Assembly: GCA_012522505.1 (NCBI GenBank)
Contig: JAAYKJ010000025.1
Span: 1 to 52,471, forward strand
Length of the DNA: 52,471 nt
Direction of reading: 5' to 3'
Origin: Clostridiaceae bacterium
GTDB lineage: Bacteria; Bacillota; Clostridia; DSM-8532
The translations under genes and the position numbers were made by a program. Shown here in pieces: positions 1 to 52,471 of the stretch. The notes beneath the pieces were generated by a model, which was not told the DNA's origin, did not search any database, and saw only the letters and a list, made by a program, of their open reading frames with translations. Within the stretch, counting starts at the first letter, position 1. Every line of letters begins with the position of its first letter.

Positions 1-572
1 ATTTCGATAAGAGGAAATATAGCAACACCAGTGATAATACGACGACGATACAAATGATAACGATCATGTTTGTAATCATCGTGGATTGTAAAGCATTCAG
101 ATGGGCTGCCTCGTAATAAAGGTAATTGTACATGTATCTTTGAATCAGATCGGTCAGTATGTAGATATTATTTTCCAACTGCTCCATGCGGGAATCGTAT
201 TCTTTCGTTTGTGCAATCTGCTGAATCTTCTCCTCCAGATTGCGACACAGGTTCAACACACTGCTGATTGCGCGAAGGCTATCGTTTTCGGTTGTCGTAT
301 CGAATAGTTTTAGTGCGATCGCCTCTGCGGACTGCACTTCCTTGATAGGTAGGCCTTCAGAATATTGGCTGTTGATCACGTAATAATACATTTTTAGATC
401 GATATCATCCTTGAAATTCTGGTTAAAATCGGATGCTGTCGTAACATTGTTCAGGATAGCGTGATACTGCAGTGCAGATCCAATTCCAATAAATGCAATT
501 GCGATGATGATGATCATCGGCGGTACTGCGACAATCAGGATCATCTTCCAAAGCTGGCTCTGCATATTCATT
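1..572 (-). CDS. Sensor histidine kinase, N-terminal part (YesM-like), cut by window edge
   Basis: Only the first ~190 residues lie in the window. They show a hydrophobic segment at about residues 9-30, an extracytoplasmic stretch of roughly 130 residues, and a second hydrophobic segment just before the edge, the layout of a two-TM membrane sensor kinase. No kinase domain is visible, so the call rests on this topology and on the next gene, a YesN-type response regulator whose usual partner is a YesM-type kinase. The ATG is preceded by GGGAGG at a good distance. It lies 73 bp behind the regulator gene on the same strand, so the two are probably co-transcribed. The ligand is unknown; such pairs often regulate sugar uptake genes (family knowledge). 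Confidence 0.7.
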
Positions 573-645
573 TCTATTGATCGCCTCCCGTCTGTCAAGG
601 CTGTTTTCTGTAAAGATCAGTTCTCGTTTATGCCTATGACCGAAC

Positions 646-2256
646 TCAATGCTTGCTTTCTCTGCGATATTCATTTGGAGTTAAGCCTGAAACTTTTTTA
701 AACACAAAACTAAAATAATGCGGATCTCTATAGCCCACAGCTATCGCAACCTCACTTGAGCGCATATCCGTTTGCCGGAGCATGCGTTTTGCCTCGTCGA
801 TCCGCTTCCCGGTAAGGTATTCGATAAAGGTTTGGCCGATTTCCTGACTGAATATGGCTGAAAAGTAATTGGGACTGATATTCACTTTTCTGGCCACTCG
901 ATTAAGGGAAATCGACTCCTCCGAATAATGCTTGTCGATGAATCGGATCGCCTGAGTCAACAAATTGCGCTGCTGCTTTTTGCTTTCATGGTCACGCAGC
1001 TCCAGCGCTTGTTTCATGATCTGGTATATGTACTTTTTAGCTTTTTCCGGCACAGATGCATCGTCACCAGGTTGATGCTCCAGCATCCAAAAACTGTCGG
1101 TGCTGCAGCCTATCGAATCCAAGTACTTAACCACAGCAAAGTAAGCCGTCATTGATAAATACCTGCAAAACAGTGGTAGAGAAACGGTTTGTTCGGCAGC
1201 GCTTGCAAGTAACTGATCGATAAAGGGGCTGATTTCTTCTCGTGACCCGTTACTTAAAAAGCTACTGATATGTTTCTGATTGATTTCATTTTTATCTGTG
1301 CCCCTGTTGGGACCATTTCGAAAATGCTGAATGCTTGATTCCGATAGAATATGATCCTCCGGACAAAGGTATCGATAGGATAAAATCCGGTTTGCCTCCG
1401 AAAAGCAGTTTGGGATAGCACCCAATCGTGATACCGGTGTTCCTTTTGCAATATGCCATTTTATGTCAGAATCGGCTGTGATACAGTAATCTTTAATGTT
1501 TTCGATACATTCGTCTGTTCGACGGTCAATATCGTCCTCGGTGCCTTTTACCAGAATGGCGTATGTTGTAACATTCCATCTGAATAAAATCGTTTCCGTA
1601 CGATTGGCGGTAAGCTCACTTATCTTACCCTGTATTACCGCAAGTGAATCTGTATAGCTTTCGGGAGCGCTTCCGTCATATCCTGCGCTGTTGAGCGAAA
1701 AAAGCACGATATTATAGTATGGGGCATTCAAGTCGATGCCCATCTCTTTCGCGGTTTCGGAAATTTCCAACACGCTCATGCTACCGACAACTATTTGCTC
1801 GAAAAACCTTCTGCGGGAAAATATTTCGTATTCCTGTACTTCCCGCTGAAAAACCGCAAGATATTCCTGCTGTTGACGCTCTGCTTCCATTTTTTCGCGA
1901 AGCCCAATCAGGATCTCCACCATTTTTCCCTTTGTGATCGGCTTCAACAGATACTGTTCCACACCCAGTCCGATCGCTTGCTGTGCATAGGAGAAGTTGT
2001 CATATCCGCTGATTATGACAATTTTTATCTTTGGCAGTTCCTTACGGATCAATTCAATCAATTCCAGTCCGTCAATGAATGGCATTTTGATATCAGTGAT
2101 CAGAAGATCAGGCTGAATTTGGCGAATCAAAGGCAGTGCAAGCTCTCCATCAGGAGCATCACCGGTATAACGAAAGCCATACTGCTCCCAAAGAATGTTT
2201 TTGCGTATACCTTCACGAACTACAATCTCATCTTCGACAAGAAAGACTTTAAACAT
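646..2256 (-). CDS. YesN-like response regulator, REC plus AraC-type HTH
   Basis: This 536-residue protein has an N-terminal receiver domain with acidic pocket VEDE (residues 7-10), phospho-acceptor Asp55 (LLITDIKMP) and Lys105 (LLKPI). A long central region follows, and a C-terminal AraC/XylS double helix-turn-helix at about 430-533 ends in the typical GY.D..YFS.VFKK..G.TP.EYR signature. This is the YesN/AraC architecture that pairs with YesM-type kinases, and the neighbouring gene downstream supplies such a kinase. It is expected to bind DNA as a phosphorylation-dependent activator. Targets are not in the window. The start has GAGGGAG just upstream. An AT-rich stretch with TATATAAT before it may hold the promoter. 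Confidence 0.92.
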   Translation of the reverse strand: MFKVFLVEDEIVVREGIRKNILWEQYGFRYTGDAPDGELALPLIRQIQPDLLITDIKMPFIDGLELIELIRKELPKIKIVIISGYDNFSYAQQAIGLGVEQYLLKPITKGKMVEILIGLREKMEAERQQQEYLAVFQREVQEYEIFSRRRFFEQIVVGSMSVLEISETAKEMGIDLNAPYYNIVLFSLNSAGYDGSAPESYTDSLAVIQGKISELTANRTETILFRWNVTTYAILVKGTEDDIDRRTDECIENIKDYCITADSDIKWHIAKGTPVSRLGAIPNCFSEANRILSYRYLCPEDHILSESSIQHFRNGPNRGTDKNEINQKHISSFLSNGSREEISPFIDQLLASAAEQTVSLPLFCRYLSMTAYFAVVKYLDSIGCSTDSFWMLEHQPGDDASVPEKAKKYIYQIMKQALELRDHESKKQQRNLLTQAIRFIDKHYSEESISLNRVARKVNISPNYFSAIFSQEIGQTFIEYLTGKRIDEAKRMLRQTDMRSSEVAIAVGYRDPHYFSFVFKKVSGLTPNEYRRESKH

Positions 2257-2332
2257 ATTGTCTCCCTCACTAATTGACGTGCGATAGCTTTCAATTTATA
2301 CCATTATATATCATAATATAGCAGCCCGCAAT

Positions 2333-3223
2333 CTATGATTGATAAAGGTTTAATTTATCCATCACTGCTTTCAAACCTGGCTCAAGCGGAGAGGTGCATA
2401 GTTGCTTGAAAATATCTCCCTTATCCTTTAGTCTGGCATGGATCGTTCTCAACGTAAAGTCCTCGGGCTTAACCCCTTTTTCAAGTTCTTCCCATAATAC
2501 CGGTGCAGAAACATTCGCTGTTATATTCGCCCGGGGCGAATAGGGTGCAATGATGGTTTTCCCCTGCCACATCTGTAAATAATCAAAATAGAGCTTTTTC
2601 CCACGAGCTTTTACCTTTCGTTCTATGGTAAAAATATGAGGGTATTTTTCTACAAAATACTGTCCAAAAAAATGGTTGATCTCTCTTGCGGTTTCATAAT
2701 GCAACTCCTGCCCGGTTGATATGGCAACCTGCATACCCGTTGCACCTGATGTTTTGCAAAAACATTGAATACCAAGCTCCTTCAATGTTTCATATATGGT
2801 TAGTGCCGCTTCGATCACCTGCTGAAAGGGCTGCCCTTCGGAAGGATCCAGATCAAAAACAAGTGCATCTGGGTAATCTGGCCTGTCCAGCGTATTGAAT
2901 GGGATATGAAATTCCAGTGCCGCCATGTTTCCCATCCACAAAAGGGTTTCCACTTTATCCATAACAATATATTCAGTGCCATCCAGCTCATGCCGCTTAA
3001 TAAAATCCGGCGCATGGCTGGGGATATTTTTTTGATAATAGGACTTTTCCCCAACTCCGTCGGGGTAATGGATCGCCGTCAGGTTCCGGTTCCCGGTGTA
3101 GTTTAGCAAATAGGGAGCCAGTTCATACAGGCTTTTAATGTATTCCAGCTTTGTAATGCCCATATCGGGGAAAAGCAGCTTATCCGGGTTTGATATTTGG
3201 AAGGGGTTTTTTTCTTTTTTCAT
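2333..3223 (-). CDS. ligD: NHEJ primase-polymerase, LigD polymerase domain as a stand-alone protein
   Basis: The product matches the archaeo-eukaryotic primase-type polymerase domain of LigD, which fills gaps and adds ribonucleotides at DNA ends. From the chosen start it is 296 residues. The metal-binding DLDPS motif is at Asp124 and Asp126, a third Asp is at 214 (FDYLQ), and the nucleotide-contacting HIPFN is near 106. An open frame extends 30 codons further, but the ATG used here sits behind AGGAGA and begins with the usual N terminus, so I chose it. It is last in the ku-ligase-polymerase set, about 170 bp after the ligase stop. In Bacillus the ligase and polymerase are one chain; here they are separate genes. 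Confidence 0.9.
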   Translation of the reverse strand: MKKEKNPFQISNPDKLLFPDMGITKLEYIKSLYELAPYLLNYTGNRNLTAIHYPDGVGEKSYYQKNIPSHAPDFIKRHELDGTEYIVMDKVETLLWMGNMAALEFHIPFNTLDRPDYPDALVFDLDPSEGQPFQQVIEAALTIYETLKELGIQCFCKTSGATGMQVAISTGQELHYETAREINHFFGQYFVEKYPHIFTIERKVKARGKKLYFDYLQMWQGKTIIAPYSPRANITANVSAPVLWEELEKGVKPEDFTLRTIHARLKDKGDIFKQLCTSPLEPGLKAVMDKLNLYQS

Positions 3224-3250
3224 AACACTTCTCCTGCTCATACAAATATT

Positions 3251-3333
3251 GTTAAATGCTCCTAGAACCCTTCTGCGCAAAAAGCTGGTACAGACATGGC
3301 AACATACAATCATTATTAAATGCTCTAGAACCC
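3251..3333. repeat. Local direct repeat between ligase and polymerase genes
   Basis: Two units, TTAAATGCTCCTAGAACCC at 3252 and TTAAATGCTCTAGAACCCC at 3315, lie about 63 bp apart. They resemble the left end (TTATCAAATGCTCCTAA) of the interspersed repeat found near 27.95 kb, but the CAAT...ATTG core is not recognisable here, so the relationship is only suggestive. Confidence 0.4.
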
Positions 3334-3392
3334 CAGCCTCATGCGGCCTTTACTTTGTAAAAACAATTCTTGTGAGGTTTTATTCGTAAAAT

Positions 3393-4331
3393 TCACACGT
3401 TCTCCTCTTCTCCATTCGCTTCCTTTGGTTTTCTTGTGCTGAAGCCTTCCAAAACAGGATGCCGCAATCCCCCATGGGGTTCCCGCTCCAAATAAAGTAC
3501 CTGCACGGTTAAAACTGGCTGAAACCAGAGCATATCCTTTGCCCCGCTCCGCCCTCCAAAGGGTGATTCCTTCTGTTGCAGCTGAGGAATTGCTTCTGAG
3601 AGAATGGTTTTATCTTTGGTTGATAGGCCTGAAGAAACATGACCTACCGGGATGAGGCGTTCATTCTCATAGATACCAAGTATCAGGGACTTGATTTCCC
3701 TGCTCTTCAGCTTGACCCCGCAAACAACACAAAGAAGCCGTTTTTTCACCTTTGTTTTAAACCATTCGCGATGCTTTTTCCCTCCAAGATAAGGGCTATT
3801 GATGTGCTTTGACACTATCCCTTCCATTCCTTTGTCCTTCATGGCTGAAAAAAGGGCTTCGCCATCTCTGTAATCGGAAACAACCTGAATCAGCCCTGTA
3901 CCGTTAATTGTTTGCTCCAGAATACGTTTCCTTTCGACAAGAGGGATCTGTCTTAAGTCCATACCATCCCTGAACAGGATATCAAAGATCATATACTGAA
4001 CGGGATACTTCCGCTGGTAGTGTTTCAGTCTTTCTTTCCTTTGTACACGTTCACGGGACATAACATGGCTGAAAGAAGGCTTACCTTCTTCATTCAATGC
4101 GATCAATTCCCCATCCAGAACCGCTTCGCTGCAGCCCAATATATCTTTGATTCCAGCAATTTCCGGGTACCATGCAATTCGTTCCCTGCCGCTGCGGGTA
4201 AATAACCGCGTTCCATCCTTTTCAACATAGCAAAGTCCCCGGACACCATCCCACTTAACCTGATGTATCCAGTCGTTTTCTGTGATCACACTATCCAGCA
4301 ATACAGGTTCCATGGGTTCCATCCATTCCAT
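3393..4331 (-). CDS. ligD: ATP-dependent DNA ligase, LigD ligase domain as a stand-alone protein
   Basis: This 312-residue protein is an ATP-dependent DNA ligase that seals double-strand breaks in bacterial non-homologous end joining. The adenylated lysine is Lys26 in the KWDG motif. Further family motifs are visible: SGRER, LDGELIAL, and EGIVSKH (motif IV). It ends in the OB-fold segment typical of LigD ligase domains. It starts only 3 bp after the ku stop, so it is translated with ku. There is no fused polymerase or nuclease domain; the polymerase is encoded by the next gene downstream. Confidence 0.93.
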   Translation of the reverse strand: MEWMEPMEPVLLDSVITENDWIHQVKWDGVRGLCYVEKDGTRLFTRSGRERIAWYPEIAGIKDILGCSEAVLDGELIALNEEGKPSFSHVMSRERVQRKERLKHYQRKYPVQYMIFDILFRDGMDLRQIPLVERKRILEQTINGTGLIQVVSDYRDGEALFSAMKDKGMEGIVSKHINSPYLGGKKHREWFKTKVKKRLLCVVCGVKLKSREIKSLILGIYENERLIPVGHVSSGLSTKDKTILSEAIPQLQQKESPFGGRSGAKDMLWFQPVLTVQVLYLEREPHGGLRHPVLEGFSTRKPKEANGEEENV

Positions 4332-4334
4332 AGT

Positions 4335-5162
4335 CTATACCGCTTTTCCGGTTGATTTTTTCCTGCTGCCTTTTTTTGTAGCCGATGCCTTCTCTTTTGT
4401 TTCCTGCAGGCTGGCCTTCAGTGCTTCCATCAAATCGATGACATTTTGCTTTGGGGCTTGCGGAGCAACCTGTACTTCCTTCCCGGCAATCTTTTTCTGG
4501 ATAAGCTCTGTCAACGCAGTGTTGTATTCATCCGTATACTTTTCAGGATCGAAGGATGTTGTGAGCGTATCAATCAGTCGAACAGCGATCTCCAGCTCCT
4601 TTTCATTCGTATCACTTTTCTCGGGTAATCCGGGTATTTGGGCTGTCTGCCGTACTTCAGCCGCATAGAACAGAGTTTCCATTACAAGAACGTTCTTGTA
4701 AACCCGCAGCGCCGCCAAGGTTTGCTTGGATCGGATTGTCACCCTGGCAATGGCAACTCTTCCGGTGTCATTCATGGCCTGCCTCAACAGATTGTATGCC
4801 TTACCTCCGGTATCCTGCGGTGAAAGATAATAGGTCTTATCGAAATAGACCGGATCGATTTCGGAAAGATTCACAAAATCCAGGATTTCTATGCTTCGCA
4901 TCTCCGGTTTTTTTTGAACCGCTTCCAGTTCCTCTTGCTTCAGCACCACGAAATGCCCGGGTTCATATTCATAACCCCGTACAATGTCTTCCTCTTTTAC
5001 CTCGACGTTGCAATTGGGGCATACCTTTCTATAATTCAACGGTGTATTGCAGGCTTTATGAAGAAATCGAAACTTCACATCTTTGTTTTCGGTTGCTGTA
5101 AACATCCTGATCGGAATGTTCACAAGTCCAAAGCTGATAGATCCTTTCCAGACAGTATGCAT
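4335..5162 (-). CDS. ku: Ku DNA-end-binding protein
   Basis: This is a bacterial Ku homodimer subunit that rings broken DNA ends and recruits LigD. The 275 residues carry the family N terminus (WKGSISFGLVNIPI), the conserved core with LHKACN...CP.C, and a Lys/Ser/Thr-rich basic C-terminal tail (from about 255) typical of bacterial Ku. It is first in a three-gene leftward operon with the ligase (3 bp gap) and polymerase. AGGAGGATAAGC precedes the ATG. In B. subtilis this system acts in germinating spores. The host also carries spore genes, so the same role is likely here, but I saw no convincing SigG promoter. Confidence 0.96.
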   Translation of the reverse strand: MHTVWKGSISFGLVNIPIRMFTATENKDVKFRFLHKACNTPLNYRKVCPNCNVEVKEEDIVRGYEYEPGHFVVLKQEELEAVQKKPEMRSIEILDFVNLSEIDPVYFDKTYYLSPQDTGGKAYNLLRQAMNDTGRVAIARVTIRSKQTLAALRVYKNVLVMETLFYAAEVRQTAQIPGLPEKSDTNEKELEIAVRLIDTLTTSFDPEKYTDEYNTALTELIQKKIAGKEVQVAPQAPKQNVIDLMEALKASLQETKEKASATKKGSRKKSTGKAV

Positions 5163-5274
5163 GCTTATCCTCCTGTTAGTTTTTGTTTTTGATCATGAAG
5201 TCGCTAACTTTTACGTTCACCTGTTTAGTCTTGTTTCCGGTGCCGTGTTTTATGCTTGTATTCAAATAATCCGT

Positions 5275-5302
5275 TTGAAACTGGATTGTTTTATATTATA
5301 AT
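5275..5302 (+). promoter_or_regulatory. Probable SigA promoter for the unknown gene at 5.3 kb
   Basis: TTGAAA and TATAAT are separated by 16 bp, about 35 bp ahead of the GGGAGG ribosome site of the downstream gene. It lies in the divergent gap shared with ku. Confidence 0.55.
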
Positions 5303-5336
5303 GTAAATAGAAGAAGAATTTTTTGGGAGGTAATGA

Positions 5337-5933
5337 ATGTCTTTAAATCAAATCAAGATGAAGCTGCTAAAAAACAAAGAGCCTGTAGACATAGGCAGTC
5401 CGCAGTATTCCTTGAGATACAGGGCCAGGTTTGATAATCCAAGGGATATCAGCTATCCAATTTTATCAGCTCTTATCGGAAACGCAGATGTTATTGTCAT
5501 GCTAAACTCCGGATTGTTTCAGAATGCCTGGCAAGGCGATGTTCACCCCATAGAAAAGTTTTTGAATCGTATCCGACAACTCGAGTTGTTCCATACCTAC
5601 AGAAAAACACCACAAGAAAAGAACCTCTCTTTCTTTGGATTTCAAACACAAAGAAAAAAGAAGGTTGATGTTGAGGAAATTGCTGTTTATGTACCCAACC
5701 AGGTGTGGCGGGAATCCTTTCGTGAAATTCTTCCGCTGTGCGGTGCAAGATATTTGGTCACCAAAGCCCCGATGAGTGTATCGACCTTCATGAATGGCAT
5801 ATTAGGCCTGTCCGAAGAGGAAATATCAACCATGTTTTCAATCTGTATTTTTGACCTGGCACCAGTCGGCCAGATGGGCATATCATCGAAACAGCTCGAT
5901 CAGAAACAGATAGCTTTATGCCTTGGTCTATGA
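5337..5933 (+). CDS. Protein of unknown function, 198 aa
   Basis: I do not recognise this protein. It is a soluble-looking 198-residue chain with no signal peptide or membrane segment. A basic patch (QTQRKKK) is near residue 102, and there are no cysteine pairs suggesting zinc. The gene looks real: a SigA-type promoter, GGGAGG six bases before the ATG, and a sustained frame. An alternative ATG 4 bp upstream leads to a short frame and is rejected. It is divergent from ku across 170 bp and ends directly at a 41-base palindrome. The position next to NHEJ genes may be coincidence. Confidence 0.75.
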   Translation: MSLNQIKMKLLKNKEPVDIGSPQYSLRYRARFDNPRDISYPILSALIGNADVIVMLNSGLFQNAWQGDVHPIEKFLNRIRQLELFHTYRKTPQEKNLSFFGFQTQRKKKVDVEEIAVYVPNQVWRESFREILPLCGARYLVTKAPMSVSTFMNGILGLSEEEISTMFSICIFDLAPVGQMGISSKQLDQKQIALCLGL

Positions 5934-5974
5934 GGTGTCCGGGAACTGTTGCAAAAGCACAGGTCACGGACACC
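5934..5974. repeat. Long palindrome, 16-bp arms and 9-nt loop
   Basis: The arms read GGTGTCCGGGAACTGT and ACAGGTCACGGACACC, matching at 14 of 16 positions, around the loop TGCAAAAGC. It begins one base after the stop codon of the unknown gene. No run of T follows on either strand, so it is not a standard intrinsic terminator. It could be a REP-like interspersed palindrome or a folded 3' end that protects mRNA. Confidence 0.7.
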
Positions 5975-6145
5975 CGACCCTCTTCAAAAAACTAACGCCG
6001 GGGTTTAACGCCGTTTCTTCCATCTTCCCTGCCCCGTTCGTCGGATCGCACCAGATGAAATGTGAAAATGTGCAGTATTACTGCGATGAGAATACGTTCT
6101 GTTTTTTGTTTTGGGATGCATCACACAAGCTGCCACTTGTTAGCT

Positions 6146-6835
6146 TTAACCCTGCCCATAATACGCATTTGCACCATGCTTGCGTAGAAAATGTTTATTC
6201 AGAAGTGTCTGATCCATCTGCTCAATACCGGGGTTCAGCTGTATTGTACGGAAAGCGATTTTTGCGGTTTCTTCAAGAACAACAGAATTATGAACCGCAT
6301 CCATCGGATCCTTGCCCCAAGTAAACGGCCCGTGCATATTTACCAGCACTGCCGGGATATCCATTGGGTTTTTGTCTTGGAAGGTTTCAACCACCACATT
6401 ACCGGTCTCTCTTTCATATTCACCGTTGATCTCTTCTTTTGTCATTCTCCGGGTGCAGGGAATCTGCCCATAAAAATAGTCACCATGAGTTGTACCCAGC
6501 GCTGGTATCCCTCTGCCGGCCTGTGCAAAAGCTGTAGCCCAGGGTGAATGAGTATGCACAACACCGCCGATGTCTTTGAAATGCCTGTAAAAAACAAGAT
6601 GGGTTTGCGTATCGGAAGAAGGCTTCAAGCTGCCTTCTACCTTGTTTCCATCCAAGTCGACAACCACCATATGCTCGGCTTTCATCTCATCATAGGACAC
6701 CCCACTGGGTTTGATAACAACAAGCCCCTTTTCTCTGTCTATACCGCTGACATTTCCCCATGTGAACGTTACAAGGCCATATCGGGGAAGCTCAAGATTT
6801 GCTTTTAACACCTGTTCTTTCAATTGCTCTAGCAT
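6146..6835 (-). CDS. araD: L-ribulose-5-phosphate 4-epimerase
   Basis: This class II aldolase-family enzyme interconverts L-ribulose 5-phosphate and D-xylulose 5-phosphate, the last step of L-arabinose entry into the pentose phosphate pathway. The 229 residues match the usual AraD length. Zinc ligands are His94 and His96 (VVHTHS) and His168 (NMHGP). Asp119 (HGDYF) and a Tyr pair near 225 are at the expected active-site places. AAGGTG precedes the ATG. No araA, araB or transporter is adjacent, so it stands alone here. Close relatives act on other sugar phosphates or ascorbate products (UlaF, SgbE), so the exact substrate is inferred. Confidence 0.88.
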
Positions 6836-6983
6836 TTAATCACCTTATCCTCCAAAATGATATTATTTATCCGTCAAAACAGGCCATCATGCATTAAACG
6901 GCGCTGTTCCCGTATCATGATAGCACACACTGCCGGCATGCACAATTTAGAGCATGCTCTGCTGCAGGACTATTTACGCAGTA

Positions 6984-8042
6984 TTAATTGAAAAAGTAAA
7001 TTCCACCCCAATTTCATAGTTAGCGGAATTTAGTTCTGCAAATTAGGAAAAATCAAAAGCATCAGCCGTGAGCTTAGAAAGGATCCAACAACCATTACAA
7101 AGGAAATCAAAAACCATATCCAGTTTAGGAAGACCGGTTGTTACGGAAAAAACTTTAATGACTGTCTCTTTCGGAAAGACTGCACAATTCGGCATCTTTG
7201 CGACAACCGCAGGTGTACACGTAAATGCAGTTTCTGCAATTCCCATCCTTGCTCTACCCTTTGCCCTGACTATCATCAGGAAATATGCCAAAGACTTTCG
7301 AAACCACCCTACGTCTGCAACGGATGTGATGTAAAAGGATCCTGTACATTGGACAAAAAATGCCGAATCGGTCGCACTTATCAGGATTTCCTTAAATTTA
7401 TGGCTGAGCATCCGGGCTTCCCATTGTTGAAATGGATACGGTAGAAGGAAAGATTGTAGGTAAGGTGTTGCTGACACTGCATTTTACCATACCACAGTTC
7501 ATGCTAGCATTCATTCGGGATGCCAATACATCACAGTCTGTCATCGACATCTTCAATCGGCTTTATATGGAACTTTACCCTGTTGTTTTTGGTGAGCTAT
7601 TTCAAGTATTGCTTGGAGATAATGGCAGTGAATTTTCTAATCCAACTGCGATTGAATTGGATACACAGGGAATACTTCGAACACGCGTCTTTTACTGTGA
7701 TCCACAGGCTCCTTACCAGAAAGGTGCGGCCGAAAACAATCATACTTTAATCCGGCGCATTATTCCTAAGGGAACCTCACTTGATTGTTTTAAACAGGAG
7801 GACATAAAACTTATGATGGACCACATCAACTCCTATAGTAGACCTAATCTCGGTGATAAAACACCTTATGAAGTTTTTGCTTCCCTCTATGGGGAAGACA
7901 TTTTAAGAAAGATGGGCGTAGAACTTATCCCACCAGATAAAGTTACTCTTCTCCCATCCCTTCTTAAGACATAAAACTACAACAAAGAGACACCACCTGC
8001 CATAACTTAATAAAGGTAACACAAACCGGGGTGGAATTTACT
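6984..8042 (+). mobile_element. Decayed IS30-family insertion sequence
   Basis: The left end carries AGTAAATTCCACCCC (6995-7009) and the right end the inverse GGGGTGGAATTTACT (8028-8042). Between them lies a broken IS30-type transposase reading rightward. The transposase start is missing, part of the middle is missing, and there is a frame change near 7.42 kb, so the copy cannot move by itself. It sits between araD and the end of the ribosomal protein S16 operon. The first ~60 bp recur alone at 12.06 kb, and another inverted end lies at 8.21-8.25 kb, so several related insertions or deletions happened here. Confidence 0.78.
7052..7974 (+). pseudogene. IS30-family transposase, frameshifted and internally deleted
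   Basis: The first fragment (7052-7444) encodes the HTH-side SRELRKDPTTITKEIK segment and a Cys-rich zinc-binding-like region, then jumps to DKKCRIGRTYQDF, which in full IS30 relatives lies much further along. It then shifts frame at about 7420 and runs into TAG. The second frame (7432-7974) carries the catalytic core: Asp in EMDTVEG, Asp in LLGDNGSEF, and Glu in QKGAAENNH, followed by LIRRIIPKGT. These are the three acidic residues of the IS30 DDE family. The active site is therefore intact, but the DNA-binding half is cut up. The 180-residue C-terminal frame is not expected to be a working protein. Confidence 0.85.
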
Positions 8043-8211
8043 CGTGCAAAAAGTTAGCTAACATTTCACGCCTTGTTTAGTGCACCCTAAAAATGGTAGG
8101 TTAGGCTTCCTTAATTAATATTTTAACCCATCCAAGAGCAAAAATCATCAAAAACAAACTAATAAAAAACTGGTCAAACATAGATTTACTTAATAATACA
8201 CATTCTGTGGA

Positions 8212-8252
8212 ACTTACTTTTGCAAAGTGGAAGTTAACTTTTCAATTGACCC
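8212..8252. repeat. Second IS30-type end, inverted
   Basis: GTGGAACTTACTTTTGC is followed by GTGGAAGTTAACTTTTCAATTGAC. The second part is the near-inverse of the left end at 6986 (AATTGAAAAAGTAAATTCCAC). It marks the end of another related element, or the outer end of a nested insertion. The rest of the 8043-8388 gap is AT-rich and holds no gene besides this, a short repeat core, and the khpA terminator. Confidence 0.6.
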
Positions 8253-8276
8253 CGCTTTCAGCCTCTCATTTTGTTG

Positions 8277-8303
8277 ATCAATTCGCGCAAACGCGCATTG
8301 AAA
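8277..8303 (+). repeat. Interspersed repeat core, copy C
   Basis: CAATTCGCGCAAACGCGCATTG followed by AA, an almost perfect match to the core shared with the copies near 10.36, 18.93, 28.04 and 36.81 kb. The core is an imperfect inverted repeat with CAAT and ATTG ends around a GCGC-centred middle. Confidence 0.65.
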
Positions 8304-8338
8304 ATGGTTAAGAAAGAATTGTTGCTATATAAGCACCA

Positions 8339-8364
8339 AAAAAGAGCAGCAACCTGCTCTTTTT
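8339..8364 (-). terminator. Intrinsic terminator after khpA
   Basis: AAAAAGAGCAG, loop CAAC, CTGCTCTTTTT: a symmetrical hairpin with A and T tracts on both sides, 25 bp past the khpA stop. It closes the ylxM-ffh-rpsP-khpA transcript. Confidence 0.88.
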
Positions 8365-8388
8365 GTTATTCGTGAGATACTTCAAATT

Positions 8389-8619
8389 TTACTGAATAAT
8401 CTCAACAACGACTCTTTTGTTGTTTCGCACTGCCGCTGCCTTCATAACTGTTCGGATAGCCTTGGCAATGCGTCCTTGTTTCCCGATGACTTTTCCCATA
8501 TCTTCATTGGCAACTCTTAACTCCAGAATTAGGGATTTTTCACCTTCCACTTCATTTACAGACACGTCTTCAGGATTATCTACAAGGTTCCTGGCGATAT
8601 TTTCCAAAAGCTCCTTCAT
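8389..8619 (-). CDS. khpA: KH-domain RNA-binding protein KhpA (YlqC family)
   Basis: This 76-residue single KH-domain protein is, in Firmicutes, a partner of KhpB/Jag that binds RNA and affects cell size and division. The RNA-gripping GxxG loop is GKQG at 46-49, inside the IGKQGRIAKAIR motif. It follows rpsP by 40 bp, the common Firmicute order, and has GGAGGG upstream of its ATG. A strong terminator follows, so the usual downstream genes rimM, trmD and rplS are not part of this transcript. Confidence 0.93.
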   Translation of the reverse strand: MKELLENIARNLVDNPEDVSVNEVEGEKSLILELRVANEDMGKVIGKQGRIAKAIRTVMKAAAVRNNKRVVVEIIQ

Positions 8620-8659
8620 GATTACCCTCCATTCCGGAAAACAAATTCCTAATTTACCC

Positions 8660-8902
8660 TTACTCTACGATGCCGGATATCTTCAGGAGTTTTTTCACTG
8701 ATTCAGTTGGTTGTACGCCTTTTTTCAGCCAATCCTTTGCCTTTTCTTCATCAAACTTTATTTCCGAAGGATTAGCGAGAGGATTGTATGTTCCTACCTG
8801 ATCGATAAACTTACCATCACGCGGAGATCTTACATCTGCAATAATAATTCTGTAATAAGGTTTCTTTTTAGCTCCTATTCTCTTTAAGCGCATTTTGACC
8901 AT
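8660..8902 (-). CDS. rpsP: 30S ribosomal protein S16
   Basis: This small-subunit ribosomal protein is recognised from MVKMRLKRIGAKKKPYYRI and from VRSPRDGKFI..VGTYNP. The frame could begin at a GTG four codons earlier, but that GTG overlaps the AAAGGTGG ribosome site. The ATG eight bases beyond it gives the standard 80-residue N terminus, so I chose that. The protein follows ffh in the conserved ffh-rpsP-khpA order. Confidence 0.97.
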   Translation of the reverse strand: MVKMRLKRIGAKKKPYYRIIIADVRSPRDGKFIDQVGTYNPLANPSEIKFDEEKAKDWLKKGVQPTESVKKLLKISGIVE

Positions 8903-8967
8903 TTTTTTCACCACCTTTCAAGTAACTGTAAATTCACAAACGGCACAATGACCTGTACGTTTCATTC

Positions 8968-10311
8968 TTAAAACGGCATTTTGAAACCGCCCTTGCCTTT
9001 CATTCCCTTTAATGCCTTGGGGTTTGAAAACATTTTCATCATTTTTTTTACCGATTCAAACTGTTTCAGAAGCTGATTCACCTGCTGGATCGATGTACCG
9101 CTGCCCTTTGCAATCCGCTGGCGCCTGCTTGCATTGATAATGGACGGATTCGAGCGCTCCTGCTTCGTCATGGACTGTATAATGGCTTCAATATAAACCG
9201 TTTGCTTTTCATCTATCTGGATGTCTTTCAAAGCACCCGGACTTATACCGGGCATCATGCCGAGAAACTGGTTCATAGGCCCCATCTTCTTTAATTGCTG
9301 CAACTGGTCAAGAAAGTCGTCCAATGTAAATTGTTGAGTGCGAAGCTTCTTTTCAAGCTCAATAGCCTTCTTTTCATCAAAAGCAGCCTGGGCTTTTTCA
9401 ATAAGGCTTAATACATCACCCATCCCCAAAATACGGGAAGCCATCCTGTCGGGGTAAAACGGCTCTATATCACTGAGTTTCTCCCCGATACCAACAAATT
9501 TAACAGGTTTACCAGTGACAGCCTTTGTGGAAAGAGCTGCACCACCACGGGTGTCTCCATCTAATTTTGTAAGAATAATTCCGTCAATAATAAGCTTTTC
9601 ATTAAAGCTGGCAGCCACATTCACTGCATCCTGCCCTGTCATTGCATCGACAACAAGAAGTATCTCTTGTGGTTTGACATTGTTTTTTATGTCTAAAAGT
9701 TCTTGCATTAAGGTTTCGTCTATATGCAAACGGCCTGCCGTATCTATAATGACGACATCATACAGCTTGGATGTCGCATGGGCAATGGCTTTCTTAGCGA
9801 TTTCAACGGGAGTCGTCTCGGTTCCCATTTCAAAAACCGGAACATCCAGCTGTTTTCCCAATACCTGTAGTTGTTTTACAGCAGCTGGCCTATAAACGTC
9901 ACAAGCAACCATTAGAGGCTTTTTGCCCTGCTTTCGCAGGTGATTCGCAAGCTTGGCCGAAGCAGTTGTTTTACCAGCACCCTGCAGCCCAACCATCATA
10001 TATACTGTAGGGGGCAATGAAGAGAAGGTTAATTTTTCCACATCCCCACCCATCAGCTTGATCAACTCTTCATGAACTATTTTAACGACCTGCTGGCCAG
10101 GGGTAAGGCTTTCCATTACATCCTGACCGACTGCCCTTTCAGATACATTTGCAATGAATTCTTTGGCAACCTTAAAATTAACGTCGGCTTCCAGCAGAGC
10201 CATCCTCACTTCCCGCATCATTTCCTTGACATTCTTTTCATTAATCCGGCCCTGTCCCTTTATTTTCTTCATCACATTCTGAAGCTTTTCAGATAATCCT
10301 TCAAATACCAT
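8968..10311 (-). CDS. ffh: Signal recognition particle protein Ffh (SRP54)
   Basis: This GTPase binds signal sequences on ribosomes together with 4.5S RNA and delivers them to FtsY at the membrane. The 447-residue form begins MVFEGLSEKLQ, the family start, behind GGAGG. A longer frame of 16 extra codons has no comparable ribosome site. An N domain (1-95) is followed by the G domain with GLQGAGKTT (108-116), DTAGR (190-194) and TKLDGD (248-253), and a Met-rich M domain from about 300 to the Gly/Lys/Met tail (GMKGKGGFKMPF). It lies downstream of ylxM and a repeat core, and upstream of rpsP. Confidence 0.97.
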   Translation of the reverse strand: MVFEGLSEKLQNVMKKIKGQGRINEKNVKEMMREVRMALLEADVNFKVAKEFIANVSERAVGQDVMESLTPGQQVVKIVHEELIKLMGGDVEKLTFSSLPPTVYMMVGLQGAGKTTASAKLANHLRKQGKKPLMVACDVYRPAAVKQLQVLGKQLDVPVFEMGTETTPVEIAKKAIAHATSKLYDVVIIDTAGRLHIDETLMQELLDIKNNVKPQEILLVVDAMTGQDAVNVAASFNEKLIIDGIILTKLDGDTRGGAALSTKAVTGKPVKFVGIGEKLSDIEPFYPDRMASRILGMGDVLSLIEKAQAAFDEKKAIELEKKLRTQQFTLDDFLDQLQQLKKMGPMNQFLGMMPGISPGALKDIQIDEKQTVYIEAIIQSMTKQERSNPSIINASRRQRIAKGSGTSIQQVNQLLKQFESVKKMMKMFSNPKALKGMKGKGGFKMPF

Positions 10312-10356
10312 ATATTCCTCCGGAACTCTAACACCAAAAACAGTGATCCTTTTTTT

Positions 10357-10378
10357 CAATGAGCGCTTGTGCGGATTG
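10357..10378 (-). repeat. Interspersed repeat core, copy D
   Basis: Read on the minus strand it is CAATCCGCACAAGCGCTCATTG, in the ylxM-ffh gap. It differs from the common core by few bases. The left arm of the longer copies is not present. Confidence 0.65.
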
Positions 10379-10383
10379 TTTGT

Positions 10384-10740
10384 TTATAAATCATCTATTG
10401 CTTTTTTCAGCCTATCAATAGAATCCTGAATGATCTTGCTTTCCTGGCTTTCTTTCTGTTTTGGTTGAATTTGTTGCAGGTTCACCAATACTTCATGCAA
10501 CGCTTCCCCATGTATTGAAAACCGTTTCACAAGCCCCAGCTTTTCTTCAAACCGTTTCAGGGCTTCCTTTCCCTTTTTGACGCTGTCATATACACCCTGT
10601 CGGCTGATGTTCAACTGCCCGGCAATTTCTCCGAGTGAAAAATCGCTATTGTAATACAGATCCAGTATTTCATATTGTCTGTGAGTAAGCAGTTGACCAT
10701 AAAAGTCAAGCATCATGGCTACTTCAGCGCATTCTTCCAC
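10384..10740 (-). CDS. ylxM: YlxM-family DNA-binding protein
   Basis: This is a short sigma-70 region 4-like helix-turn-helix protein that is nearly always encoded just before ffh and may modulate the SRP pathway. The HTH spans roughly residues 14-60 (LLTHRQYEILDLYYNSDFSLGEIA then ISRQGVYDSVKKG). The C-terminal half is helical and charged. I use the GTG with GGTGG four bases ahead; a TTG five codons earlier is the longest frame. The gene precedes ffh by about 70 bp, with a repeat core between. Confidence 0.9.
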   Translation of the reverse strand: MEECAEVAMMLDFYGQLLTHRQYEILDLYYNSDFSLGEIAGQLNISRQGVYDSVKKGKEALKRFEEKLGLVKRFSIHGEALHEVLVNLQQIQPKQKESQESKIIQDSIDRLKKAIDDL

Positions 10741-10851
10741 AAAACCACCCGTCAAGTATATTTGCTTTACAGCTTAACATTATATGCTTGCATGGTTGAG
10801 TTGTCAAGAACTAAAATTACAAACGTAATAAGGACACATACCAACAATTTT

Positions 10852-11682
10852 TTATTGTGCCTCATGCCGTAAAGTAATGTGGATGATTTGCGGGCGGGCA
10901 AAAAATCTGACAGGAGGCGTGATGGTACCAACCCCGTTTGAAACAAAAACCCATGTGTCCCCATTTTGAACCAAGCCTGTTCGATATTTCTGTCCGTAGG
11001 ACGAGGGAATAATCGGAGCCCATAAACCGAATAATGTGACCTGCCCTCCATGGGTATGTCCGGATAACATCCAATCTACACCGTCTGTGGATTGTTGTTC
11101 AGCCACATCGGGATGATGAGATATCAACAATGTAAAGTCGTCGTCAAGGGTCTCAGCTACCGTTGTGCGGATGTCAGGATGTCCTGCCATTAGATCGTCA
11201 ACTCCGCCAAGAAAAAATCGCTCATGATCCTTTTCGATCCATAATCCTTCGTTCCGAAGCAACCTGATATTGCTTTTCTTCATTTCCTGAATCGTTAACG
11301 TTTCACTCATCCAGTAATCATGGTTTCCCATCACGCCATATACGCCATATTCCGCATCCAGCCGAGACATTTCGGAAAAGAACTCAAACAAATATCGGGG
11401 ATCATCCCTATGTACATAATCGCCGCCCAATAGAACAATATTGGGTTTTAGTTTATTTGTTTTATCCACTATACCGGCAACACGTTTCTGTGAGAAATAG
11501 GGCCCGCAGTGAATATCAGATAAAAATACAATTGTAAAATCATGAAAGGCTTCCGGAATATCTGGATGAGAAATCTCCAATTGAACCAACTGAACCCAAA
11601 AAGGTTCAAGCAGAGTATATACGCCTAAAAGAATTATGAAAATCCCAAGCAATATCAACTTTCTTTTCAAAGTTTTTTTCAC
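10852..11682 (-). CDS. Membrane-anchored metallophosphoesterase (YkuE-like)
   Basis: This calcineurin-like phosphoesterase has an N-terminal transmembrane anchor (about 8-28). The metal-site signature is complete: D56-x-H58 (FLSDIHCG), GGD88, GNHD (119-122), H189/H190 (SHH), and GHTHGG (208-213). Relatives include YkuE and lipid-linked UDP-sugar pyrophosphatases, so a membrane lipid or cell-wall substrate is possible but unproven. A GTG start with GGTGGAG upstream is preferred. The frame could start 20 codons earlier at ATG, but that N terminus is less typical. It lies next to two tRNA genes on the same strand. Confidence 0.88.
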   Translation of the reverse strand: MKKTLKRKLILLGIFIILLGVYTLLEPFWVQLVQLEISHPDIPEAFHDFTIVFLSDIHCGPYFSQKRVAGIVDKTNKLKPNIVLLGGDYVHRDDPRYLFEFFSEMSRLDAEYGVYGVMGNHDYWMSETLTIQEMKKSNIRLLRNEGLWIEKDHERFFLGGVDDLMAGHPDIRTTVAETLDDDFTLLISHHPDVAEQQSTDGVDWMLSGHTHGGQVTLFGLWAPIIPSSYGQKYRTGLVQNGDTWVFVSNGVGTITPPVRFFARPQIIHITLRHEAQ

Positions 11683-11814
11683 GAATATCTCCACCCGCCA
11701 ATACACCTGATTGATACAGATACATGAATACCATCTCTTCATGCTTTGGAGTAATGCTTGAAGAATTGCATGAAAAAAGGATCGAAGCTGGAGATTCCAA
11801 CGAACGATCCATAT

Positions 11815-11891
<77 letters not shown>

Positions 11892-11895
11892 AAAA

Positions 11896-11969
11896 TGGAG
11901 CGGGTGAAGGGAATCGAACCCTCACGACCAGCTTGGAAGGCTGGGGTTCTACCATTGAACTACACCCGC
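11896..11969 (-). tRNA. tRNA-Gly (anticodon TCC)
   Basis: The minus strand shows acceptor GCGGGTG/CACCCGC, D arm TAGTTCAATGGTAGAAC, anticodon loop CTTCCAA, T arm GAGGGTTCGATTCCCTT and encoded CCA. It is directly upstream of tRNA-Arg. Confidence 0.96.
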
Positions 11970-12063
11970 ATAGCCACTGTGCTCTCAGCGACTTTTATAT
12001 TATACAAAGGGAATATGTAATTGTCAACATCAATTTACCGTCAATGTCGATTTCTCCGGAGCT

Positions 12064-12127
12064 TATTAATTGAAAAAGTAAATTCAACCCCAATTTCATA
12101 GTTGGCGGAATTTAGTTCTGCGAACTA
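12064..12127 (+). repeat. Solo copy of the IS30-type left end
   Basis: About 62 bases match 6984-7045 with only a few substitutions: ATTAATTGAAAAAGTAAATTC, then CCCCAATTTCATAGTT and GCGGAATTTAGTTCTGC. No transposase follows. The piece has its own inverted ends (GTAAATTC / GCGGAATTTA), so it could be a MITE-like deletion product. Confidence 0.7.
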
Positions 12128-12180
12128 GTGGAAATAAGTAATGTGGAGTTTTCTTATGCAAAATATAGTAAAATTTTAGT

Positions 12181-12209
12181 TTGACACAGCTGTATTTTGG
12201 TGTTATGAT
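12181..12209 (+). promoter_or_regulatory. SigA promoter for the lysine-regulated asd-dapAB operon
   Basis: TTGACA, a 17-bp spacer, then TATGAT: a near-consensus promoter about 80 bp upstream of the riboswitch core. Confidence 0.75.
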
Positions 12210-12285
12210 TACGATAACTTTTATTCATTAGTTTCATTTTTATAGGTATCGCATATAATAAATTAATGAAATTATAAGCATACAG

Positions 12286-12462
12286 AAATGGTAGAGGTGC
12301 ATCTTTTATCAGTAAATCCACAGAGGCAATTGGGTGCCGATGATGTGGGTTGAAAGGAAAAAATGCCGAAGGAGGGTCTTCCCGTTAAGATTTTTCCTGG
12401 TTGTGCAGTAAATAACTGTATAACTGTCATCAAAGTATTTGATGGAGCGCTATCAGTGGTAA
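12286..12462 (+). ncRNA. Lysine riboswitch (L box)
   Basis: Conserved L-box blocks appear in order: TAGAGGTGC, AGTAA, GGGTTGAAAGG, ATGCCGAAGGAG, TGGTTGTGCAG, AACTGTCATC, and GATGGAGCGCTATC. An intrinsic terminator follows, then asd. Binding lysine is expected to favour the terminator and shut off diaminopimelate and lysine synthesis. The target genes asd, dapA and dapB fit this exactly. Confidence 0.92.
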
Positions 12463-12470
12463 GGGTTATT

Positions 12471-12504
12471 AAAGCTACTGGATGTTCTATCCGGTAGCTT
12501 TTTA
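12471..12504 (+). terminator. Riboswitch-controlled intrinsic terminator
   Basis: AAAGCTACTGGAT, loop GTTCT, ATCCGGTAGCTTTTT: an 11-12-bp stem with a T tract just after the lysine aptamer and about 100 bp before asd. This is the expected expression platform. Confidence 0.9.
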
Positions 12505-12600
12505 TATTATTTATACGGTTAAAGGGGTATAATCTCTGATTCCTGCCTTTCTGCCGTTGTAAAACACTAAGATCTGTAGTATAAATTACTTGGAGGGATA

Positions 12601-13605
12601 ATGATGAAAAAATTTAAATTTGCAGTCGTCGGAGTCACCGGTATGGTTGGTTCCACATTTTTGAAGGTTTTGGAAGAAAGGAAACTTCCCATTGAAGAGA
12701 TATTTTTCTTTGCATCCAGCCGATCCGCAGGAAAGACAATTACTTTCCAAGGTAAGGATTATATTGTTGAAGAGTTGACCGAAGATTCTTTTGATCGCGG
12801 TATTGATATCGCTTTGTTTTCAGCCGGTGCGGGAACAAGCAGACATTTTGCGCCTATTGCTGCGCAGAAAGGATGTGTCGTCATTGATAACAGCAGTGCC
12901 TGGAGAATGGACCCGCAAGTCCCTCTGGTTGTACCTGAAGTAAATCCGCAGGACATTCTTTGGCATAACGGAATTATCTCAAACCCAAATTGCTCTACAA
13001 TTCAGGCCGTTGTCGCCTTAAAGCCGCTTCATGACAGTTATGCTCTGAAAAGAGTAGTCTACTCTACCTATCAGGCTGTATCCGGCGCAGGTATGGGCGG
13101 CTTATCTGATCTTGAGAACGGTTTGAAAGGGGAAGCACCAAAGAAGTTTCCGCATCCCATCGCTGGAAACTGCATTCCACACATCGATGTATTCACAGAG
13201 AGCGGTTATACGAAGGAAGAAATAAAAATGATCGAAGAAACCCGCAAAATTTTGGGGCTCCCAGAGTTGCGTGTTACCGCTACAACTGTTCGTGTACCTG
13301 TTTTTAACGGACACAGTGAATCGATCAATGTAGAATTCGAAAAGCCGTATGAACTTGAACAGCTTAAAGACACATTGCGGAATTTTCCAGGCATAATCGT
13401 TCAGGACGATCCTGCCAACAATCTCTACCCCACACCTTTGCAAGCTTCTGGAAATGATGAGGTTTACGTCGGAAGAATCCGCAGGGATGAAAGTGTAGAA
13501 AGCGGTGTAAATTTATGGGTTGTATCAGACAATGTCCGTAAAGGCGCAGCTACAAATACCGTTCAGATTGCTCAAAAACTGATTGAATACTGGAATAAGG
13601 AGTGA
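12601..13605 (+). CDS. asd: Aspartate-semialdehyde dehydrogenase
   Basis: It reduces aspartyl phosphate to aspartate semialdehyde, the branch point to lysine/diaminopimelate, threonine and methionine. The 334 residues have the NADP loop GVTGMVG (11-17), the catalytic Cys131 in SNPNCSTIQ, and His238 (FNGHSE). Two ATGs are adjacent. The second, 3 bases later, is better spaced from GGAGGG and may be the true start. It leads a three-gene operon with dapA and dapB under a lysine riboswitch. Its stop codon lies inside the start region of dapA. Confidence 0.96.
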
Positions 13606-13610
13606 TTATT

Positions 13611-14495
13611 TTGAAGCATCCTCTTTTTAAGGGCTCCTGTGTAGCCCTTGTAACCCCATTCACCCAAGATGGTGTTAATTTTGAAAAACTCGAAGAATTG
13701 ATCGAATGGCACATTAAAGAGGGAACAGATGCAATACTCATCTGTGGAACCACCGGTGAAGCCTCTACAATGCCAGATGATGAGCACAAAGAGGTTATTC
13801 GGTTCGCTGTCGACAAAATCGCAGGAAGGGTACATGTGATGGCTGGTACAGGCAGCAATGATACCACACATGCGATTGAACTAAGCCAATATGCTGAATC
13901 TGTTGGTGCAGATTCTGTGCTTTCAGTAACCCCATATTACAACAAAACCACACAGGAGGGTTTGTACAGGCATTTCAAAGCGATCGCACAGTCGATTAAA
14001 ATTCCTGTGGTACTGTATAACGTTCCCTCCAGGACAAACCTGAATATTCAGCCCGAAACATTGAAGCGCCTTTCGGAAATACCAAACATTAACTCTGTGA
14101 AAGAATGCAATCTGGATCAGGTAGCAAAGACGCGCAGCCTTTGCGGTGATGAGCTTGTTATTTATTCGGGTGAAGATTCCAATGTGGTTCCCCTGATGTC
14201 TCTTGGTGGTATGGGAGTTATCTCTGTAATGGCAAACATTATACCCGCCGATACTCATAAATTGGTAGCTTCTTTCCTGCAGGGAGATCTTGAAGCCAGT
14301 CGCCAGTTACAGATTAAAGTGGTCAATCTGGTCGAGGCGCTGTTTTGCGAAGTTAACCCCATTCCTGTGAAGGCTGCTATGAATTTGATGGGCATGAATG
14401 TTGGAGACTGCAGAATGCCGTTGGTTGAAATCAGTGAAAAGGGGTTTGAAATCTTACGAAATTCCCTTGTTCAATATGGGCTGATTGACGGTTAA
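13611..14495 (+). CDS. dapA: 4-hydroxy-tetrahydrodipicolinate synthase
   Basis: It condenses pyruvate with aspartate semialdehyde, the first committed step to diaminopimelate and lysine. From the TTG start, the Schiff-base lysine is Lys164 (SVKECN), the catalytic Tyr is Tyr136 (VLYNVPSRT), and GTTGE is at 46-50. I prefer TTG because AAGGAG lies eight bases before it. A GTG nine bases earlier also opens the frame but overlaps that ribosome site. It is 5 bp past the asd stop, so translation is probably coupled. Confidence 0.96.
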
Positions 14496-14517
14496 ATATA
14501 CGAAAGGATGTAAAGAA

Positions 14518-15273
14518 ATGGTCAGAATTCTATTGAGCGGATGTAACGGTAAAATGGGACGGGTAATCACAGATATCGCCCATTACAGAGAGGATGTTAA
14601 AATTGTTGCAGGCTACGATCTCAACGATTCCATCCCAAATGATTATCCAGTTTTCACCCAATTGGATCAATGCAATGTTCCGGTTGATGTCATTGTCGAC
14701 TTTTCCCATCCGTCTGCATTAGAACGAGTAATAAATTATGCTATATCCGGAAAGTTTCCTCTGGTTATAGCCACCACCGGTTTGTCCGATGAGCAGATCA
14801 TCCAAATTAAAGAATCGGCCAGGCATGCCCCCATCCTGTTCTCGGCAAACATGTCCCTCGGCGTTAATCTGCTTCTTGAACTGGTACAGAAAGCAGCAAA
14901 GCTTTTGTATAGCAATTTTGATATTGAAATCGTTGAAATACATCATAACCAAAAAATCGATGCGCCCAGCGGAACCGCCTTGGCTTTGGCGGATACAATA
15001 AATCAAGCATTGCCTGAGAAATATAGGTATATTTATGACAGGCATACGAAAAGGGTTAAGCGAAGCAAGGACGAAATTGGTATCCATGCCATTCGAGGAG
15101 GAAACATTGCAGGGGATCATACTGTCATATTTGCAGGAAACGATGAGGTAATTGAGCTTCGACATATCGCAAACAGCAAGGAAATATTTGGTGTGGGAGC
15201 ATTGAAGGCCGCTGTTTTCATGCAAAACAAAGCTCCTGGTTTTTATACCATGCAGGACCTTCTGAATATATGA
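14518..15273 (+). CDS. dapB: 4-hydroxy-tetrahydrodipicolinate reductase
   Basis: It reduces the DapA product with NAD(P)H in the diaminopimelate pathway. The 251-residue form starts at ATG behind AAAGGATG; an 11-codon longer frame overlaps dapA and is less likely. The nucleotide-binding GCNGKMG is at 8-14. The signature EIHHNQKIDAPSGTA spans about 140-154 with catalytic His142/His143 and Lys146. It is last in the asd-dapA-dapB operon and is followed by a terminator. The later Dap genes are not here. Confidence 0.96.
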   Translation: MVRILLSGCNGKMGRVITDIAHYREDVKIVAGYDLNDSIPNDYPVFTQLDQCNVPVDVIVDFSHPSALERVINYAISGKFPLVIATTGLSDEQIIQIKESARHAPILFSANMSLGVNLLLELVQKAAKLLYSNFDIEIVEIHHNQKIDAPSGTALALADTINQALPEKYRYIYDRHTKRVKRSKDEIGIHAIRGGNIAGDHTVIFAGNDEVIELRHIANSKEIFGVGALKAAVFMQNKAPGFYTMQDLLNI

Positions 15274-15309
15274 ATCGATAAGCCGCCTATACCAGGCGCA
15301 CCAAGATCT

Positions 15310-15337
15310 AAAAAGCGGAGTGAGCACTCCGCTTTTT
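15310..15337. terminator. Intrinsic terminator after dapB
   Basis: AAAAAGCGGAGTG, AG, CACTCCGCTTTTT: a near-perfect hairpin with tracts on both sides. It closes the dap operon and could also serve the convergent gene on the other strand. Confidence 0.92.
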
Positions 15338-15408
15338 CTGATCTTTGCTCCAGCAGAAACTGTAATAATTACTTTTTAGGCTACCAATAATTATTATCTA
15401 TGCTTTTT

Positions 15409-16323
15409 CTATTCCTCGGTTTGGATCTCTGTTTCCTGTTGTTCTGATTCCTGTTCTAAAACTTCCTGTTCCTCAGCTTCCTTCTCTATCGTCGGTTTGA
15501 TCATATATTTTTCGATTTTGGGGTAGACATAAAAGTTTGTGATATAGCTGATTAAGGCCATGGTAATAAAAATAAACATAATGTAGCCAATGATAGGATT
15601 GAAATAAAAGGACAAAACAACAATTGCAATGCAAAGGATAAGTATCAACAGGTTAGGGATTAATTTCATGATTGCAAATAGAAAAGCATTTTTATACAAC
15701 TGCTTGATGGTCAGTTTAAAGGTAACCATCATCGGATAAAGGTACATACTCATCATCATGAAGATCACAAAGGCAACGATGATTAACGTGCTGGCAATTG
15801 TTATAATCAAATTGTCACTTGGCATTTTCAAGTAGATGTATATGTCGATTAATACAACAACCGTTACAAGCAGATTAATCGTTCCGACAATCATGCTCTG
15901 CTTGAAGTTTTTCAAGCCATGCTCTTTAAAATCACTCCAAATAAAGGCATGTTCTTCCCTGGAATAATTACGGAAAATATAGGTCATACCGGCCTGAGCT
16001 GGACCGAAAGTAATTACCGGAAGACAAAGGAAAACCGCCAATAGCGGTACAGCAGCACCGAAAAGGTAGCCAACCAGATCGCCGCCTGTATCTTCAAATA
16101 CTTCCGGTGGTAAAAGCAGCTGTAAATAGTACATTGCAAAGAATAGAGTAAATATTATTGCAGGGAGATTGAAAATTCCAAACATCAGATTGATCCTGAT
16201 AAAATTCCAGAACTTTCTTCCCAATACTTCAAAAAAAATCACGAACCTTGATTTTGGCGGTGCATCCTTTGGAACACCCGGACCTTCCTTCGTATAATCA
16301 AATAAGCCAAAAAAACCTGCCAT
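15409..16323 (-). CDS. DUF624 (YesL-like) membrane protein
   Basis: This 304-residue integral membrane protein has about five hydrophobic segments (near 45-70, 85-105, 140-165, 175-200 and 215-255). A soluble Gln/Glu-rich tail (EAEEQEVLEQESEQQETE) ends the protein. The N-terminal GFFG.FDYTKEGPGV is typical of YesL/DUF624 proteins, often encoded beside YesMN two-component and sugar transport genes. Function is not known. GAGGGATG precedes the ATG. No partner gene is adjacent. Confidence 0.8.
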   Translation of the reverse strand: MAGFFGLFDYTKEGPGVPKDAPPKSRFVIFFEVLGRKFWNFIRINLMFGIFNLPAIIFTLFFAMYYLQLLLPPEVFEDTGGDLVGYLFGAAVPLLAVFLCLPVITFGPAQAGMTYIFRNYSREEHAFIWSDFKEHGLKNFKQSMIVGTINLLVTVVVLIDIYIYLKMPSDNLIITIASTLIIVAFVIFMMMSMYLYPMMVTFKLTIKQLYKNAFLFAIMKLIPNLLILILCIAIVVLSFYFNPIIGYIMFIFITMALISYITNFYVYPKIEKYMIKPTIEKEAEEQEVLEQESEQQETEIQTEE

Positions 16324-16637
16324 TATTCATCCCTCGATTCATCGGTGCTTCTGTTTCCATAAATTAATCATCTAAATTGTACCAGATACAAGCGTTTGAT
16401 ACAATAGAAGTTTTTCTCAACCACGCTCTCTCCCACTCGCTGCGGATGAATTACCACAAAAACCACTTGACACGCTTCACATTCCCATGTATAATTATTT
16501 TTGCTGTGATGCCCTTGGAAACAACAGCTTTGATCGCTGAAATACAGAGATATAGCTTGGGTTAACAGGTATTGTTTGATGGCTTCACAATAACAGTAAA
16601 ATATCAATTTTGCTGTTTGCTAACTGAAAATGAATAC
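16324..16637. other. Intergenic region without a gene
   Basis: There is no supported gene. A minus-strand frame here (79 codons, with one CxxC) lacks a ribosome site. The stretch should hold the promoters of the leftward YesL-like gene and of tRNA-Leu, but I cannot place them confidently. Confidence 0.5.
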
Positions 16638-16722
16638 GCGAGTGTGCTGGAATTGGCAGACAGGCACGGTTGAGGGCCGTGTGTCGTATGGCGTATGGGT
16701 TCAAGTCCCATCACTCGCACCA
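16638..16722 (+). tRNA. tRNA-Leu (anticodon GAG)
   Basis: A class II tRNA with acceptor GCGAGTG/CACTCGC, D arm GCTGGAATTGGCAGACAGGC, anticodon stem-loop CACGGTTGAGGGCCGTG, a long variable arm (TGTCGTATGGCGTAT), T arm GGGTTCAAGTCCC, and encoded ACCA. Confidence 0.96.
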
Positions 16723-16728
16723 AATTAG

Positions 16729-16757
16729 AACCCACTTCTTATCAGAAAGTGGGTTTT
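16729..16757 (+). terminator. Terminator after tRNA-Leu
   Basis: AACCCACTT, loop, AAGTGGGTTTTT, 6 bp beyond the tRNA end. Confidence 0.88.
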
Positions 16758-16863
16758 TCTGAAGTTTTTTGCCTATTTCCATCAGCCCTCTCACTGTCCC
16801 TTACATTTAGGAGAAAAAAATGGTATAATTCTCTTATAACCTTCGAATTTGTTAGGAGGCGTC

Positions 16864-18381
16864 ATGGCAGGCTATCTTGTTGTCATAAAGGGGTATGACA
16901 AGGATAATAAATTGGTTTTAAATAACCCCTGCTCTTATTGTATTGGCAGAGGCGGAACTGACAGAAAAGTTGATTTTAAGGTAGATCCCTGTGAATACCT
17001 AACATCCCGTCAGCATTTTTTCATAGACTACAAGCCACCCCGATTTTTTATCCGGGACAACAACAGCACCAATGGAACATTGATTCAAAGGGATAATATG
17101 CTGCTTCCAGTTCATAATGAAGAAACAGAACTGTTTGACGGGGACCTCATCATTGCAGGCAACACTGTTTTTAGGCTGGATGTTGCCTTTGAAGTAACCG
17201 ATGATCCTTCCTTTACGTCGCAAGATGTTCAGAACAGCAGTCAAAGTCATCCTGCTCAGAAGGACGCAGAAGACCAGCAAGTTCCCGATGATTTCAAATT
17301 CAATTGTGCGCAGATCGAAGCTGCCACTTCCATTCCTTCGCCCCGATCAGACTATTACTCAGTTGTTGTACCCGAAATTCAGCTTTTTCACAATACAGAT
17401 GTGAAATGTATTACCTGTGGGGATTTCATCTCCGTTGAAATCACACTTTCCGAGCTGCAAGCATACGGTTTTCCAGTATTTATATGTGATAAATGCGCTT
17501 CCTGTTATTCAAACCAACATGATTTGAAAGACCTTAAGGCGTATCATATCCTGAAAGAGCTAAACGAAGACAGCATGGGGCTGGTTTATCTGGCCAGGCA
17601 CAAAGAAAGCGGCATGCTGGCTTCAATAAAAACGATTATACCCGGATTGTCCTCCTCTATCGAAGAGGATATGCAATACCTGAAACATGAAATTGAAGTT
17701 TTACATTCACTGGCACATCCCAATATTGTAAGGCTGTATGAATATCTGGTAATCGCCAACAGAATACACCTCATTTATGAGTATATGCCTGAGGGAAATT
17801 TGGACGACTATCTAAAAAACAACTGGTTTGGCCCCATGGCTTGGAAAGCGGCCTGTCGGTTGGTTTGTGACATTTTATCCGGGCTGCGTTATTGTCATGA
17901 AATGAATATTGTTCATGGGCAGATCAATTCAACAAACATCATGTTCAAAAAGGACAGCCATGGCAATGATGTGGCCAGAATAAGCGATTTTGGTTTAGCA
18001 CAGGTCTACGAAAACACAGGTCTTTCCATGAAAAAGTCAGATTCATGGGAAACAAAACGATACAAAGCTCCAGAGCTTTTCGACAATAACCATCAGTTAC
18101 AGCCACAGGCTGACATTTATTCTGCAGGCGTTGTTCTATATTATCTTCTTACCGGTACTTATCCCTTTGCTGAAGAATCGTACAGAATAAACGGATCTAA
18201 ACCATCAGCAAACACGGGAACGAATGATTCCAAACGAAAACTGTTACCTTTGCTTCAAAGAAACCCTGCAGTGCCATTACTATTGTCTGACACTGTTCAC
18301 AAAGCTCTTTCCGAAAACCCTGAAGAAAGGTTCCAAACCGCATTTGAAATGCATCAGGCAATTGAATGTCTATATGACTAA
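16864..18381 (+). CDS. FHA / zinc-ribbon / Ser-Thr pseudokinase fusion
   Basis: This 505-residue protein has three parts. An N-terminal FHA domain (about 1-108) has the phosphothreonine-reading residues Gly28-Arg29, Ser48, His51 and NNSTNGT (66-72). A linker carries a four-Cys zinc ribbon (Cys182, 185, 208, 211). A kinase fold covers 226-505 with Lys256 (SIKT), Glu276, DFG at 375-377 and APE at 402-404. The catalytic loop reads HGQINSTN (351-358) where active kinases have HRDLKPxN: the catalytic Asp is Gln and the following Lys is Asn. The glycine loop is also poor (NEDSMG). It is therefore probably a pseudokinase scaffold that reads phospho-Thr marks. AGGAGG lies four bases before the ATG. 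The HEAT-repeat gene downstream is a possible partner. Confidence 0.85.
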   Translation: MAGYLVVIKGYDKDNKLVLNNPCSYCIGRGGTDRKVDFKVDPCEYLTSRQHFFIDYKPPRFFIRDNNSTNGTLIQRDNMLLPVHNEETELFDGDLIIAGNTVFRLDVAFEVTDDPSFTSQDVQNSSQSHPAQKDAEDQQVPDDFKFNCAQIEAATSIPSPRSDYYSVVVPEIQLFHNTDVKCITCGDFISVEITLSELQAYGFPVFICDKCASCYSNQHDLKDLKAYHILKELNEDSMGLVYLARHKESGMLASIKTIIPGLSSSIEEDMQYLKHEIEVLHSLAHPNIVRLYEYLVIANRIHLIYEYMPEGNLDDYLKNNWFGPMAWKAACRLVCDILSGLRYCHEMNIVHGQINSTNIMFKKDSHGNDVARISDFGLAQVYENTGLSMKKSDSWETKRYKAPELFDNNHQLQPQADIYSAGVVLYYLLTGTYPFAEESYRINGSKPSANTGTNDSKRKLLPLLQRNPAVPLLLSDTVHKALSENPEERFQTAFEMHQAIECLYD

Positions 18382-18513
18382 ACCACATGCCCTGTCCAGA
18401 GCATTTCTTCCATGCAGGATATTGCTGATATAATCAGTACCGGAAAATCGTATGGTCTTCACCCTGATTTTGGTATATAATTAAGTTATAATAATAAAAA
18501 GGAGGTTTCAATC

Positions 18514-18864
18514 ATGGGCATTTCTTTAAGTAAGATTGAGAAATGGGAAAAGAAAAAGAAGTCGAAGAAACTCTTGGGAGCTATCAACGATGGCGACACT
18601 GAAGTCCGAATCCGTGCCATACGCGCTTTGGCGGCTGTTCAAGACCCTGAAGTTGTTAATCCTCTATCCAACCTACTACGGGACCCCAGCCCGGACATCC
18701 GTCTTGCCACAGTTGAGTCGCTCGGAATAATCGGTTCAGGAAGAGCTTTGGAATTTGTCCGATTCCTGATGGAAAATGAAGAAGATGAGAGAGTAGTAGA
18801 AGCAGCAAAAAAATCATTTGAAAAGATCAGAGAGAAGGTAAGAGAAGAAGAAGAAAGCGCATAA
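18514..18864 (+). CDS. Small HEAT-repeat protein
   Basis: This 116-residue cytosolic protein has about two to three HEAT/PBS-lyase-type repeats: residues 28-55 (DTEVRIRAIRALAAVQDPE), 57-88 (DPSPDIRLATVESLGIIGS) and a weaker third. It ends in a highly charged Glu/Lys helix. Such repeats mediate protein binding. The gene lies 130 bp after the FHA pseudokinase on the same strand, so they may work together, but that is inference. AGGAGG precedes the ATG and a hairpin follows. Confidence 0.85.
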   Translation: MGISLSKIEKWEKKKKSKKLLGAINDGDTEVRIRAIRALAAVQDPEVVNPLSNLLRDPSPDIRLATVESLGIIGSGRALEFVRFLMENEEDERVVEAAKKSFEKIREKVREEEESA

Positions 18865-18868
18865 TAGA

Positions 18869-18891
18869 AGGGCTGCCTGGCAGTCCTTCAT
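18869..18891 (+). terminator. Hairpin after the HEAT-repeat gene
   Basis: GAAGGGCTGC, CTGG, CAGTCCTTC with a T-rich tail (ATTTACTT), a few bases past the stop. Confidence 0.6.
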
Positions 18892-18930
18892 TTACTTATT
18901 CACGTATTACTCCCTGGCAGAATCCTGCAT

Positions 18931-19025
18931 TCAATGAGCGCTTGCGAAAATTGTGCGCCAAACCGATAATACACTTCCTCTATTCGTGGCCTTTAGGGCA
19001 CTGTATCTTAGGAACATTTGATAAA
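18931..19025 (-). repeat. Interspersed repeat, copy B (near full length)
   Basis: On the minus strand it starts TTATCAAATGTTCCTAAG, runs through about 50 bases, and ends TTTGGCGCACAATTTTCGCAAGCGCTCATTGA. Both ends match the copy at 27.95 kb (TTATCAAATGCTCCTAA ... TTTTGGTGCACAATTCGCGCAAGCGCTCAGTTG), while the interior diverges. It fills the gap between the HEAT-repeat gene and the Amidase_6 gene. Confidence 0.75.
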
Positions 19026-19030
19026 TAAAT

Positions 19031-20158
19031 TTAGTAATTTACCCGGATTAGCCAAAACTTGATGCCCTTATCACTCCATCCAAGGTCCCAGGGAACCATG
19101 AAACGATCAGTATTATGGCAGCTCACTAATGCATATCCTCTTGAGTCTGCTCCCGTAACCACTGAAATATGAGCCACCTTTCCTTTCTTCTCATAAGCAA
19201 TGATATCCCCGGGCAATAATTTATATGAAAGCTTCAAAAGCTTATCATAGGTACCATGGATAATCAGAGAGCCTCTGCCACTATATATCAAATAATCTTT
19301 AAACCCCTGTGCGTTCACCCAGGCACGATTTCCATCCTTTTCATAGTTCCATCCGCTTGTTTTTCGGAATTTTCCGCCTTCATGGAGCACCTGGGATGCA
19401 AAGTTAGCGCAGTCTCCTCCCGATCCGTTATAGTTCTTATATTGTTTGTTGTAAAGAAAAAAATAATCTTCATTATCACTTGCGCCACAGTACAATTTTG
19501 CATATTCCACCGCCCCCAGACGTCGCTCGTTCAGATTTGAAAAGTCTCGTTTTTCCTGTGTCATGATGAAGGCTTTATTATCCTCGGTTTTTATGTTATC
19601 TAGGTTTAACGAATCGGCAAAAGGATCGGTATACCACTCTCTGGTTATAACATAGTCTTCAAGCCCTGCGGAAAGATCCAGTACGTGATAGGTCGCTATT
19701 CTCATAGAATTAAGCACATCCGGTGAATTTTCATACTCGTAGATGTATTCGGTAATGGCGGAGAAATTAACCGTCATTTTTCCGTTTTTTTCTTTCACCC
19801 ACCTGACCTTGAAAAACGTACTGATATCCTTAAAAATAACTCCCTGTTTATCTGCCCAGTTGTGAAGGTATTTTATCTTCTTTACTTCATGCTCATATGC
19901 CCAAATTCCATAGGTTGTTTTCGTATTATACAGCGGTTCAATCATGCTAAAATCTTTTGCCAGCATTGCCTGATTGCGCAGGGTAATAATTTCTTCGACA
20001 ACAGGTGTATATTCTTCTGTAAGCTCACTGTTGACTGGAACCGTTTCCCATGAAAACAGTTCATCCTCATGCCTGGCAAATATCAAAAGCACGCAAAAAA
20101 TGGTCAAAAAAAGAAAGGGGATCAGAATATACCGTCTTAATCGAATAATAATGAACAT
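19031..20158 (-). CDS. Membrane-anchored protein with Amidase_6 (NlpC/P60-like) domain
   Basis: This 375-residue protein has an N-terminal membrane anchor (about 10-28), a 170-residue NTF2-like-looking outer segment, and a C-terminal cysteine-peptidase-like domain. Catalytic features are Cys250 in GGDCANFASQ, His330 in GKVAHISVV, and a polar residue in SCHNTDR (347-352). This is the Amidase_6 signature seen in cell-wall or spore-associated proteins of Clostridia. It probably acts outside the membrane. The substrate is unknown. GGAAGG lies ahead of the ATG. It stands alone between a repeat element and a zinc-ribbon gene. Confidence 0.82.
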   Translation of the reverse strand: MFIIIRLRRYILIPFLFLTIFCVLLIFARHEDELFSWETVPVNSELTEEYTPVVEEIITLRNQAMLAKDFSMIEPLYNTKTTYGIWAYEHEVKKIKYLHNWADKQGVIFKDISTFFKVRWVKEKNGKMTVNFSAITEYIYEYENSPDVLNSMRIATYHVLDLSAGLEDYVITREWYTDPFADSLNLDNIKTEDNKAFIMTQEKRDFSNLNERRLGAVEYAKLYCGASDNEDYFFLYNKQYKNYNGSGGDCANFASQVLHEGGKFRKTSGWNYEKDGNRAWVNAQGFKDYLIYSGRGSLIIHGTYDKLLKLSYKLLPGDIIAYEKKGKVAHISVVTGADSRGYALVSCHNTDRFMVPWDLGWSDKGIKFWLIRVNY

Positions 20159-20240
20159 ATGGGCTTCCTTCCATCTGTTGCATGATTATATTAATTACTA
20201 TATGAATGGGATTAAAAATATATCCAATACAACGGTATAA

Positions 20241-20267
20241 AAAAAAGAGAGCGAAGCTCTCTTTTTT
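20241..20267. terminator. Symmetric intrinsic terminator
   Basis: AAAAAAGAGAGC, GAA, GCTCTCTTTTTT. It overlaps the stop codon of the small zinc-ribbon gene and closes that leftward transcript. Confidence 0.88.
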
Positions 20268-20442
20268 ACCATCTGTTATTGTTCATGCGGTTTGCATTTC
20301 TTTGCTGTTTTCTTGCCCTTCTGCAATCCGGGCATCTTTGGGGTTCATTTTCAAAACCTTTTTCTTTGTAGAATTCCTGTTCCCCTTCAGTAAAAATAAA
20401 TTCGGTGTTGCAATCCTTGCATACAATTGTTTTGTCCGCCAT
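20266..20442 (-). CDS. Small zinc-ribbon protein (58 aa)
   Basis: This short gene encodes MADKTIVCKDCNTEF at its start, then CPDCRRARKQQRN at its end: two CxxC pairs that should bind one zinc, with a basic Arg/Gln/Asn-rich tail. It matches the common clostridial probable zinc-ribbon family (zf-trcl type). AGGAGG lies at a good distance before the ATG. The stop lies inside a strong terminator. The function is unknown; such proteins may bind nucleic acid or other proteins. Confidence 0.85.
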   Translation of the reverse strand: MADKTIVCKDCNTEFIFTEGEQEFYKEKGFENEPQRCPDCRRARKQQRNANRMNNNRW

Positions 20443-20835
20443 ATCAAAATACCTCCTTCAATTTATTTTGGATAAAACTCTTTGACATTGTACCTTAATA
20501 AATAGAAGGAGACATGCCTAAAAAATATATCCATTCGAGTATTAGATCGACTAACATCTTTACTATAACATCTCCGGTATCCTTTTGCAAGATATTTATG
20601 TAAATATTCAACACTTGAATTGTTATACTTTGGATCCATTCACAGGTGCGCCCATACAATGATGATACGGTTGAAGGAAAACACCGCGCATACCTGAATA
20701 TAAACTACAACCTTGAACGTGCGTCTTTCGTGACGTCTTTTAAATTATTTTTGAAAATACCTTTTAAAAACACAGCCAATATTTACTTCGCATGATAAAC
20801 AGGTTATATCGAAAAATATGAAGAGGTGATGACTG
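20443..20835. other. Intergenic region without a gene
   Basis: AT-rich gap between two divergent genes (zinc-ribbon leftward, VanW-like rightward). It should hold both promoters. I found no RNA gene, riboswitch or repeat that I can support. Confidence 0.5.
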
Positions 20836-21480
20836 ATGTTCAAAAAAGCAAACCTGATATTGTTTCTATTCCTGACCATGATGATTTTAACCGCGTGCCC
20901 GGGTAAAAAAGAACAGGAAGTACCCTATAATGCTATGGAGAACGAACCAAACAACGTACAGAATACACCCATGCAATTACCAACGGTAACTGTGACACCT
21001 ACACCTAAAGCAAAAGAAAAAGACTCAAACGAAATCAGCAGCTATGCAACAGAGATTTTGAATAAGGATGAAAACCGTGTAAAAAATATTAAAATTGCAG
21101 CCGATGAACTGAATCATACCGTCCTGGAGCCGGGAGAGGTTTTTTCCTTTAACAGTGCGTTAGGAAAAAGAACCGATGATAAGGGTTACGAAGAAGCACC
21201 GATCCTGAAAGGAAACGGTCAAAAGGGCAAGGGTATCGGAGGAGGAATCTGTCAGATATCAAGCACAATGTATAATGCAGCACTGAAATCGGATATGGAA
21301 ATAATCGAGCGTCATAGGCACTCTGAACCTGTCCCCTATGTTCCTGAAGGTAAGGATGCTACGGTCGTTTATAACAGTAAGGATTTACGTTTTAAGAACA
21401 CAAAGGATTACCCTGTTGAAATTCTGGTATCCGTATCAGAAGATGAGGTAACTGTCAGGTTTTTAAAAAAGATAGACTGA
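20836..21480 (+). CDS. VanW-like lipoprotein
   Basis: This 214-residue protein has a lipoprotein signal peptide with lipobox LTAC (Cys21), a Pro/Thr-rich linker (about 45-60), and a VanW domain covering 70-214. The VanW signature EPGEVFSFN, then GGGICQISSTMYNAAL and ERH.HS, is clear. VanW was first seen with vancomycin genes, but most copies, as here, lie outside resistance clusters, and their role on the cell surface is unresolved. GAGGTGATG precedes the ATG. Confidence 0.88.
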   Translation: MFKKANLILFLFLTMMILTACPGKKEQEVPYNAMENEPNNVQNTPMQLPTVTVTPTPKAKEKDSNEISSYATEILNKDENRVKNIKIAADELNHTVLEPGEVFSFNSALGKRTDDKGYEEAPILKGNGQKGKGIGGGICQISSTMYNAALKSDMEIIERHRHSEPVPYVPEGKDATVVYNSKDLRFKNTKDYPVEILVSVSEDEVTVRFLKKID

Positions 21481-21518
21481 CATCCGTGCCAACGCTTGCA
21501 ACTACATTAAAGTTGTGC

Positions 21519-21556
21519 AGAGCGGGTGGAAGATGATTTCTCTCCTCCACCGCTCG
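21519..21556. terminator. Hairpin between convergent VanW-like gene and truA
   Basis: GAGCGGGTGGA pairs with TCCACCGCTC around a 15-nt loop. There is no clear T tract, so the terminator role is likely but unproven. Confidence 0.5.
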
Positions 21557-21585
21557 GCTAAGAAGTGAATACACACGAAAATTGT

Positions 21586-22362
21586 TCACTGGGAGGCTTC
21601 TGCTATCGTTTCATCGTCTTCTGGATATTTCACATCCAGCAGAAACAATCCATGAGGTGGTGCCGTAGGACCTGCCATTTGTCGATCATGGCTTTCCAAT
21701 ATTTCAGCTGCTTTTTCTGGTTCCATTTTGCCAAGTCCAACCTCCAATAATGTGCCAACAATAATACGAATCATATTATATAAAAAACCATCCCCTATGA
21801 TGCGGATCTCCACCAGACCTTCCTTTTTTTCAAATCCGATGTCAGTAATCGTGCGGATGTTTGACTTTTTTTTAGAGGCTCTGGACACAAAGCTAGTAAA
21901 ATCATTCTTCCCAATAAGGTATCCAGCTGCCTTCCTCATGGCCCTAACCTTTAGATAAGGTTCAGGAATGTGAAGGCTATACTTACGGATAAAGGGTTCT
22001 GAATACGGAAGATTCCATATCCGATACATGTATGTCTTTGATACAGCATTGAGCCTTGAATGAAAGCGGGCGTGAACTTCCGTTACTTGCTTAACGGCTA
22101 TATCGTCGGGTAGATATTGATTCAGATAAGCTTGGATTTCTTCTTCTGTACGTGCATCTTCTGTAAAGAAGTTGGCTACCTGATGAATTGCGTGGACCCC
22201 GGCATCGGTCCTGCCCGACCCAATCACTTCGGTGTTTGTACCGCTCATTCGCGTTAATACCTGCTCCAGCTTGCCCTGTATAGTTTTGTCGGTATCTCCC
22301 AGGCGCTGCCATCCATTATATTTCGTACCGTCATATTGTATTATCATTTTAATGTTTCTCAT
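21586..22362 (-). CDS. truA: tRNA pseudouridine(38-40) synthase TruA
   Basis: It makes pseudouridine at positions 38-40 of the tRNA anticodon arm. The 258-residue form starts at MRNIKMIIQYDGT behind GGAGAG; a six-codon longer frame is less likely. The catalytic Asp53 is in GSGRTDAGVHA (48-58). The C-terminal half carries the usual FLYNMIRIIVGTLLEVG stretch. In many Firmicutes truA follows the ECF transporter genes and rplM; here it stands after an unrelated gene. Confidence 0.96.
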   Translation of the reverse strand: MRNIKMIIQYDGTKYNGWQRLGDTDKTIQGKLEQVLTRMSGTNTEVIGSGRTDAGVHAIHQVANFFTEDARTEEEIQAYLNQYLPDDIAVKQVTEVHARFHSRLNAVSKTYMYRIWNLPYSEPFIRKYSLHIPEPYLKVRAMRKAAGYLIGKNDFTSFVSRASKKKSNIRTITDIGFEKKEGLVEIRIIGDGFLYNMIRIIVGTLLEVGLGKMEPEKAAEILESHDRQMAGPTAPPHGLFLLDVKYPEDDETIAEASQ

Positions 22363-22426
22363 CGTTCTCTCCTTTATCAAATGTATCTTTTACTTTCTGT
22401 TTGCATTGTCCCCGGCTTGGCAGAAA

Positions 22427-23038
22427 TCATATGAAGTAATTCAAGCGGGATAACAGACCACCTTCCGGGATGGCATCCGTCAGCATGAAAAGAGGAATCG
22501 GGAAATAAGGAAAACCAGCTGCATATGGTGCTAGTTCATAAAGCTGGTAATAAATTACAATCACACTGTCGGACACATAGTAGTCCTGTGTGGGCGAAAT
22601 ACCCTTAAAATCATCCAGTAATGGAATCTCTCTTTGGTGGATCTGTCTACGGATCTCTTCATTGATGATCCCGATATATCTTCCATCTGGCTGGAACAGT
22701 TGGTTAAGGTTGAAATTCACTCCTGTAGCAGTATCCATTGTCAGTGAAACAACTTTTGTCATCGGATGGGCTCCTCCAAATTCAGCCAATCCTATTAACA
22801 TCAGGCTTAGAATGCCCCTCTGATTACATTTTATTTCAAACGAGCCGTCGATTGTTGTTTTCATATCAGGCTGCATAAGTGATCGTACCAGATCCATGGT
22901 TCGGTTTCGGATAGTGATATTCATTCTTGTATTGGCTTGAATACTTTCATGTCCGATTATCTGTGGATACAGCATCGATACATCGGGTGCACGATAAACA
23001 CGAATGACCGTATCTGCTGGCCGTTTGATCAAAAGCAT
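22427..23038 (-). CDS. DUF3298/DUF4163-like protein
   Basis: The 203 residues resemble the DUF4163-DUF3298 pair found in PdaC and in the outer part of anti-sigma RsiV: YPQIIG near residue 25, then LSLTM...F.L..LF, and a late DFKGI...YYVSDSVIVIYYQLYELAPYAAG. Those relatives are extracytoplasmic, yet here no signal peptide or membrane segment is seen, so either the true export signal is missing or the start is wrong. The ribosome site GGAGG lies inside a possible hairpin 11 bases before the ATG. The function is unknown. Confidence 0.65.
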   Translation of the reverse strand: MLLIKRPADTVIRVYRAPDVSMLYPQIIGHESIQANTRMNITIRNRTMDLVRSLMQPDMKTTIDGSFEIKCNQRGILSLMLIGLAEFGGAHPMTKVVSLTMDTATGVNFNLNQLFQPDGRYIGIINEEIRRQIHQREIPLLDDFKGISPTQDYYVSDSVIVIYYQLYELAPYAAGFPYFPIPLFMLTDAIPEGGLLSRLNYFI

Positions 23039-23043
23039 ATTCC

Positions 23044-23243
23044 ATATCGCCTCCGCAAGGCGGTTAAAGCCAACGGTGTTTTCTGCACTTTTGTGCAGGC
23101 CGCTAACTCACCGCAGTTTTTCTATTCATTGTATGCGGCATTCCAGGCTTTCAGACCCATGTTCTTATGCTTTTCAGATCACATGTCTGCCCTTTGTTTT
23201 GTATCTCTTTTGTAACTTACCCCCACCACCTATAGAGGTGGGA
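23044..23243 (-). other. Hairpin-rich intergenic stretch
   Basis: Read leftward it contains several possible helices in a row: CCACCT/AGGTGG near 23.23 kb, CAGACATGT/ACATGGGTCTG, CCGCA/TGCGG, CTGCAC/GTGCAG, and CGCCT-TGCG-GAGGCG. The last one covers the Shine-Dalgarno of the DUF3298-like gene. The CCACCT hairpin near 23.22-23.24 kb looks like the end of an IS200/IS605-type element. No protein-coding frame explains this stretch. Confidence 0.5.
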
Positions 23244-23252
23244 GATTTCTTG

Positions 23253-24125
23253 TTACCAATCATTAAACAGTTTCAGCACTGTGTAAAAAACGTCGGTAAT
23301 TTTATCGATTTTTAGACTTTGACGGATATCCATTTTCGTGATAAAAAAAACCGGTACGGGATTCATGGTATGAGTGGATACCGATAAATCTTCTATATTC
23401 CCGTGATCACTAACAATGATCAGAACCTCCCTGTTCAAATCCATTTTTGACATAAGGCTTCCGATAAAGCAATCCATCCGTTCCAATATCTCTACAGCTT
23501 CGCTCATGTCCATGCTATGCCCAGCAAGATCCGATACAAAAAATTCAAACAGTGTAAAATCGTACTCCCTGCTTATCCGATGAAGGTTATCAGCCGCTTC
23601 TTCTGGTGTGTACACAGGTACATCCAAGCCTTTTTTACGCAGCCCTTCTCCGGTGATATCATGGTAAACCCCCAGCCCATTTTCGTAATCCTCAAGTACA
23701 CGGAAAGGAAGCTTCGCAGAAAGGTTCATCAGCGTTGTGACGGAAGGCTTAAAGAATCCCTTAGGATTATCCCGCATACGCTCAAGGTATTCTTTGGAAT
23801 ATACATTTGCAAATGTGACCAGGTACCCCTTCTCAATCAGAGAAGTGAAAATATTCCTTTTAAAGATAAGATTTGTAAGTGTTTCACCAGGTCGGGAACT
23901 GTAATGACGCCCCAATACTTTCTGTGCATTTTCACCCGTATAAAGACTGGTCTGTCCCGTAGCACTTTGAGGCAACCCGGGAACACCCAGGCACGCATCC
24001 GATGGATAGACCGCAAAATTGTCAAGCAAACTTCGCCAGACCGGAAGGTTCGCTGTAAAAAATGGGTTGGAAGGGCTGTTTTGCCCTATCCCTAACCCAT
24101 CGATGAATATCATGATTATTTTCAT
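23253..24125 (-). CDS. Alkaline-phosphatase-superfamily metalloenzyme
   Basis: This 290-residue protein belongs to the metalloenzyme branch that includes phosphopentomutase and cofactor-independent phosphoglycerate mutase. Two-metal residues are visible: Asp9 (FIDGLGIG), the nucleophile-like Thr56 in QSATGQTSLYTG, Asp199/His203 (SDLAGHSMD), Asp240-His241 (VSDHGN) and His252 (STHTMNP). It is shorter than either named enzyme, so the substrate is open. Its ATG overlaps the purL stop (TAATG), so it is translated with purL and may act on a phosphorylated nucleoside or sugar. Confidence 0.82.
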   Translation of the reverse strand: MKIIMIFIDGLGIGQNSPSNPFFTANLPVWRSLLDNFAVYPSDACLGVPGLPQSATGQTSLYTGENAQKVLGRHYSSRPGETLTNLIFKRNIFTSLIEKGYLVTFANVYSKEYLERMRDNPKGFFKPSVTTLMNLSAKLPFRVLEDYENGLGVYHDITGEGLRKKGLDVPVYTPEEAADNLHRISREYDFTLFEFFVSDLAGHSMDMSEAVEILERMDCFIGSLMSKMDLNREVLIIVSDHGNIEDLSVSTHTMNPVPVFFITKMDIRQSLKIDKITDVFYTVLKLFNDW

Positions 24126-27100
24126 TATTTATAATACTCCACACCAGCTTCAAAAAGCCTTTGATCCTTTTCGCCTGGCACATTACGGAAGGTATTTGCT
24201 GTATACCTTTCATTATGACCCATCTTTCCGAAAATTCTGCCATCCCGGCTGGTGATTCCTTCTATCGCATCCATTGAACCATTTGGATTAAACTGCAAAT
24301 CATATGTTGGTCTGCCATCCATATCAACGTTTTGTGTTGCAATCTGTCCGTTTTCCGCCAACTCGCTCAGAACTGCTTCCGATGCCACAAAACGGCCTTC
24401 ACCATGGGATACGGCAATGGTATGAATTTCTCCGGGGGGAGATTTGGCCAGCCAAGGTGACAGTGAGGAAACTGTTTTTATCCCCACGAGGCATGAAACA
24501 TGCCGGCCGATGGTGTTAAAGGTTAGTGTAGGACTGTTCTCATCCAGTTCCCGGATTTCGCCGTAAGGCAATAAACCAAGTTTGATTAGAGCCTGGAAGC
24601 CGTTGCAGATTCCCAGAACCAGGCCATCCCGTTGTTTTATAAGCTTCATCACTGCTTCTGCAAGAATCGGATTTCGAAACACCGTAGCAATAAACTTACC
24701 CGAGCCTCCCGGTTCATCACCAGCACTGAAGCCTCCTGGAATCATGATGATCTGGCTGTTGTCAATTTTCTTTTTCATGCTCTGTACCGATTCTTCGATG
24801 TCAGCTGGCGTCAGGTTTTTCATCACAAAGATATCTGTAGTTGCACCGGCTGATTCGAAAGCGCGTATGGTATCGTATTCACAGTTTGTACCGGGGAAAA
24901 CCGGAATAAAAACCCGAGGCTTTGCAAATACCTGGCTATGACGTACAGGAACGAACTTAGTAAAGCAAATCTGACGTGGTTTTCCCGGACTGGTCTTGGT
25001 ACGTGTGGGAAAGATACTCTCGAGAGGGCTTTCCCATGCCTTTTTCATTTCTTCAAGGTTCAGTTCCATGCCCTCAAAAATGATGGATGGCTGTATGGTT
25101 GTAACGCCGATAACTTCATAATCCAGCCCGGCCAAAATCTCACCTGGATTTTCCTTCTGCGGTATTTCAAGGATAAGGTTACCGGTCATCGATGAAAACC
25201 ATTTCTCCGGTTTATTAACAGCACCTGTTTTAAAACCGATGTCATTACCAAAAGCCATTTTACTGATAGTATCGGCAATCCCTCCGGATTTAACACTGGA
25301 TATCGATAAAATCTTGCCTCCATTCACCAGTTCATGAATGTGGCTGTACGTCCTGTCCATATGACTGAAATCCGGAAGGTTCAATGAATCTTTCTTAATA
25401 TTGATCAACACCACATGGCTTCCATGCTTTTTGAACTCTGGTGACAGAACCTTTGTAACATCTGCGGTACACACTGCGAACGCTACCAGTGTAGGTGGTA
25501 CATCCAAGTCTTCAAAGGTTCCAGACATGCTGTCTTTTCCGCCGATAGCAGGAATTTTCATGTTCATTTGCGCATAAAATGCACCCATCAGGGCACTGAA
25601 GGGTTTTGCCCACCTTGTCGGATCCTTTCCGAGTTTTTCAAAGTATTCCTGCAGCGTAAGGCGAATTTTTCGGTGGTCTCCTCCCATCGCAACGATCTTC
25701 GCCGCGGCTTCGACCACTGCGTTTACCGCACCGTGGAAAGGGCTGTTCATGGATATATCCGGGTTGAAACCAAAGGACATCAGTGTACCTGTCACGGTAT
25801 CGCCATTTTCTACCGGTATTTTTGCGGCCATCCCTTCTGCAGGTGTCAGCTGGTTTTTTCCACCTAAGGGCAATAAAACGGTGCCTGCGCCAACGGTGCT
25901 ATCGAACATCTCCACAAGCCCCTTCTGGCTGCAGACGTTCAAACGCTGCAGGTTGTTTTTCCAAGCTTCAGCAAAATCTCCAACAAAAACCGAAGATTCT
26001 GAAGGATTCCCAGAACAAACAGGCTCTTTCACCGCAATTGTTGCAACCTGTTCAACACCATTGGTGTTAAGAAAATCACGACTGATATCAACAATGTTTT
26101 TCCCACGGTGTTTCATCACCAGCCGGTTTGTGTCTGTAACCACCGCTACAACGGTTGCTTCAAGATTTTCTTCATGGGACAGCGCAATAAACTTATCGCT
26201 ATCTTCTTTAGCAACAACCACAGCCATCCTTTCCTGGGATTCTGAAATTGCAAGCTCTGTACCATCAAGACCTTGATATTTCTTTGGAACGGCATCAAGA
26301 TTAATTTCAAGGCCGTCGGCCAATTCTCCGATAGCCACAGAAACGCCACCAGCACCGAAATCATTGCATCGCTTGATAAGCCTTGATACATTGGGTTTTC
26401 GGAACAACCGCTGAATTTTTCTTTCGGTTGGGGGATTTCCCTTCTGTACTTCAGCTCCGCAGGTGGTAAGAGATTCTTCCGTGTGCTCCTTTGAAGAACC
26501 AGTAGCGCCGCCGCAACCATCACGGCCGGTCCTTCCACCCAAAAGAATGATAACATCCCCCGGTTTGGGTTCCTCGCGGATCACATTATTTTTAGGGGCC
26601 GCTGCGATTACCGCACCGACTTCCATTCTTTTCGCCACATATCCTTCGTGGTAGATTTCCTGCACCAAACCTGTTGCAAGACCGATTTGGTTACCATAGG
26701 AGCTGTATCCGTTGGCTGCTGTGGTTGTAATGACACGTTGTGGAAGTTTTCCTGCCATGGTTTCAGACACCGGTTTTCGCGGATCTCCACTTCCTGTAAC
26801 CCGCATGGCTTGGTAAACATAGGATCTACCCGAGAGTGGGTCACGGATTGCACCACCCAAACAGGTTGCCGCACCACCAAAGGGCTCTATTTCAGTAGGA
26901 TGGTTATGGGTTTCATTTTTGAACATCACCAGCCATGGCTCTGTCTTTCCGTCGACATCTACATCCACAACGATGGAACAAGCATTGATTTCCTCGGATT
27001 GGTCCAGATCATCTAGGTATCCTGTCCGTCTCAGCTCCTTCATGGCCAGGGTAGCAATATCCATCATGCAGATTGTTTTTTCTTTTTTTCCGTATACCTT

Positions 27101-27883
27101 TTTTCTTGTATCCAGGTAAGTTTGATAAACCTCCCGAATTTTATCCGATACAGGACCGCTGTCAAATTCGATATCTTCAATACGTGTTAAAAAAGTGGTG
27201 TGTCTGCAATGATCAGACCAGTAGGTATCGATCATTTTCAGCTCGGTAATCGTAGGATCCCGTTTCTCTGTGTCCCGAAAATAATCCCTGCAGAAGATAA
27301 GATCTTCAAAAGACATTGCAAACCCATTTTGCCTGGCAATTTCTTTAAGACTGTTATTGTCCATGGCTATAAACCCATGAATTGTTTCAACATCGGATGC
27401 AACCGGCTGTTCCTCACGTAAGGTATGGGGTTTATCAAGAGAAGCCTCGCGGCTTTCAACCGGATTAATACAATAGCTTTTAATCCGCTCGTAATCCTCA
27501 TCCGTGATTTTCCCTTCCAGAACAATGACGTTTGCAACGCGAACATCTGGGCGCTCGGTTCCGGATAGCAATTGTATGCACTGGGCGCAGCTGTCGGCAC
27601 GCTGATCATACTGCCCGGGCAAATATTCAACTGCAAGGACTCGTTCATTTTTCCCTGCAGGCATTCTTTCTTCATAAATAAGATCTATCGGCGGTTCTGA
27701 AAAAATAGTGGTTTTGGCTTTTTCATAATCAACCTCCGTGATCCCTTCCACATCATAGCGGATAATGCTCCTAACACGCTCTAGCCCTTTGATTTCGAGA
27801 TTATCCGTGATCTCCACGAACAACTTCTGTGCATGAATATCAAACCCTGGTTTTTTCTCTACATAAATTCTCCTGACTGACAT
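24125..27883 (-). CDS. purL: Phosphoribosylformylglycinamidine synthase, single-chain PurL
   Basis: This enzyme turns FGAR, glutamine and ATP into FGAM in purine synthesis. It is the long form (about 1,252 residues) with the synthetase and glutaminase in one chain, not the PurS/PurL/PurQ split of Bacillus. The synthetase part shows FKNETHNHPTEIEPFGGAATCLGG and FGAGGVSVA. The C-terminal class I glutaminase has the nucleophile Cys1093 in GICNGFQ and His1223/Glu1225 (GHNER). The start follows GGAG; a six-codon longer frame also exists. No other pur gene is adjacent. It overlaps the metalloenzyme gene by one base. Confidence 0.95.
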   Translation of the reverse strand: MSVRRIYVEKKPGFDIHAQKLFVEITDNLEIKGLERVRSIIRYDVEGITEVDYEKAKTTIFSEPPIDLIYEERMPAGKNERVLAVEYLPGQYDQRADSCAQCIQLLSGTERPDVRVANVIVLEGKITDEDYERIKSYCINPVESREASLDKPHTLREEQPVASDVETIHGFIAMDNNSLKEIARQNGFAMSFEDLIFCRDYFRDTEKRDPTITELKMIDTYWSDHCRHTTFLTRIEDIEFDSGPVSDKIREVYQTYLDTRKKVYGKKEKTICMMDIATLAMKELRRTGYLDDLDQSEEINACSIVVDVDVDGKTEPWLVMFKNETHNHPTEIEPFGGAATCLGGAIRDPLSGRSYVYQAMRVTGSGDPRKPVSETMAGKLPQRVITTTAANGYSSYGNQIGLATGLVQEIYHEGYVAKRMEVGAVIAAAPKNNVIREEPKPGDVIILLGGRTGRDGCGGATGSSKEHTEESLTTCGAEVQKGNPPTERKIQRLFRKPNVSRLIKRCNDFGAGGVSVAIGELADGLEINLDAVPKKYQGLDGTELAISESQERMAVVVAKEDSDKFIALSHEENLEATVVAVVTDTNRLVMKHRGKNIVDISRDFLNTNGVEQVATIAVKEPVCSGNPSESSVFVGDFAEAWKNNLQRLNVCSQKGLVEMFDSTVGAGTVLLPLGGKNQLTPAEGMAAKIPVENGDTVTGTLMSFGFNPDISMNSPFHGAVNAVVEAAAKIVAMGGDHRKIRLTLQEYFEKLGKDPTRWAKPFSALMGAFYAQMNMKIPAIGGKDSMSGTFEDLDVPPTLVAFAVCTADVTKVLSPEFKKHGSHVVLINIKKDSLNLPDFSHMDRTYSHIHELVNGGKILSISSVKSGGIADTISKMAFGNDIGFKTGAVNKPEKWFSSMTGNLILEIPQKENPGEILAGLDYEVIGVTTIQPSIIFEGMELNLEEMKKAWESPLESIFPTRTKTSPGKPRQICFTKFVPVRHSQVFAKPRVFIPVFPGTNCEYDTIRAFESAGATTDIFVMKNLTPADIEESVQSMKKKIDNSQIIMIPGGFSAGDEPGGSGKFIATVFRNPILAEAVMKLIKQRDGLVLGICNGFQALIKLGLLPYGEIRELDENSPTLTFNTIGRHVSCLVGIKTVSSLSPWLAKSPPGEIHTIAVSHGEGRFVASEAVLSELAENGQIATQNVDMDGRPTYDLQFNPNGSMDAIEGITSRDGRIFGKMGHNERYTANTFRNVPGEKDQRLFEAGVEYYK

Positions 27884-27948
27884 CCATTTTCTCCTTTTCA
27901 TCTTCTAAATATATGTTCACTTGATAGGCTTTCTTTCCCAAGCAGGAC

Positions 27949-28063
27949 TTATCAAATGCTCCTAACCTAAGCACTGGAACGCACCACATGGCTTGACCCG
28001 TAAAACAAGGTGCTTTCATCACCCTCGTTTTGGTGCACAATTCGCGCAAGCGCTCAGTTGAAA
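27949..28063 (+). repeat. Interspersed repeat, copy A (full length)
   Basis: It begins TTATCAAATGCTCCTAA and ends TTTTGGTGCACAATTCGCGC then AAGCGCTCAGTTGAAAG. The same two ends flank the inverted copy at 18.93-19.03 kb. The end core is an imperfect inverted repeat. It fills the gap upstream of purL. It has no coding frame. Confidence 0.75.
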
Positions 28064-28171
28064 GACAACCTTCGCTTCATAAAAACACCAGCAAGATATT
28101 TTCATTATACATCAGTTTAGGTTCTTTTGGAAAGGTAGCTGAAAAAACTTGGAGAATTGTCGAAACAGAAG

Positions 28172-28220
28172 ACTAAAAAGACCAGGCTTTTGTAAGAATT
28201 ATACAATTAGCATGGTCTTT
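28172..28220 (-). terminator. Intrinsic terminator after the HtrA gene
   Basis: AAAAAGACCA and TGGTCTTTTT enclose about 28 bases. On the minus strand it lies some 85 bp past the protease stop and ends in a T tract. Confidence 0.75.
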
Positions 28221-28303
28221 TTCAATTTCTTAATCCTTGCTATCCAGTACCGGCCTGCTATGGGTTTACAGGCTCGGCACCGAATAGCTTTATAGAAACA
28301 GGG

Positions 28304-29662
28304 TTACCCCTTGTCTTCGCCCAGGGTCACGTCCAGCGTTAGGTACTCACCCTGAGAGAGCTCTGCAACATTAATGCGGTATACCTTTAAGGTTATGGTA
28401 TCGCCTGCCTTATGTTTGTTCTTTTCATTTTCAAGCTCGCTAAAGCTTTTTACTTCCACACCATCCAGCTCGACGATGATGTCACCCTTTTTTACTCCTG
28501 CATTAAATGCGCCACTTAAGGGAACCACATCTGCAACCAAGAGCCCCATCGGTGTATTTTTCTCCTTTGCGATTTCCTCGGTGTATCGTGGCTCGATCAC
28601 AACGCCCAACTGAGGACGGCCTTTGACATATCCATCTGAGATAAGGTTATCGGCAACCTCTTTGGCAGTATTGATCGGAATTGCAAAACCAAGCCCTTCA
28701 TACCCAGTGGCACTAATCTTGATCGTATTCACCCCGATTACCTCACCACGGGAATTCACCAATGCACCGCCACTGTTTCCTGGATTAATCGCTGCATCGG
28801 TTTGAATCACCTTCAGTTCCTGGTTATTTCCTACCTGTACAACCCGGTTCAGGCCGCTAATTACCCCAGAAGTGACAGAACCCATGAATTCAAGCCCACC
28901 TGGGTTGCCAATGGCAACTGCCAGTTCACCAACCTTCAGTTCGTCTGAATCACCCAGATCTACGGTCGGAAGCTCTGAAATATCGATTTTTATTACAGCA
29001 AGGTCGGTTTTCGCATCACGCCCAACAACTTTTGCCTCGTAGAATTCATCCATCTGGTTTGGAAGAATAACTCTGATAGAAGCTCCCTGTGCTATCTTAT
29101 TGCCAGATTCCATGGCTGATTCAATAACATGGTTGTTGGTCAGAATATAACCATCGCTTCGGATGATAATTCCCGAGCCCGAGCCGCTGGTTTCCTGAAT
29201 GCCAAACCAGAAATTCTGCATCATGAAGTTAACCTGAATTCCAACAATGGATGGGCTGACCTTTTCCGCGATGGCCGTAACGGGAGAATCGGTTCTATTT
29301 ATAATCTCAATCTGCTTTACAGGAGTGACCTCCATTTCGGACGTATTTTGTTCGTCCGAAGCTTTACTGGCTATAGCAGGAGCACCAAATTGGAACCATG
29401 AACCAACCAGCGCACCTCCAATAACCGAACTTAGCAGTGCCACAATAAGAAGCGGAATGATCATTTCCCTGAGTTTGCCTTTTTGTGGTTTTTCGTATCT
29501 TTCAGAATAAAACGAGGATGTTTTCAGATCATCGTGCTCATTCGGCTTCTGAGTGTTATAATAACTGTAATACGGGTTCAGTTCTTTTTGTTTGTTTTCG
29601 GAATATCCCTGCCAGGAATTCCAGTTTGCGTTGTTTGAATCATATGATTTAAAATCATCCAT
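28304..29662 (-). CDS. Membrane-anchored serine protease HtrA/DegP
   Basis: This S1C trypsin-like protease with one PDZ domain handles misfolded exported proteins. Of 452 residues, a cytosolic Tyr/Asn/Ser-rich N terminus (1-65) is followed by a membrane anchor (about 68-90). The protease domain carries the triad His178 (TNNHVIE), Asp220 (KTDLAVI) and Ser297 (PGNSGGA). The PDZ domain is at about 355-450. The start follows GGAGAG; a 13-codon longer frame has no such site. It is the HtrA/YkdA/YvtA type of Firmicutes. It is monocistronic with its own terminator. Confidence 0.94.
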   Translation of the reverse strand: MDDFKSYDSNNANWNSWQGYSENKQKELNPYYSYYNTQKPNEHDDLKTSSFYSERYEKPQKGKLREMIIPLLIVALLSSVIGGALVGSWFQFGAPAIASKASDEQNTSEMEVTPVKQIEIINRTDSPVTAIAEKVSPSIVGIQVNFMMQNFWFGIQETSGSGSGIIIRSDGYILTNNHVIESAMESGNKIAQGASIRVILPNQMDEFYEAKVVGRDAKTDLAVIKIDISELPTVDLGDSDELKVGELAVAIGNPGGLEFMGSVTSGVISGLNRVVQVGNNQELKVIQTDAAINPGNSGGALVNSRGEVIGVNTIKISATGYEGLGFAIPINTAKEVADNLISDGYVKGRPQLGVVIEPRYTEEIAKEKNTPMGLLVADVVPLSGAFNAGVKKGDIIVELDGVEVKSFSELENEKNKHKAGDTITLKVYRINVAELSQGEYLTLDVTLGEDKG

Positions 29663-30029
29663 GACAATCTCTCCTTTCCTTACTGTTATTGCCTTTACCA
29701 AAACGTTTCTGTCAACGACTATATTACCTTTATAAGTTACTACATATTCATTCTAACCTTGATTTTTTACCGCAGTATGAATAATTTGTGAATTGTTTCA
29801 GTTATTCAATGATTGCTTACGCTTTTAGATCGAATCGTGCTTATATTCGGTAGTGTTCACCCTGCAGTCGGCTGTGCGTTTCTAAGGAGAGTAATTTTGA
29901 CCAGCTCCGCCTATTAGGCATATCATTTTTCCAGTTATTTAAGGTTTACATAACTGGAGCTTCTTTGTTAGAATGATCAGCATAACATTGAATCTCCCGC
30001 TAAGCTCGGAGGTGAAAAGGAGGATTATA
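29663..30029. other. Intergenic region between divergent genes
   Basis: AT-rich gap that must hold the promoters of the leftward protease and the rightward spore-type hydrolase. A possible degenerate repeat end (TTCAATGATTGCTTACGC, about 29806) is too weak to call. Nothing else is supported. Confidence 0.45.
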
Positions 30030-30797
30030 ATGATCAACAAAAAAGTAAAGGGGTTTCTGGCCGTACTGGCTTTGTCGATATTCATTCCAACTTCAGCTTC
30101 AGCAGCATCCTATGAGGTTGTTAAAGGTGATTCCCTTTACACCATCGCACAGTTGTTTGATTCATCCACAAGTCGTTTGATGCAGGATAACAGGTTGCAA
30201 TCAACCGTTATACACCCAGGTCAAAGGTTGGAGGTTCCTGCAACTGTTTATACCGTAAAAAGTGGCGATTCCCTGTATCTGATTGCGAAAAACCAAGGGA
30301 TAGATTTGCTTTCTTTACGAAAGGCAAACGGGAAATGGGATAATATCATTTATCCAGGGCAGCAGCTGTTATTACCGGGTACCATTAGCCCCTTATCTGC
30401 ATCGTCATCTGCACCGTCAGGTGTGACTGCCTATACGCAGTACGAGGCTGATCTGCTGGCTAGGCTAATAACCGCTGAAGCAAACAACCAGCCATATCAA
30501 GCAAAAGTTGCAGTAGGCGCTGTTGTAGTGAACAGAGTAAAGGATTCTCGGTTTCCAAACACCATCAGCGATGTTATTTATGAGAGATCGGCAGGATACT
30601 ACCAATTCACTCCTGTGGCAAACGGAATGATTTACAAGCCTGCCTCAGAAGAAGCAAAAAAAGCCGCCCATGAGGCTTTAAGCGGCTCTGATCCCACGAA
30701 GGGTGCCTTATATTTCTTTGATGACAGCGCAACAAATAAATGGCTTTGGTCCAAACCACTGGCTTTGCGTTCAGGTAACATGGTTTATGTATACTAA
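30030..30797 (+). CDS. Cell-wall hydrolase with two LysM domains and SleB domain
   Basis: This secreted 255-residue protein has a signal peptide (cleavage near SASA, residue 25), two LysM peptidoglycan-binding modules (about 27-70 and 72-116), and a SleB/Hydrolase_2 catalytic domain (about 140-255) with putative catalytic Glu150 in ARLITAEANNQ. This is the architecture of spore cortex-lytic or sporulation hydrolases. It is likely a lytic transglycosylase for the spore cortex or mother-cell wall. AGGAGG precedes the ATG; a 19-codon longer frame is rejected. A terminator follows. Confidence 0.9.
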   Translation: MINKKVKGFLAVLALSIFIPTSASAASYEVVKGDSLYTIAQLFDSSTSRLMQDNRLQSTVIHPGQRLEVPATVYTVKSGDSLYLIAKNQGIDLLSLRKANGKWDNIIYPGQQLLLPGTISPLSASSSAPSGVTAYTQYEADLLARLITAEANNQPYQAKVAVGAVVVNRVKDSRFPNTISDVIYERSAGYYQFTPVANGMIYKPASEEAKKAAHEALSGSDPTKGALYFFDDSATNKWLWSKPLALRSGNMVYVY

Positions 30798-30823
30798 TAG
30801 CTAACAAACTGAAAATCCTGTGA

Positions 30824-30858
30824 GAACCATGGGGGCAGTTCCTTGTCCCCATGGTTTT
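30824..30858. terminator. Bidirectional intrinsic terminator
   Basis: AACCATGGGGGCA, loop, TGTCCCCATGGTTTTT between the rightward hydrolase gene and the stop of the leftward kinase gene. Confidence 0.88.
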
Positions 30859-32333
30859 TATATTTCACCAGTGGGAAGGCTGAATATAAAAGTTGTTCCC
30901 TTTCCTACTTCACTTTCGACATGGATATCTTCATGATGCGCCCTTAGAATATTTCTTACAATATATAATCCAAGCCCGACACTGCTCCTGTCCTTGCTTC
31001 TTGATTTGTCCGCCTTATGAAAACGATCAAAGATATATGGCAAGTCTTCTTTCGAAATTCCTTCTCCGGAATCACTAATGGTAATTTCCGCTTTACCTTT
31101 GATATTTCGGATCGATACCGATATATCTCCACCCTCCGGTGTAAACTTCGCAGCATTATGCAGCAGGTTAATGATCACTCTCTGTATGGCATCACAATCT
31201 CCTTTTACGGCCATGCTCTCCTGCTCAAAGCTGGCACGAAAATTGATATTCTTCTCTTCAAATATTTTCTGAAGATTGATAACACTAAGCCTTACGGTCT
31301 CACAGATATCGAAGATACCTATGTTCACCTTCAGATCACCAGCTTCCATCCTGGCGATGTCAAGCATGTCTGTGACAAGGCGCTGCAAACGCTTTACTTC
31401 ATCTTTCACAATATTCAGATAATCCCTTTGCTTCTCTTGAGGAATTGTCCCATCAAGAATTCCTTCAATAAATCCATTAATGGAAGTCATCGGAGTTCTT
31501 AGTTCATGAGAAATATTAGCTACAAAATCCCTTCGCATCTTTTCAAGATTTTCCAAAGTGACAATCATATGATTGAAGCTTTCTGCCAATACTGCTACTT
31601 CGTCATTGCCGTTACTGGAAAGCCTGCTCCAGTCCCCGGATGAAATCCTCCTTGCGGCTTGTGTCATCTGTTTTAATGGATTGGTTATTCTTTTCGAGAG
31701 GATATACATCAGAACAAAGGATATCATAAGAGAAATAAAAACAGCTGGCAAAAATAGGCTTAATATAGTTTTGCCTGTCTTTTTTATCTCGGGTACAGGG
31801 GTATGCATAATGACATTCCCACGAAAAGGCTCGTTGTTTATTATGATATTCGAATAGGAAAAAGGTATCTTTACCGTTAACCATTGCATACCGGTATCAT
31901 CAAAAAGGCCGTAGAATGTCCCAATTTCATTCCTGGGTTTTGGAGTCTCCTGAAAGGCATACTGTTTAGGGTTTGTCAGCTGATATATTCCATTGGTCGC
32001 CTGCAGCTTGTCTTGAAAAAATTCGGGGATAGACGAATAAGCCAGAAGGTATCCCCGATCATCAGCAATCCAAATGATGGAAGACGTGTTGGTAGCTACA
32101 GCCTCAAGAAGGTTTTTAAAAATGAAGGAGGTGGTGGGATCCATTCTGCTGTCCAGTAAAATTTCAAGAGCGGACAAAATCCGCTCTCCGTAAACATCCA
32201 ATACCTCAGTGCGCTGATCTATCACATAGCGGCTGATGGAAATATTGAAAAACACCGCCGAAATAGCGAAAGATAGCAGCAAAACTACGATAAAGATGGT
32301 TATCATTTTATGGAAAATCGTTCGGAACATCAT
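30858..32333 (-). CDS. Membrane sensor histidine kinase (ResE/PhoR-like)
   Basis: This 491-residue kinase has TM segments at about 10-32 and 188-213 around an extracytoplasmic sensor region, then a HAMP linker (210-265), a HisKA dimer domain with His276 (FVANISHELRTP), and an HATPase_c domain with N, G1 and G2 boxes (NLLHNAAKFT, SDSGEGIS, SVGLGLYIV). Its ATG overlaps the stop of the response regulator gene, so the two are co-translated. It lies downstream of spmB. In Bacillus, resDE also lies near spmAB, so a ResE-like redox or respiration sensor is possible. Confidence 0.92.
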   Translation of the reverse strand: MMFRTIFHKMITIFIVVLLLSFAISAVFFNISISRYVIDQRTEVLDVYGERILSALEILLDSRMDPTTSFIFKNLLEAVATNTSSIIWIADDRGYLLAYSSIPEFFQDKLQATNGIYQLTNPKQYAFQETPKPRNEIGTFYGLFDDTGMQWLTVKIPFSYSNIIINNEPFRGNVIMHTPVPEIKKTGKTILSLFLPAVFISLMISFVLMYILSKRITNPLKQMTQAARRISSGDWSRLSSNGNDEVAVLAESFNHMIVTLENLEKMRRDFVANISHELRTPMTSINGFIEGILDGTIPQEKQRDYLNIVKDEVKRLQRLVTDMLDIARMEAGDLKVNIGIFDICETVRLSVINLQKIFEEKNINFRASFEQESMAVKGDCDAIQRVIINLLHNAAKFTPEGGDISVSIRNIKGKAEITISDSGEGISKEDLPYIFDRFHKADKSRSKDRSSVGLGLYIVRNILRAHHEDIHVESEVGKGTTFIFSLPTGEI

Positions 32334-33016
32334 CTCACCTCAAACTTGTAACCCACTCCCCAAACTGTTTTTAGCTGCCAATGGGGATCGGAAGGCTCAA
32401 GTTTTTCCCTCAAGCGTTTCACATGAACATCTACGGTTCTTGTGTCGCCGTAAAAGTCAAACCCCCAGACGTTTTCCAGCAATTGCTCCCTTGTGAAAAC
32501 CTTGTTCGGGTTGGAAGCAAGGAAGAATAAAAGTTCCAGTTCCTTTGGCGGAATTTCCATCTCTTTTCCATGAATACGCAGGGTGTAATTGGATTTATTG
32601 ATGACCAAACCAGGAAAAATCAGCTGTTCCAGATCGGTATCGTGGCGCTCATATCTCCTGAGCACTGCTTTTACCCTCGCAATTAACTCTTTGGGCTCAA
32701 AGGGTTTTACAACATAATCGTCTGCTCCAAGCTCCAGCCCAAGCACCTTGTCGAAGGTTTCATCCCGTGCAGATAGCATGATGATGGGTATGCTGCTGAA
32801 TTTTCGGATTTCCCGGCATACCTGCCAACCATCCATTCCTGGTAGCATGATATCAAGAATAACAAGATTCGGTGTAAACTCCCTGAAAACTTCCAAAGCC
32901 TGCTTTCCATTGTATACGGCCCTGCTTTCATAGCCTTCCTTATCCAGATACAGCATAACAAGCTGGCAGATATTCGGATCGTCATCCACAACAAGGATAC
33001 GAGTTTTACTGTTCAT
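32330..33016 (-). CDS. OmpR/PhoB-family response regulator
   Basis: This 228-residue regulator has a receiver domain with acidic pocket DDD (11-13), phospho-acceptor Asp55 (LVILDIMLPG), and conserved Thr/Lys (LSARDE, DYVVKPF). A C-terminal winged-helix output domain (about 130-228) follows, ending in RTVDVHVKRLREKL and VWGVGYKF. It is coupled to the sensor kinase gene by a four-base overlap. GAGGGG precedes the ATG. The targets are not known. Confidence 0.95.
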   Translation of the reverse strand: MNSKTRILVVDDDPNICQLVMLYLDKEGYESRAVYNGKQALEVFREFTPNLVILDIMLPGMDGWQVCREIRKFSSIPIIMLSARDETFDKVLGLELGADDYVVKPFEPKELIARVKAVLRRYERHDTDLEQLIFPGLVINKSNYTLRIHGKEMEIPPKELELLFFLASNPNKVFTREQLLENVWGFDFYGDTRTVDVHVKRLREKLEPSDPHWQLKTVWGVGYKFEVR

Positions 33017-33160
33017 ATAAACCCCTCATAACATTGACAAAATCATATCTGCAGCTGACTATGGATGAATGATATGTGCCATTGGGTTCAGTTCCTCTTG
33101 ACAGCTGCATTTCTCTATTATTATCCACGATCTGGTTTGAAATTGCAAGATACGAGAACT

Positions 33161-33199
33161 TTATCAAATGATCCTGGCTTGTGTAGCATGCGCATTGAA
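33161..33199 (+). repeat. Short derivative of the interspersed repeat, copy F
   Basis: TTATCAAATGATCCTGG is followed after a few bases by GCATGCGCATTGAA: the left end and a degenerate right end of the repeat, with the middle deleted. It lies just after the spmB stop. Confidence 0.45.
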
Positions 33200-33727
33200 C
33201 TATGGTAGAATGCGGCAGATGATCACAGAAGATATGATACCAGATAACCCGGAGATCAGGGCAACCCACATGGTAAACCTCGTCTTTTTCACCCCGATGG
33301 CACCAAAGTATATGGCAATTGAATAAAATATTGTTTCGGTTGTCCCCATCATCACCGATAAGGTTTTGCCGATATAACTGTCGGGTCCGTACTCCTTCAA
33401 TTGTTGATTCAGAAGCCCCAGAGAAGCGCTGCCGGAAATGGGACGTAATATGGCCATTGGTATAATCTCCTGTGGGATTCCGAAAAAAACAGCGACAGGT
33501 CCTATCAGGGAAACGAGCATATCCAGCGCTCCAGATGCTTTTAACACCTCGATTCCCAACATTATGCCTACTAAAACAGGAAGTATTTTTATCGTCGTTG
33601 ACAACCCTTCTTTTGCACCTTGCAAAAATGTATCAAACACCGGTATCCTTTTCCATGCTCCCAGCACAAGAATTACTGCTATCAGGCAAGGTATGGCAGC
33701 TTTTGAAAGCCAATCCATTATCATCAT
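33200..33727 (-). CDS. spmB: Spore maturation protein B
   Basis: This is a membrane protein of the nucleoside-recognition (Gate) family needed, with SpmA, for full dehydration of the spore core. The 175 residues carry about four hydrophobic segments and the conserved LRPISGSASLG and MMGTTETIFYSIA stretches. It overlaps the spmA stop by four bases. It has no sign of a separate promoter. Confidence 0.95.
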   Translation of the reverse strand: MMIMDWLSKAAIPCLIAVILVLGAWKRIPVFDTFLQGAKEGLSTTIKILPVLVGIMLGIEVLKASGALDMLVSLIGPVAVFFGIPQEIIPMAILRPISGSASLGLLNQQLKEYGPDSYIGKTLSVMMGTTETIFYSIAIYFGAIGVKKTRFTMWVALISGLSGIISSVIICRILP

Positions 33728-34317
33728 ATTTGATCACGCCCTTTTTCGAAAGCCTTAAAGATATAATAGAAAACAATGGCAGTGAGTGTAGAAAAGAAAG
33801 AAGAGATCCAGACCTGTGGAAGAATCCCCGCAGCATTGGAAGAGCCCGCAGCATTGCGCAAGGCAATTACAGTCGTAGGAATAAATTGCAGACAAGATGC
33901 ATTGATTAACATAAACAGAACCATTGCATCGGTTGCAGTATCCTTATCCTCATTGAGGGTCTGAAGTTGTTCCATGGCTTTGATGCCAAGAGGTGTAGCA
34001 GCATTTCCAAGCCCAAGAAAATTCGCAGCAAATGAAAGCACCATAGCCCCCATGGCTCTGTGATCTTCCGGTACCTTTGGAAACATCCCAGTGAACAGTC
34101 CTTTTGAAAACCGCGTCAAAGCCCTGATTAAGCCGCTCTTTTGAGCGATATTCATCAAACCGGACCATAGGCACATGATCCCAAGCAATACAACTGAAAG
34201 TTCTACTCCCTCATCTGCTGATGATACCACCGCTTGTGTAACATTATCAAGCCGTCCGGTGATCAAAGCCCATATCACGCCTAAAAGGATCATTCCTAGC
34301 CAGATATAATTTAACAT
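33724..34317 (-). CDS. spmA: Spore maturation protein A
   Basis: This partner of SpmB is also a Gate-family membrane protein. The 197-residue form starts MLNYIWLGMI; four more codons are open upstream. Conserved features are LMNIAQKSGL, FLGLGNAATPLGIKAM and MLINASCLQFIPTT. It leads the spmA-spmB pair. Presence of the pair is good evidence that the host sporulates. Expression in the developing spore or mother cell is family knowledge; I did not identify a sporulation sigma site. Confidence 0.95.
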   Translation of the reverse strand: MLNYIWLGMILLGVIWALITGRLDNVTQAVVSSADEGVELSVVLLGIMCLWSGLMNIAQKSGLIRALTRFSKGLFTGMFPKVPEDHRAMGAMVLSFAANFLGLGNAATPLGIKAMEQLQTLNEDKDTATDAMVLFMLINASCLQFIPTTVIALRNAAGSSNAAGILPQVWISSFFSTLTAIVFYYIFKAFEKGRDQI

Positions 34318-34641
34318 AATTATCACCACTTCAATGATTCAATTCATTATATGAAACTTGTCCATTTTGTATACGCATCCCTTTCTTTTGTTTGAAACAT
34401 TAGCCGATAAAATCGTTACAAAACAAGCCTTTGAAGTTCATGACGATAAAAAATATGTAAATATATTAAAAAATTTATGTTTTTTTATATTATTTTGTGG
34501 TATATATTTAAAGGTTCGATTTTTTTACTTCAGTACTGTAACAGCAAAAAGTGATTGACGTTTATTGGAATTTATGGTACTATAAGAGCGAGAATTATGT
34601 CGAACAATGTTTATTGTACTTATTAGGGGGGTGTAGGATTA
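34318..34641. other. Divergent gap spmA / abrB
   Basis: Strongly AT-rich. The right part holds the abrB promoter listed separately. Otherwise no gene or repeat is supported. Confidence 0.5.
34555..34583 (+). promoter_or_regulatory. SigA promoter for abrB
   Basis: TTGACG, a 17-bp spacer, and TACTAT, followed by AT-rich leader and GGGGGGTG before the abrB start. Confidence 0.7.
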
Positions 34642-34884
34642 ATGAAATCGACAGGTATCGTAAGGAAAGTCGACGAACTCGGAAGGGTAGTACTACCCAT
34701 CGAGTTGAGGAGAACTCTCGATATCGCAGAAAAGGACGCTTTAGAAATTTACGTTGATGAGTCATCAATTATTCTAAAGAAATATGAACCGGCCTGTATT
34801 TTCTGCGATAATGCAAAAGACATATCTGTATTTAAAGGCAAGAACATTTGCCCAGAGTGTCTCGGCGAACTAAAAGAGATCTAA
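34642..34884 (+). CDS. abrB: AbrB-family transition-state regulator with Cys4 tail
   Basis: This 80-residue protein has an N-terminal SpoVT/AbrB DNA-binding fold (about 1-50; STGIVRKVDELGRVVLPIEL). A C-terminal zinc-binding-like Cys4 motif (Cys52, 55, 70, 73) replaces the usual AbrB dimer domain, a form common in clostridia. It represses sporulation and stationary-phase genes in relatives. A clear SigA promoter, a GGGGGGTG ribosome site and a terminator make it a single-gene unit. It stands back to back with rsmI, which also neighbours abrB in Bacillus. Confidence 0.93.
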   Translation: MKSTGIVRKVDELGRVVLPIELRRTLDIAEKDALEIYVDESSIILKKYEPACIFCDNAKDISVFKGKNICPECLGELKEI

Positions 34885-34894
34885 CTGGTTGACT

Positions 34895-34927
34895 ACGAAG
34901 GGCGGTTCTTATCCGTCCTTCGTTTGT
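34895..34927 (+). terminator. Terminator after abrB
   Basis: ACGAAGGGCGG, loop TTCTTAT, CCGTCCTTCGT with a T-rich tail. Confidence 0.85.
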
Positions 34928-34972
34928 TCCAGATCGGTTTTCGATAAATTTTTCTTATATTATTCTCATTCC

Positions 34973-35019
34973 AAAACCTGGGCCCAATGAAGTGAAATAT
35001 CCGTATAAACCCAGGTTTG
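34973..35019 (-). terminator. Probable terminator after rsmI
   Basis: AAACCTGGG and CCCAGGTTT enclose about 27 bases. On the minus strand it lies 18 bp past the rsmI stop and ends in TTTT. Confidence 0.6.
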
Positions 35020-35037
35020 TAATTTATTCAGATCTGT

Positions 35038-35895
35038 TCACTCTTTTCTGATACAGTATTGTGAGTATATGTCCCTTTTTGAGGTTCCTCTATCAAGAGC
35101 AACCCTCTTCATGGCTTCTTTTGTACTCAGCCCACTTTCGAGATATAGCTTCATATGATCCTCTATGCTCATGGAAAGCCATTTGTCTTTGTCTTCTTTG
35201 AAAGCATTGAGGTTGCCTTCAACGATTAGCACCATTTCTCCCTTTATGCTTTCCCGCTCCGATAATTCCGTTATCATTTCTTCAATCGTTCCCCTCAGGA
35301 TCTCTTCATGTTTTTTGGTTAATTCCCGACATATGGCACATGTACGATTTCCAAGCGCATCTTGAACATCACCAAGAACTTCAAGGGTTCTGTGGGGAGA
35401 TAAATAAAAAATGATGGTCCGCTCTTCGGTCTCCAGCATTTCCAGGCGCTTTCTCCTTGCCTTTCTGTCATGTGGCAGAAACCCTTCAAAGCAGAACCTG
35501 TCGCAGGAAAGACCTGATAATACAAGCCCCATAATGGATGCGGTTGGGCCTGGAACCATGGTAACCAGAATATTGTTTTGTATAGCAAGCTTAACAATAT
35601 CTTCACCCGGGTCGGAAATCCCAGGTGAACCGGCATCCGTAACCAATGCAATATTGGCTCCCTCTTGTAATAACCGGATAAGCGCTTCGCCCCTTTGCTT
35701 CTTGTTGTGTTCAAAATAACTGATAAGTGGCTTTTTTATATCATAATGATTTAGCAGCTTTAAGGTGTGCCTGGTGTCTTCAGCAGCGATAAAGTCGGAT
35801 TTTTCCAGTGTTTTTATTGCCCTGAAGGATATATCCTCCAGGTTTCCGATAGGTGTTGCAACAAGACTTAGGGTACCTGTTTTTCTGTCCTCCAT
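35038..35895 (-). CDS. rsmI: 16S rRNA (cytidine1402-2'-O)-methyltransferase
   Basis: It methylates the ribose of C1402 in the decoding centre. The 285 residues belong to the tetrapyrrole methylase fold, with the signature LSLVATPIGNLEDIS at 8-22, AEDTRHT (about 38-44), VTDAGSPGISDPG (about 85-97) and VPGPTA. AAAGGA precedes the ATG. It lies 12 bp after the fumarase alpha gene, with which it may share a transcript, and faces abrB. Confidence 0.96.
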   Translation of the reverse strand: MEDRKTGTLSLVATPIGNLEDISFRAIKTLEKSDFIAAEDTRHTLKLLNHYDIKKPLISYFEHNKKQRGEALIRLLQEGANIALVTDAGSPGISDPGEDIVKLAIQNNILVTMVPGPTASIMGLVLSGLSCDRFCFEGFLPHDRKARRKRLEMLETEERTIIFYLSPHRTLEVLGDVQDALGNRTCAICRELTKKHEEILRGTIEEMITELSERESIKGEMVLIVEGNLNAFKEDKDKWLSMSIEDHMKLYLESGLSTKEAMKRVALDRGTSKRDIYSQYCIRKE

Positions 35896-35907
35896 TATTC
35901 TATCCTT

Positions 35908-36753
35908 TCACGGCAGAATCGCTGAAGCATGCCGGGTTGCGTGGCAGCCTATATTTACCGCAACAGGCAAACCAGCAATATGGGTTGGAAAGATATCAAT
36001 ATGCACCGCCAAGGTGGTTATACTCCCCCCAATGCCGGCAGGCCCGATTCCAAGTGTGTTAATTCTCTCAACCAGTTCCTTTTCCATGTTGGCGGCAAGC
36101 GGATCATCAGAACAGGACCCGATGGGGCGCAGCAGGGCCTTTTTTGACAAAAGCGCCGCCTTTTCCATTGTTCCCCCTATGCCCACACCAACAATCACAG
36201 GTGGACATGGATTTGGACCTGCTTCGCTGACAGTTTTAACGATAAAATCCATAACCCCTTCAGACCCATCCGATGGCTTCAGCATAGCCAATGCACTCAT
36301 ATTTTCACTCCCAAAGCCCTTTGGTGCCAGTTGAATCAATATCCTGTCACCTGGTACTATCTGGGTATGTATGACTGCTGGCGTGTTATCCTGAGTGTTT
36401 TGCCTGGTTATGGGGTGCTTCACAACCGCGCACCTTAGGTTACCCTTCTTATAGCCCCTTCGAACGCCCTCGTTAACCGCATCGTTAAGGCTTCCACCTG
36501 TAACATGCACATCCTGACCAACCTCGAGGAATACGACTGTCATACCGGTATCCTGGCAGATAGCCATTTTTTCGTTTTTTGCAATATCTGCATTTTCCCT
36601 GAGATTGGCCAGAACCATCTTCCCGATTTCGGACTTTTCCCTATTTCCTGCCTCTTCGATAGCCCGATAAATATCTTCATTTAAGTAATAGTTCGCATCC
36701 ATGCATAGTTTTTCAACACATGCAATAACCTGATCAATATGAATTTCCCTCAT
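35908..36753 (-). CDS. Class I fumarate hydratase, alpha subunit (no beta beside it)
   Basis: This is the alpha half of a two-subunit, oxygen-sensitive Fe-S fumarase (or L-tartrate dehydratase). Three cysteines for a 4Fe-4S cluster are in place: Cys66 (AICQDTG), Cys183 (NPCPP) and Cys214 (GSCSDD). The length of 281 is normal for the alpha subunit. The beta subunit gene usually follows directly; here rsmI follows after 12 bp. The beta subunit must be encoded elsewhere or be absent. GGAAG precedes the ATG. Confidence 0.88.
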   Translation of the reverse strand: MREIHIDQVIACVEKLCMDANYYLNEDIYRAIEEAGNREKSEIGKMVLANLRENADIAKNEKMAICQDTGMTVVFLEVGQDVHVTGGSLNDAVNEGVRRGYKKGNLRCAVVKHPITRQNTQDNTPAVIHTQIVPGDRILIQLAPKGFGSENMSALAMLKPSDGSEGVMDFIVKTVSEAGPNPCPPVIVGVGIGGTMEKAALLSKKALLRPIGSCSDDPLAANMEKELVERINTLGIGPAGIGGSITTLAVHIDIFPTHIAGLPVAVNIGCHATRHASAILP

Positions 36754-36787
36754 ATCGGCTTCCTTTTCTGCTTCTGTTATTGATTCC

Positions 36788-36830
36788 TTTGATTATATCC
36801 TAACACAATTGCCGCAGGCGCTCATTGATT
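36788..36830 (+). repeat. Interspersed repeat, short copy E
   Basis: TTTGATTATATCCTAACACA runs straight into ATTGCCGCAGGCGCTCATTG: both ends are present, and the middle of the longer copies is missing. It overlaps the 3' end of the ECF gene by about 9 bases. Confidence 0.65.
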
Positions 36831-37586
36831 CCTTTGATAAGCAAACAATCCCAAGGATATGTAGTTTACCAGAACGATAGCCAAAATCAATTCCATGGTT
36901 CCGTTTGTAATCCCTGCTGTGATCCATATGCTCTTAACTGTTTCAAGATCGATACTAAAAGCTGCAGCAAACTGGTTCTTGAATAAATTATATGCCAAAA
37001 AGATAAACAATACCGTATTGGTGAGGGTACCCATCACCGAGGAGAATACAGCCTGCATATTGTATTGGTTATAGCTGCGCATCACTATGAAATTCAGAAT
37101 GACAATAGCAACCGCTATCAGGATATTAACCCAATAAGCCTCACCTGAAGTAATATTTTTAACGGTCTGCCAAAGATTCGCTAAAAAAGCAAATATCTGA
37201 ATAAGAATAAAAATGATCATGGATGTTTTCTTTGATATCTTTTCTGTGCTCTTATACACCAGGGAACTGACCAGCCCGATTAGCACTCTGGGTACAAGGG
37301 TTGTGATACCGATGAAAACAAATGTCAAAACGCCACCTGAGGCCCAGATCGGTGAAAAGGTAGGATCGGTAGGCGCTTGAAGAAAACTCATAATACCAAA
37401 AACAAGACCGACAAAACCACCTACCCAGTATCCTCCAAAAATACCAGCGATGATAACAGGAATATGCAAGATGGTTGCACGAATAGGGCCTATTGGGATG
37501 AACCCCAAAGGGGTTACAGTCATTACAATACAGATCGCACTTAGGATACCTGCCATTGTGATTCGTTTTGTAAACTCTTTTTTCAT
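36822..37586 (-). CDS. ECF transporter S component, probably for pantothenate or another vitamin
   Basis: This 254-residue integral membrane protein has about six hydrophobic segments and the S-component pattern IGPIRATILHIPVIIAGIFGGYWVG (split here: IGPIRATILHIP near 32-43, then GIFGGYWVG). Such proteins bind a vitamin and use a shared EcfAAT energy module. The divergent neighbour is type II pantothenate kinase, so pantothenate is the best guess for the substrate. Folate or another vitamin cannot be ruled out. Ecf genes for the energy module are not in the window. GGAGG precedes the ATG. Confidence 0.82.
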   Translation of the reverse strand: MKKEFTKRITMAGILSAICIVMTVTPLGFIPIGPIRATILHIPVIIAGIFGGYWVGGFVGLVFGIMSFLQAPTDPTFSPIWASGGVLTFVFIGITTLVPRVLIGLVSSLVYKSTEKISKKTSMIIFILIQIFAFLANLWQTVKNITSGEAYWVNILIAVAIVILNFIVMRSYNQYNMQAVFSSVMGTLTNTVLFIFLAYNLFKNQFAAAFSIDLETVKSIWITAGITNGTMELILAIVLVNYISLGLFAYQRNQ

Positions 37587-37793
37587 AAGAATACCTCCGC
37601 TTCAGTTCCGGTTATTCCGGATACCTGTCGAAATAGAAAAATATAACTTTTAGTCCGGTTCCTTTGGATACCGGCTGATTTATCTTATCATAACCATTTT
37701 CTCTTTTCAATAAATTCTCAATTCTATCAGATACATCTGTGGCCGTGGACCCTCGTCTATGTTTTGTATTCGCTTCATAATACAATTTGAACC

Positions 37794-37822
37794 TTGATAT
37801 TAGCTAATCATAACGATATAAT
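37794..37822 (+). promoter_or_regulatory. SigA promoter for coaW
   Basis: TTGATA, a 17-bp spacer and a perfect TATAAT, about 40 bp before the start codon. Confidence 0.7.
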
Positions 37823-37868
37823 ATGTTTACGCATCTAACGAAAAATAACGAAATTTGGGGGCGTGAAA

Positions 37869-38702
37869 ATGATCATTGGTATCGATATTGGCGGAAGCAC
37901 AACAAAAATTACAGGGTTTCAGGAAAATAGGATCGTAAGCCCTCTACTGGTACGGGCGACTGATCCCATCTCTTCCCTGTATGGTGCTTTTGGGAAGTTC
38001 CTCAACCAAAACCAGCTCCAACTGGATGATATCTCTTTCATTATGGTTACCGGAGTTGGCTCTTCCTATGTAAAGGAACCAATCTTTGGTATATCCACAG
38101 GTCGGGTGGAAGAATTTTATTCCATTGGAATGGGAGGTCTCTTCCTTTCCAAGCTTTCCAATGCAGTTATTGTTAGCATGGGAACCGGTACTGCCTTTGT
38201 GAAGGCCGAAAGCGGAAAAGCGACTCATCTGGGCGGTACAGGTATCGGTGGTGGAACACTTCTGGGTTTATCAAACCGGATGTTGAATATCAGGCATTTT
38301 GATGATCTTGTGGCCATGGCCCTTGAAGGCGACTTAACCAATGTAGACCTGTCTATCCGTGATATTTCAAGTGATTTAATCACAGGCCTGCCTCCTGAAA
38401 CCACAGCATCCAATTTCGGAAAAATAAGTGATTTGGCATCCAAGCCTGACATCGCGTTGGGAATTATCAATTTGGTATTTCAAACCATTGGCGTATTATC
38501 CATTTTTGCCGCAAGAACGGCTGGTACATCGGATATTGTGCTAACCGGCAACTTAACCCATGTTCCCCAGGCCTCTGTTGTATTTGATGGCCTTAAAAAG
38601 CTATATTCCGTTAATTTTCACATGCCTGAGCATGCTGAATATGCGACTGCATTGGGTGCTGCCATTGCACATGCAAGCGGCGGAACATATACCATCCTAT
38701 AA
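37869..38702 (+). CDS. coaW: Type II pantothenate kinase
   Basis: It phosphorylates pantothenate in the first step of coenzyme A synthesis. The 277-residue protein has the actin-like ATPase fold with phosphate loop IGIDIGGSTTKI (3-14), then VTGVGSSYV and VSMGTGTAFV, the type II/eukaryote-like form that resists CoA feedback in Staphylococcus. The chosen ATG is seven bases after GGGGG; a GTG two codons upstream overlaps that site. It is divergent from the ECF S-component gene. Confidence 0.93.
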   Translation: MIIGIDIGGSTTKITGFQENRIVSPLLVRATDPISSLYGAFGKFLNQNQLQLDDISFIMVTGVGSSYVKEPIFGISTGRVEEFYSIGMGGLFLSKLSNAVIVSMGTGTAFVKAESGKATHLGGTGIGGGTLLGLSNRMLNIRHFDDLVAMALEGDLTNVDLSIRDISSDLITGLPPETTASNFGKISDLASKPDIALGIINLVFQTIGVLSIFAARTAGTSDIVLTGNLTHVPQASVVFDGLKKLYSVNFHMPEHAEYATALGAAIAHASGGTYTIL

Positions 38703-38878
38703 CTGGATTATTGATCCACCCGAAGCCGGGAGAGATATCGCGGGTTAAGTCTATCGGTAAAGTACCCTGGGTCTGTTATTTCCATTCATTTCATGTCAAA
38801 ATTCATACCTGTCCCTGATATAATAATCATGTAGGTTCTGGTTTCAACCGGTTATTATATGTGGCTCGGGGGGCAGGA

Positions 38879-40174
38879 ATGAGATTTTGGAAAGCATCAA
38901 CTGTAAAAACTATACTGATCGTAGGGGTATCCTCCTGTACCCTGTTTCTTGTGATTTTGTATTTACTCTTTTCCCTGGTCCTGCTTAACCCTTCTTTCTA
39001 TCGAAGGATCATCGAAACAGAAGCTGTTTCATCTTCTTTGAATCATTTATCCGATAGTCTGTCAACAGATACGTTCAAATTCAGTGAACAGTCTTTAAAA
39101 GAGAATACCAATTCTCTGATCGATGGAATAATCCGATCTATTAAACAGAACGAGCTTACCCTGCCCAATATCAGTATCGAGACCGAAAACGTTCAAGCTC
39201 TCCGTTCAGCCGTAAATACTGTTTCTTTAGATTCAATAGAGGAAATACCAGAAATATCTGGGATTCATCCGTTCGTGCTGACATATTTTATACCGGAGAG
39301 CGGAAAGTTTTACTCCTGGCTGAATGCTACTCAAGATGCTTTCTCAACTGCCCGGATGATCGCTCCTGTTCTGGGCTTTATCACCCTGTTTACACTTCTT
39401 TTGTCAAAAAGAACTGCTGAAAACATGCGGATAACGTTCCTCACCACAGGAATTGGTGCTATCGTTGTACCCTTACTCGTACTTTTTTTCCAAAGACCAT
39501 TGCTGGTTACACCATTGTCCGGCATCCTGCCCGATGCCAGTCAGTTTTTGTTGCCCTTTGCCTGGAAAGCATTAACCCTTCTATGTGTTTTTTCAGCTTT
39601 GACAGGCGCTGTGTTATGTCTTGCAGGAATGGTGGTAATGCTGCCAGGAATCCGTAAAGTCATCGTTGACTATTCTCGTCCCTTTACGATGATTCTTGTG
39701 GCGCTTATATGCTTCTGCCTGGTTCTATTCGGGAACGAAATCTATGCCAAACCCGTTCAATCCATGACAAAGCAATATTCGCATGTCTCCATTTTAAGTC
39801 AAGGGGATGGATCTGTTCATTCACTGGTCATTAAAGTTCGGGAAAAGGGTACCGATGTTCCAGTCTCCGGTGTAAAACTAATTCTTAATGGAACAGATAC
39901 AGATGGAAATGATATGAGCCTTACCGCACAAAGTGATATCCATGGAAATGTACGCTTTATCCTGCCAGAAGGGGAATATCTTCTGTTCGCAGAGCCATCC
40001 AGTGTACCAGATAAATTGATCCCATTTGAGCCGGTGACACTGTCTTTGAACATGCCTGACAGTTCATGGTACACGCTTTATTTTTCCAGGAAAGAACCGA
40101 TGGAAATCATTCGTAAAACTCCAGGATCAGTTGGTTCAAAGTATCCTGGTCACCCAATACCTTTATTGAAGTGA
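38879..40174 (+). CDS. Membrane protein with C-terminal beta-sandwich-like domain, unknown function
   Basis: I do not recognise this 431-residue protein as a named family. It has an N-terminal TM segment (about 10-35), an outer alpha-rich domain (40-150), then four or so TM segments (about 160-290), and a C-terminal region (about 315-410) with a carboxypeptidase-regulatory or prealbumin-like pattern: VPVSGVKLILNGTDTDGND, then DIHGNVRFILPEGEYLLF. Its start follows GGGGGGCAGG; a GTG six codons upstream also opens it. Its 3' end overlaps the convergent radical SAM gene by 68 bp. Confidence 0.7.
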   Translation: MRFWKASTVKTILIVGVSSCTLFLVILYLLFSLVLLNPSFYRRIIETEAVSSSLNHLSDSLSTDTFKFSEQSLKENTNSLIDGIIRSIKQNELTLPNISIETENVQALRSAVNTVSLDSIEEIPEISGIHPFVLTYFIPESGKFYSWLNATQDAFSTARMIAPVLGFITLFTLLLSKRTAENMRITFLTTGIGAIVVPLLVLFFQRPLLVTPLSGILPDASQFLLPFAWKALTLLCVFSALTGAVLCLAGMVVMLPGIRKVIVDYSRPFTMILVALICFCLVLFGNEIYAKPVQSMTKQYSHVSILSQGDGSVHSLVIKVREKGTDVPVSGVKLILNGTDTDGNDMSLTAQSDIHGNVRFILPEGEYLLFAEPSSVPDKLIPFEPVTLSLNMPDSSWYTLYFSRKEPMEIIRKTPGSVGSKYPGHPIPLLK

Positions 40175-41129
40175 ACCCATATTTGTTTTTCAGCTGTTTC
40201 AGGTTTTTCTGATGCTGCCCGATAACCTTTGAAACCTCTGACGCTGACACATGTATGGTCATATGCTTTCCGGGTTTTTCCGGGCCCTTGTCAATCTCTT
40301 TCACAATACGACTGTACCATATCTCTGAATAAACAAGCTCGCCAAATGCGGGATGCTGAGGGCCTGCAACAACCTCAACACCTTTTTGCAAATCGTCGGT
40401 ATGCTGTAATCCTACCCTTAATACAGAAATATTGGCATCATCAAACAGCGGTATGATTTGGCTACACCAGAAAACTGCTTCTTCCAGCGACATGGGCTTA
40501 TATCGTCCACTTTTGTATGCTGACTCAAGCTCTGTTTCACGTATTACCAGTGTAGGATAAACCCGGACCATATTGGGTCCAAGGGCTATGAGTTTCTTTG
40601 CGGTCATCAGGCTTTTTTCAAGTGAGTCTCCCGGAAGGCCTATCATCATTTGAACCCCCAGAGAAAAACCGTGAAGTTGTATGAGCTTACAGGCTTGTAT
40701 TGCCGTTTCCGGTGAGTAAAAACGTTTGCTGTTGAATAAGACTTCCTCATTCAGGCTTTGAATCCCCAGCTCGATGGTTGTAACCGAGTATTTACCCAAA
40801 AGCTTCAGGATATCGGAAGAGATATAGTCTGGACGAGTAGATAATCGAATGCCTTTAACCCTTCCTTGCTGAACATATTTTTCTGCAATTTGCAGGTATT
40901 TTTCCTGCTCACTTACAGGAAGACCTGTAAAGCTGCCACCAAAAAAAGCGATCTCCCTTTCCAGTGCCGGGCTCTCAAGATGCTTTCGAATGATCGCATC
41001 CATTTCACTTTCCGAAGGCGTATGTACAGAACCACTGATTTTTCTCTGATTGCAAAATATACAATCATTTGGGCAACCTTCATGGGGTATAAAAATAGGG
41101 ATATTCATGTGCTTTTTCATAGGATTCAT
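40107..41129 (-). CDS. Radical SAM protein, Elp3-related family
   Basis: This 340-residue protein has the radical SAM cluster Cys19-x3-Cys23-x2-Cys26 (EGCPNDCIFCNQ), then FFGGSFTGL, and LSTRPDYI with IELGIQSL, the pattern of Elp3-type radical SAM domains. No acetyltransferase domain is seen. Family members of this clostridial group usually lie beside rnc and smc, and the role is not known; tRNA modification is possible. The start is preceded only by a weak GGAA. It follows rnc by 140 bp. Confidence 0.85.
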   Translation of the reverse strand: MNPMKKHMNIPIFIPHEGCPNDCIFCNQRKISGSVHTPSESEMDAIIRKHLESPALEREIAFFGGSFTGLPVSEQEKYLQIAEKYVQQGRVKGIRLSTRPDYISSDILKLLGKYSVTTIELGIQSLNEEVLFNSKRFYSPETAIQACKLIQLHGFSLGVQMMIGLPGDSLEKSLMTAKKLIALGPNMVRVYPTLVIRETELESAYKSGRYKPMSLEEAVFWCSQIIPLFDDANISVLRVGLQHTDDLQKGVEVVAGPQHPAFGELVYSEIWYSRIVKEIDKGPEKPGKHMTIHVSASEVSKVIGQHQKNLKQLKNKYGFTSIKVLGDQDTLNQLILEFYE

Positions 41130-41268
41130 CCATTTCCAAAATCAGACGCTTATAGTTTATTTCGCAGCGCCTTATGTATTGGGATTAGGCCAAACTTACG
41201 GCATCCAGGCACCGCCTTCGCAGAAATAATCATGCAAAATTTCTCATGCCCGGTATTTGAAGAATGGG

Positions 41269-42003
41269 TTACTCGACTATAGAGGCAAGGGTCTTCGGAT
41301 CTTTTGATAAAACCTCCAAAGCATTCCCAGCTGCGTTCTGTTCGGCTTCCTTCTTCGTTTTTCCGATACCTTCACCCAGTTTTCTGTTATTGACCATGAC
41401 TGCCACTGTGAATAACTTGTTATGATCCGGGCCTTTTTCCGCAATTACAGTGTAATGAATGGCACTGTTCCCTTTCTTTTGTATCTCCTCTTGCAATTTT
41501 GTCTTAAAATCGCAGAACAGTGTACCGCTAATTGCTTTGACATAGTTCTCATGAAGGAATCGTTCAACAAAATACTCTGATGCCTTAAGGCCCCCATCCA
41601 GATATAGGCTGCCAATAATTGCCTCAGTCGCATCCGCAAGAATGGAACTGCGTTGCCTGCCGCCCGTCATCTCCTCTCCTTTACCGAGAAGAAGAACCTC
41701 ACCCAGCTTTATTTGCTGTGCACATTGGGATAAAGATGCTTCCGATACAACTGAAGCCCGCAGCTTGGACATATCCCCCTCAGGCATATCGGAAGCTTCT
41801 TTATACAAACGGTCTGTGATGATAAAGTTCAGAACCGAATCTCCCAAGAACTCCAACCGCTCATTACTGGATATTCCTTTCTGTCGATGCTCGTAAGCGT
41901 ATGAGCTATGCGTAATTGCAAGAAATGCATTTTCCTTGTTCTTGTAAACGTATCCAATATTGGCTTCAAGCCGATGAATAAGACTTTCTTCTTTCTGGTT
42001 CAA
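41269..42003 (-). CDS. rnc: Ribonuclease III
   Basis: It cuts double-stranded RNA in rRNA and mRNA processing. The 244 residues have the signature NERLEFLGDSVL (48-58) with Glu51 and Asp55, a second acidic pair Asp124/Glu127 (DATEAIIG), and a double-stranded RNA-binding domain in the last 75 residues. The start is a TTG behind AAGGAGG. It follows the fab operon, the standard Firmicute order fabF-rnc; smc and ftsY, which usually come next, are absent. Confidence 0.96.
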   Translation of the reverse strand: MNQKEESLIHRLEANIGYVYKNKENAFLAITHSSYAYEHRQKGISSNERLEFLGDSVLNFIITDRLYKEASDMPEGDMSKLRASVVSEASLSQCAQQIKLGEVLLLGKGEEMTGGRQRSSILADATEAIIGSLYLDGGLKASEYFVERFLHENYVKAISGTLFCDFKTKLQEEIQKKGNSAIHYTVIAEKGPDHNKLFTVAVMVNNRKLGEGIGKTKKEAEQNAAGNALEVLSKDPKTLASIVE

Positions 42004-42093
42004 TTTCTTTCCTCCTTATCCTGTGCGTGGGAGAACACTCGAATGGCTCATGGTTCAAACCCGCTGACGAATATTCTCCTCTGGTCTCGCTGG

Positions 42094-42151
42094 TAAAATG
42101 CCGACAGCGGCAGCCGCTTCAGACGCGGACACAATCGATGCCGGCATTTAT
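42094..42151 (-). terminator. Long hairpin between fabF and rnc
   Basis: On the minus strand AAATGCCGGCATC ... GTCGGCATTTTA forms an outer stem of about 8-9 bp, with an inner GC-rich helix (GCGGCTGCCGC). It ends in TTTT. It may be a terminator, or an RNase III processing site ahead of rnc, since RNase III often regulates its own message. The latter is inference. Confidence 0.45.
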
Positions 42152-42164
42152 GCTCCCAGCATGA

Positions 42165-43400
42165 TTAGTCATATTTTTTGAAGGCAAGTACCGCATTATG
42201 CCCACCGAATCCTAATGCATTGGAAAGCGCAATACGAATGTCTTTCTTTCGCCCCTGATTCGGCACATAATCCAGGTCACATTGTTCATCCGGTGTTTCC
42301 AGATGAATTGTCGGCGGCAGGAAGCCTTCCTTCAAGGCCATGATTGATATAATCGCCTCGATACCACCAGCTGCACCCAGCAGATGGCCGGTCATGGATT
42401 TTGTGGAGCTTACGGCAAGCTTATAGGCATGATCCCCAAATACCTTTTTTATCACCGCAGTTTCAGAAGCGTCGTTCAGTGGTGTCGAGGTACCATGAGC
42501 ATTGATGTAATCCACATCTTCCGGATTTAACCCCGCATCCTGCAAAGCAAACTGCATGGCTTTAATTCCACCAAGCCCCTGTGGATGAGGTGCAGTTATA
42601 TGATACGCATCGCAGGTACAGCCATAACCAATAATCTCTGCAAGGATATTTGCTCCCCTCTTCAAAGCATGTTCCAGTTCTTCCAGAACGATAATGCCGG
42701 AACCTTCACCCATGATAAATCCGCTTCTGTTTTTATCGAATGGTCTGCAGGCAGTCTCCGGATCAGGGTCAAAGGTCATAGCCTTTGAAGAGCAGAAGCC
42801 AGCCATCGCCAATTCGGTGATAGTCGATTCAGCACCGCCAGAAACCATCACATCAGCCAAGCCGCTTCGGATGACGTGGAAAGCATCGCCTATGGCATGG
42901 TTAGCAGTTGCACACGCTGTTGTAACGCACTCATTGTACCCACAAAATCCATAACGGATGGCAACCTGACCAGAGGCCATATTGGAAATCATCATTGGAA
43001 TGAAAAACGGGCTGACACGGGAGGGCCCCCTTTCCATCAGGGTCACTTTCTGTTCCTCAAGGGTCTGAATTCCACCGATACCTGAGCCGATTAAAACACC
43101 AATTCGGAAAGGATCCTCTTTGGCAGCGTCAATCCCCGCCTCTTCTATAGCCATTTGGGAAGCAGCCATGGCGTACTGGACAAAGGGATCCATCCTTCTG
43201 GCTTCCTTTTTTTCAATATAAAGCGTGGGATCAAAATCCCGCACTTCTGAGGCGACTTTTGTTTCAATATTGCTACAATCAAATTTCGTAATGGTGGATA
43301 TGCCATTTTCGCCAGCCTGAATCGCTTTCCAAAAAGTAGATGTTTCTTTTCCCAATGCGTGAATAACTCCTGTGCCGGTAACAACAACTCGTCTTTTCAT
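42165..43400 (-). CDS. fabF: Beta-ketoacyl-ACP synthase II
   Basis: It elongates acyl-ACP chains by condensation with malonyl-ACP. The 411-residue form starts [12 protein letters not shown] behind GGAGGAGG; an open frame of 24 more codons upstream is ignored. The catalytic triad is complete: Cys163 (TACATANHA), His302 (NAHGTSTP) and His339 ([10 protein letters not shown]). It follows acpP but is separated by a terminator-like hairpin. Confidence 0.96.
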
Positions 43401-43546
43401 TGTATGAACCTCCTCCGGTACTCCCAAGTATTTGCAGGGGATTACATAATTCCTATATGAAACCGCAAGCAATTGCTAAATGTGGGTAAACGTGTCATGA
43501 TAAGAGAATTCTGCCTGGTATATAATGTCAATCAATCTGTGTTAAT

Positions 43547-43578
43547 AAAAAAAGCCCCATCCATGTGGGACTTTTTTT
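43547..43578 (-). terminator. Intrinsic terminator between acpP and fabF
   Basis: AAAAAAAGCCCCA, loop, TGGGACTTTTTTT, a hairpin flanked by A7/T7, just past the acpP stop. It should reduce transcription of fabF and rnc relative to acpP. Confidence 0.85.
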
Positions 43579-43590
43579 ATTCAACTTTAG

Positions 43591-43818
43591 TTAGGTATGC
43601 GCTTTAATATATTCTACAGCATCCCCAACTGTTGTAATTTTCTCAGCTTCCTTGTCTGGTATTTCCAGGTCAAATTCTTCTTCTAAAGCCATGATAAGTT
43701 CAACAATATCAAGAGAATCAGCTCCCAAATCGTCTATAAAGGAGGCCTCCAATGAAACCTCACCCTCTTCGACGCCAAGCTGTTCTACAACGATTTCCTT
43801 CACTTTCTCAAATGCCAC
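43591..43818 (-). CDS. acpP: Acyl carrier protein
   Basis: This 75-residue acidic protein carries growing acyl chains on 4'-phosphopantetheine at Ser35 ([11 protein letters not shown]). The start is a GTG giving [15 protein letters not shown]; another GTG three codons upstream lies in the ribosome-binding GGGGG and is less likely. It lies between fabG and fabF in the usual order, with a terminator directly after it. Confidence 0.96.
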
Positions 43819-43889
43819 ACCTTTCACCCCCTTACAGACAGGAATCGCAACCTATATATTTAATAGTATTGCTTTCAATAAAGATAATA

Positions 43890-44642
43890 TTACATAACCA
43901 TTCCACCGTCAATATGAATTACCTGACCTGTGATGTACCTTGCCTGCTCCGATGCCAGGAAACATACAGCGTCTGACACCTCGGAGGGAGTCCCGGCCCT
44001 CTTCAACGGAGTCATTGCAATAAATTTTTCCTTGATTTCATCGGATAGCTGAGCTGACATATCTGTTTCTATCAAGCCCGGAGCAATTGCGTTGCATGTG
44101 ATTCCCCATGCTCCCAGCTCTTTGGCCACAGATTTCGTAAAGCCTATCAACCCTGCCTTTGAAGCGGCGTAATTTGCCTGTCCTGCGTTTCCCATAATGC
44201 CAACAACAGAGGTAATATTGATGATTGTTCCCGAACGCTTTTTCATCAGCAACTTTGACAAGGCTTTCGTGCATAGAAAAGCACCTTTAAGATTAATGTC
44301 AAGAACCTTCTCCCAGTCTTCCACGCTCATCTTCATCAACAATTTGTCCCTGGTTAAACCGGCATTATTCACGAGCACGTCTACAGTACCAAAGGTATTC
44401 ACCGCTGTTTCGATGAGTTTCTGCGCCGTTTCGGGAATGCTGATGTCCCCTTCCACAGCACTTACACGATATCCCTTTTCCCTGAATTCTTCTTCTGTCT
44501 GATAAACGGTTTGCGATGTGCCATTAATCACAATATTGGCACCCAGAATGGCAAACTTTTCAGCAATTGCCTTTCCCAGTCCCCTCGTGGATCCTGTCAC
44601 GATTACAGTCTTTCCATTAAAATCCATCTCTTTGTTTTTCAC
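43890..44642 (-). CDS. fabG: 3-oxoacyl-ACP reductase
   Basis: This SDR-family enzyme reduces beta-ketoacyl-ACP with NADPH. The 250 residues show TGSTRGLG (16-23), NNAG (92-95), and the catalytic Ser145, Tyr158 and Lys162 (ANYAASKAG). It overlaps the fabD stop by four bases (GTGA). The GTG used here could be replaced by an ATG five codons later; neither has an ideal ribosome site, which fits coupling to fabD. Confidence 0.95.
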   Translation of the reverse strand: MKNKEMDFNGKTVIVTGSTRGLGKAIAEKFAILGANIVINGTSQTVYQTEEEFREKGYRVSAVEGDISIPETAQKLIETAVNTFGTVDVLVNNAGLTRDKLLMKMSVEDWEKVLDINLKGAFLCTKALSKLLMKKRSGTIINITSVVGIMGNAGQANYAASKAGLIGFTKSVAKELGAWGITCNAIAPGLIETDMSAQLSDEIKEKFIAMTPLKRAGTPSEVSDAVCFLASEQARYITGQVIHIDGGMVM

Positions 44643-45571
44643 CCCTTCAAACTTAGCAAGGCCGCTTCCAAAGAGGCCATATCTTCTATATTCACGGTTT
44701 TAACGCTTTTGTCAATTTTTTTTATGAAGCAGCATAAAACTTTACCAGGACCAATTTCAACAAAGGTGTCCACCCCGTTGTCAATCATTGTTCGAATACA
44801 GTCTTCCCATAATACAGGCATGGATACCTGTTGAACCAAGGTTTCCTTAACTTGGTCTTCCTGAACGATCTTTCCGTTTACATTTGAGACAACCGGAGTT
44901 CTCATTGGATGTATTTCCACTTTATCCAATTCATTTTTCAGCCTTTTACCGGCCTGAACCAGCATACTGCAATGAAAGGGAGCACTGACTGCCAGCGGAA
45001 CTGCCTTCTTTGCACCCTTTTCAAGGGCAAGGGCCGATGCCTTTTCTACAGCTTTACTTTCACCAGAGATGACGATTTGTCCCGGGCAATTATAGTTTGC
45101 GGGTTCAACAACACCATATTTTTCTGACTGAGAGCATATATCCAGTACACATTCCCGGCTTAACCCCAATATAGCTGCCATGGAACCCTCACCCAGAGGA
45201 ACCGCCTCCTGAATGAACCTGCCACGCATTTTCAATAGTTTTACCGCATCCGTGAACGTAAGTGTCCCTGCGTAAACATGGGCAGCATATTCCCCAAGGC
45301 TTAAACCAGCTGTATAATCAGCTCGTATACCAGCATCGAGCAAGGGTTGAAGACAAGCGATACTGGCTGTAACAATCGCAGGCTGCGTATTTTCTGTGAT
45401 CTTCAGGTTGTCTTCATCGCCATGAAAGATCATATTTTCCATGTCAATTTCCAGAGCCTCCGAAGCCATGCGAAAGACCTCTGAAGCTTTTTTATATTGA
45501 TCATATATTTCCTTTGCCATCCCTATATATTGTGCCCCTTGTCCCGGAAACACAAAAGCCGTTTTAGACAT
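44639..45571 (-). CDS. fabD: Malonyl-CoA:ACP transacylase
   Basis: It loads malonyl groups onto ACP. The 310-residue form starts MSKTAFVFPGQGAQ behind GAGGTG. The catalytic dyad is Ser91 (AGLSLGEYAA) and His200 (SAPFHCSM). It lies 60 bp after fabH and is coupled to fabG. There is no fabK or other enoyl reductase next to it. Confidence 0.96.
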   Translation of the reverse strand: MSKTAFVFPGQGAQYIGMAKEIYDQYKKASEVFRMASEALEIDMENMIFHGDEDNLKITENTQPAIVTASIACLQPLLDAGIRADYTAGLSLGEYAAHVYAGTLTFTDAVKLLKMRGRFIQEAVPLGEGSMAAILGLSRECVLDICSQSEKYGVVEPANYNCPGQIVISGESKAVEKASALALEKGAKKAVPLAVSAPFHCSMLVQAGKRLKNELDKVEIHPMRTPVVSNVNGKIVQEDQVKETLVQQVSMPVLWEDCIRTMIDNGVDTFVEIGPGKVLCCFIKKIDKSVKTVNIEDMASLEAALLSLKG

Positions 45572-45632
45572 ACTACACCTCATCATCAATCATTGAGCCT
45601 GCATTCATGGTTCGGTCAATGCCACCATCGCT

Positions 45633-46625
45633 CTATTTTCCCCAAACCAACAATGCTGCTCCACAAGTAAGACCTCCACCGAAAGCCACCATGACGATTA
45701 TGTCACCTTTTTTCAGTAGCCCTTTCTTATCAGAAAAATTCAGCGCAACCGGTATTGAAGCAGAAGATATATTCCCCGTATCCTGCAATATCACTGCGAT
45801 TTTATCATCGGATAAATGAAGCCTTTTTGCAGCGCCGTTAATGATCCGCAGGTTTGCCTGGTGAGGAACTACAAGAGCCACATCTTCCATTGTTTTCCCC
45901 TCAGCCTCCACCACCCGCCGGGTGGCATCGGTCATTGCGCGTATCGCAAATGTAAACACTTCGCTACCATCTTGCCATAAAGTACGCTCCATCTCTTTTC
46001 GCCGTTTTTGCCGATCTTCTTCTGAAACATAGCAACATGGTATTGTCAGGTTGTGTCCAAGGTCTCCAAAAGATGCAAGATAGCTTTTCCTGATACCATA
46101 ACCCTTCTTTACTCGCCCTACAACAACTGCTCCGGCGGCATCACCAAAAAGGATGCTGGTATTTCTGTCCTTCCAGTCTATAATTCGGCTAAGCCCTTCA
46201 TTCGAAACGATCAGTACAAACCTGTAGTATCCTGTTTCTATGAATTGCTGCGCTATGGTCATAGCATACACAAAGCCGGTACAGGCTGCATTAATATCAA
46301 ATGCGGCAGCCTTATTTGCATGAATATGTTTTTGTATAAGGCATGACATGGATGGTGATAGGTAGTCGGGGGTTTCTGTGGTTACAATGATCAGATCAAT
46401 ATCATCCGGTGTAATATTGGCATCGCGAATCGCTTGTTTCGCAGCTTCAACCCCCATTGTACAGGCGGGTTTATCATCATCAAGCAGATGCCTTTTTTTC
46501 ATTCCTGTACGCCTTGTAATCCAATCGTCGGATGTATCCATCATTTTTTCCAGATCAGCATTTGTGAGTGTTTTTTCAGGAAGATATATGCCGGTACCAA
46601 GGATTCCAACACCAAAATCATGCAT
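45633..46625 (-). CDS. fabH: Beta-ketoacyl-ACP synthase III
   Basis: It starts fatty-acid synthesis by joining acetyl-CoA or branched acyl-CoA to malonyl-ACP. The 330 residues have Cys115 (INAACTGFVYAM), His255 (VVPHQANLR) and Asn285 (DTGNISSAS). The start overlaps the end of plsX by eight bases, with GGAGGT of its ribosome site inside plsX. Confidence 0.96.
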   Translation of the reverse strand: MHDFGVGILGTGIYLPEKTLTNADLEKMMDTSDDWITRRTGMKKRHLLDDDKPACTMGVEAAKQAIRDANITPDDIDLIIVTTETPDYLSPSMSCLIQKHIHANKAAAFDINAACTGFVYAMTIAQQFIETGYYRFVLIVSNEGLSRIIDWKDRNTSILFGDAAGAVVVGRVKKGYGIRKSYLASFGDLGHNLTIPCCYVSEEDRQKRRKEMERTLWQDGSEVFTFAIRAMTDATRRVVEAEGKTMEDVALVVPHQANLRIINGAAKRLHLSDDKIAVILQDTGNISSASIPVALNFSDKKGLLKKGDIIVMVAFGGGLTCGAALLVWGK

Positions 46626-47628
46626 TCATTCTTACCTCCAATGTGGCTAACCTATCACGGATTTGATCGATATAAACACTGTTCGTCATTGTTGAAGCGT
46701 TCAGAATCGTGTTTTGAATCGCTTTTGCCTTGCTGTTGCCATGGCACTTATATATGAGACCCTTGGCTCCTAATATTGGGGTTCCTCCGATCTCCTCCGG
46801 ATCAACACTGTCTTTCAATTTTTTCAGATGAGCCTTTACCAGAAGTGCGGATATTTTAGTAAACAGATCGCTGTTAAAAATTCTTTTCATATGGTGCATG
46901 AAGAAGTTTCCAGTCCCTTCCATCATCTTCAACATAGCATTTCCTGTAAAACCGTCGCATACTGCTACATCTACTACTCCTTCTGCAATATCTCTGCCCT
47001 CAATGTTGCCTACGAAATTAACTCCACATTTCTTTAACAACTTAAGCGTCTCTTTTAGAGGCTCATTTCCCTTTTCCTCTTCAGTCCCTACGTTGATCAA
47101 TCCTACCCTGGGGGATTCCTTGTGAAACATCTGCTCCATGAAGCCCGAACCCATCACAGCAAACTGAACATAATTTATTGGTCTGCAAAGGGTATTCATA
47201 CCTGCATCAATGATCATGGTCCCCCCTGCAAGGGACGGTACTATCGGTGCAAGTGCAGGCCTTATTACACCCTGAATTCGACCTGCGACAAGCAGTGTTC
47301 CCACCAGCAGCGCACCGGTACTACCGGCTGTAATAAACACCTGTCCCGCGTTTTCTTTTATTTTGCTTAAACCGACAACAAGAGATGAATCCTTTTTATG
47401 ACGGATGGCCTCTGTCGGTTTGTCTTCATTATAAATGATTTGTGAAGTAGGCTTTATTGTAACGCGGTCATGAGGATAACTGTATTTTTGCAGAACCCTT
47501 TGAATTTCACTCTCAACACCGATTAATTCGATATCAAAGCCGCTTTTTGCATTAACCGCTTCAATACAGCCTTTCACTATCTCACCTGGCGCGTTGTCCC
47601 CGCCCATTGCATCTATCATTATTTTCAA
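46618..47628 (-). CDS. plsX: Phosphate acyltransferase PlsX
   Basis: It makes acyl phosphate from acyl-ACP for phosphatidic acid synthesis. The 336 residues start KIMIDAMGGDNAP and contain GNIEGRD and CDGFTGNAMLKMMEG, typical of the family. The longest start is TTG; an ATG three codons later is an alternative. It follows fapR by 185 bp and is coupled to fabH. Confidence 0.96.
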   Translation of the reverse strand: MKIMIDAMGGDNAPGEIVKGCIEAVNAKSGFDIELIGVESEIQRVLQKYSYPHDRVTIKPTSQIIYNEDKPTEAIRHKKDSSLVVGLSKIKENAGQVFITAGSTGALLVGTLLVAGRIQGVIRPALAPIVPSLAGGTMIIDAGMNTLCRPINYVQFAVMGSGFMEQMFHKESPRVGLINVGTEEEKGNEPLKETLKLLKKCGVNFVGNIEGRDIAEGVVDVAVCDGFTGNAMLKMMEGTGNFFMHHMKRIFNSDLFTKISALLVKAHLKKLKDSVDPEEIGGTPILGAKGLIYKCHGNSKAKAIQNTILNASTMTNSVYIDQIRDRLATLEVRMNA

Positions 47629-47813
47629 AATAATTCACTCAGCCTTTCCTTAGAGTCGATCTTTTTTCAATATCACACTTAACACCCATCATATACTGCC
47701 AAACGGGACAGTTTGAAGCATATTGTTTTGTCCCTTTCCGATACCTTAACATTGTTGCCGAAAATTCTATCGATACAGGTGCCCTATGCTTTGTATGTTT
47801 AAGCTTATAACAG
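47629..47813 (-). other. fapR-plsX spacer with a palindrome
   Basis: No gene is supported; rpmF, which lies here in some relatives, is absent. A hairpin GGGACA ... TGTCCC (47705-47734, about 18-nt loop) is present. It may hold a second regulatory site, but no FapR-like box is clear. Confidence 0.4.
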
Positions 47814-48404
47814 TTACTCTCTGTTTGATACCAGTGTTTCATTGTCTTCAATCGACACAAGTATAAATTTCCCTCTGAATACTTCCTTCTGCTTGAAGTA
47901 GATAAACACCCATACGATATGACTCCTTTGCCTGATCTGTCGCACAACTGCCTTTGCAACAAGCCTGGAGCCCGCATAAACAGGAGTTTTATACTTGATG
48001 TTCGCTACACCAACCAGTGCTACTTCTGCATCTATCACTGCAATGGCCAGCGATTCTGCCAATGAATATATGTAATGTCCCCTTACAATTTTAGATTGTG
48101 AAAAAACCATCTGGTCTGTTGTATCCAAAATGGAAATGCCGCTTACACCCAATTGTATTTCAACCAGTTCGCCAACAATTTCATCCGCATGCAGCGCTCT
48201 TACCTTTTGGTGGTTCAGCGAAGCCACATCCCGAATTCTTTTCCGAAGCTCTGGTATTCCAAGCTCCAGCCTGTCAAGGCGGACGGTTGGAATGCTTACA
48301 TCCAAGTATTCAGCAATTTCCTCATCCGTCATGAATGGGTCTTCCTTAATCTTTTCCAGAAGACGATTATGTCTATCCTTTTTTGCCAACGAGCTTTTGT
48401 TCAA
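47814..48404 (-). CDS. fapR: Fatty-acid and phospholipid regulator FapR
   Basis: This malonyl-CoA-responsive repressor controls fab and pls genes. The N-terminal HTH (about 22-60; TDEEIAEYLDVSIPTVRLDRLELGIPELRKR, here split in reading) is followed by a hotdog-fold ligand domain (about 90-190) with VRGHYIYSLAESLA. From the TTG start used here, placed seven bases after AAAGGTG, it has 196 residues, close to Bacillus FapR. A TTG nine codons upstream also opens the frame. It leads the fapR-plsX-fabHDG-acpP cluster. Confidence 0.95.
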   Translation of the reverse strand: MNKSSLAKKDRHNRLLEKIKEDPFMTDEEIAEYLDVSIPTVRLDRLELGIPELRKRIRDVASLNHQKVRALHADEIVGELVEIQLGVSGISILDTTDQMVFSQSKIVRGHYIYSLAESLAIAVIDAEVALVGVANIKYKTPVYAGSRLVAKAVVRQIRQRSHIVWVFIYFKQKEVFRGKFILVSIEDNETLVSNRE

Positions 48405-48568
48405 AATGTAACACCTTTCTTCCTCTGGCAAAAACGCTCTAACAAATTTGCGGTTGCATGGGATGAATTTGTCTTTGCCAGTTTAGTAAACCCTGCTGCG
48501 ATTTCCAACGTAATGTTTTCGTCCATCTTCGGTATATTTTATTCAAGTTTTCATAAAGCACAATTCCT

Positions 48569-48584
48569 TTATTACCAGATAATA
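48569..48584 (-). promoter_or_regulatory. Candidate operator upstream of fapR
   Basis: TTATCTGGTAATAA (minus strand) lies just downstream of the putative -10. It shares the CTGGTA centre and AT-rich arms with the FapR box of Bacillus, but the match is partial. Confidence 0.3.
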
Positions 48585-48600
48585 TTCCCAGTTGATAAAC

Positions 48601-48629
48601 AGTATATACTATTTTTTTGGTCAATGCAA
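48601..48629 (-). promoter_or_regulatory. SigA promoter for fapR operon
   Basis: On the minus strand TTGCAT, a 17-bp spacer, TATACT. The 48432-48801 gap holds this promoter and the possible operator; the remaining bases show no other feature. Confidence 0.6.
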
Positions 48630-48801
48630 GCCAAAACAAAAGTTCAATTTGCATCCTTTTTTCTTACTGTTACTGTTCACACTCTATACACTTGAAATAT
48701 AGCTGTGCATAACGGAAATTAAGCCTCAGAAGCTTGGCGGTAATCACGAAACCGTATCGCACCCTGCAACAAGTCTTGCTGTTTGAAGGTCCGAAGAGAC
48801 A

Positions 48802-49371
48802 TCAATTTTTTAGTCTGTCCCAGTTTGATTGCAAATAATCATAACCGGAGTATACTGTTAGAGCGACGGAAATCCAGAGAAACACCTGACCAACAGGAAA
48901 AGATGAAAACAAAGAAAACGGAAAATCCCAAAGCAGAATGAGAATAATTGCGATCATCTGGCTAACAGTTTTTATCTTACCCAAAATGCTGGCAGATATT
49001 ACAACTGCGTCATTAGCGGCAATAATTCGGATACCCTGTACAAGAAACTCTCTTGCGATAATAATCACCACAGCCCAGGCTGAAACCTCACCTAATTCAA
49101 CAAGAGCCATCAATGCTGAAGAAACCAGCAGTTTATCTGCAATGGGATCCAGAAATTTTCCAAATGTGGTTACACAGTGTCTTTTCCGTGCAATAGCTCC
49201 ATCCAGCAGGTCTGTAAGAGCAGCCAATATAAACACCAGTGCTGCAAGAATTCTGCCCGTTTGCATCGGGATTGGTAAAAGCAGTTTATTCTCTCCTATT
49301 GGCAACAGCAAAAGCAGGAAAACCGGAATTGTAAAAATCCTGAGAAGGGTTAATTTATTAGGCAAATTCAT
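48802..49371 (-). CDS. pgsA: CDP-diacylglycerol--glycerol-3-phosphate 3-phosphatidyltransferase
   Basis: It makes phosphatidylglycerol phosphate, the head group step for PG. The 189-residue membrane protein shows the CDP-alcohol transferase motif: Asp54, Asp57-Gly58, Ala61-Arg62, Gly71, Asp75 and Asp79 (DLLDGAIAR...GKFLDPIAD). Four hydrophobic segments follow. It starts two bases after the rimO stop, with GGAGGTG inside rimO. Confidence 0.95.
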   Translation of the reverse strand: MNLPNKLTLLRIFTIPVFLLLLLPIGENKLLLPIPMQTGRILAALVFILAALTDLLDGAIARKRHCVTTFGKFLDPIADKLLVSSALMALVELGEVSAWAVVIIIAREFLVQGIRIIAANDAVVISASILGKIKTVSQMIAIILILLWDFPFSLFSSFPVGQVFLWISVALTVYSGYDYLQSNWDRLKN

Positions 49372-49373
49372 GA

Positions 49374-50708
49374 TTATATCACCTCCCCTATTAAGTCAAA
49401 CTGCTGATAATTCAATATTTTTACCTTCTTGAAGCTTCCCATCACCAGAGGTTCAGGGGAGGTAAAATATATTAATGGATCGATATCCGGCGCTTCTGCA
49501 TAGGAACGCCCATAATAAAAGATACCATCATCTGCAACCCCTTCCACCAGTACATCATAGCAATTACCCAGCCTTTGTGCGACTCTGGCAACAGCAATTT
49601 CGCTTTGCACCGAAAGAATAAACTCCCGGCGTTGCTGTTTTATTTCTTCCTTTACCTGGTTTTTCATTGTTGCAGCCGGCGTTCCTTCCTCCCGGGAATA
49701 GGCAAAGACACCCAGTCTGTCAAAGGGATTCTCTTGAATAAACTTCACAAGGGTATCGAAATCCTCTTCTGTTTCACCAGGGAAACCCGTTATCAGAGAG
49801 GTTCTAAGGATAATATCTGGTACTTCCTGTCTTAGAGTTTTAACAAGCTTCGTCAGTTCATCTTGCCTCGTTTTTCTGCCCATCGCCTTCAGAATACTAT
49901 CACTTGCATGCTGTATCGGAATATCCAGATATTTTACCAGCTTCGGGTTTTCTTTAAGCTCCCTGATCAGATCTTCGTGGATACGTTCGGGATAACAATA
50001 CAACAGTCGGATCCATTTCAGGCCATCCAGACCAGAAAGCTTTTGAATCAAGCTCACCAGCGAGGCTCCACCATCTTTGTCCTCACCATATCGGCTGACA
50101 TCCTGAGCAATCAGGATCAACTCCTTTGCTCCCCCCTCTACCAGCCGTTTCGCTTCTGCCGTAATACTTTCAATTGTCCGGCTGCGATATGGACCCCGCA
50201 GGGATGGAATTATGCAGTAGGTACAAAAATTACTACACCCTTCTGCAATTTTCAGATACTGGGATCCGCCCTTAACCGACAGCATGCGAAGATTGTCCAG
50301 ATAATCCACATCATTAGGTTCATTCAGCAATAGACGACGTTCCTTGTTCCCAGAGATCAGATCGATGATGACCTGTTCTATTTCAGAAATATTTCCTGTT
50401 CCCAAGACCGCATCCACTTCAGGAATTTCCGTAATAATCTCTTCCCGATACCTTTGGGCTAAACATCCGGTAACGATCAAAGCCTTCAGCTTTCCTGTCT
50501 GCTTGAATAAAGCAGCTTCAAGTATTGTATCCACTGCTTCTTCCTTTGCATCCCCAATAAAAGCACACGTATTGACGATGATCACTGCTGCTTCCTGCAT
50601 ATCGACCGTGATTTCAAAGCTGTCCTTGTTCAAGATCCCCAGCATGACTTCACTGTCGACCAGGTTTTTTGGACATCCAAGGGATATGCATCCTACTTTT
50701 ACAGACAT
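49374..50708 (-). CDS. rimO: Ribosomal protein S12 methylthiotransferase
   Basis: It adds a methylthio group to an Asp of ribosomal protein S12. The 444 residues show three Cys for the first Fe-S cluster (Cys12, Cys48, Cys82; GCPKN, NTCAF, TGCLAQ) and the radical SAM cluster Cys158-x3-Cys162-x2-Cys165 (EGCSNFCTYCIIP), then SRYGEDKDG and a C-terminal TRAM domain. The close homolog MiaB acts on tRNA; the ISLGCPKNLVDSE start supports RimO. GGAGGA precedes the ATG. Confidence 0.95.
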   Translation of the reverse strand: MSVKVGCISLGCPKNLVDSEVMLGILNKDSFEITVDMQEAAVIIVNTCAFIGDAKEEAVDTILEAALFKQTGKLKALIVTGCLAQRYREEIITEIPEVDAVLGTGNISEIEQVIIDLISGNKERRLLLNEPNDVDYLDNLRMLSVKGGSQYLKIAEGCSNFCTYCIIPSLRGPYRSRTIESITAEAKRLVEGGAKELILIAQDVSRYGEDKDGGASLVSLIQKLSGLDGLKWIRLLYCYPERIHEDLIRELKENPKLVKYLDIPIQHASDSILKAMGRKTRQDELTKLVKTLRQEVPDIILRTSLITGFPGETEEDFDTLVKFIQENPFDRLGVFAYSREEGTPAATMKNQVKEEIKQQRREFILSVQSEIAVARVAQRLGNCYDVLVEGVADDGIFYYGRSYAEAPDIDPLIYFTSPEPLVMGSFKKVKILNYQQFDLIGEVI

Positions 50709-50808
50709 GTTCCGTCCTCCAAAATTTGTTCATAAGAATCATAACACATTCTATCATGTGATTAAATACTTATTTGAATTTTGAAAGAGGATTATATCAA
50801 TGAGCAAA

Positions 50809-50834
50809 ATCAAAAAGGCCGGTTTTTCAACCGG
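50809..50834 (-). terminator. Terminator after serA
   Basis: On the minus strand GGCCGGTT, GAAA, AACCGGCC, TTTTT: a strong GC stem with a T tract, 24 bp past the serA stop. Confidence 0.9.
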
Positions 50835-50857
50835 CCCGGTTCGTTTATCATACACAA

Positions 50858-52462
50858 TTACAGATGAAGACTAGAGGCTTTTAGAATACCTTCTATCAGC
50901 AAAAGCTTATTCAGTATCTCTTTTGAAACCTCTGCATCCACGCTTACAAAGGATACTGCCTTTTCTCCCCTTCTGTTTCGGCTCCACTGCATTGCAGCAA
51001 TATTGATGTTGTTTTCACCCAGAAGGGTTCCGACCTTTCCGATAATCCCGGGTACATCGACATTCTGGAGTGCGATCACATGGGGTGTAGGCTCAAAATC
51101 AAGTTTATATCCAAAGAAGTCTACAATGCGAATAACATCCTTCGCGAAGACAGTTCCTGATACAGACTGTTCTTTTTTATTGGTGATGAATTTAACAGTA
51201 ATTAGATTAGTATATTTTTCAAGGTTGGAGCTTTTGCTTTCAACCAGTTGAACCCCAAGCTCTTTCAACTTAAGTTCTGCGTTGATGTAGTTTACGTCAG
51301 GGTCACCGGCGCTTTGCAGAAAACCTTTAATGGCAGACAGAGTTATGGGTTTTGTGGGCATTTGAGTGACATCACCACTGTAGATCACCTCGATCTTCAC
51401 AACCCTTTCCTTTTCAGCCTGGTAATAGATGCTGCCAAGTTTTTCTGCAAGATCGGTATATGGCCTTAATTCTTTGACATCTCCAGATACTGGCGTCATG
51501 TTGACGGCAGGAACCAACTCACCGTTCAGAACACCTTCAACCAGCTTTGCCACACCGATGCTGACATTGTAACTGGCCTCTTTCGTAGAAGCCCCCAAAT
51601 GCGGTGTAAATACTACATTGTCAAGCTCAAGAAGTGGATTCCAGTAATCCTGCTCTTCGGGTTTCTTTGTGAAATTGGGCTCAACCTCCTGAACATCCAA
51701 GGCAGCAGCAGCTACATGCCCTGAAACAATCGCATCATATAGCGCCTTTTCGTTTATCATGCCACCACGGGCACAATTGACAATACGTACACCCTTTTTG
51801 CATAGCTTTAGCTCATTCTCACCGATCAGATTGGCGTTTTGTGGGCTTTTGGGGATATGCAGTGTTATCAGGTCGGAAACTTTTAAAAGGTCCTCCAGGG
51901 TTTCGCAGCGGTCAATCCCCAACTGCTTGAACCTATCGTCGGAAGCATACGGGTCGTAACCAACAACCTTCATCCCAACACCGCAAAGCTTTCGGGCAAC
52001 TATTGAGCCAATTTTACCTACGCCAATAACACCGGCGACCTTGCCATCAAGCTCTTCGCCAACAAATTTGTTTCTCCTAAAATCCTTGTTTTTAGCAGCC
52101 AAATGAGCCTGTGGAATGTTTCTGAATATGGAAAATGCCATAGCAACGCCCATTTCAGCAGCAGCCATTGTATTGCCTTCCGGTGTGTTGACCACATAGA
52201 TGCCTCTTTTGGTGCACTCCGCCACGTCAATATTATCGATGCCGTTTCCTGCTCTTCCAGCTACCTTCAGGTTTTTGGCGCGATCAATAATGTCTTTTTT
52301 GACCTTGGTTGCACTCCGAACGATTATAGCGTCATATTTTTCAATGACCTCAAGTAGTTCATCATGAGAAATACCAAATGGTGTGTCTACCTCAAAACCT
52401 TTGCTCTTCAGATAGTCGATGCCATCCGGAGCCATTTTGTCCGCTACGATTATCTTCGCCAC
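50858..52462 (-). CDS. serA: D-3-phosphoglycerate dehydrogenase, long form with ACT domain
   Basis: It oxidises 3-phosphoglycerate in the first step of serine synthesis. The 534 residues comprise a substrate domain, an NAD domain with GVGKIG (147-152), active-site Arg232 (NCARGGM), Glu261 and His288 (FTPHLGA), an ASB domain (about 320-450), and a C-terminal ACT domain (about 460-534) that is expected to sense serine. The GTG start lies nine bases from the window edge with GGGG just ahead; an earlier start outside cannot be excluded. serC, its usual neighbour, would lie beyond the edge. Confidence 0.95.
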   Translation of the reverse strand: MAKIIVADKMAPDGIDYLKSKGFEVDTPFGISHDELLEVIEKYDAIIVRSATKVKKDIIDRAKNLKVAGRAGNGIDNIDVAECTKRGIYVVNTPEGNTMAAAEMGVAMAFSIFRNIPQAHLAAKNKDFRRNKFVGEELDGKVAGVIGVGKIGSIVARKLCGVGMKVVGYDPYASDDRFKQLGIDRCETLEDLLKVSDLITLHIPKSPQNANLIGENELKLCKKGVRIVNCARGGMINEKALYDAIVSGHVAAAALDVQEVEPNFTKKPEEQDYWNPLLELDNVVFTPHLGASTKEASYNVSIGVAKLVEGVLNGELVPAVNMTPVSGDVKELRPYTDLAEKLGSIYYQAEKERVVKIEVIYSGDVTQMPTKPITLSAIKGFLQSAGDPDVNYINAELKLKELGVQLVESKSSNLEKYTNLITVKFITNKKEQSVSGTVFAKDVIRIVDFFGYKLDFEPTPHVIALQNVDVPGIIGKVGTLLGENNINIAAMQWSRNRRGEKAVSFVSVDAEVSKEILNKLLLIEGILKASSLHL

Positions 52463-52471
52463 ATCTACCCC

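Follow-up and report, generated by a model that had tools for sequence, protein, structure and literature searches.

An FHA protein with a putative zinc ribbon and a predicted pseudokinase domain from one clostridial genus

The window analyzed here is a whole stretch of 52,471 nucleotides, contig JAAYKJ010000025.1, from a draft genome of 3.29 Mb (G000) of a Clostridiaceae bacterium. A gene on the forward strand of this window (16864-18381) translates to 505 amino acids and a stop codon, and the product contains an FHA domain, a CxxC…CxxC ribbon and a Hanks-type kinase domain; the assignment was made from the translation, Pfam and an alignment of orthologues. The ATG at 16864 is preceded on the same strand by a ribosome-binding site read directly from the DNA (AGGAGG, 16854-16859, 4-base spacing). 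A promoter-like site, CTTACA-18-TATAAT with TG ahead of the second hexamer, was found at 16800-16829 of the forward strand as a match to the consensus only (10/12). The tRNA-Leu (GAG) gene lies further upstream (16638-16722, forward strand), and a gene for a HEAT-repeat protein of 116 amino acids lies downstream (18514-18864, forward strand). The following genes encode an Amidase_6 protein (19031-20158) and a VanW-like lipoprotein (20836-21480), and this pair is kept together in several genera of the family. The GC and GC3 contents of the kinase gene resembled those of its neighbours and were uninformative on a recent foreign origin.

The FHA domain (residues 25-97; 16936-17154, forward strand) matched PF00498 with 40.5 bits against a cut-off of 20.7 (E = 3.7e-10). 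The phosphothreonine-contact residues R29, S48, H51 and N70-G71, the last two within the NSTNG motif at residues 67-71, were invariant in all three orthologues. The protein thus has an FHA domain with a complete set of phosphothreonine-binding residues, and binding itself is predicted. The putative zinc ribbon, C182-x2-C185-x22-C208-x2-C211, is encoded at 17407-17496 of the forward strand, and both of its CxxC pairs were also invariant in the three orthologues. Pfam gave no ribbon match for this segment, and the best match among solved structures was to zinc fingers, at low confidence (E = 0.055). A single-chain AlphaFold2 model made from the 3-row alignment was too poor for use (pLDDT 33.6). 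PknG is a kinase that carries rubredoxin-like CxxC pairs before its kinase domain and is linked to FHA proteins. The window protein is similar to PknG in this FHA connection and in that a Cys4 metal-binding module, putative here, stands just before a soluble kinase domain. However, PknG is active and carries a TPR domain, whereas the ribbon of the window protein has no confident sequence match.

The kinase-like domain (residues 227-491; 17542-18336, forward strand) matched PF00069 with 149 bits against a cut-off of 31.7 (E = 2.2e-43). K256, the αC Glu276, N358, DFG (375-377; 17986-17994, forward strand), APE (402-404), D417 and R489 were all kept. In the catalytic loop (residues 351-358; 17914-17937, forward strand), HGQINSTN replaces HRDIKPxN, with both the catalytic Asp and the catalytic Lys substituted; the Asp of HRD, which gave way to HGQ, was present in 27 of 27 PrkC-type kinases. 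The glycine-rich loop was degraded too, reading LNEDSMG (residues 233-239; 17560-17580, forward strand) versus IGEGSMG, with G234 changed to N and G236 to D, and the Gly of the activation segment at position 396 was lost. These three glycine positions are 93-100% conserved among the 27 PrkC-type kinases, which come from the same family and class. No PASTA repeats were matched by Pfam in the window protein, and the NCBIfam model PknB_PASTA scored 124 bits against a cut-off of 450. A sequence-only reading of the window had described the FHA residues and the four cysteines as intact, Lys256, DFG and APE as kept, and the catalytic loop as HGQINSTN without its Asp and Lys; every one of these residues was found where that reading had placed it, while the degraded glycine loop and the lost Gly of the activation segment had gone unmentioned. 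Judged by its residues, the window protein is a pseudokinase, that is, a kinase-like protein that has lost at least one of the Lys of VAIK, the Asp of HRD and the Asp of DFG. The HRD Asp was lost both here and in the orthologue from genome G001, which had additionally lost the Lys. The pseudokinase call of the earlier reading was therefore backed by the sequence and by an inactive syntenic orthologue in an independent genome.

The FHA–ribbon–kinase architecture was present in all three species of the genus, which consists of Thermoclostridium/Ruminiclostridium-type MAGs; besides the window genome it contains one Thermoclostridium sp. and one Ruminiclostridium sp. MAG (G001 and G002). Only three sequences entered this comparison; the genomes behind them are all drafts, and at least two were assembled from metagenomes. 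The G001 orthologue, which occupies the same locus as the window gene, has REDGMG, EIR (Lys to Arg), HGNIRPEN and DLG; by these motifs it, too, is inactive, and its degradation has gone further than that of the window protein. In contrast, the G002 orthologue, found at a different locus, has a canonical catalytic core (GEGSMG, AIK, HRDIKPSN and DFG). A local mutation or a sequencing error in one draft was ruled out, because the Asp is also missing from the syntenic gene in the independent assembly of G001. The description of the protein as a conserved inactive kinase held for the window species and G001 but not for G002, in which the same architecture comes with a canonical HRD; since this third species keeps a canonical kinase, the loss of catalysis is recent and lies within one genus. 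We also considered an active kinase with a non-standard catalytic loop, in which the nucleotide would be held by Lys256, Glu276, Asn358 and DFG. The nucleotide- and metal-binding residues that remain in the window protein are consistent with it, but the replacement of the catalytic Asp and Lys, the degraded glycine loop and the absence of Asp, Lys and DFG from the syntenic G001 orthologue make it very improbable.

Outside the genus, a profile spanning the FHA domain, the ribbon and the start of the kinase domain detected the full architecture in none of the genomes sampled (33 from the order, 391 from the class and 398 from the phylum). The other matches were to the FHA part alone and, once, to the kinase N-lobe alone. 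Scans with short conserved peptides, which may miss distant forms, found nothing beyond the genus in 84,980 species with one genome per species. A wide conserved family was ruled out, as the full-length profile match was limited to one genus in the order, class and phylum samples. The architecture is a young variant of familiar parts with a narrow range, and because its distribution is one genus, it founds no new family.

A tree was computed from the FHA–ribbon–kinases, 27 kinases from relatives and two other kinases of the window genome. The window protein and the G001 protein were grouped with support of 100/96, and of 98/92 when the glycine loop, the catalytic loop and the APE region were left out. 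The alternative topology, in which the window protein pairs with the G002 protein, gave a p-AU of 0.041. The window and G001 proteins also had the derived changes G236D, G310E and R352G in common. A single catalytic loss in the common ancestor of the window and G001 copies fits these data best, because the tree groups both inactive copies even without the trait columns; with branches this long, the support is good but not final. At the same time, contig ends interrupt the corresponding site in G002: one contig stops near DUF624 on the side of tRNA-Leu, and another stops shortly before reaching the amidase side, so a second, inactive copy may be present at that site in G002.

The reading frames of both inactive copies were intact (505 codons in the window and 529 in G001). 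The codon comparison gave pS values of 0.70-0.91, saturated or nearly so, in all regions, while the kinase and FHA domains had pN values of 0.33 and 0.17 between the window and G001, with amino acid identities of 46% and 74%, respectively. Pairwise dN of the kinase domain among the three orthologues was 0.437, 0.382 and 0.515, from which branch lengths of about 0.15 for the window, 0.29 for G001 and 0.23 for G002 were derived. The frames are intact and dN stands at about 0.4 where silent sites are saturated, which indicates that the protein is under selection. The inactive window branch was shorter than the canonical G002 branch, which argues for continued constraint and against decay, by a margin that is not large, as the tree gives the window protein an end branch of 0.60 and G002 one of 0.48. 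These values bear on the possibility that the gene is on its way out, a drifting dead kinase whose FHA domain would be at most a phosphothreonine-binding decoy. The fast divergence of the kinase domain between the inactive copies, the further loss of Lys and DFG in G001 and the narrow distribution all speak for decay. However, both species retain full-length frames although silent sites are saturated, the window protein keeps all seven of the kinase elements from K256 to R489 listed above, and its kinase branch does not exceed the canonical one in length; we regard decay as unlikely. Because identity between the inactive copies is only 46%, any interface on the kinase domain is not strongly constrained, and because G001 lost the Lys and DFG, nucleotide binding is not common to both.

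The gene order around the kinase was also compared. In both the window genome and G001, the kinase gene is flanked by asd-dapA-dapB-DUF624-tRNA-Leu(GAG) on one side and by Amidase_6-VanW on the other. In G001, TetR-like and glycosyltransferase-like genes, named from reading their sequences, separate the tRNA from the kinase gene. In the genomes G010 and G019, which belong to another genus of the same family, the tRNA-Leu, HEAT, amidase and VanW genes occur together without a kinase gene, and the HEAT gene stands between the tRNA-Leu and amidase genes. The kinase gene was therefore most likely inserted beside tRNA-Leu, adjoining a pre-existing HEAT gene. The tRNA-Leu(GAG)/DUF624 site varies in content, with the kinase gene in the window genome, the TetR-like, glycosyltransferase-like and kinase genes in G001, and neither in G010 or G019, and it may be an insertion hotspot. 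The earlier reading had named the product of the downstream HEAT gene, 132 bp away, as the likely partner of the FHA pseudokinase, and the two genes do lie on the same strand with no terminator-like site found between them. However, the co-occurrence check failed in both directions. The HEAT gene was not found in G001 or G002, whereas in genomes of the groups g3, g5 and g6 it was present with 55-60% identity and no FHA–ribbon–kinase was found. Together with the kinase-free locus of G010 and G019, this left the partnership unsupported and led to its rejection; the HEAT-repeat protein is probably not a functional partner, and a pairing of the two is hardly credible.

The window protein was compared with known systems. 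FHA-linked bacterial Ser/Thr kinases have been described from cyanobacteria and Chloroflexus (Krupa and Srinivasan, 2005; PMC1262709). Like them, the window protein combines the FHA GR, SxxH and NG motifs with a Hanks-type kinase domain in one chain; unlike them, it is of clostridial lineage, with no catalytic Asp and with a Cys4 ribbon separating the two domains (PMC1262709). Pseudokinases have now been classed into families (PMC12599244). In MviN/FhaA of Mycobacterium tuberculosis, a pseudokinase and an FHA domain likewise occur in a module fed by a PASTA kinase, there PknB, but each domain sits on a protein of its own, and it is the pseudokinase that becomes phosphorylated (PMC12599244). 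All three motifs are lost in MviN (ActPs3), which has VALT and neither HRD nor DFG, whereas the window protein keeps Lys and DFG (PMC12599244). Membership of the ActPs3/MviN family was rejected on these two motifs and because the chain carries no MurJ-type transporter domain. EssB/YukC of type VII secretion is, as is proposed here, a Firmicute pseudokinase with a scaffold role, but it is a membrane protein with all motifs degraded and has neither an FHA domain nor a ribbon (PMC12599244, PMC9600267). The loop HGVMNTDN of the AMPylator SelO is superficially like HGQINSTN (PMC12599244). However, the window protein has Thr-Asn where SelO has an Asp-Asn pair, it gave no match to the SelO family in Pfam, and the G001 loop HGNIRPEN does not have the likeness, which is therefore probably due to chance. 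That Lys256, Glu276, Asn358 and DFG were kept for nucleotide binding and a different transfer, such as SelO-like AMPylation, on FHA-bound phosphoproteins is extremely improbable. No description of an FHA–ribbon–pseudokinase chain was found in the open-licence literature, which is weak evidence.

The data point to a lineage-specific FHA pseudokinase that lost catalysis in the ancestor of two species and would now act as a PrkC-fed, phosphothreonine-dependent adaptor or competitor, a reading to which we assign a probability of about 0.55. The FHA domain would bind phosphothreonine produced in trans, with the PASTA kinase PrkC as the most likely source; the window genome encodes a PASTA-type, PrkC-type kinase next to a PP2C phosphatase gene (G000:C168, named from sequence reading). 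The ligand could be carried by a partner, or by the protein's own linker or activation segment, where several Ser/Thr residues are candidate phosphosites. Binding of an FHA protein to its own phosphorylated tail has precedents in OdhI and GarA. The kinase-like domain is probably a docking part and not an enzyme, and together with the ribbon it would offer a surface for docking or oligomerisation. A phosphorylation-dependent scaffold is plausible on these features, and an adaptor or competitor would be its most likely role. Alternatively, by analogy with eukaryotic pseudokinases, the protein might allosterically regulate an active kinase, either PrkC or the genome's second kinase. The window genome has three kinase genes, two of them with a canonical catalytic loop, which speaks for such a role, but the pseudokinase gene has no genetic linkage to either, and the role appears distinctly unlikely. 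The canonical, inactive and more degraded copies of the three species form a small natural series on the question of what purpose a bacterial kinase domain serves once its catalysis has been lost.

Several other gene arrangements were also observed. In G002, the canonical FHA–ribbon–kinase gene adjoins a gene for a protein of about 900 amino acids (G002:C11, L033:2046-4829), which has a transmembrane-like stretch followed by a C-terminal extracellular solute-binding domain. Another G002 cluster (G002:C425, L091) contains Hsp70-like, zinc-ribbon TPR-like and ClpB-like ATPase genes and a divergent kinase match, and is possibly a chaperone–kinase module. In the window genome, the second canonical-type kinase (G000:C82, L034:6212-7654; YRDLKPSN) has a C-terminal half that looks ParA-like. 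Its gene sits in a cluster with CpaF/TadA-like ATPases, these and the ParA-like half being named from sequence reading, and the kinase might regulate a pilus or secretion machinery of the Tad type.
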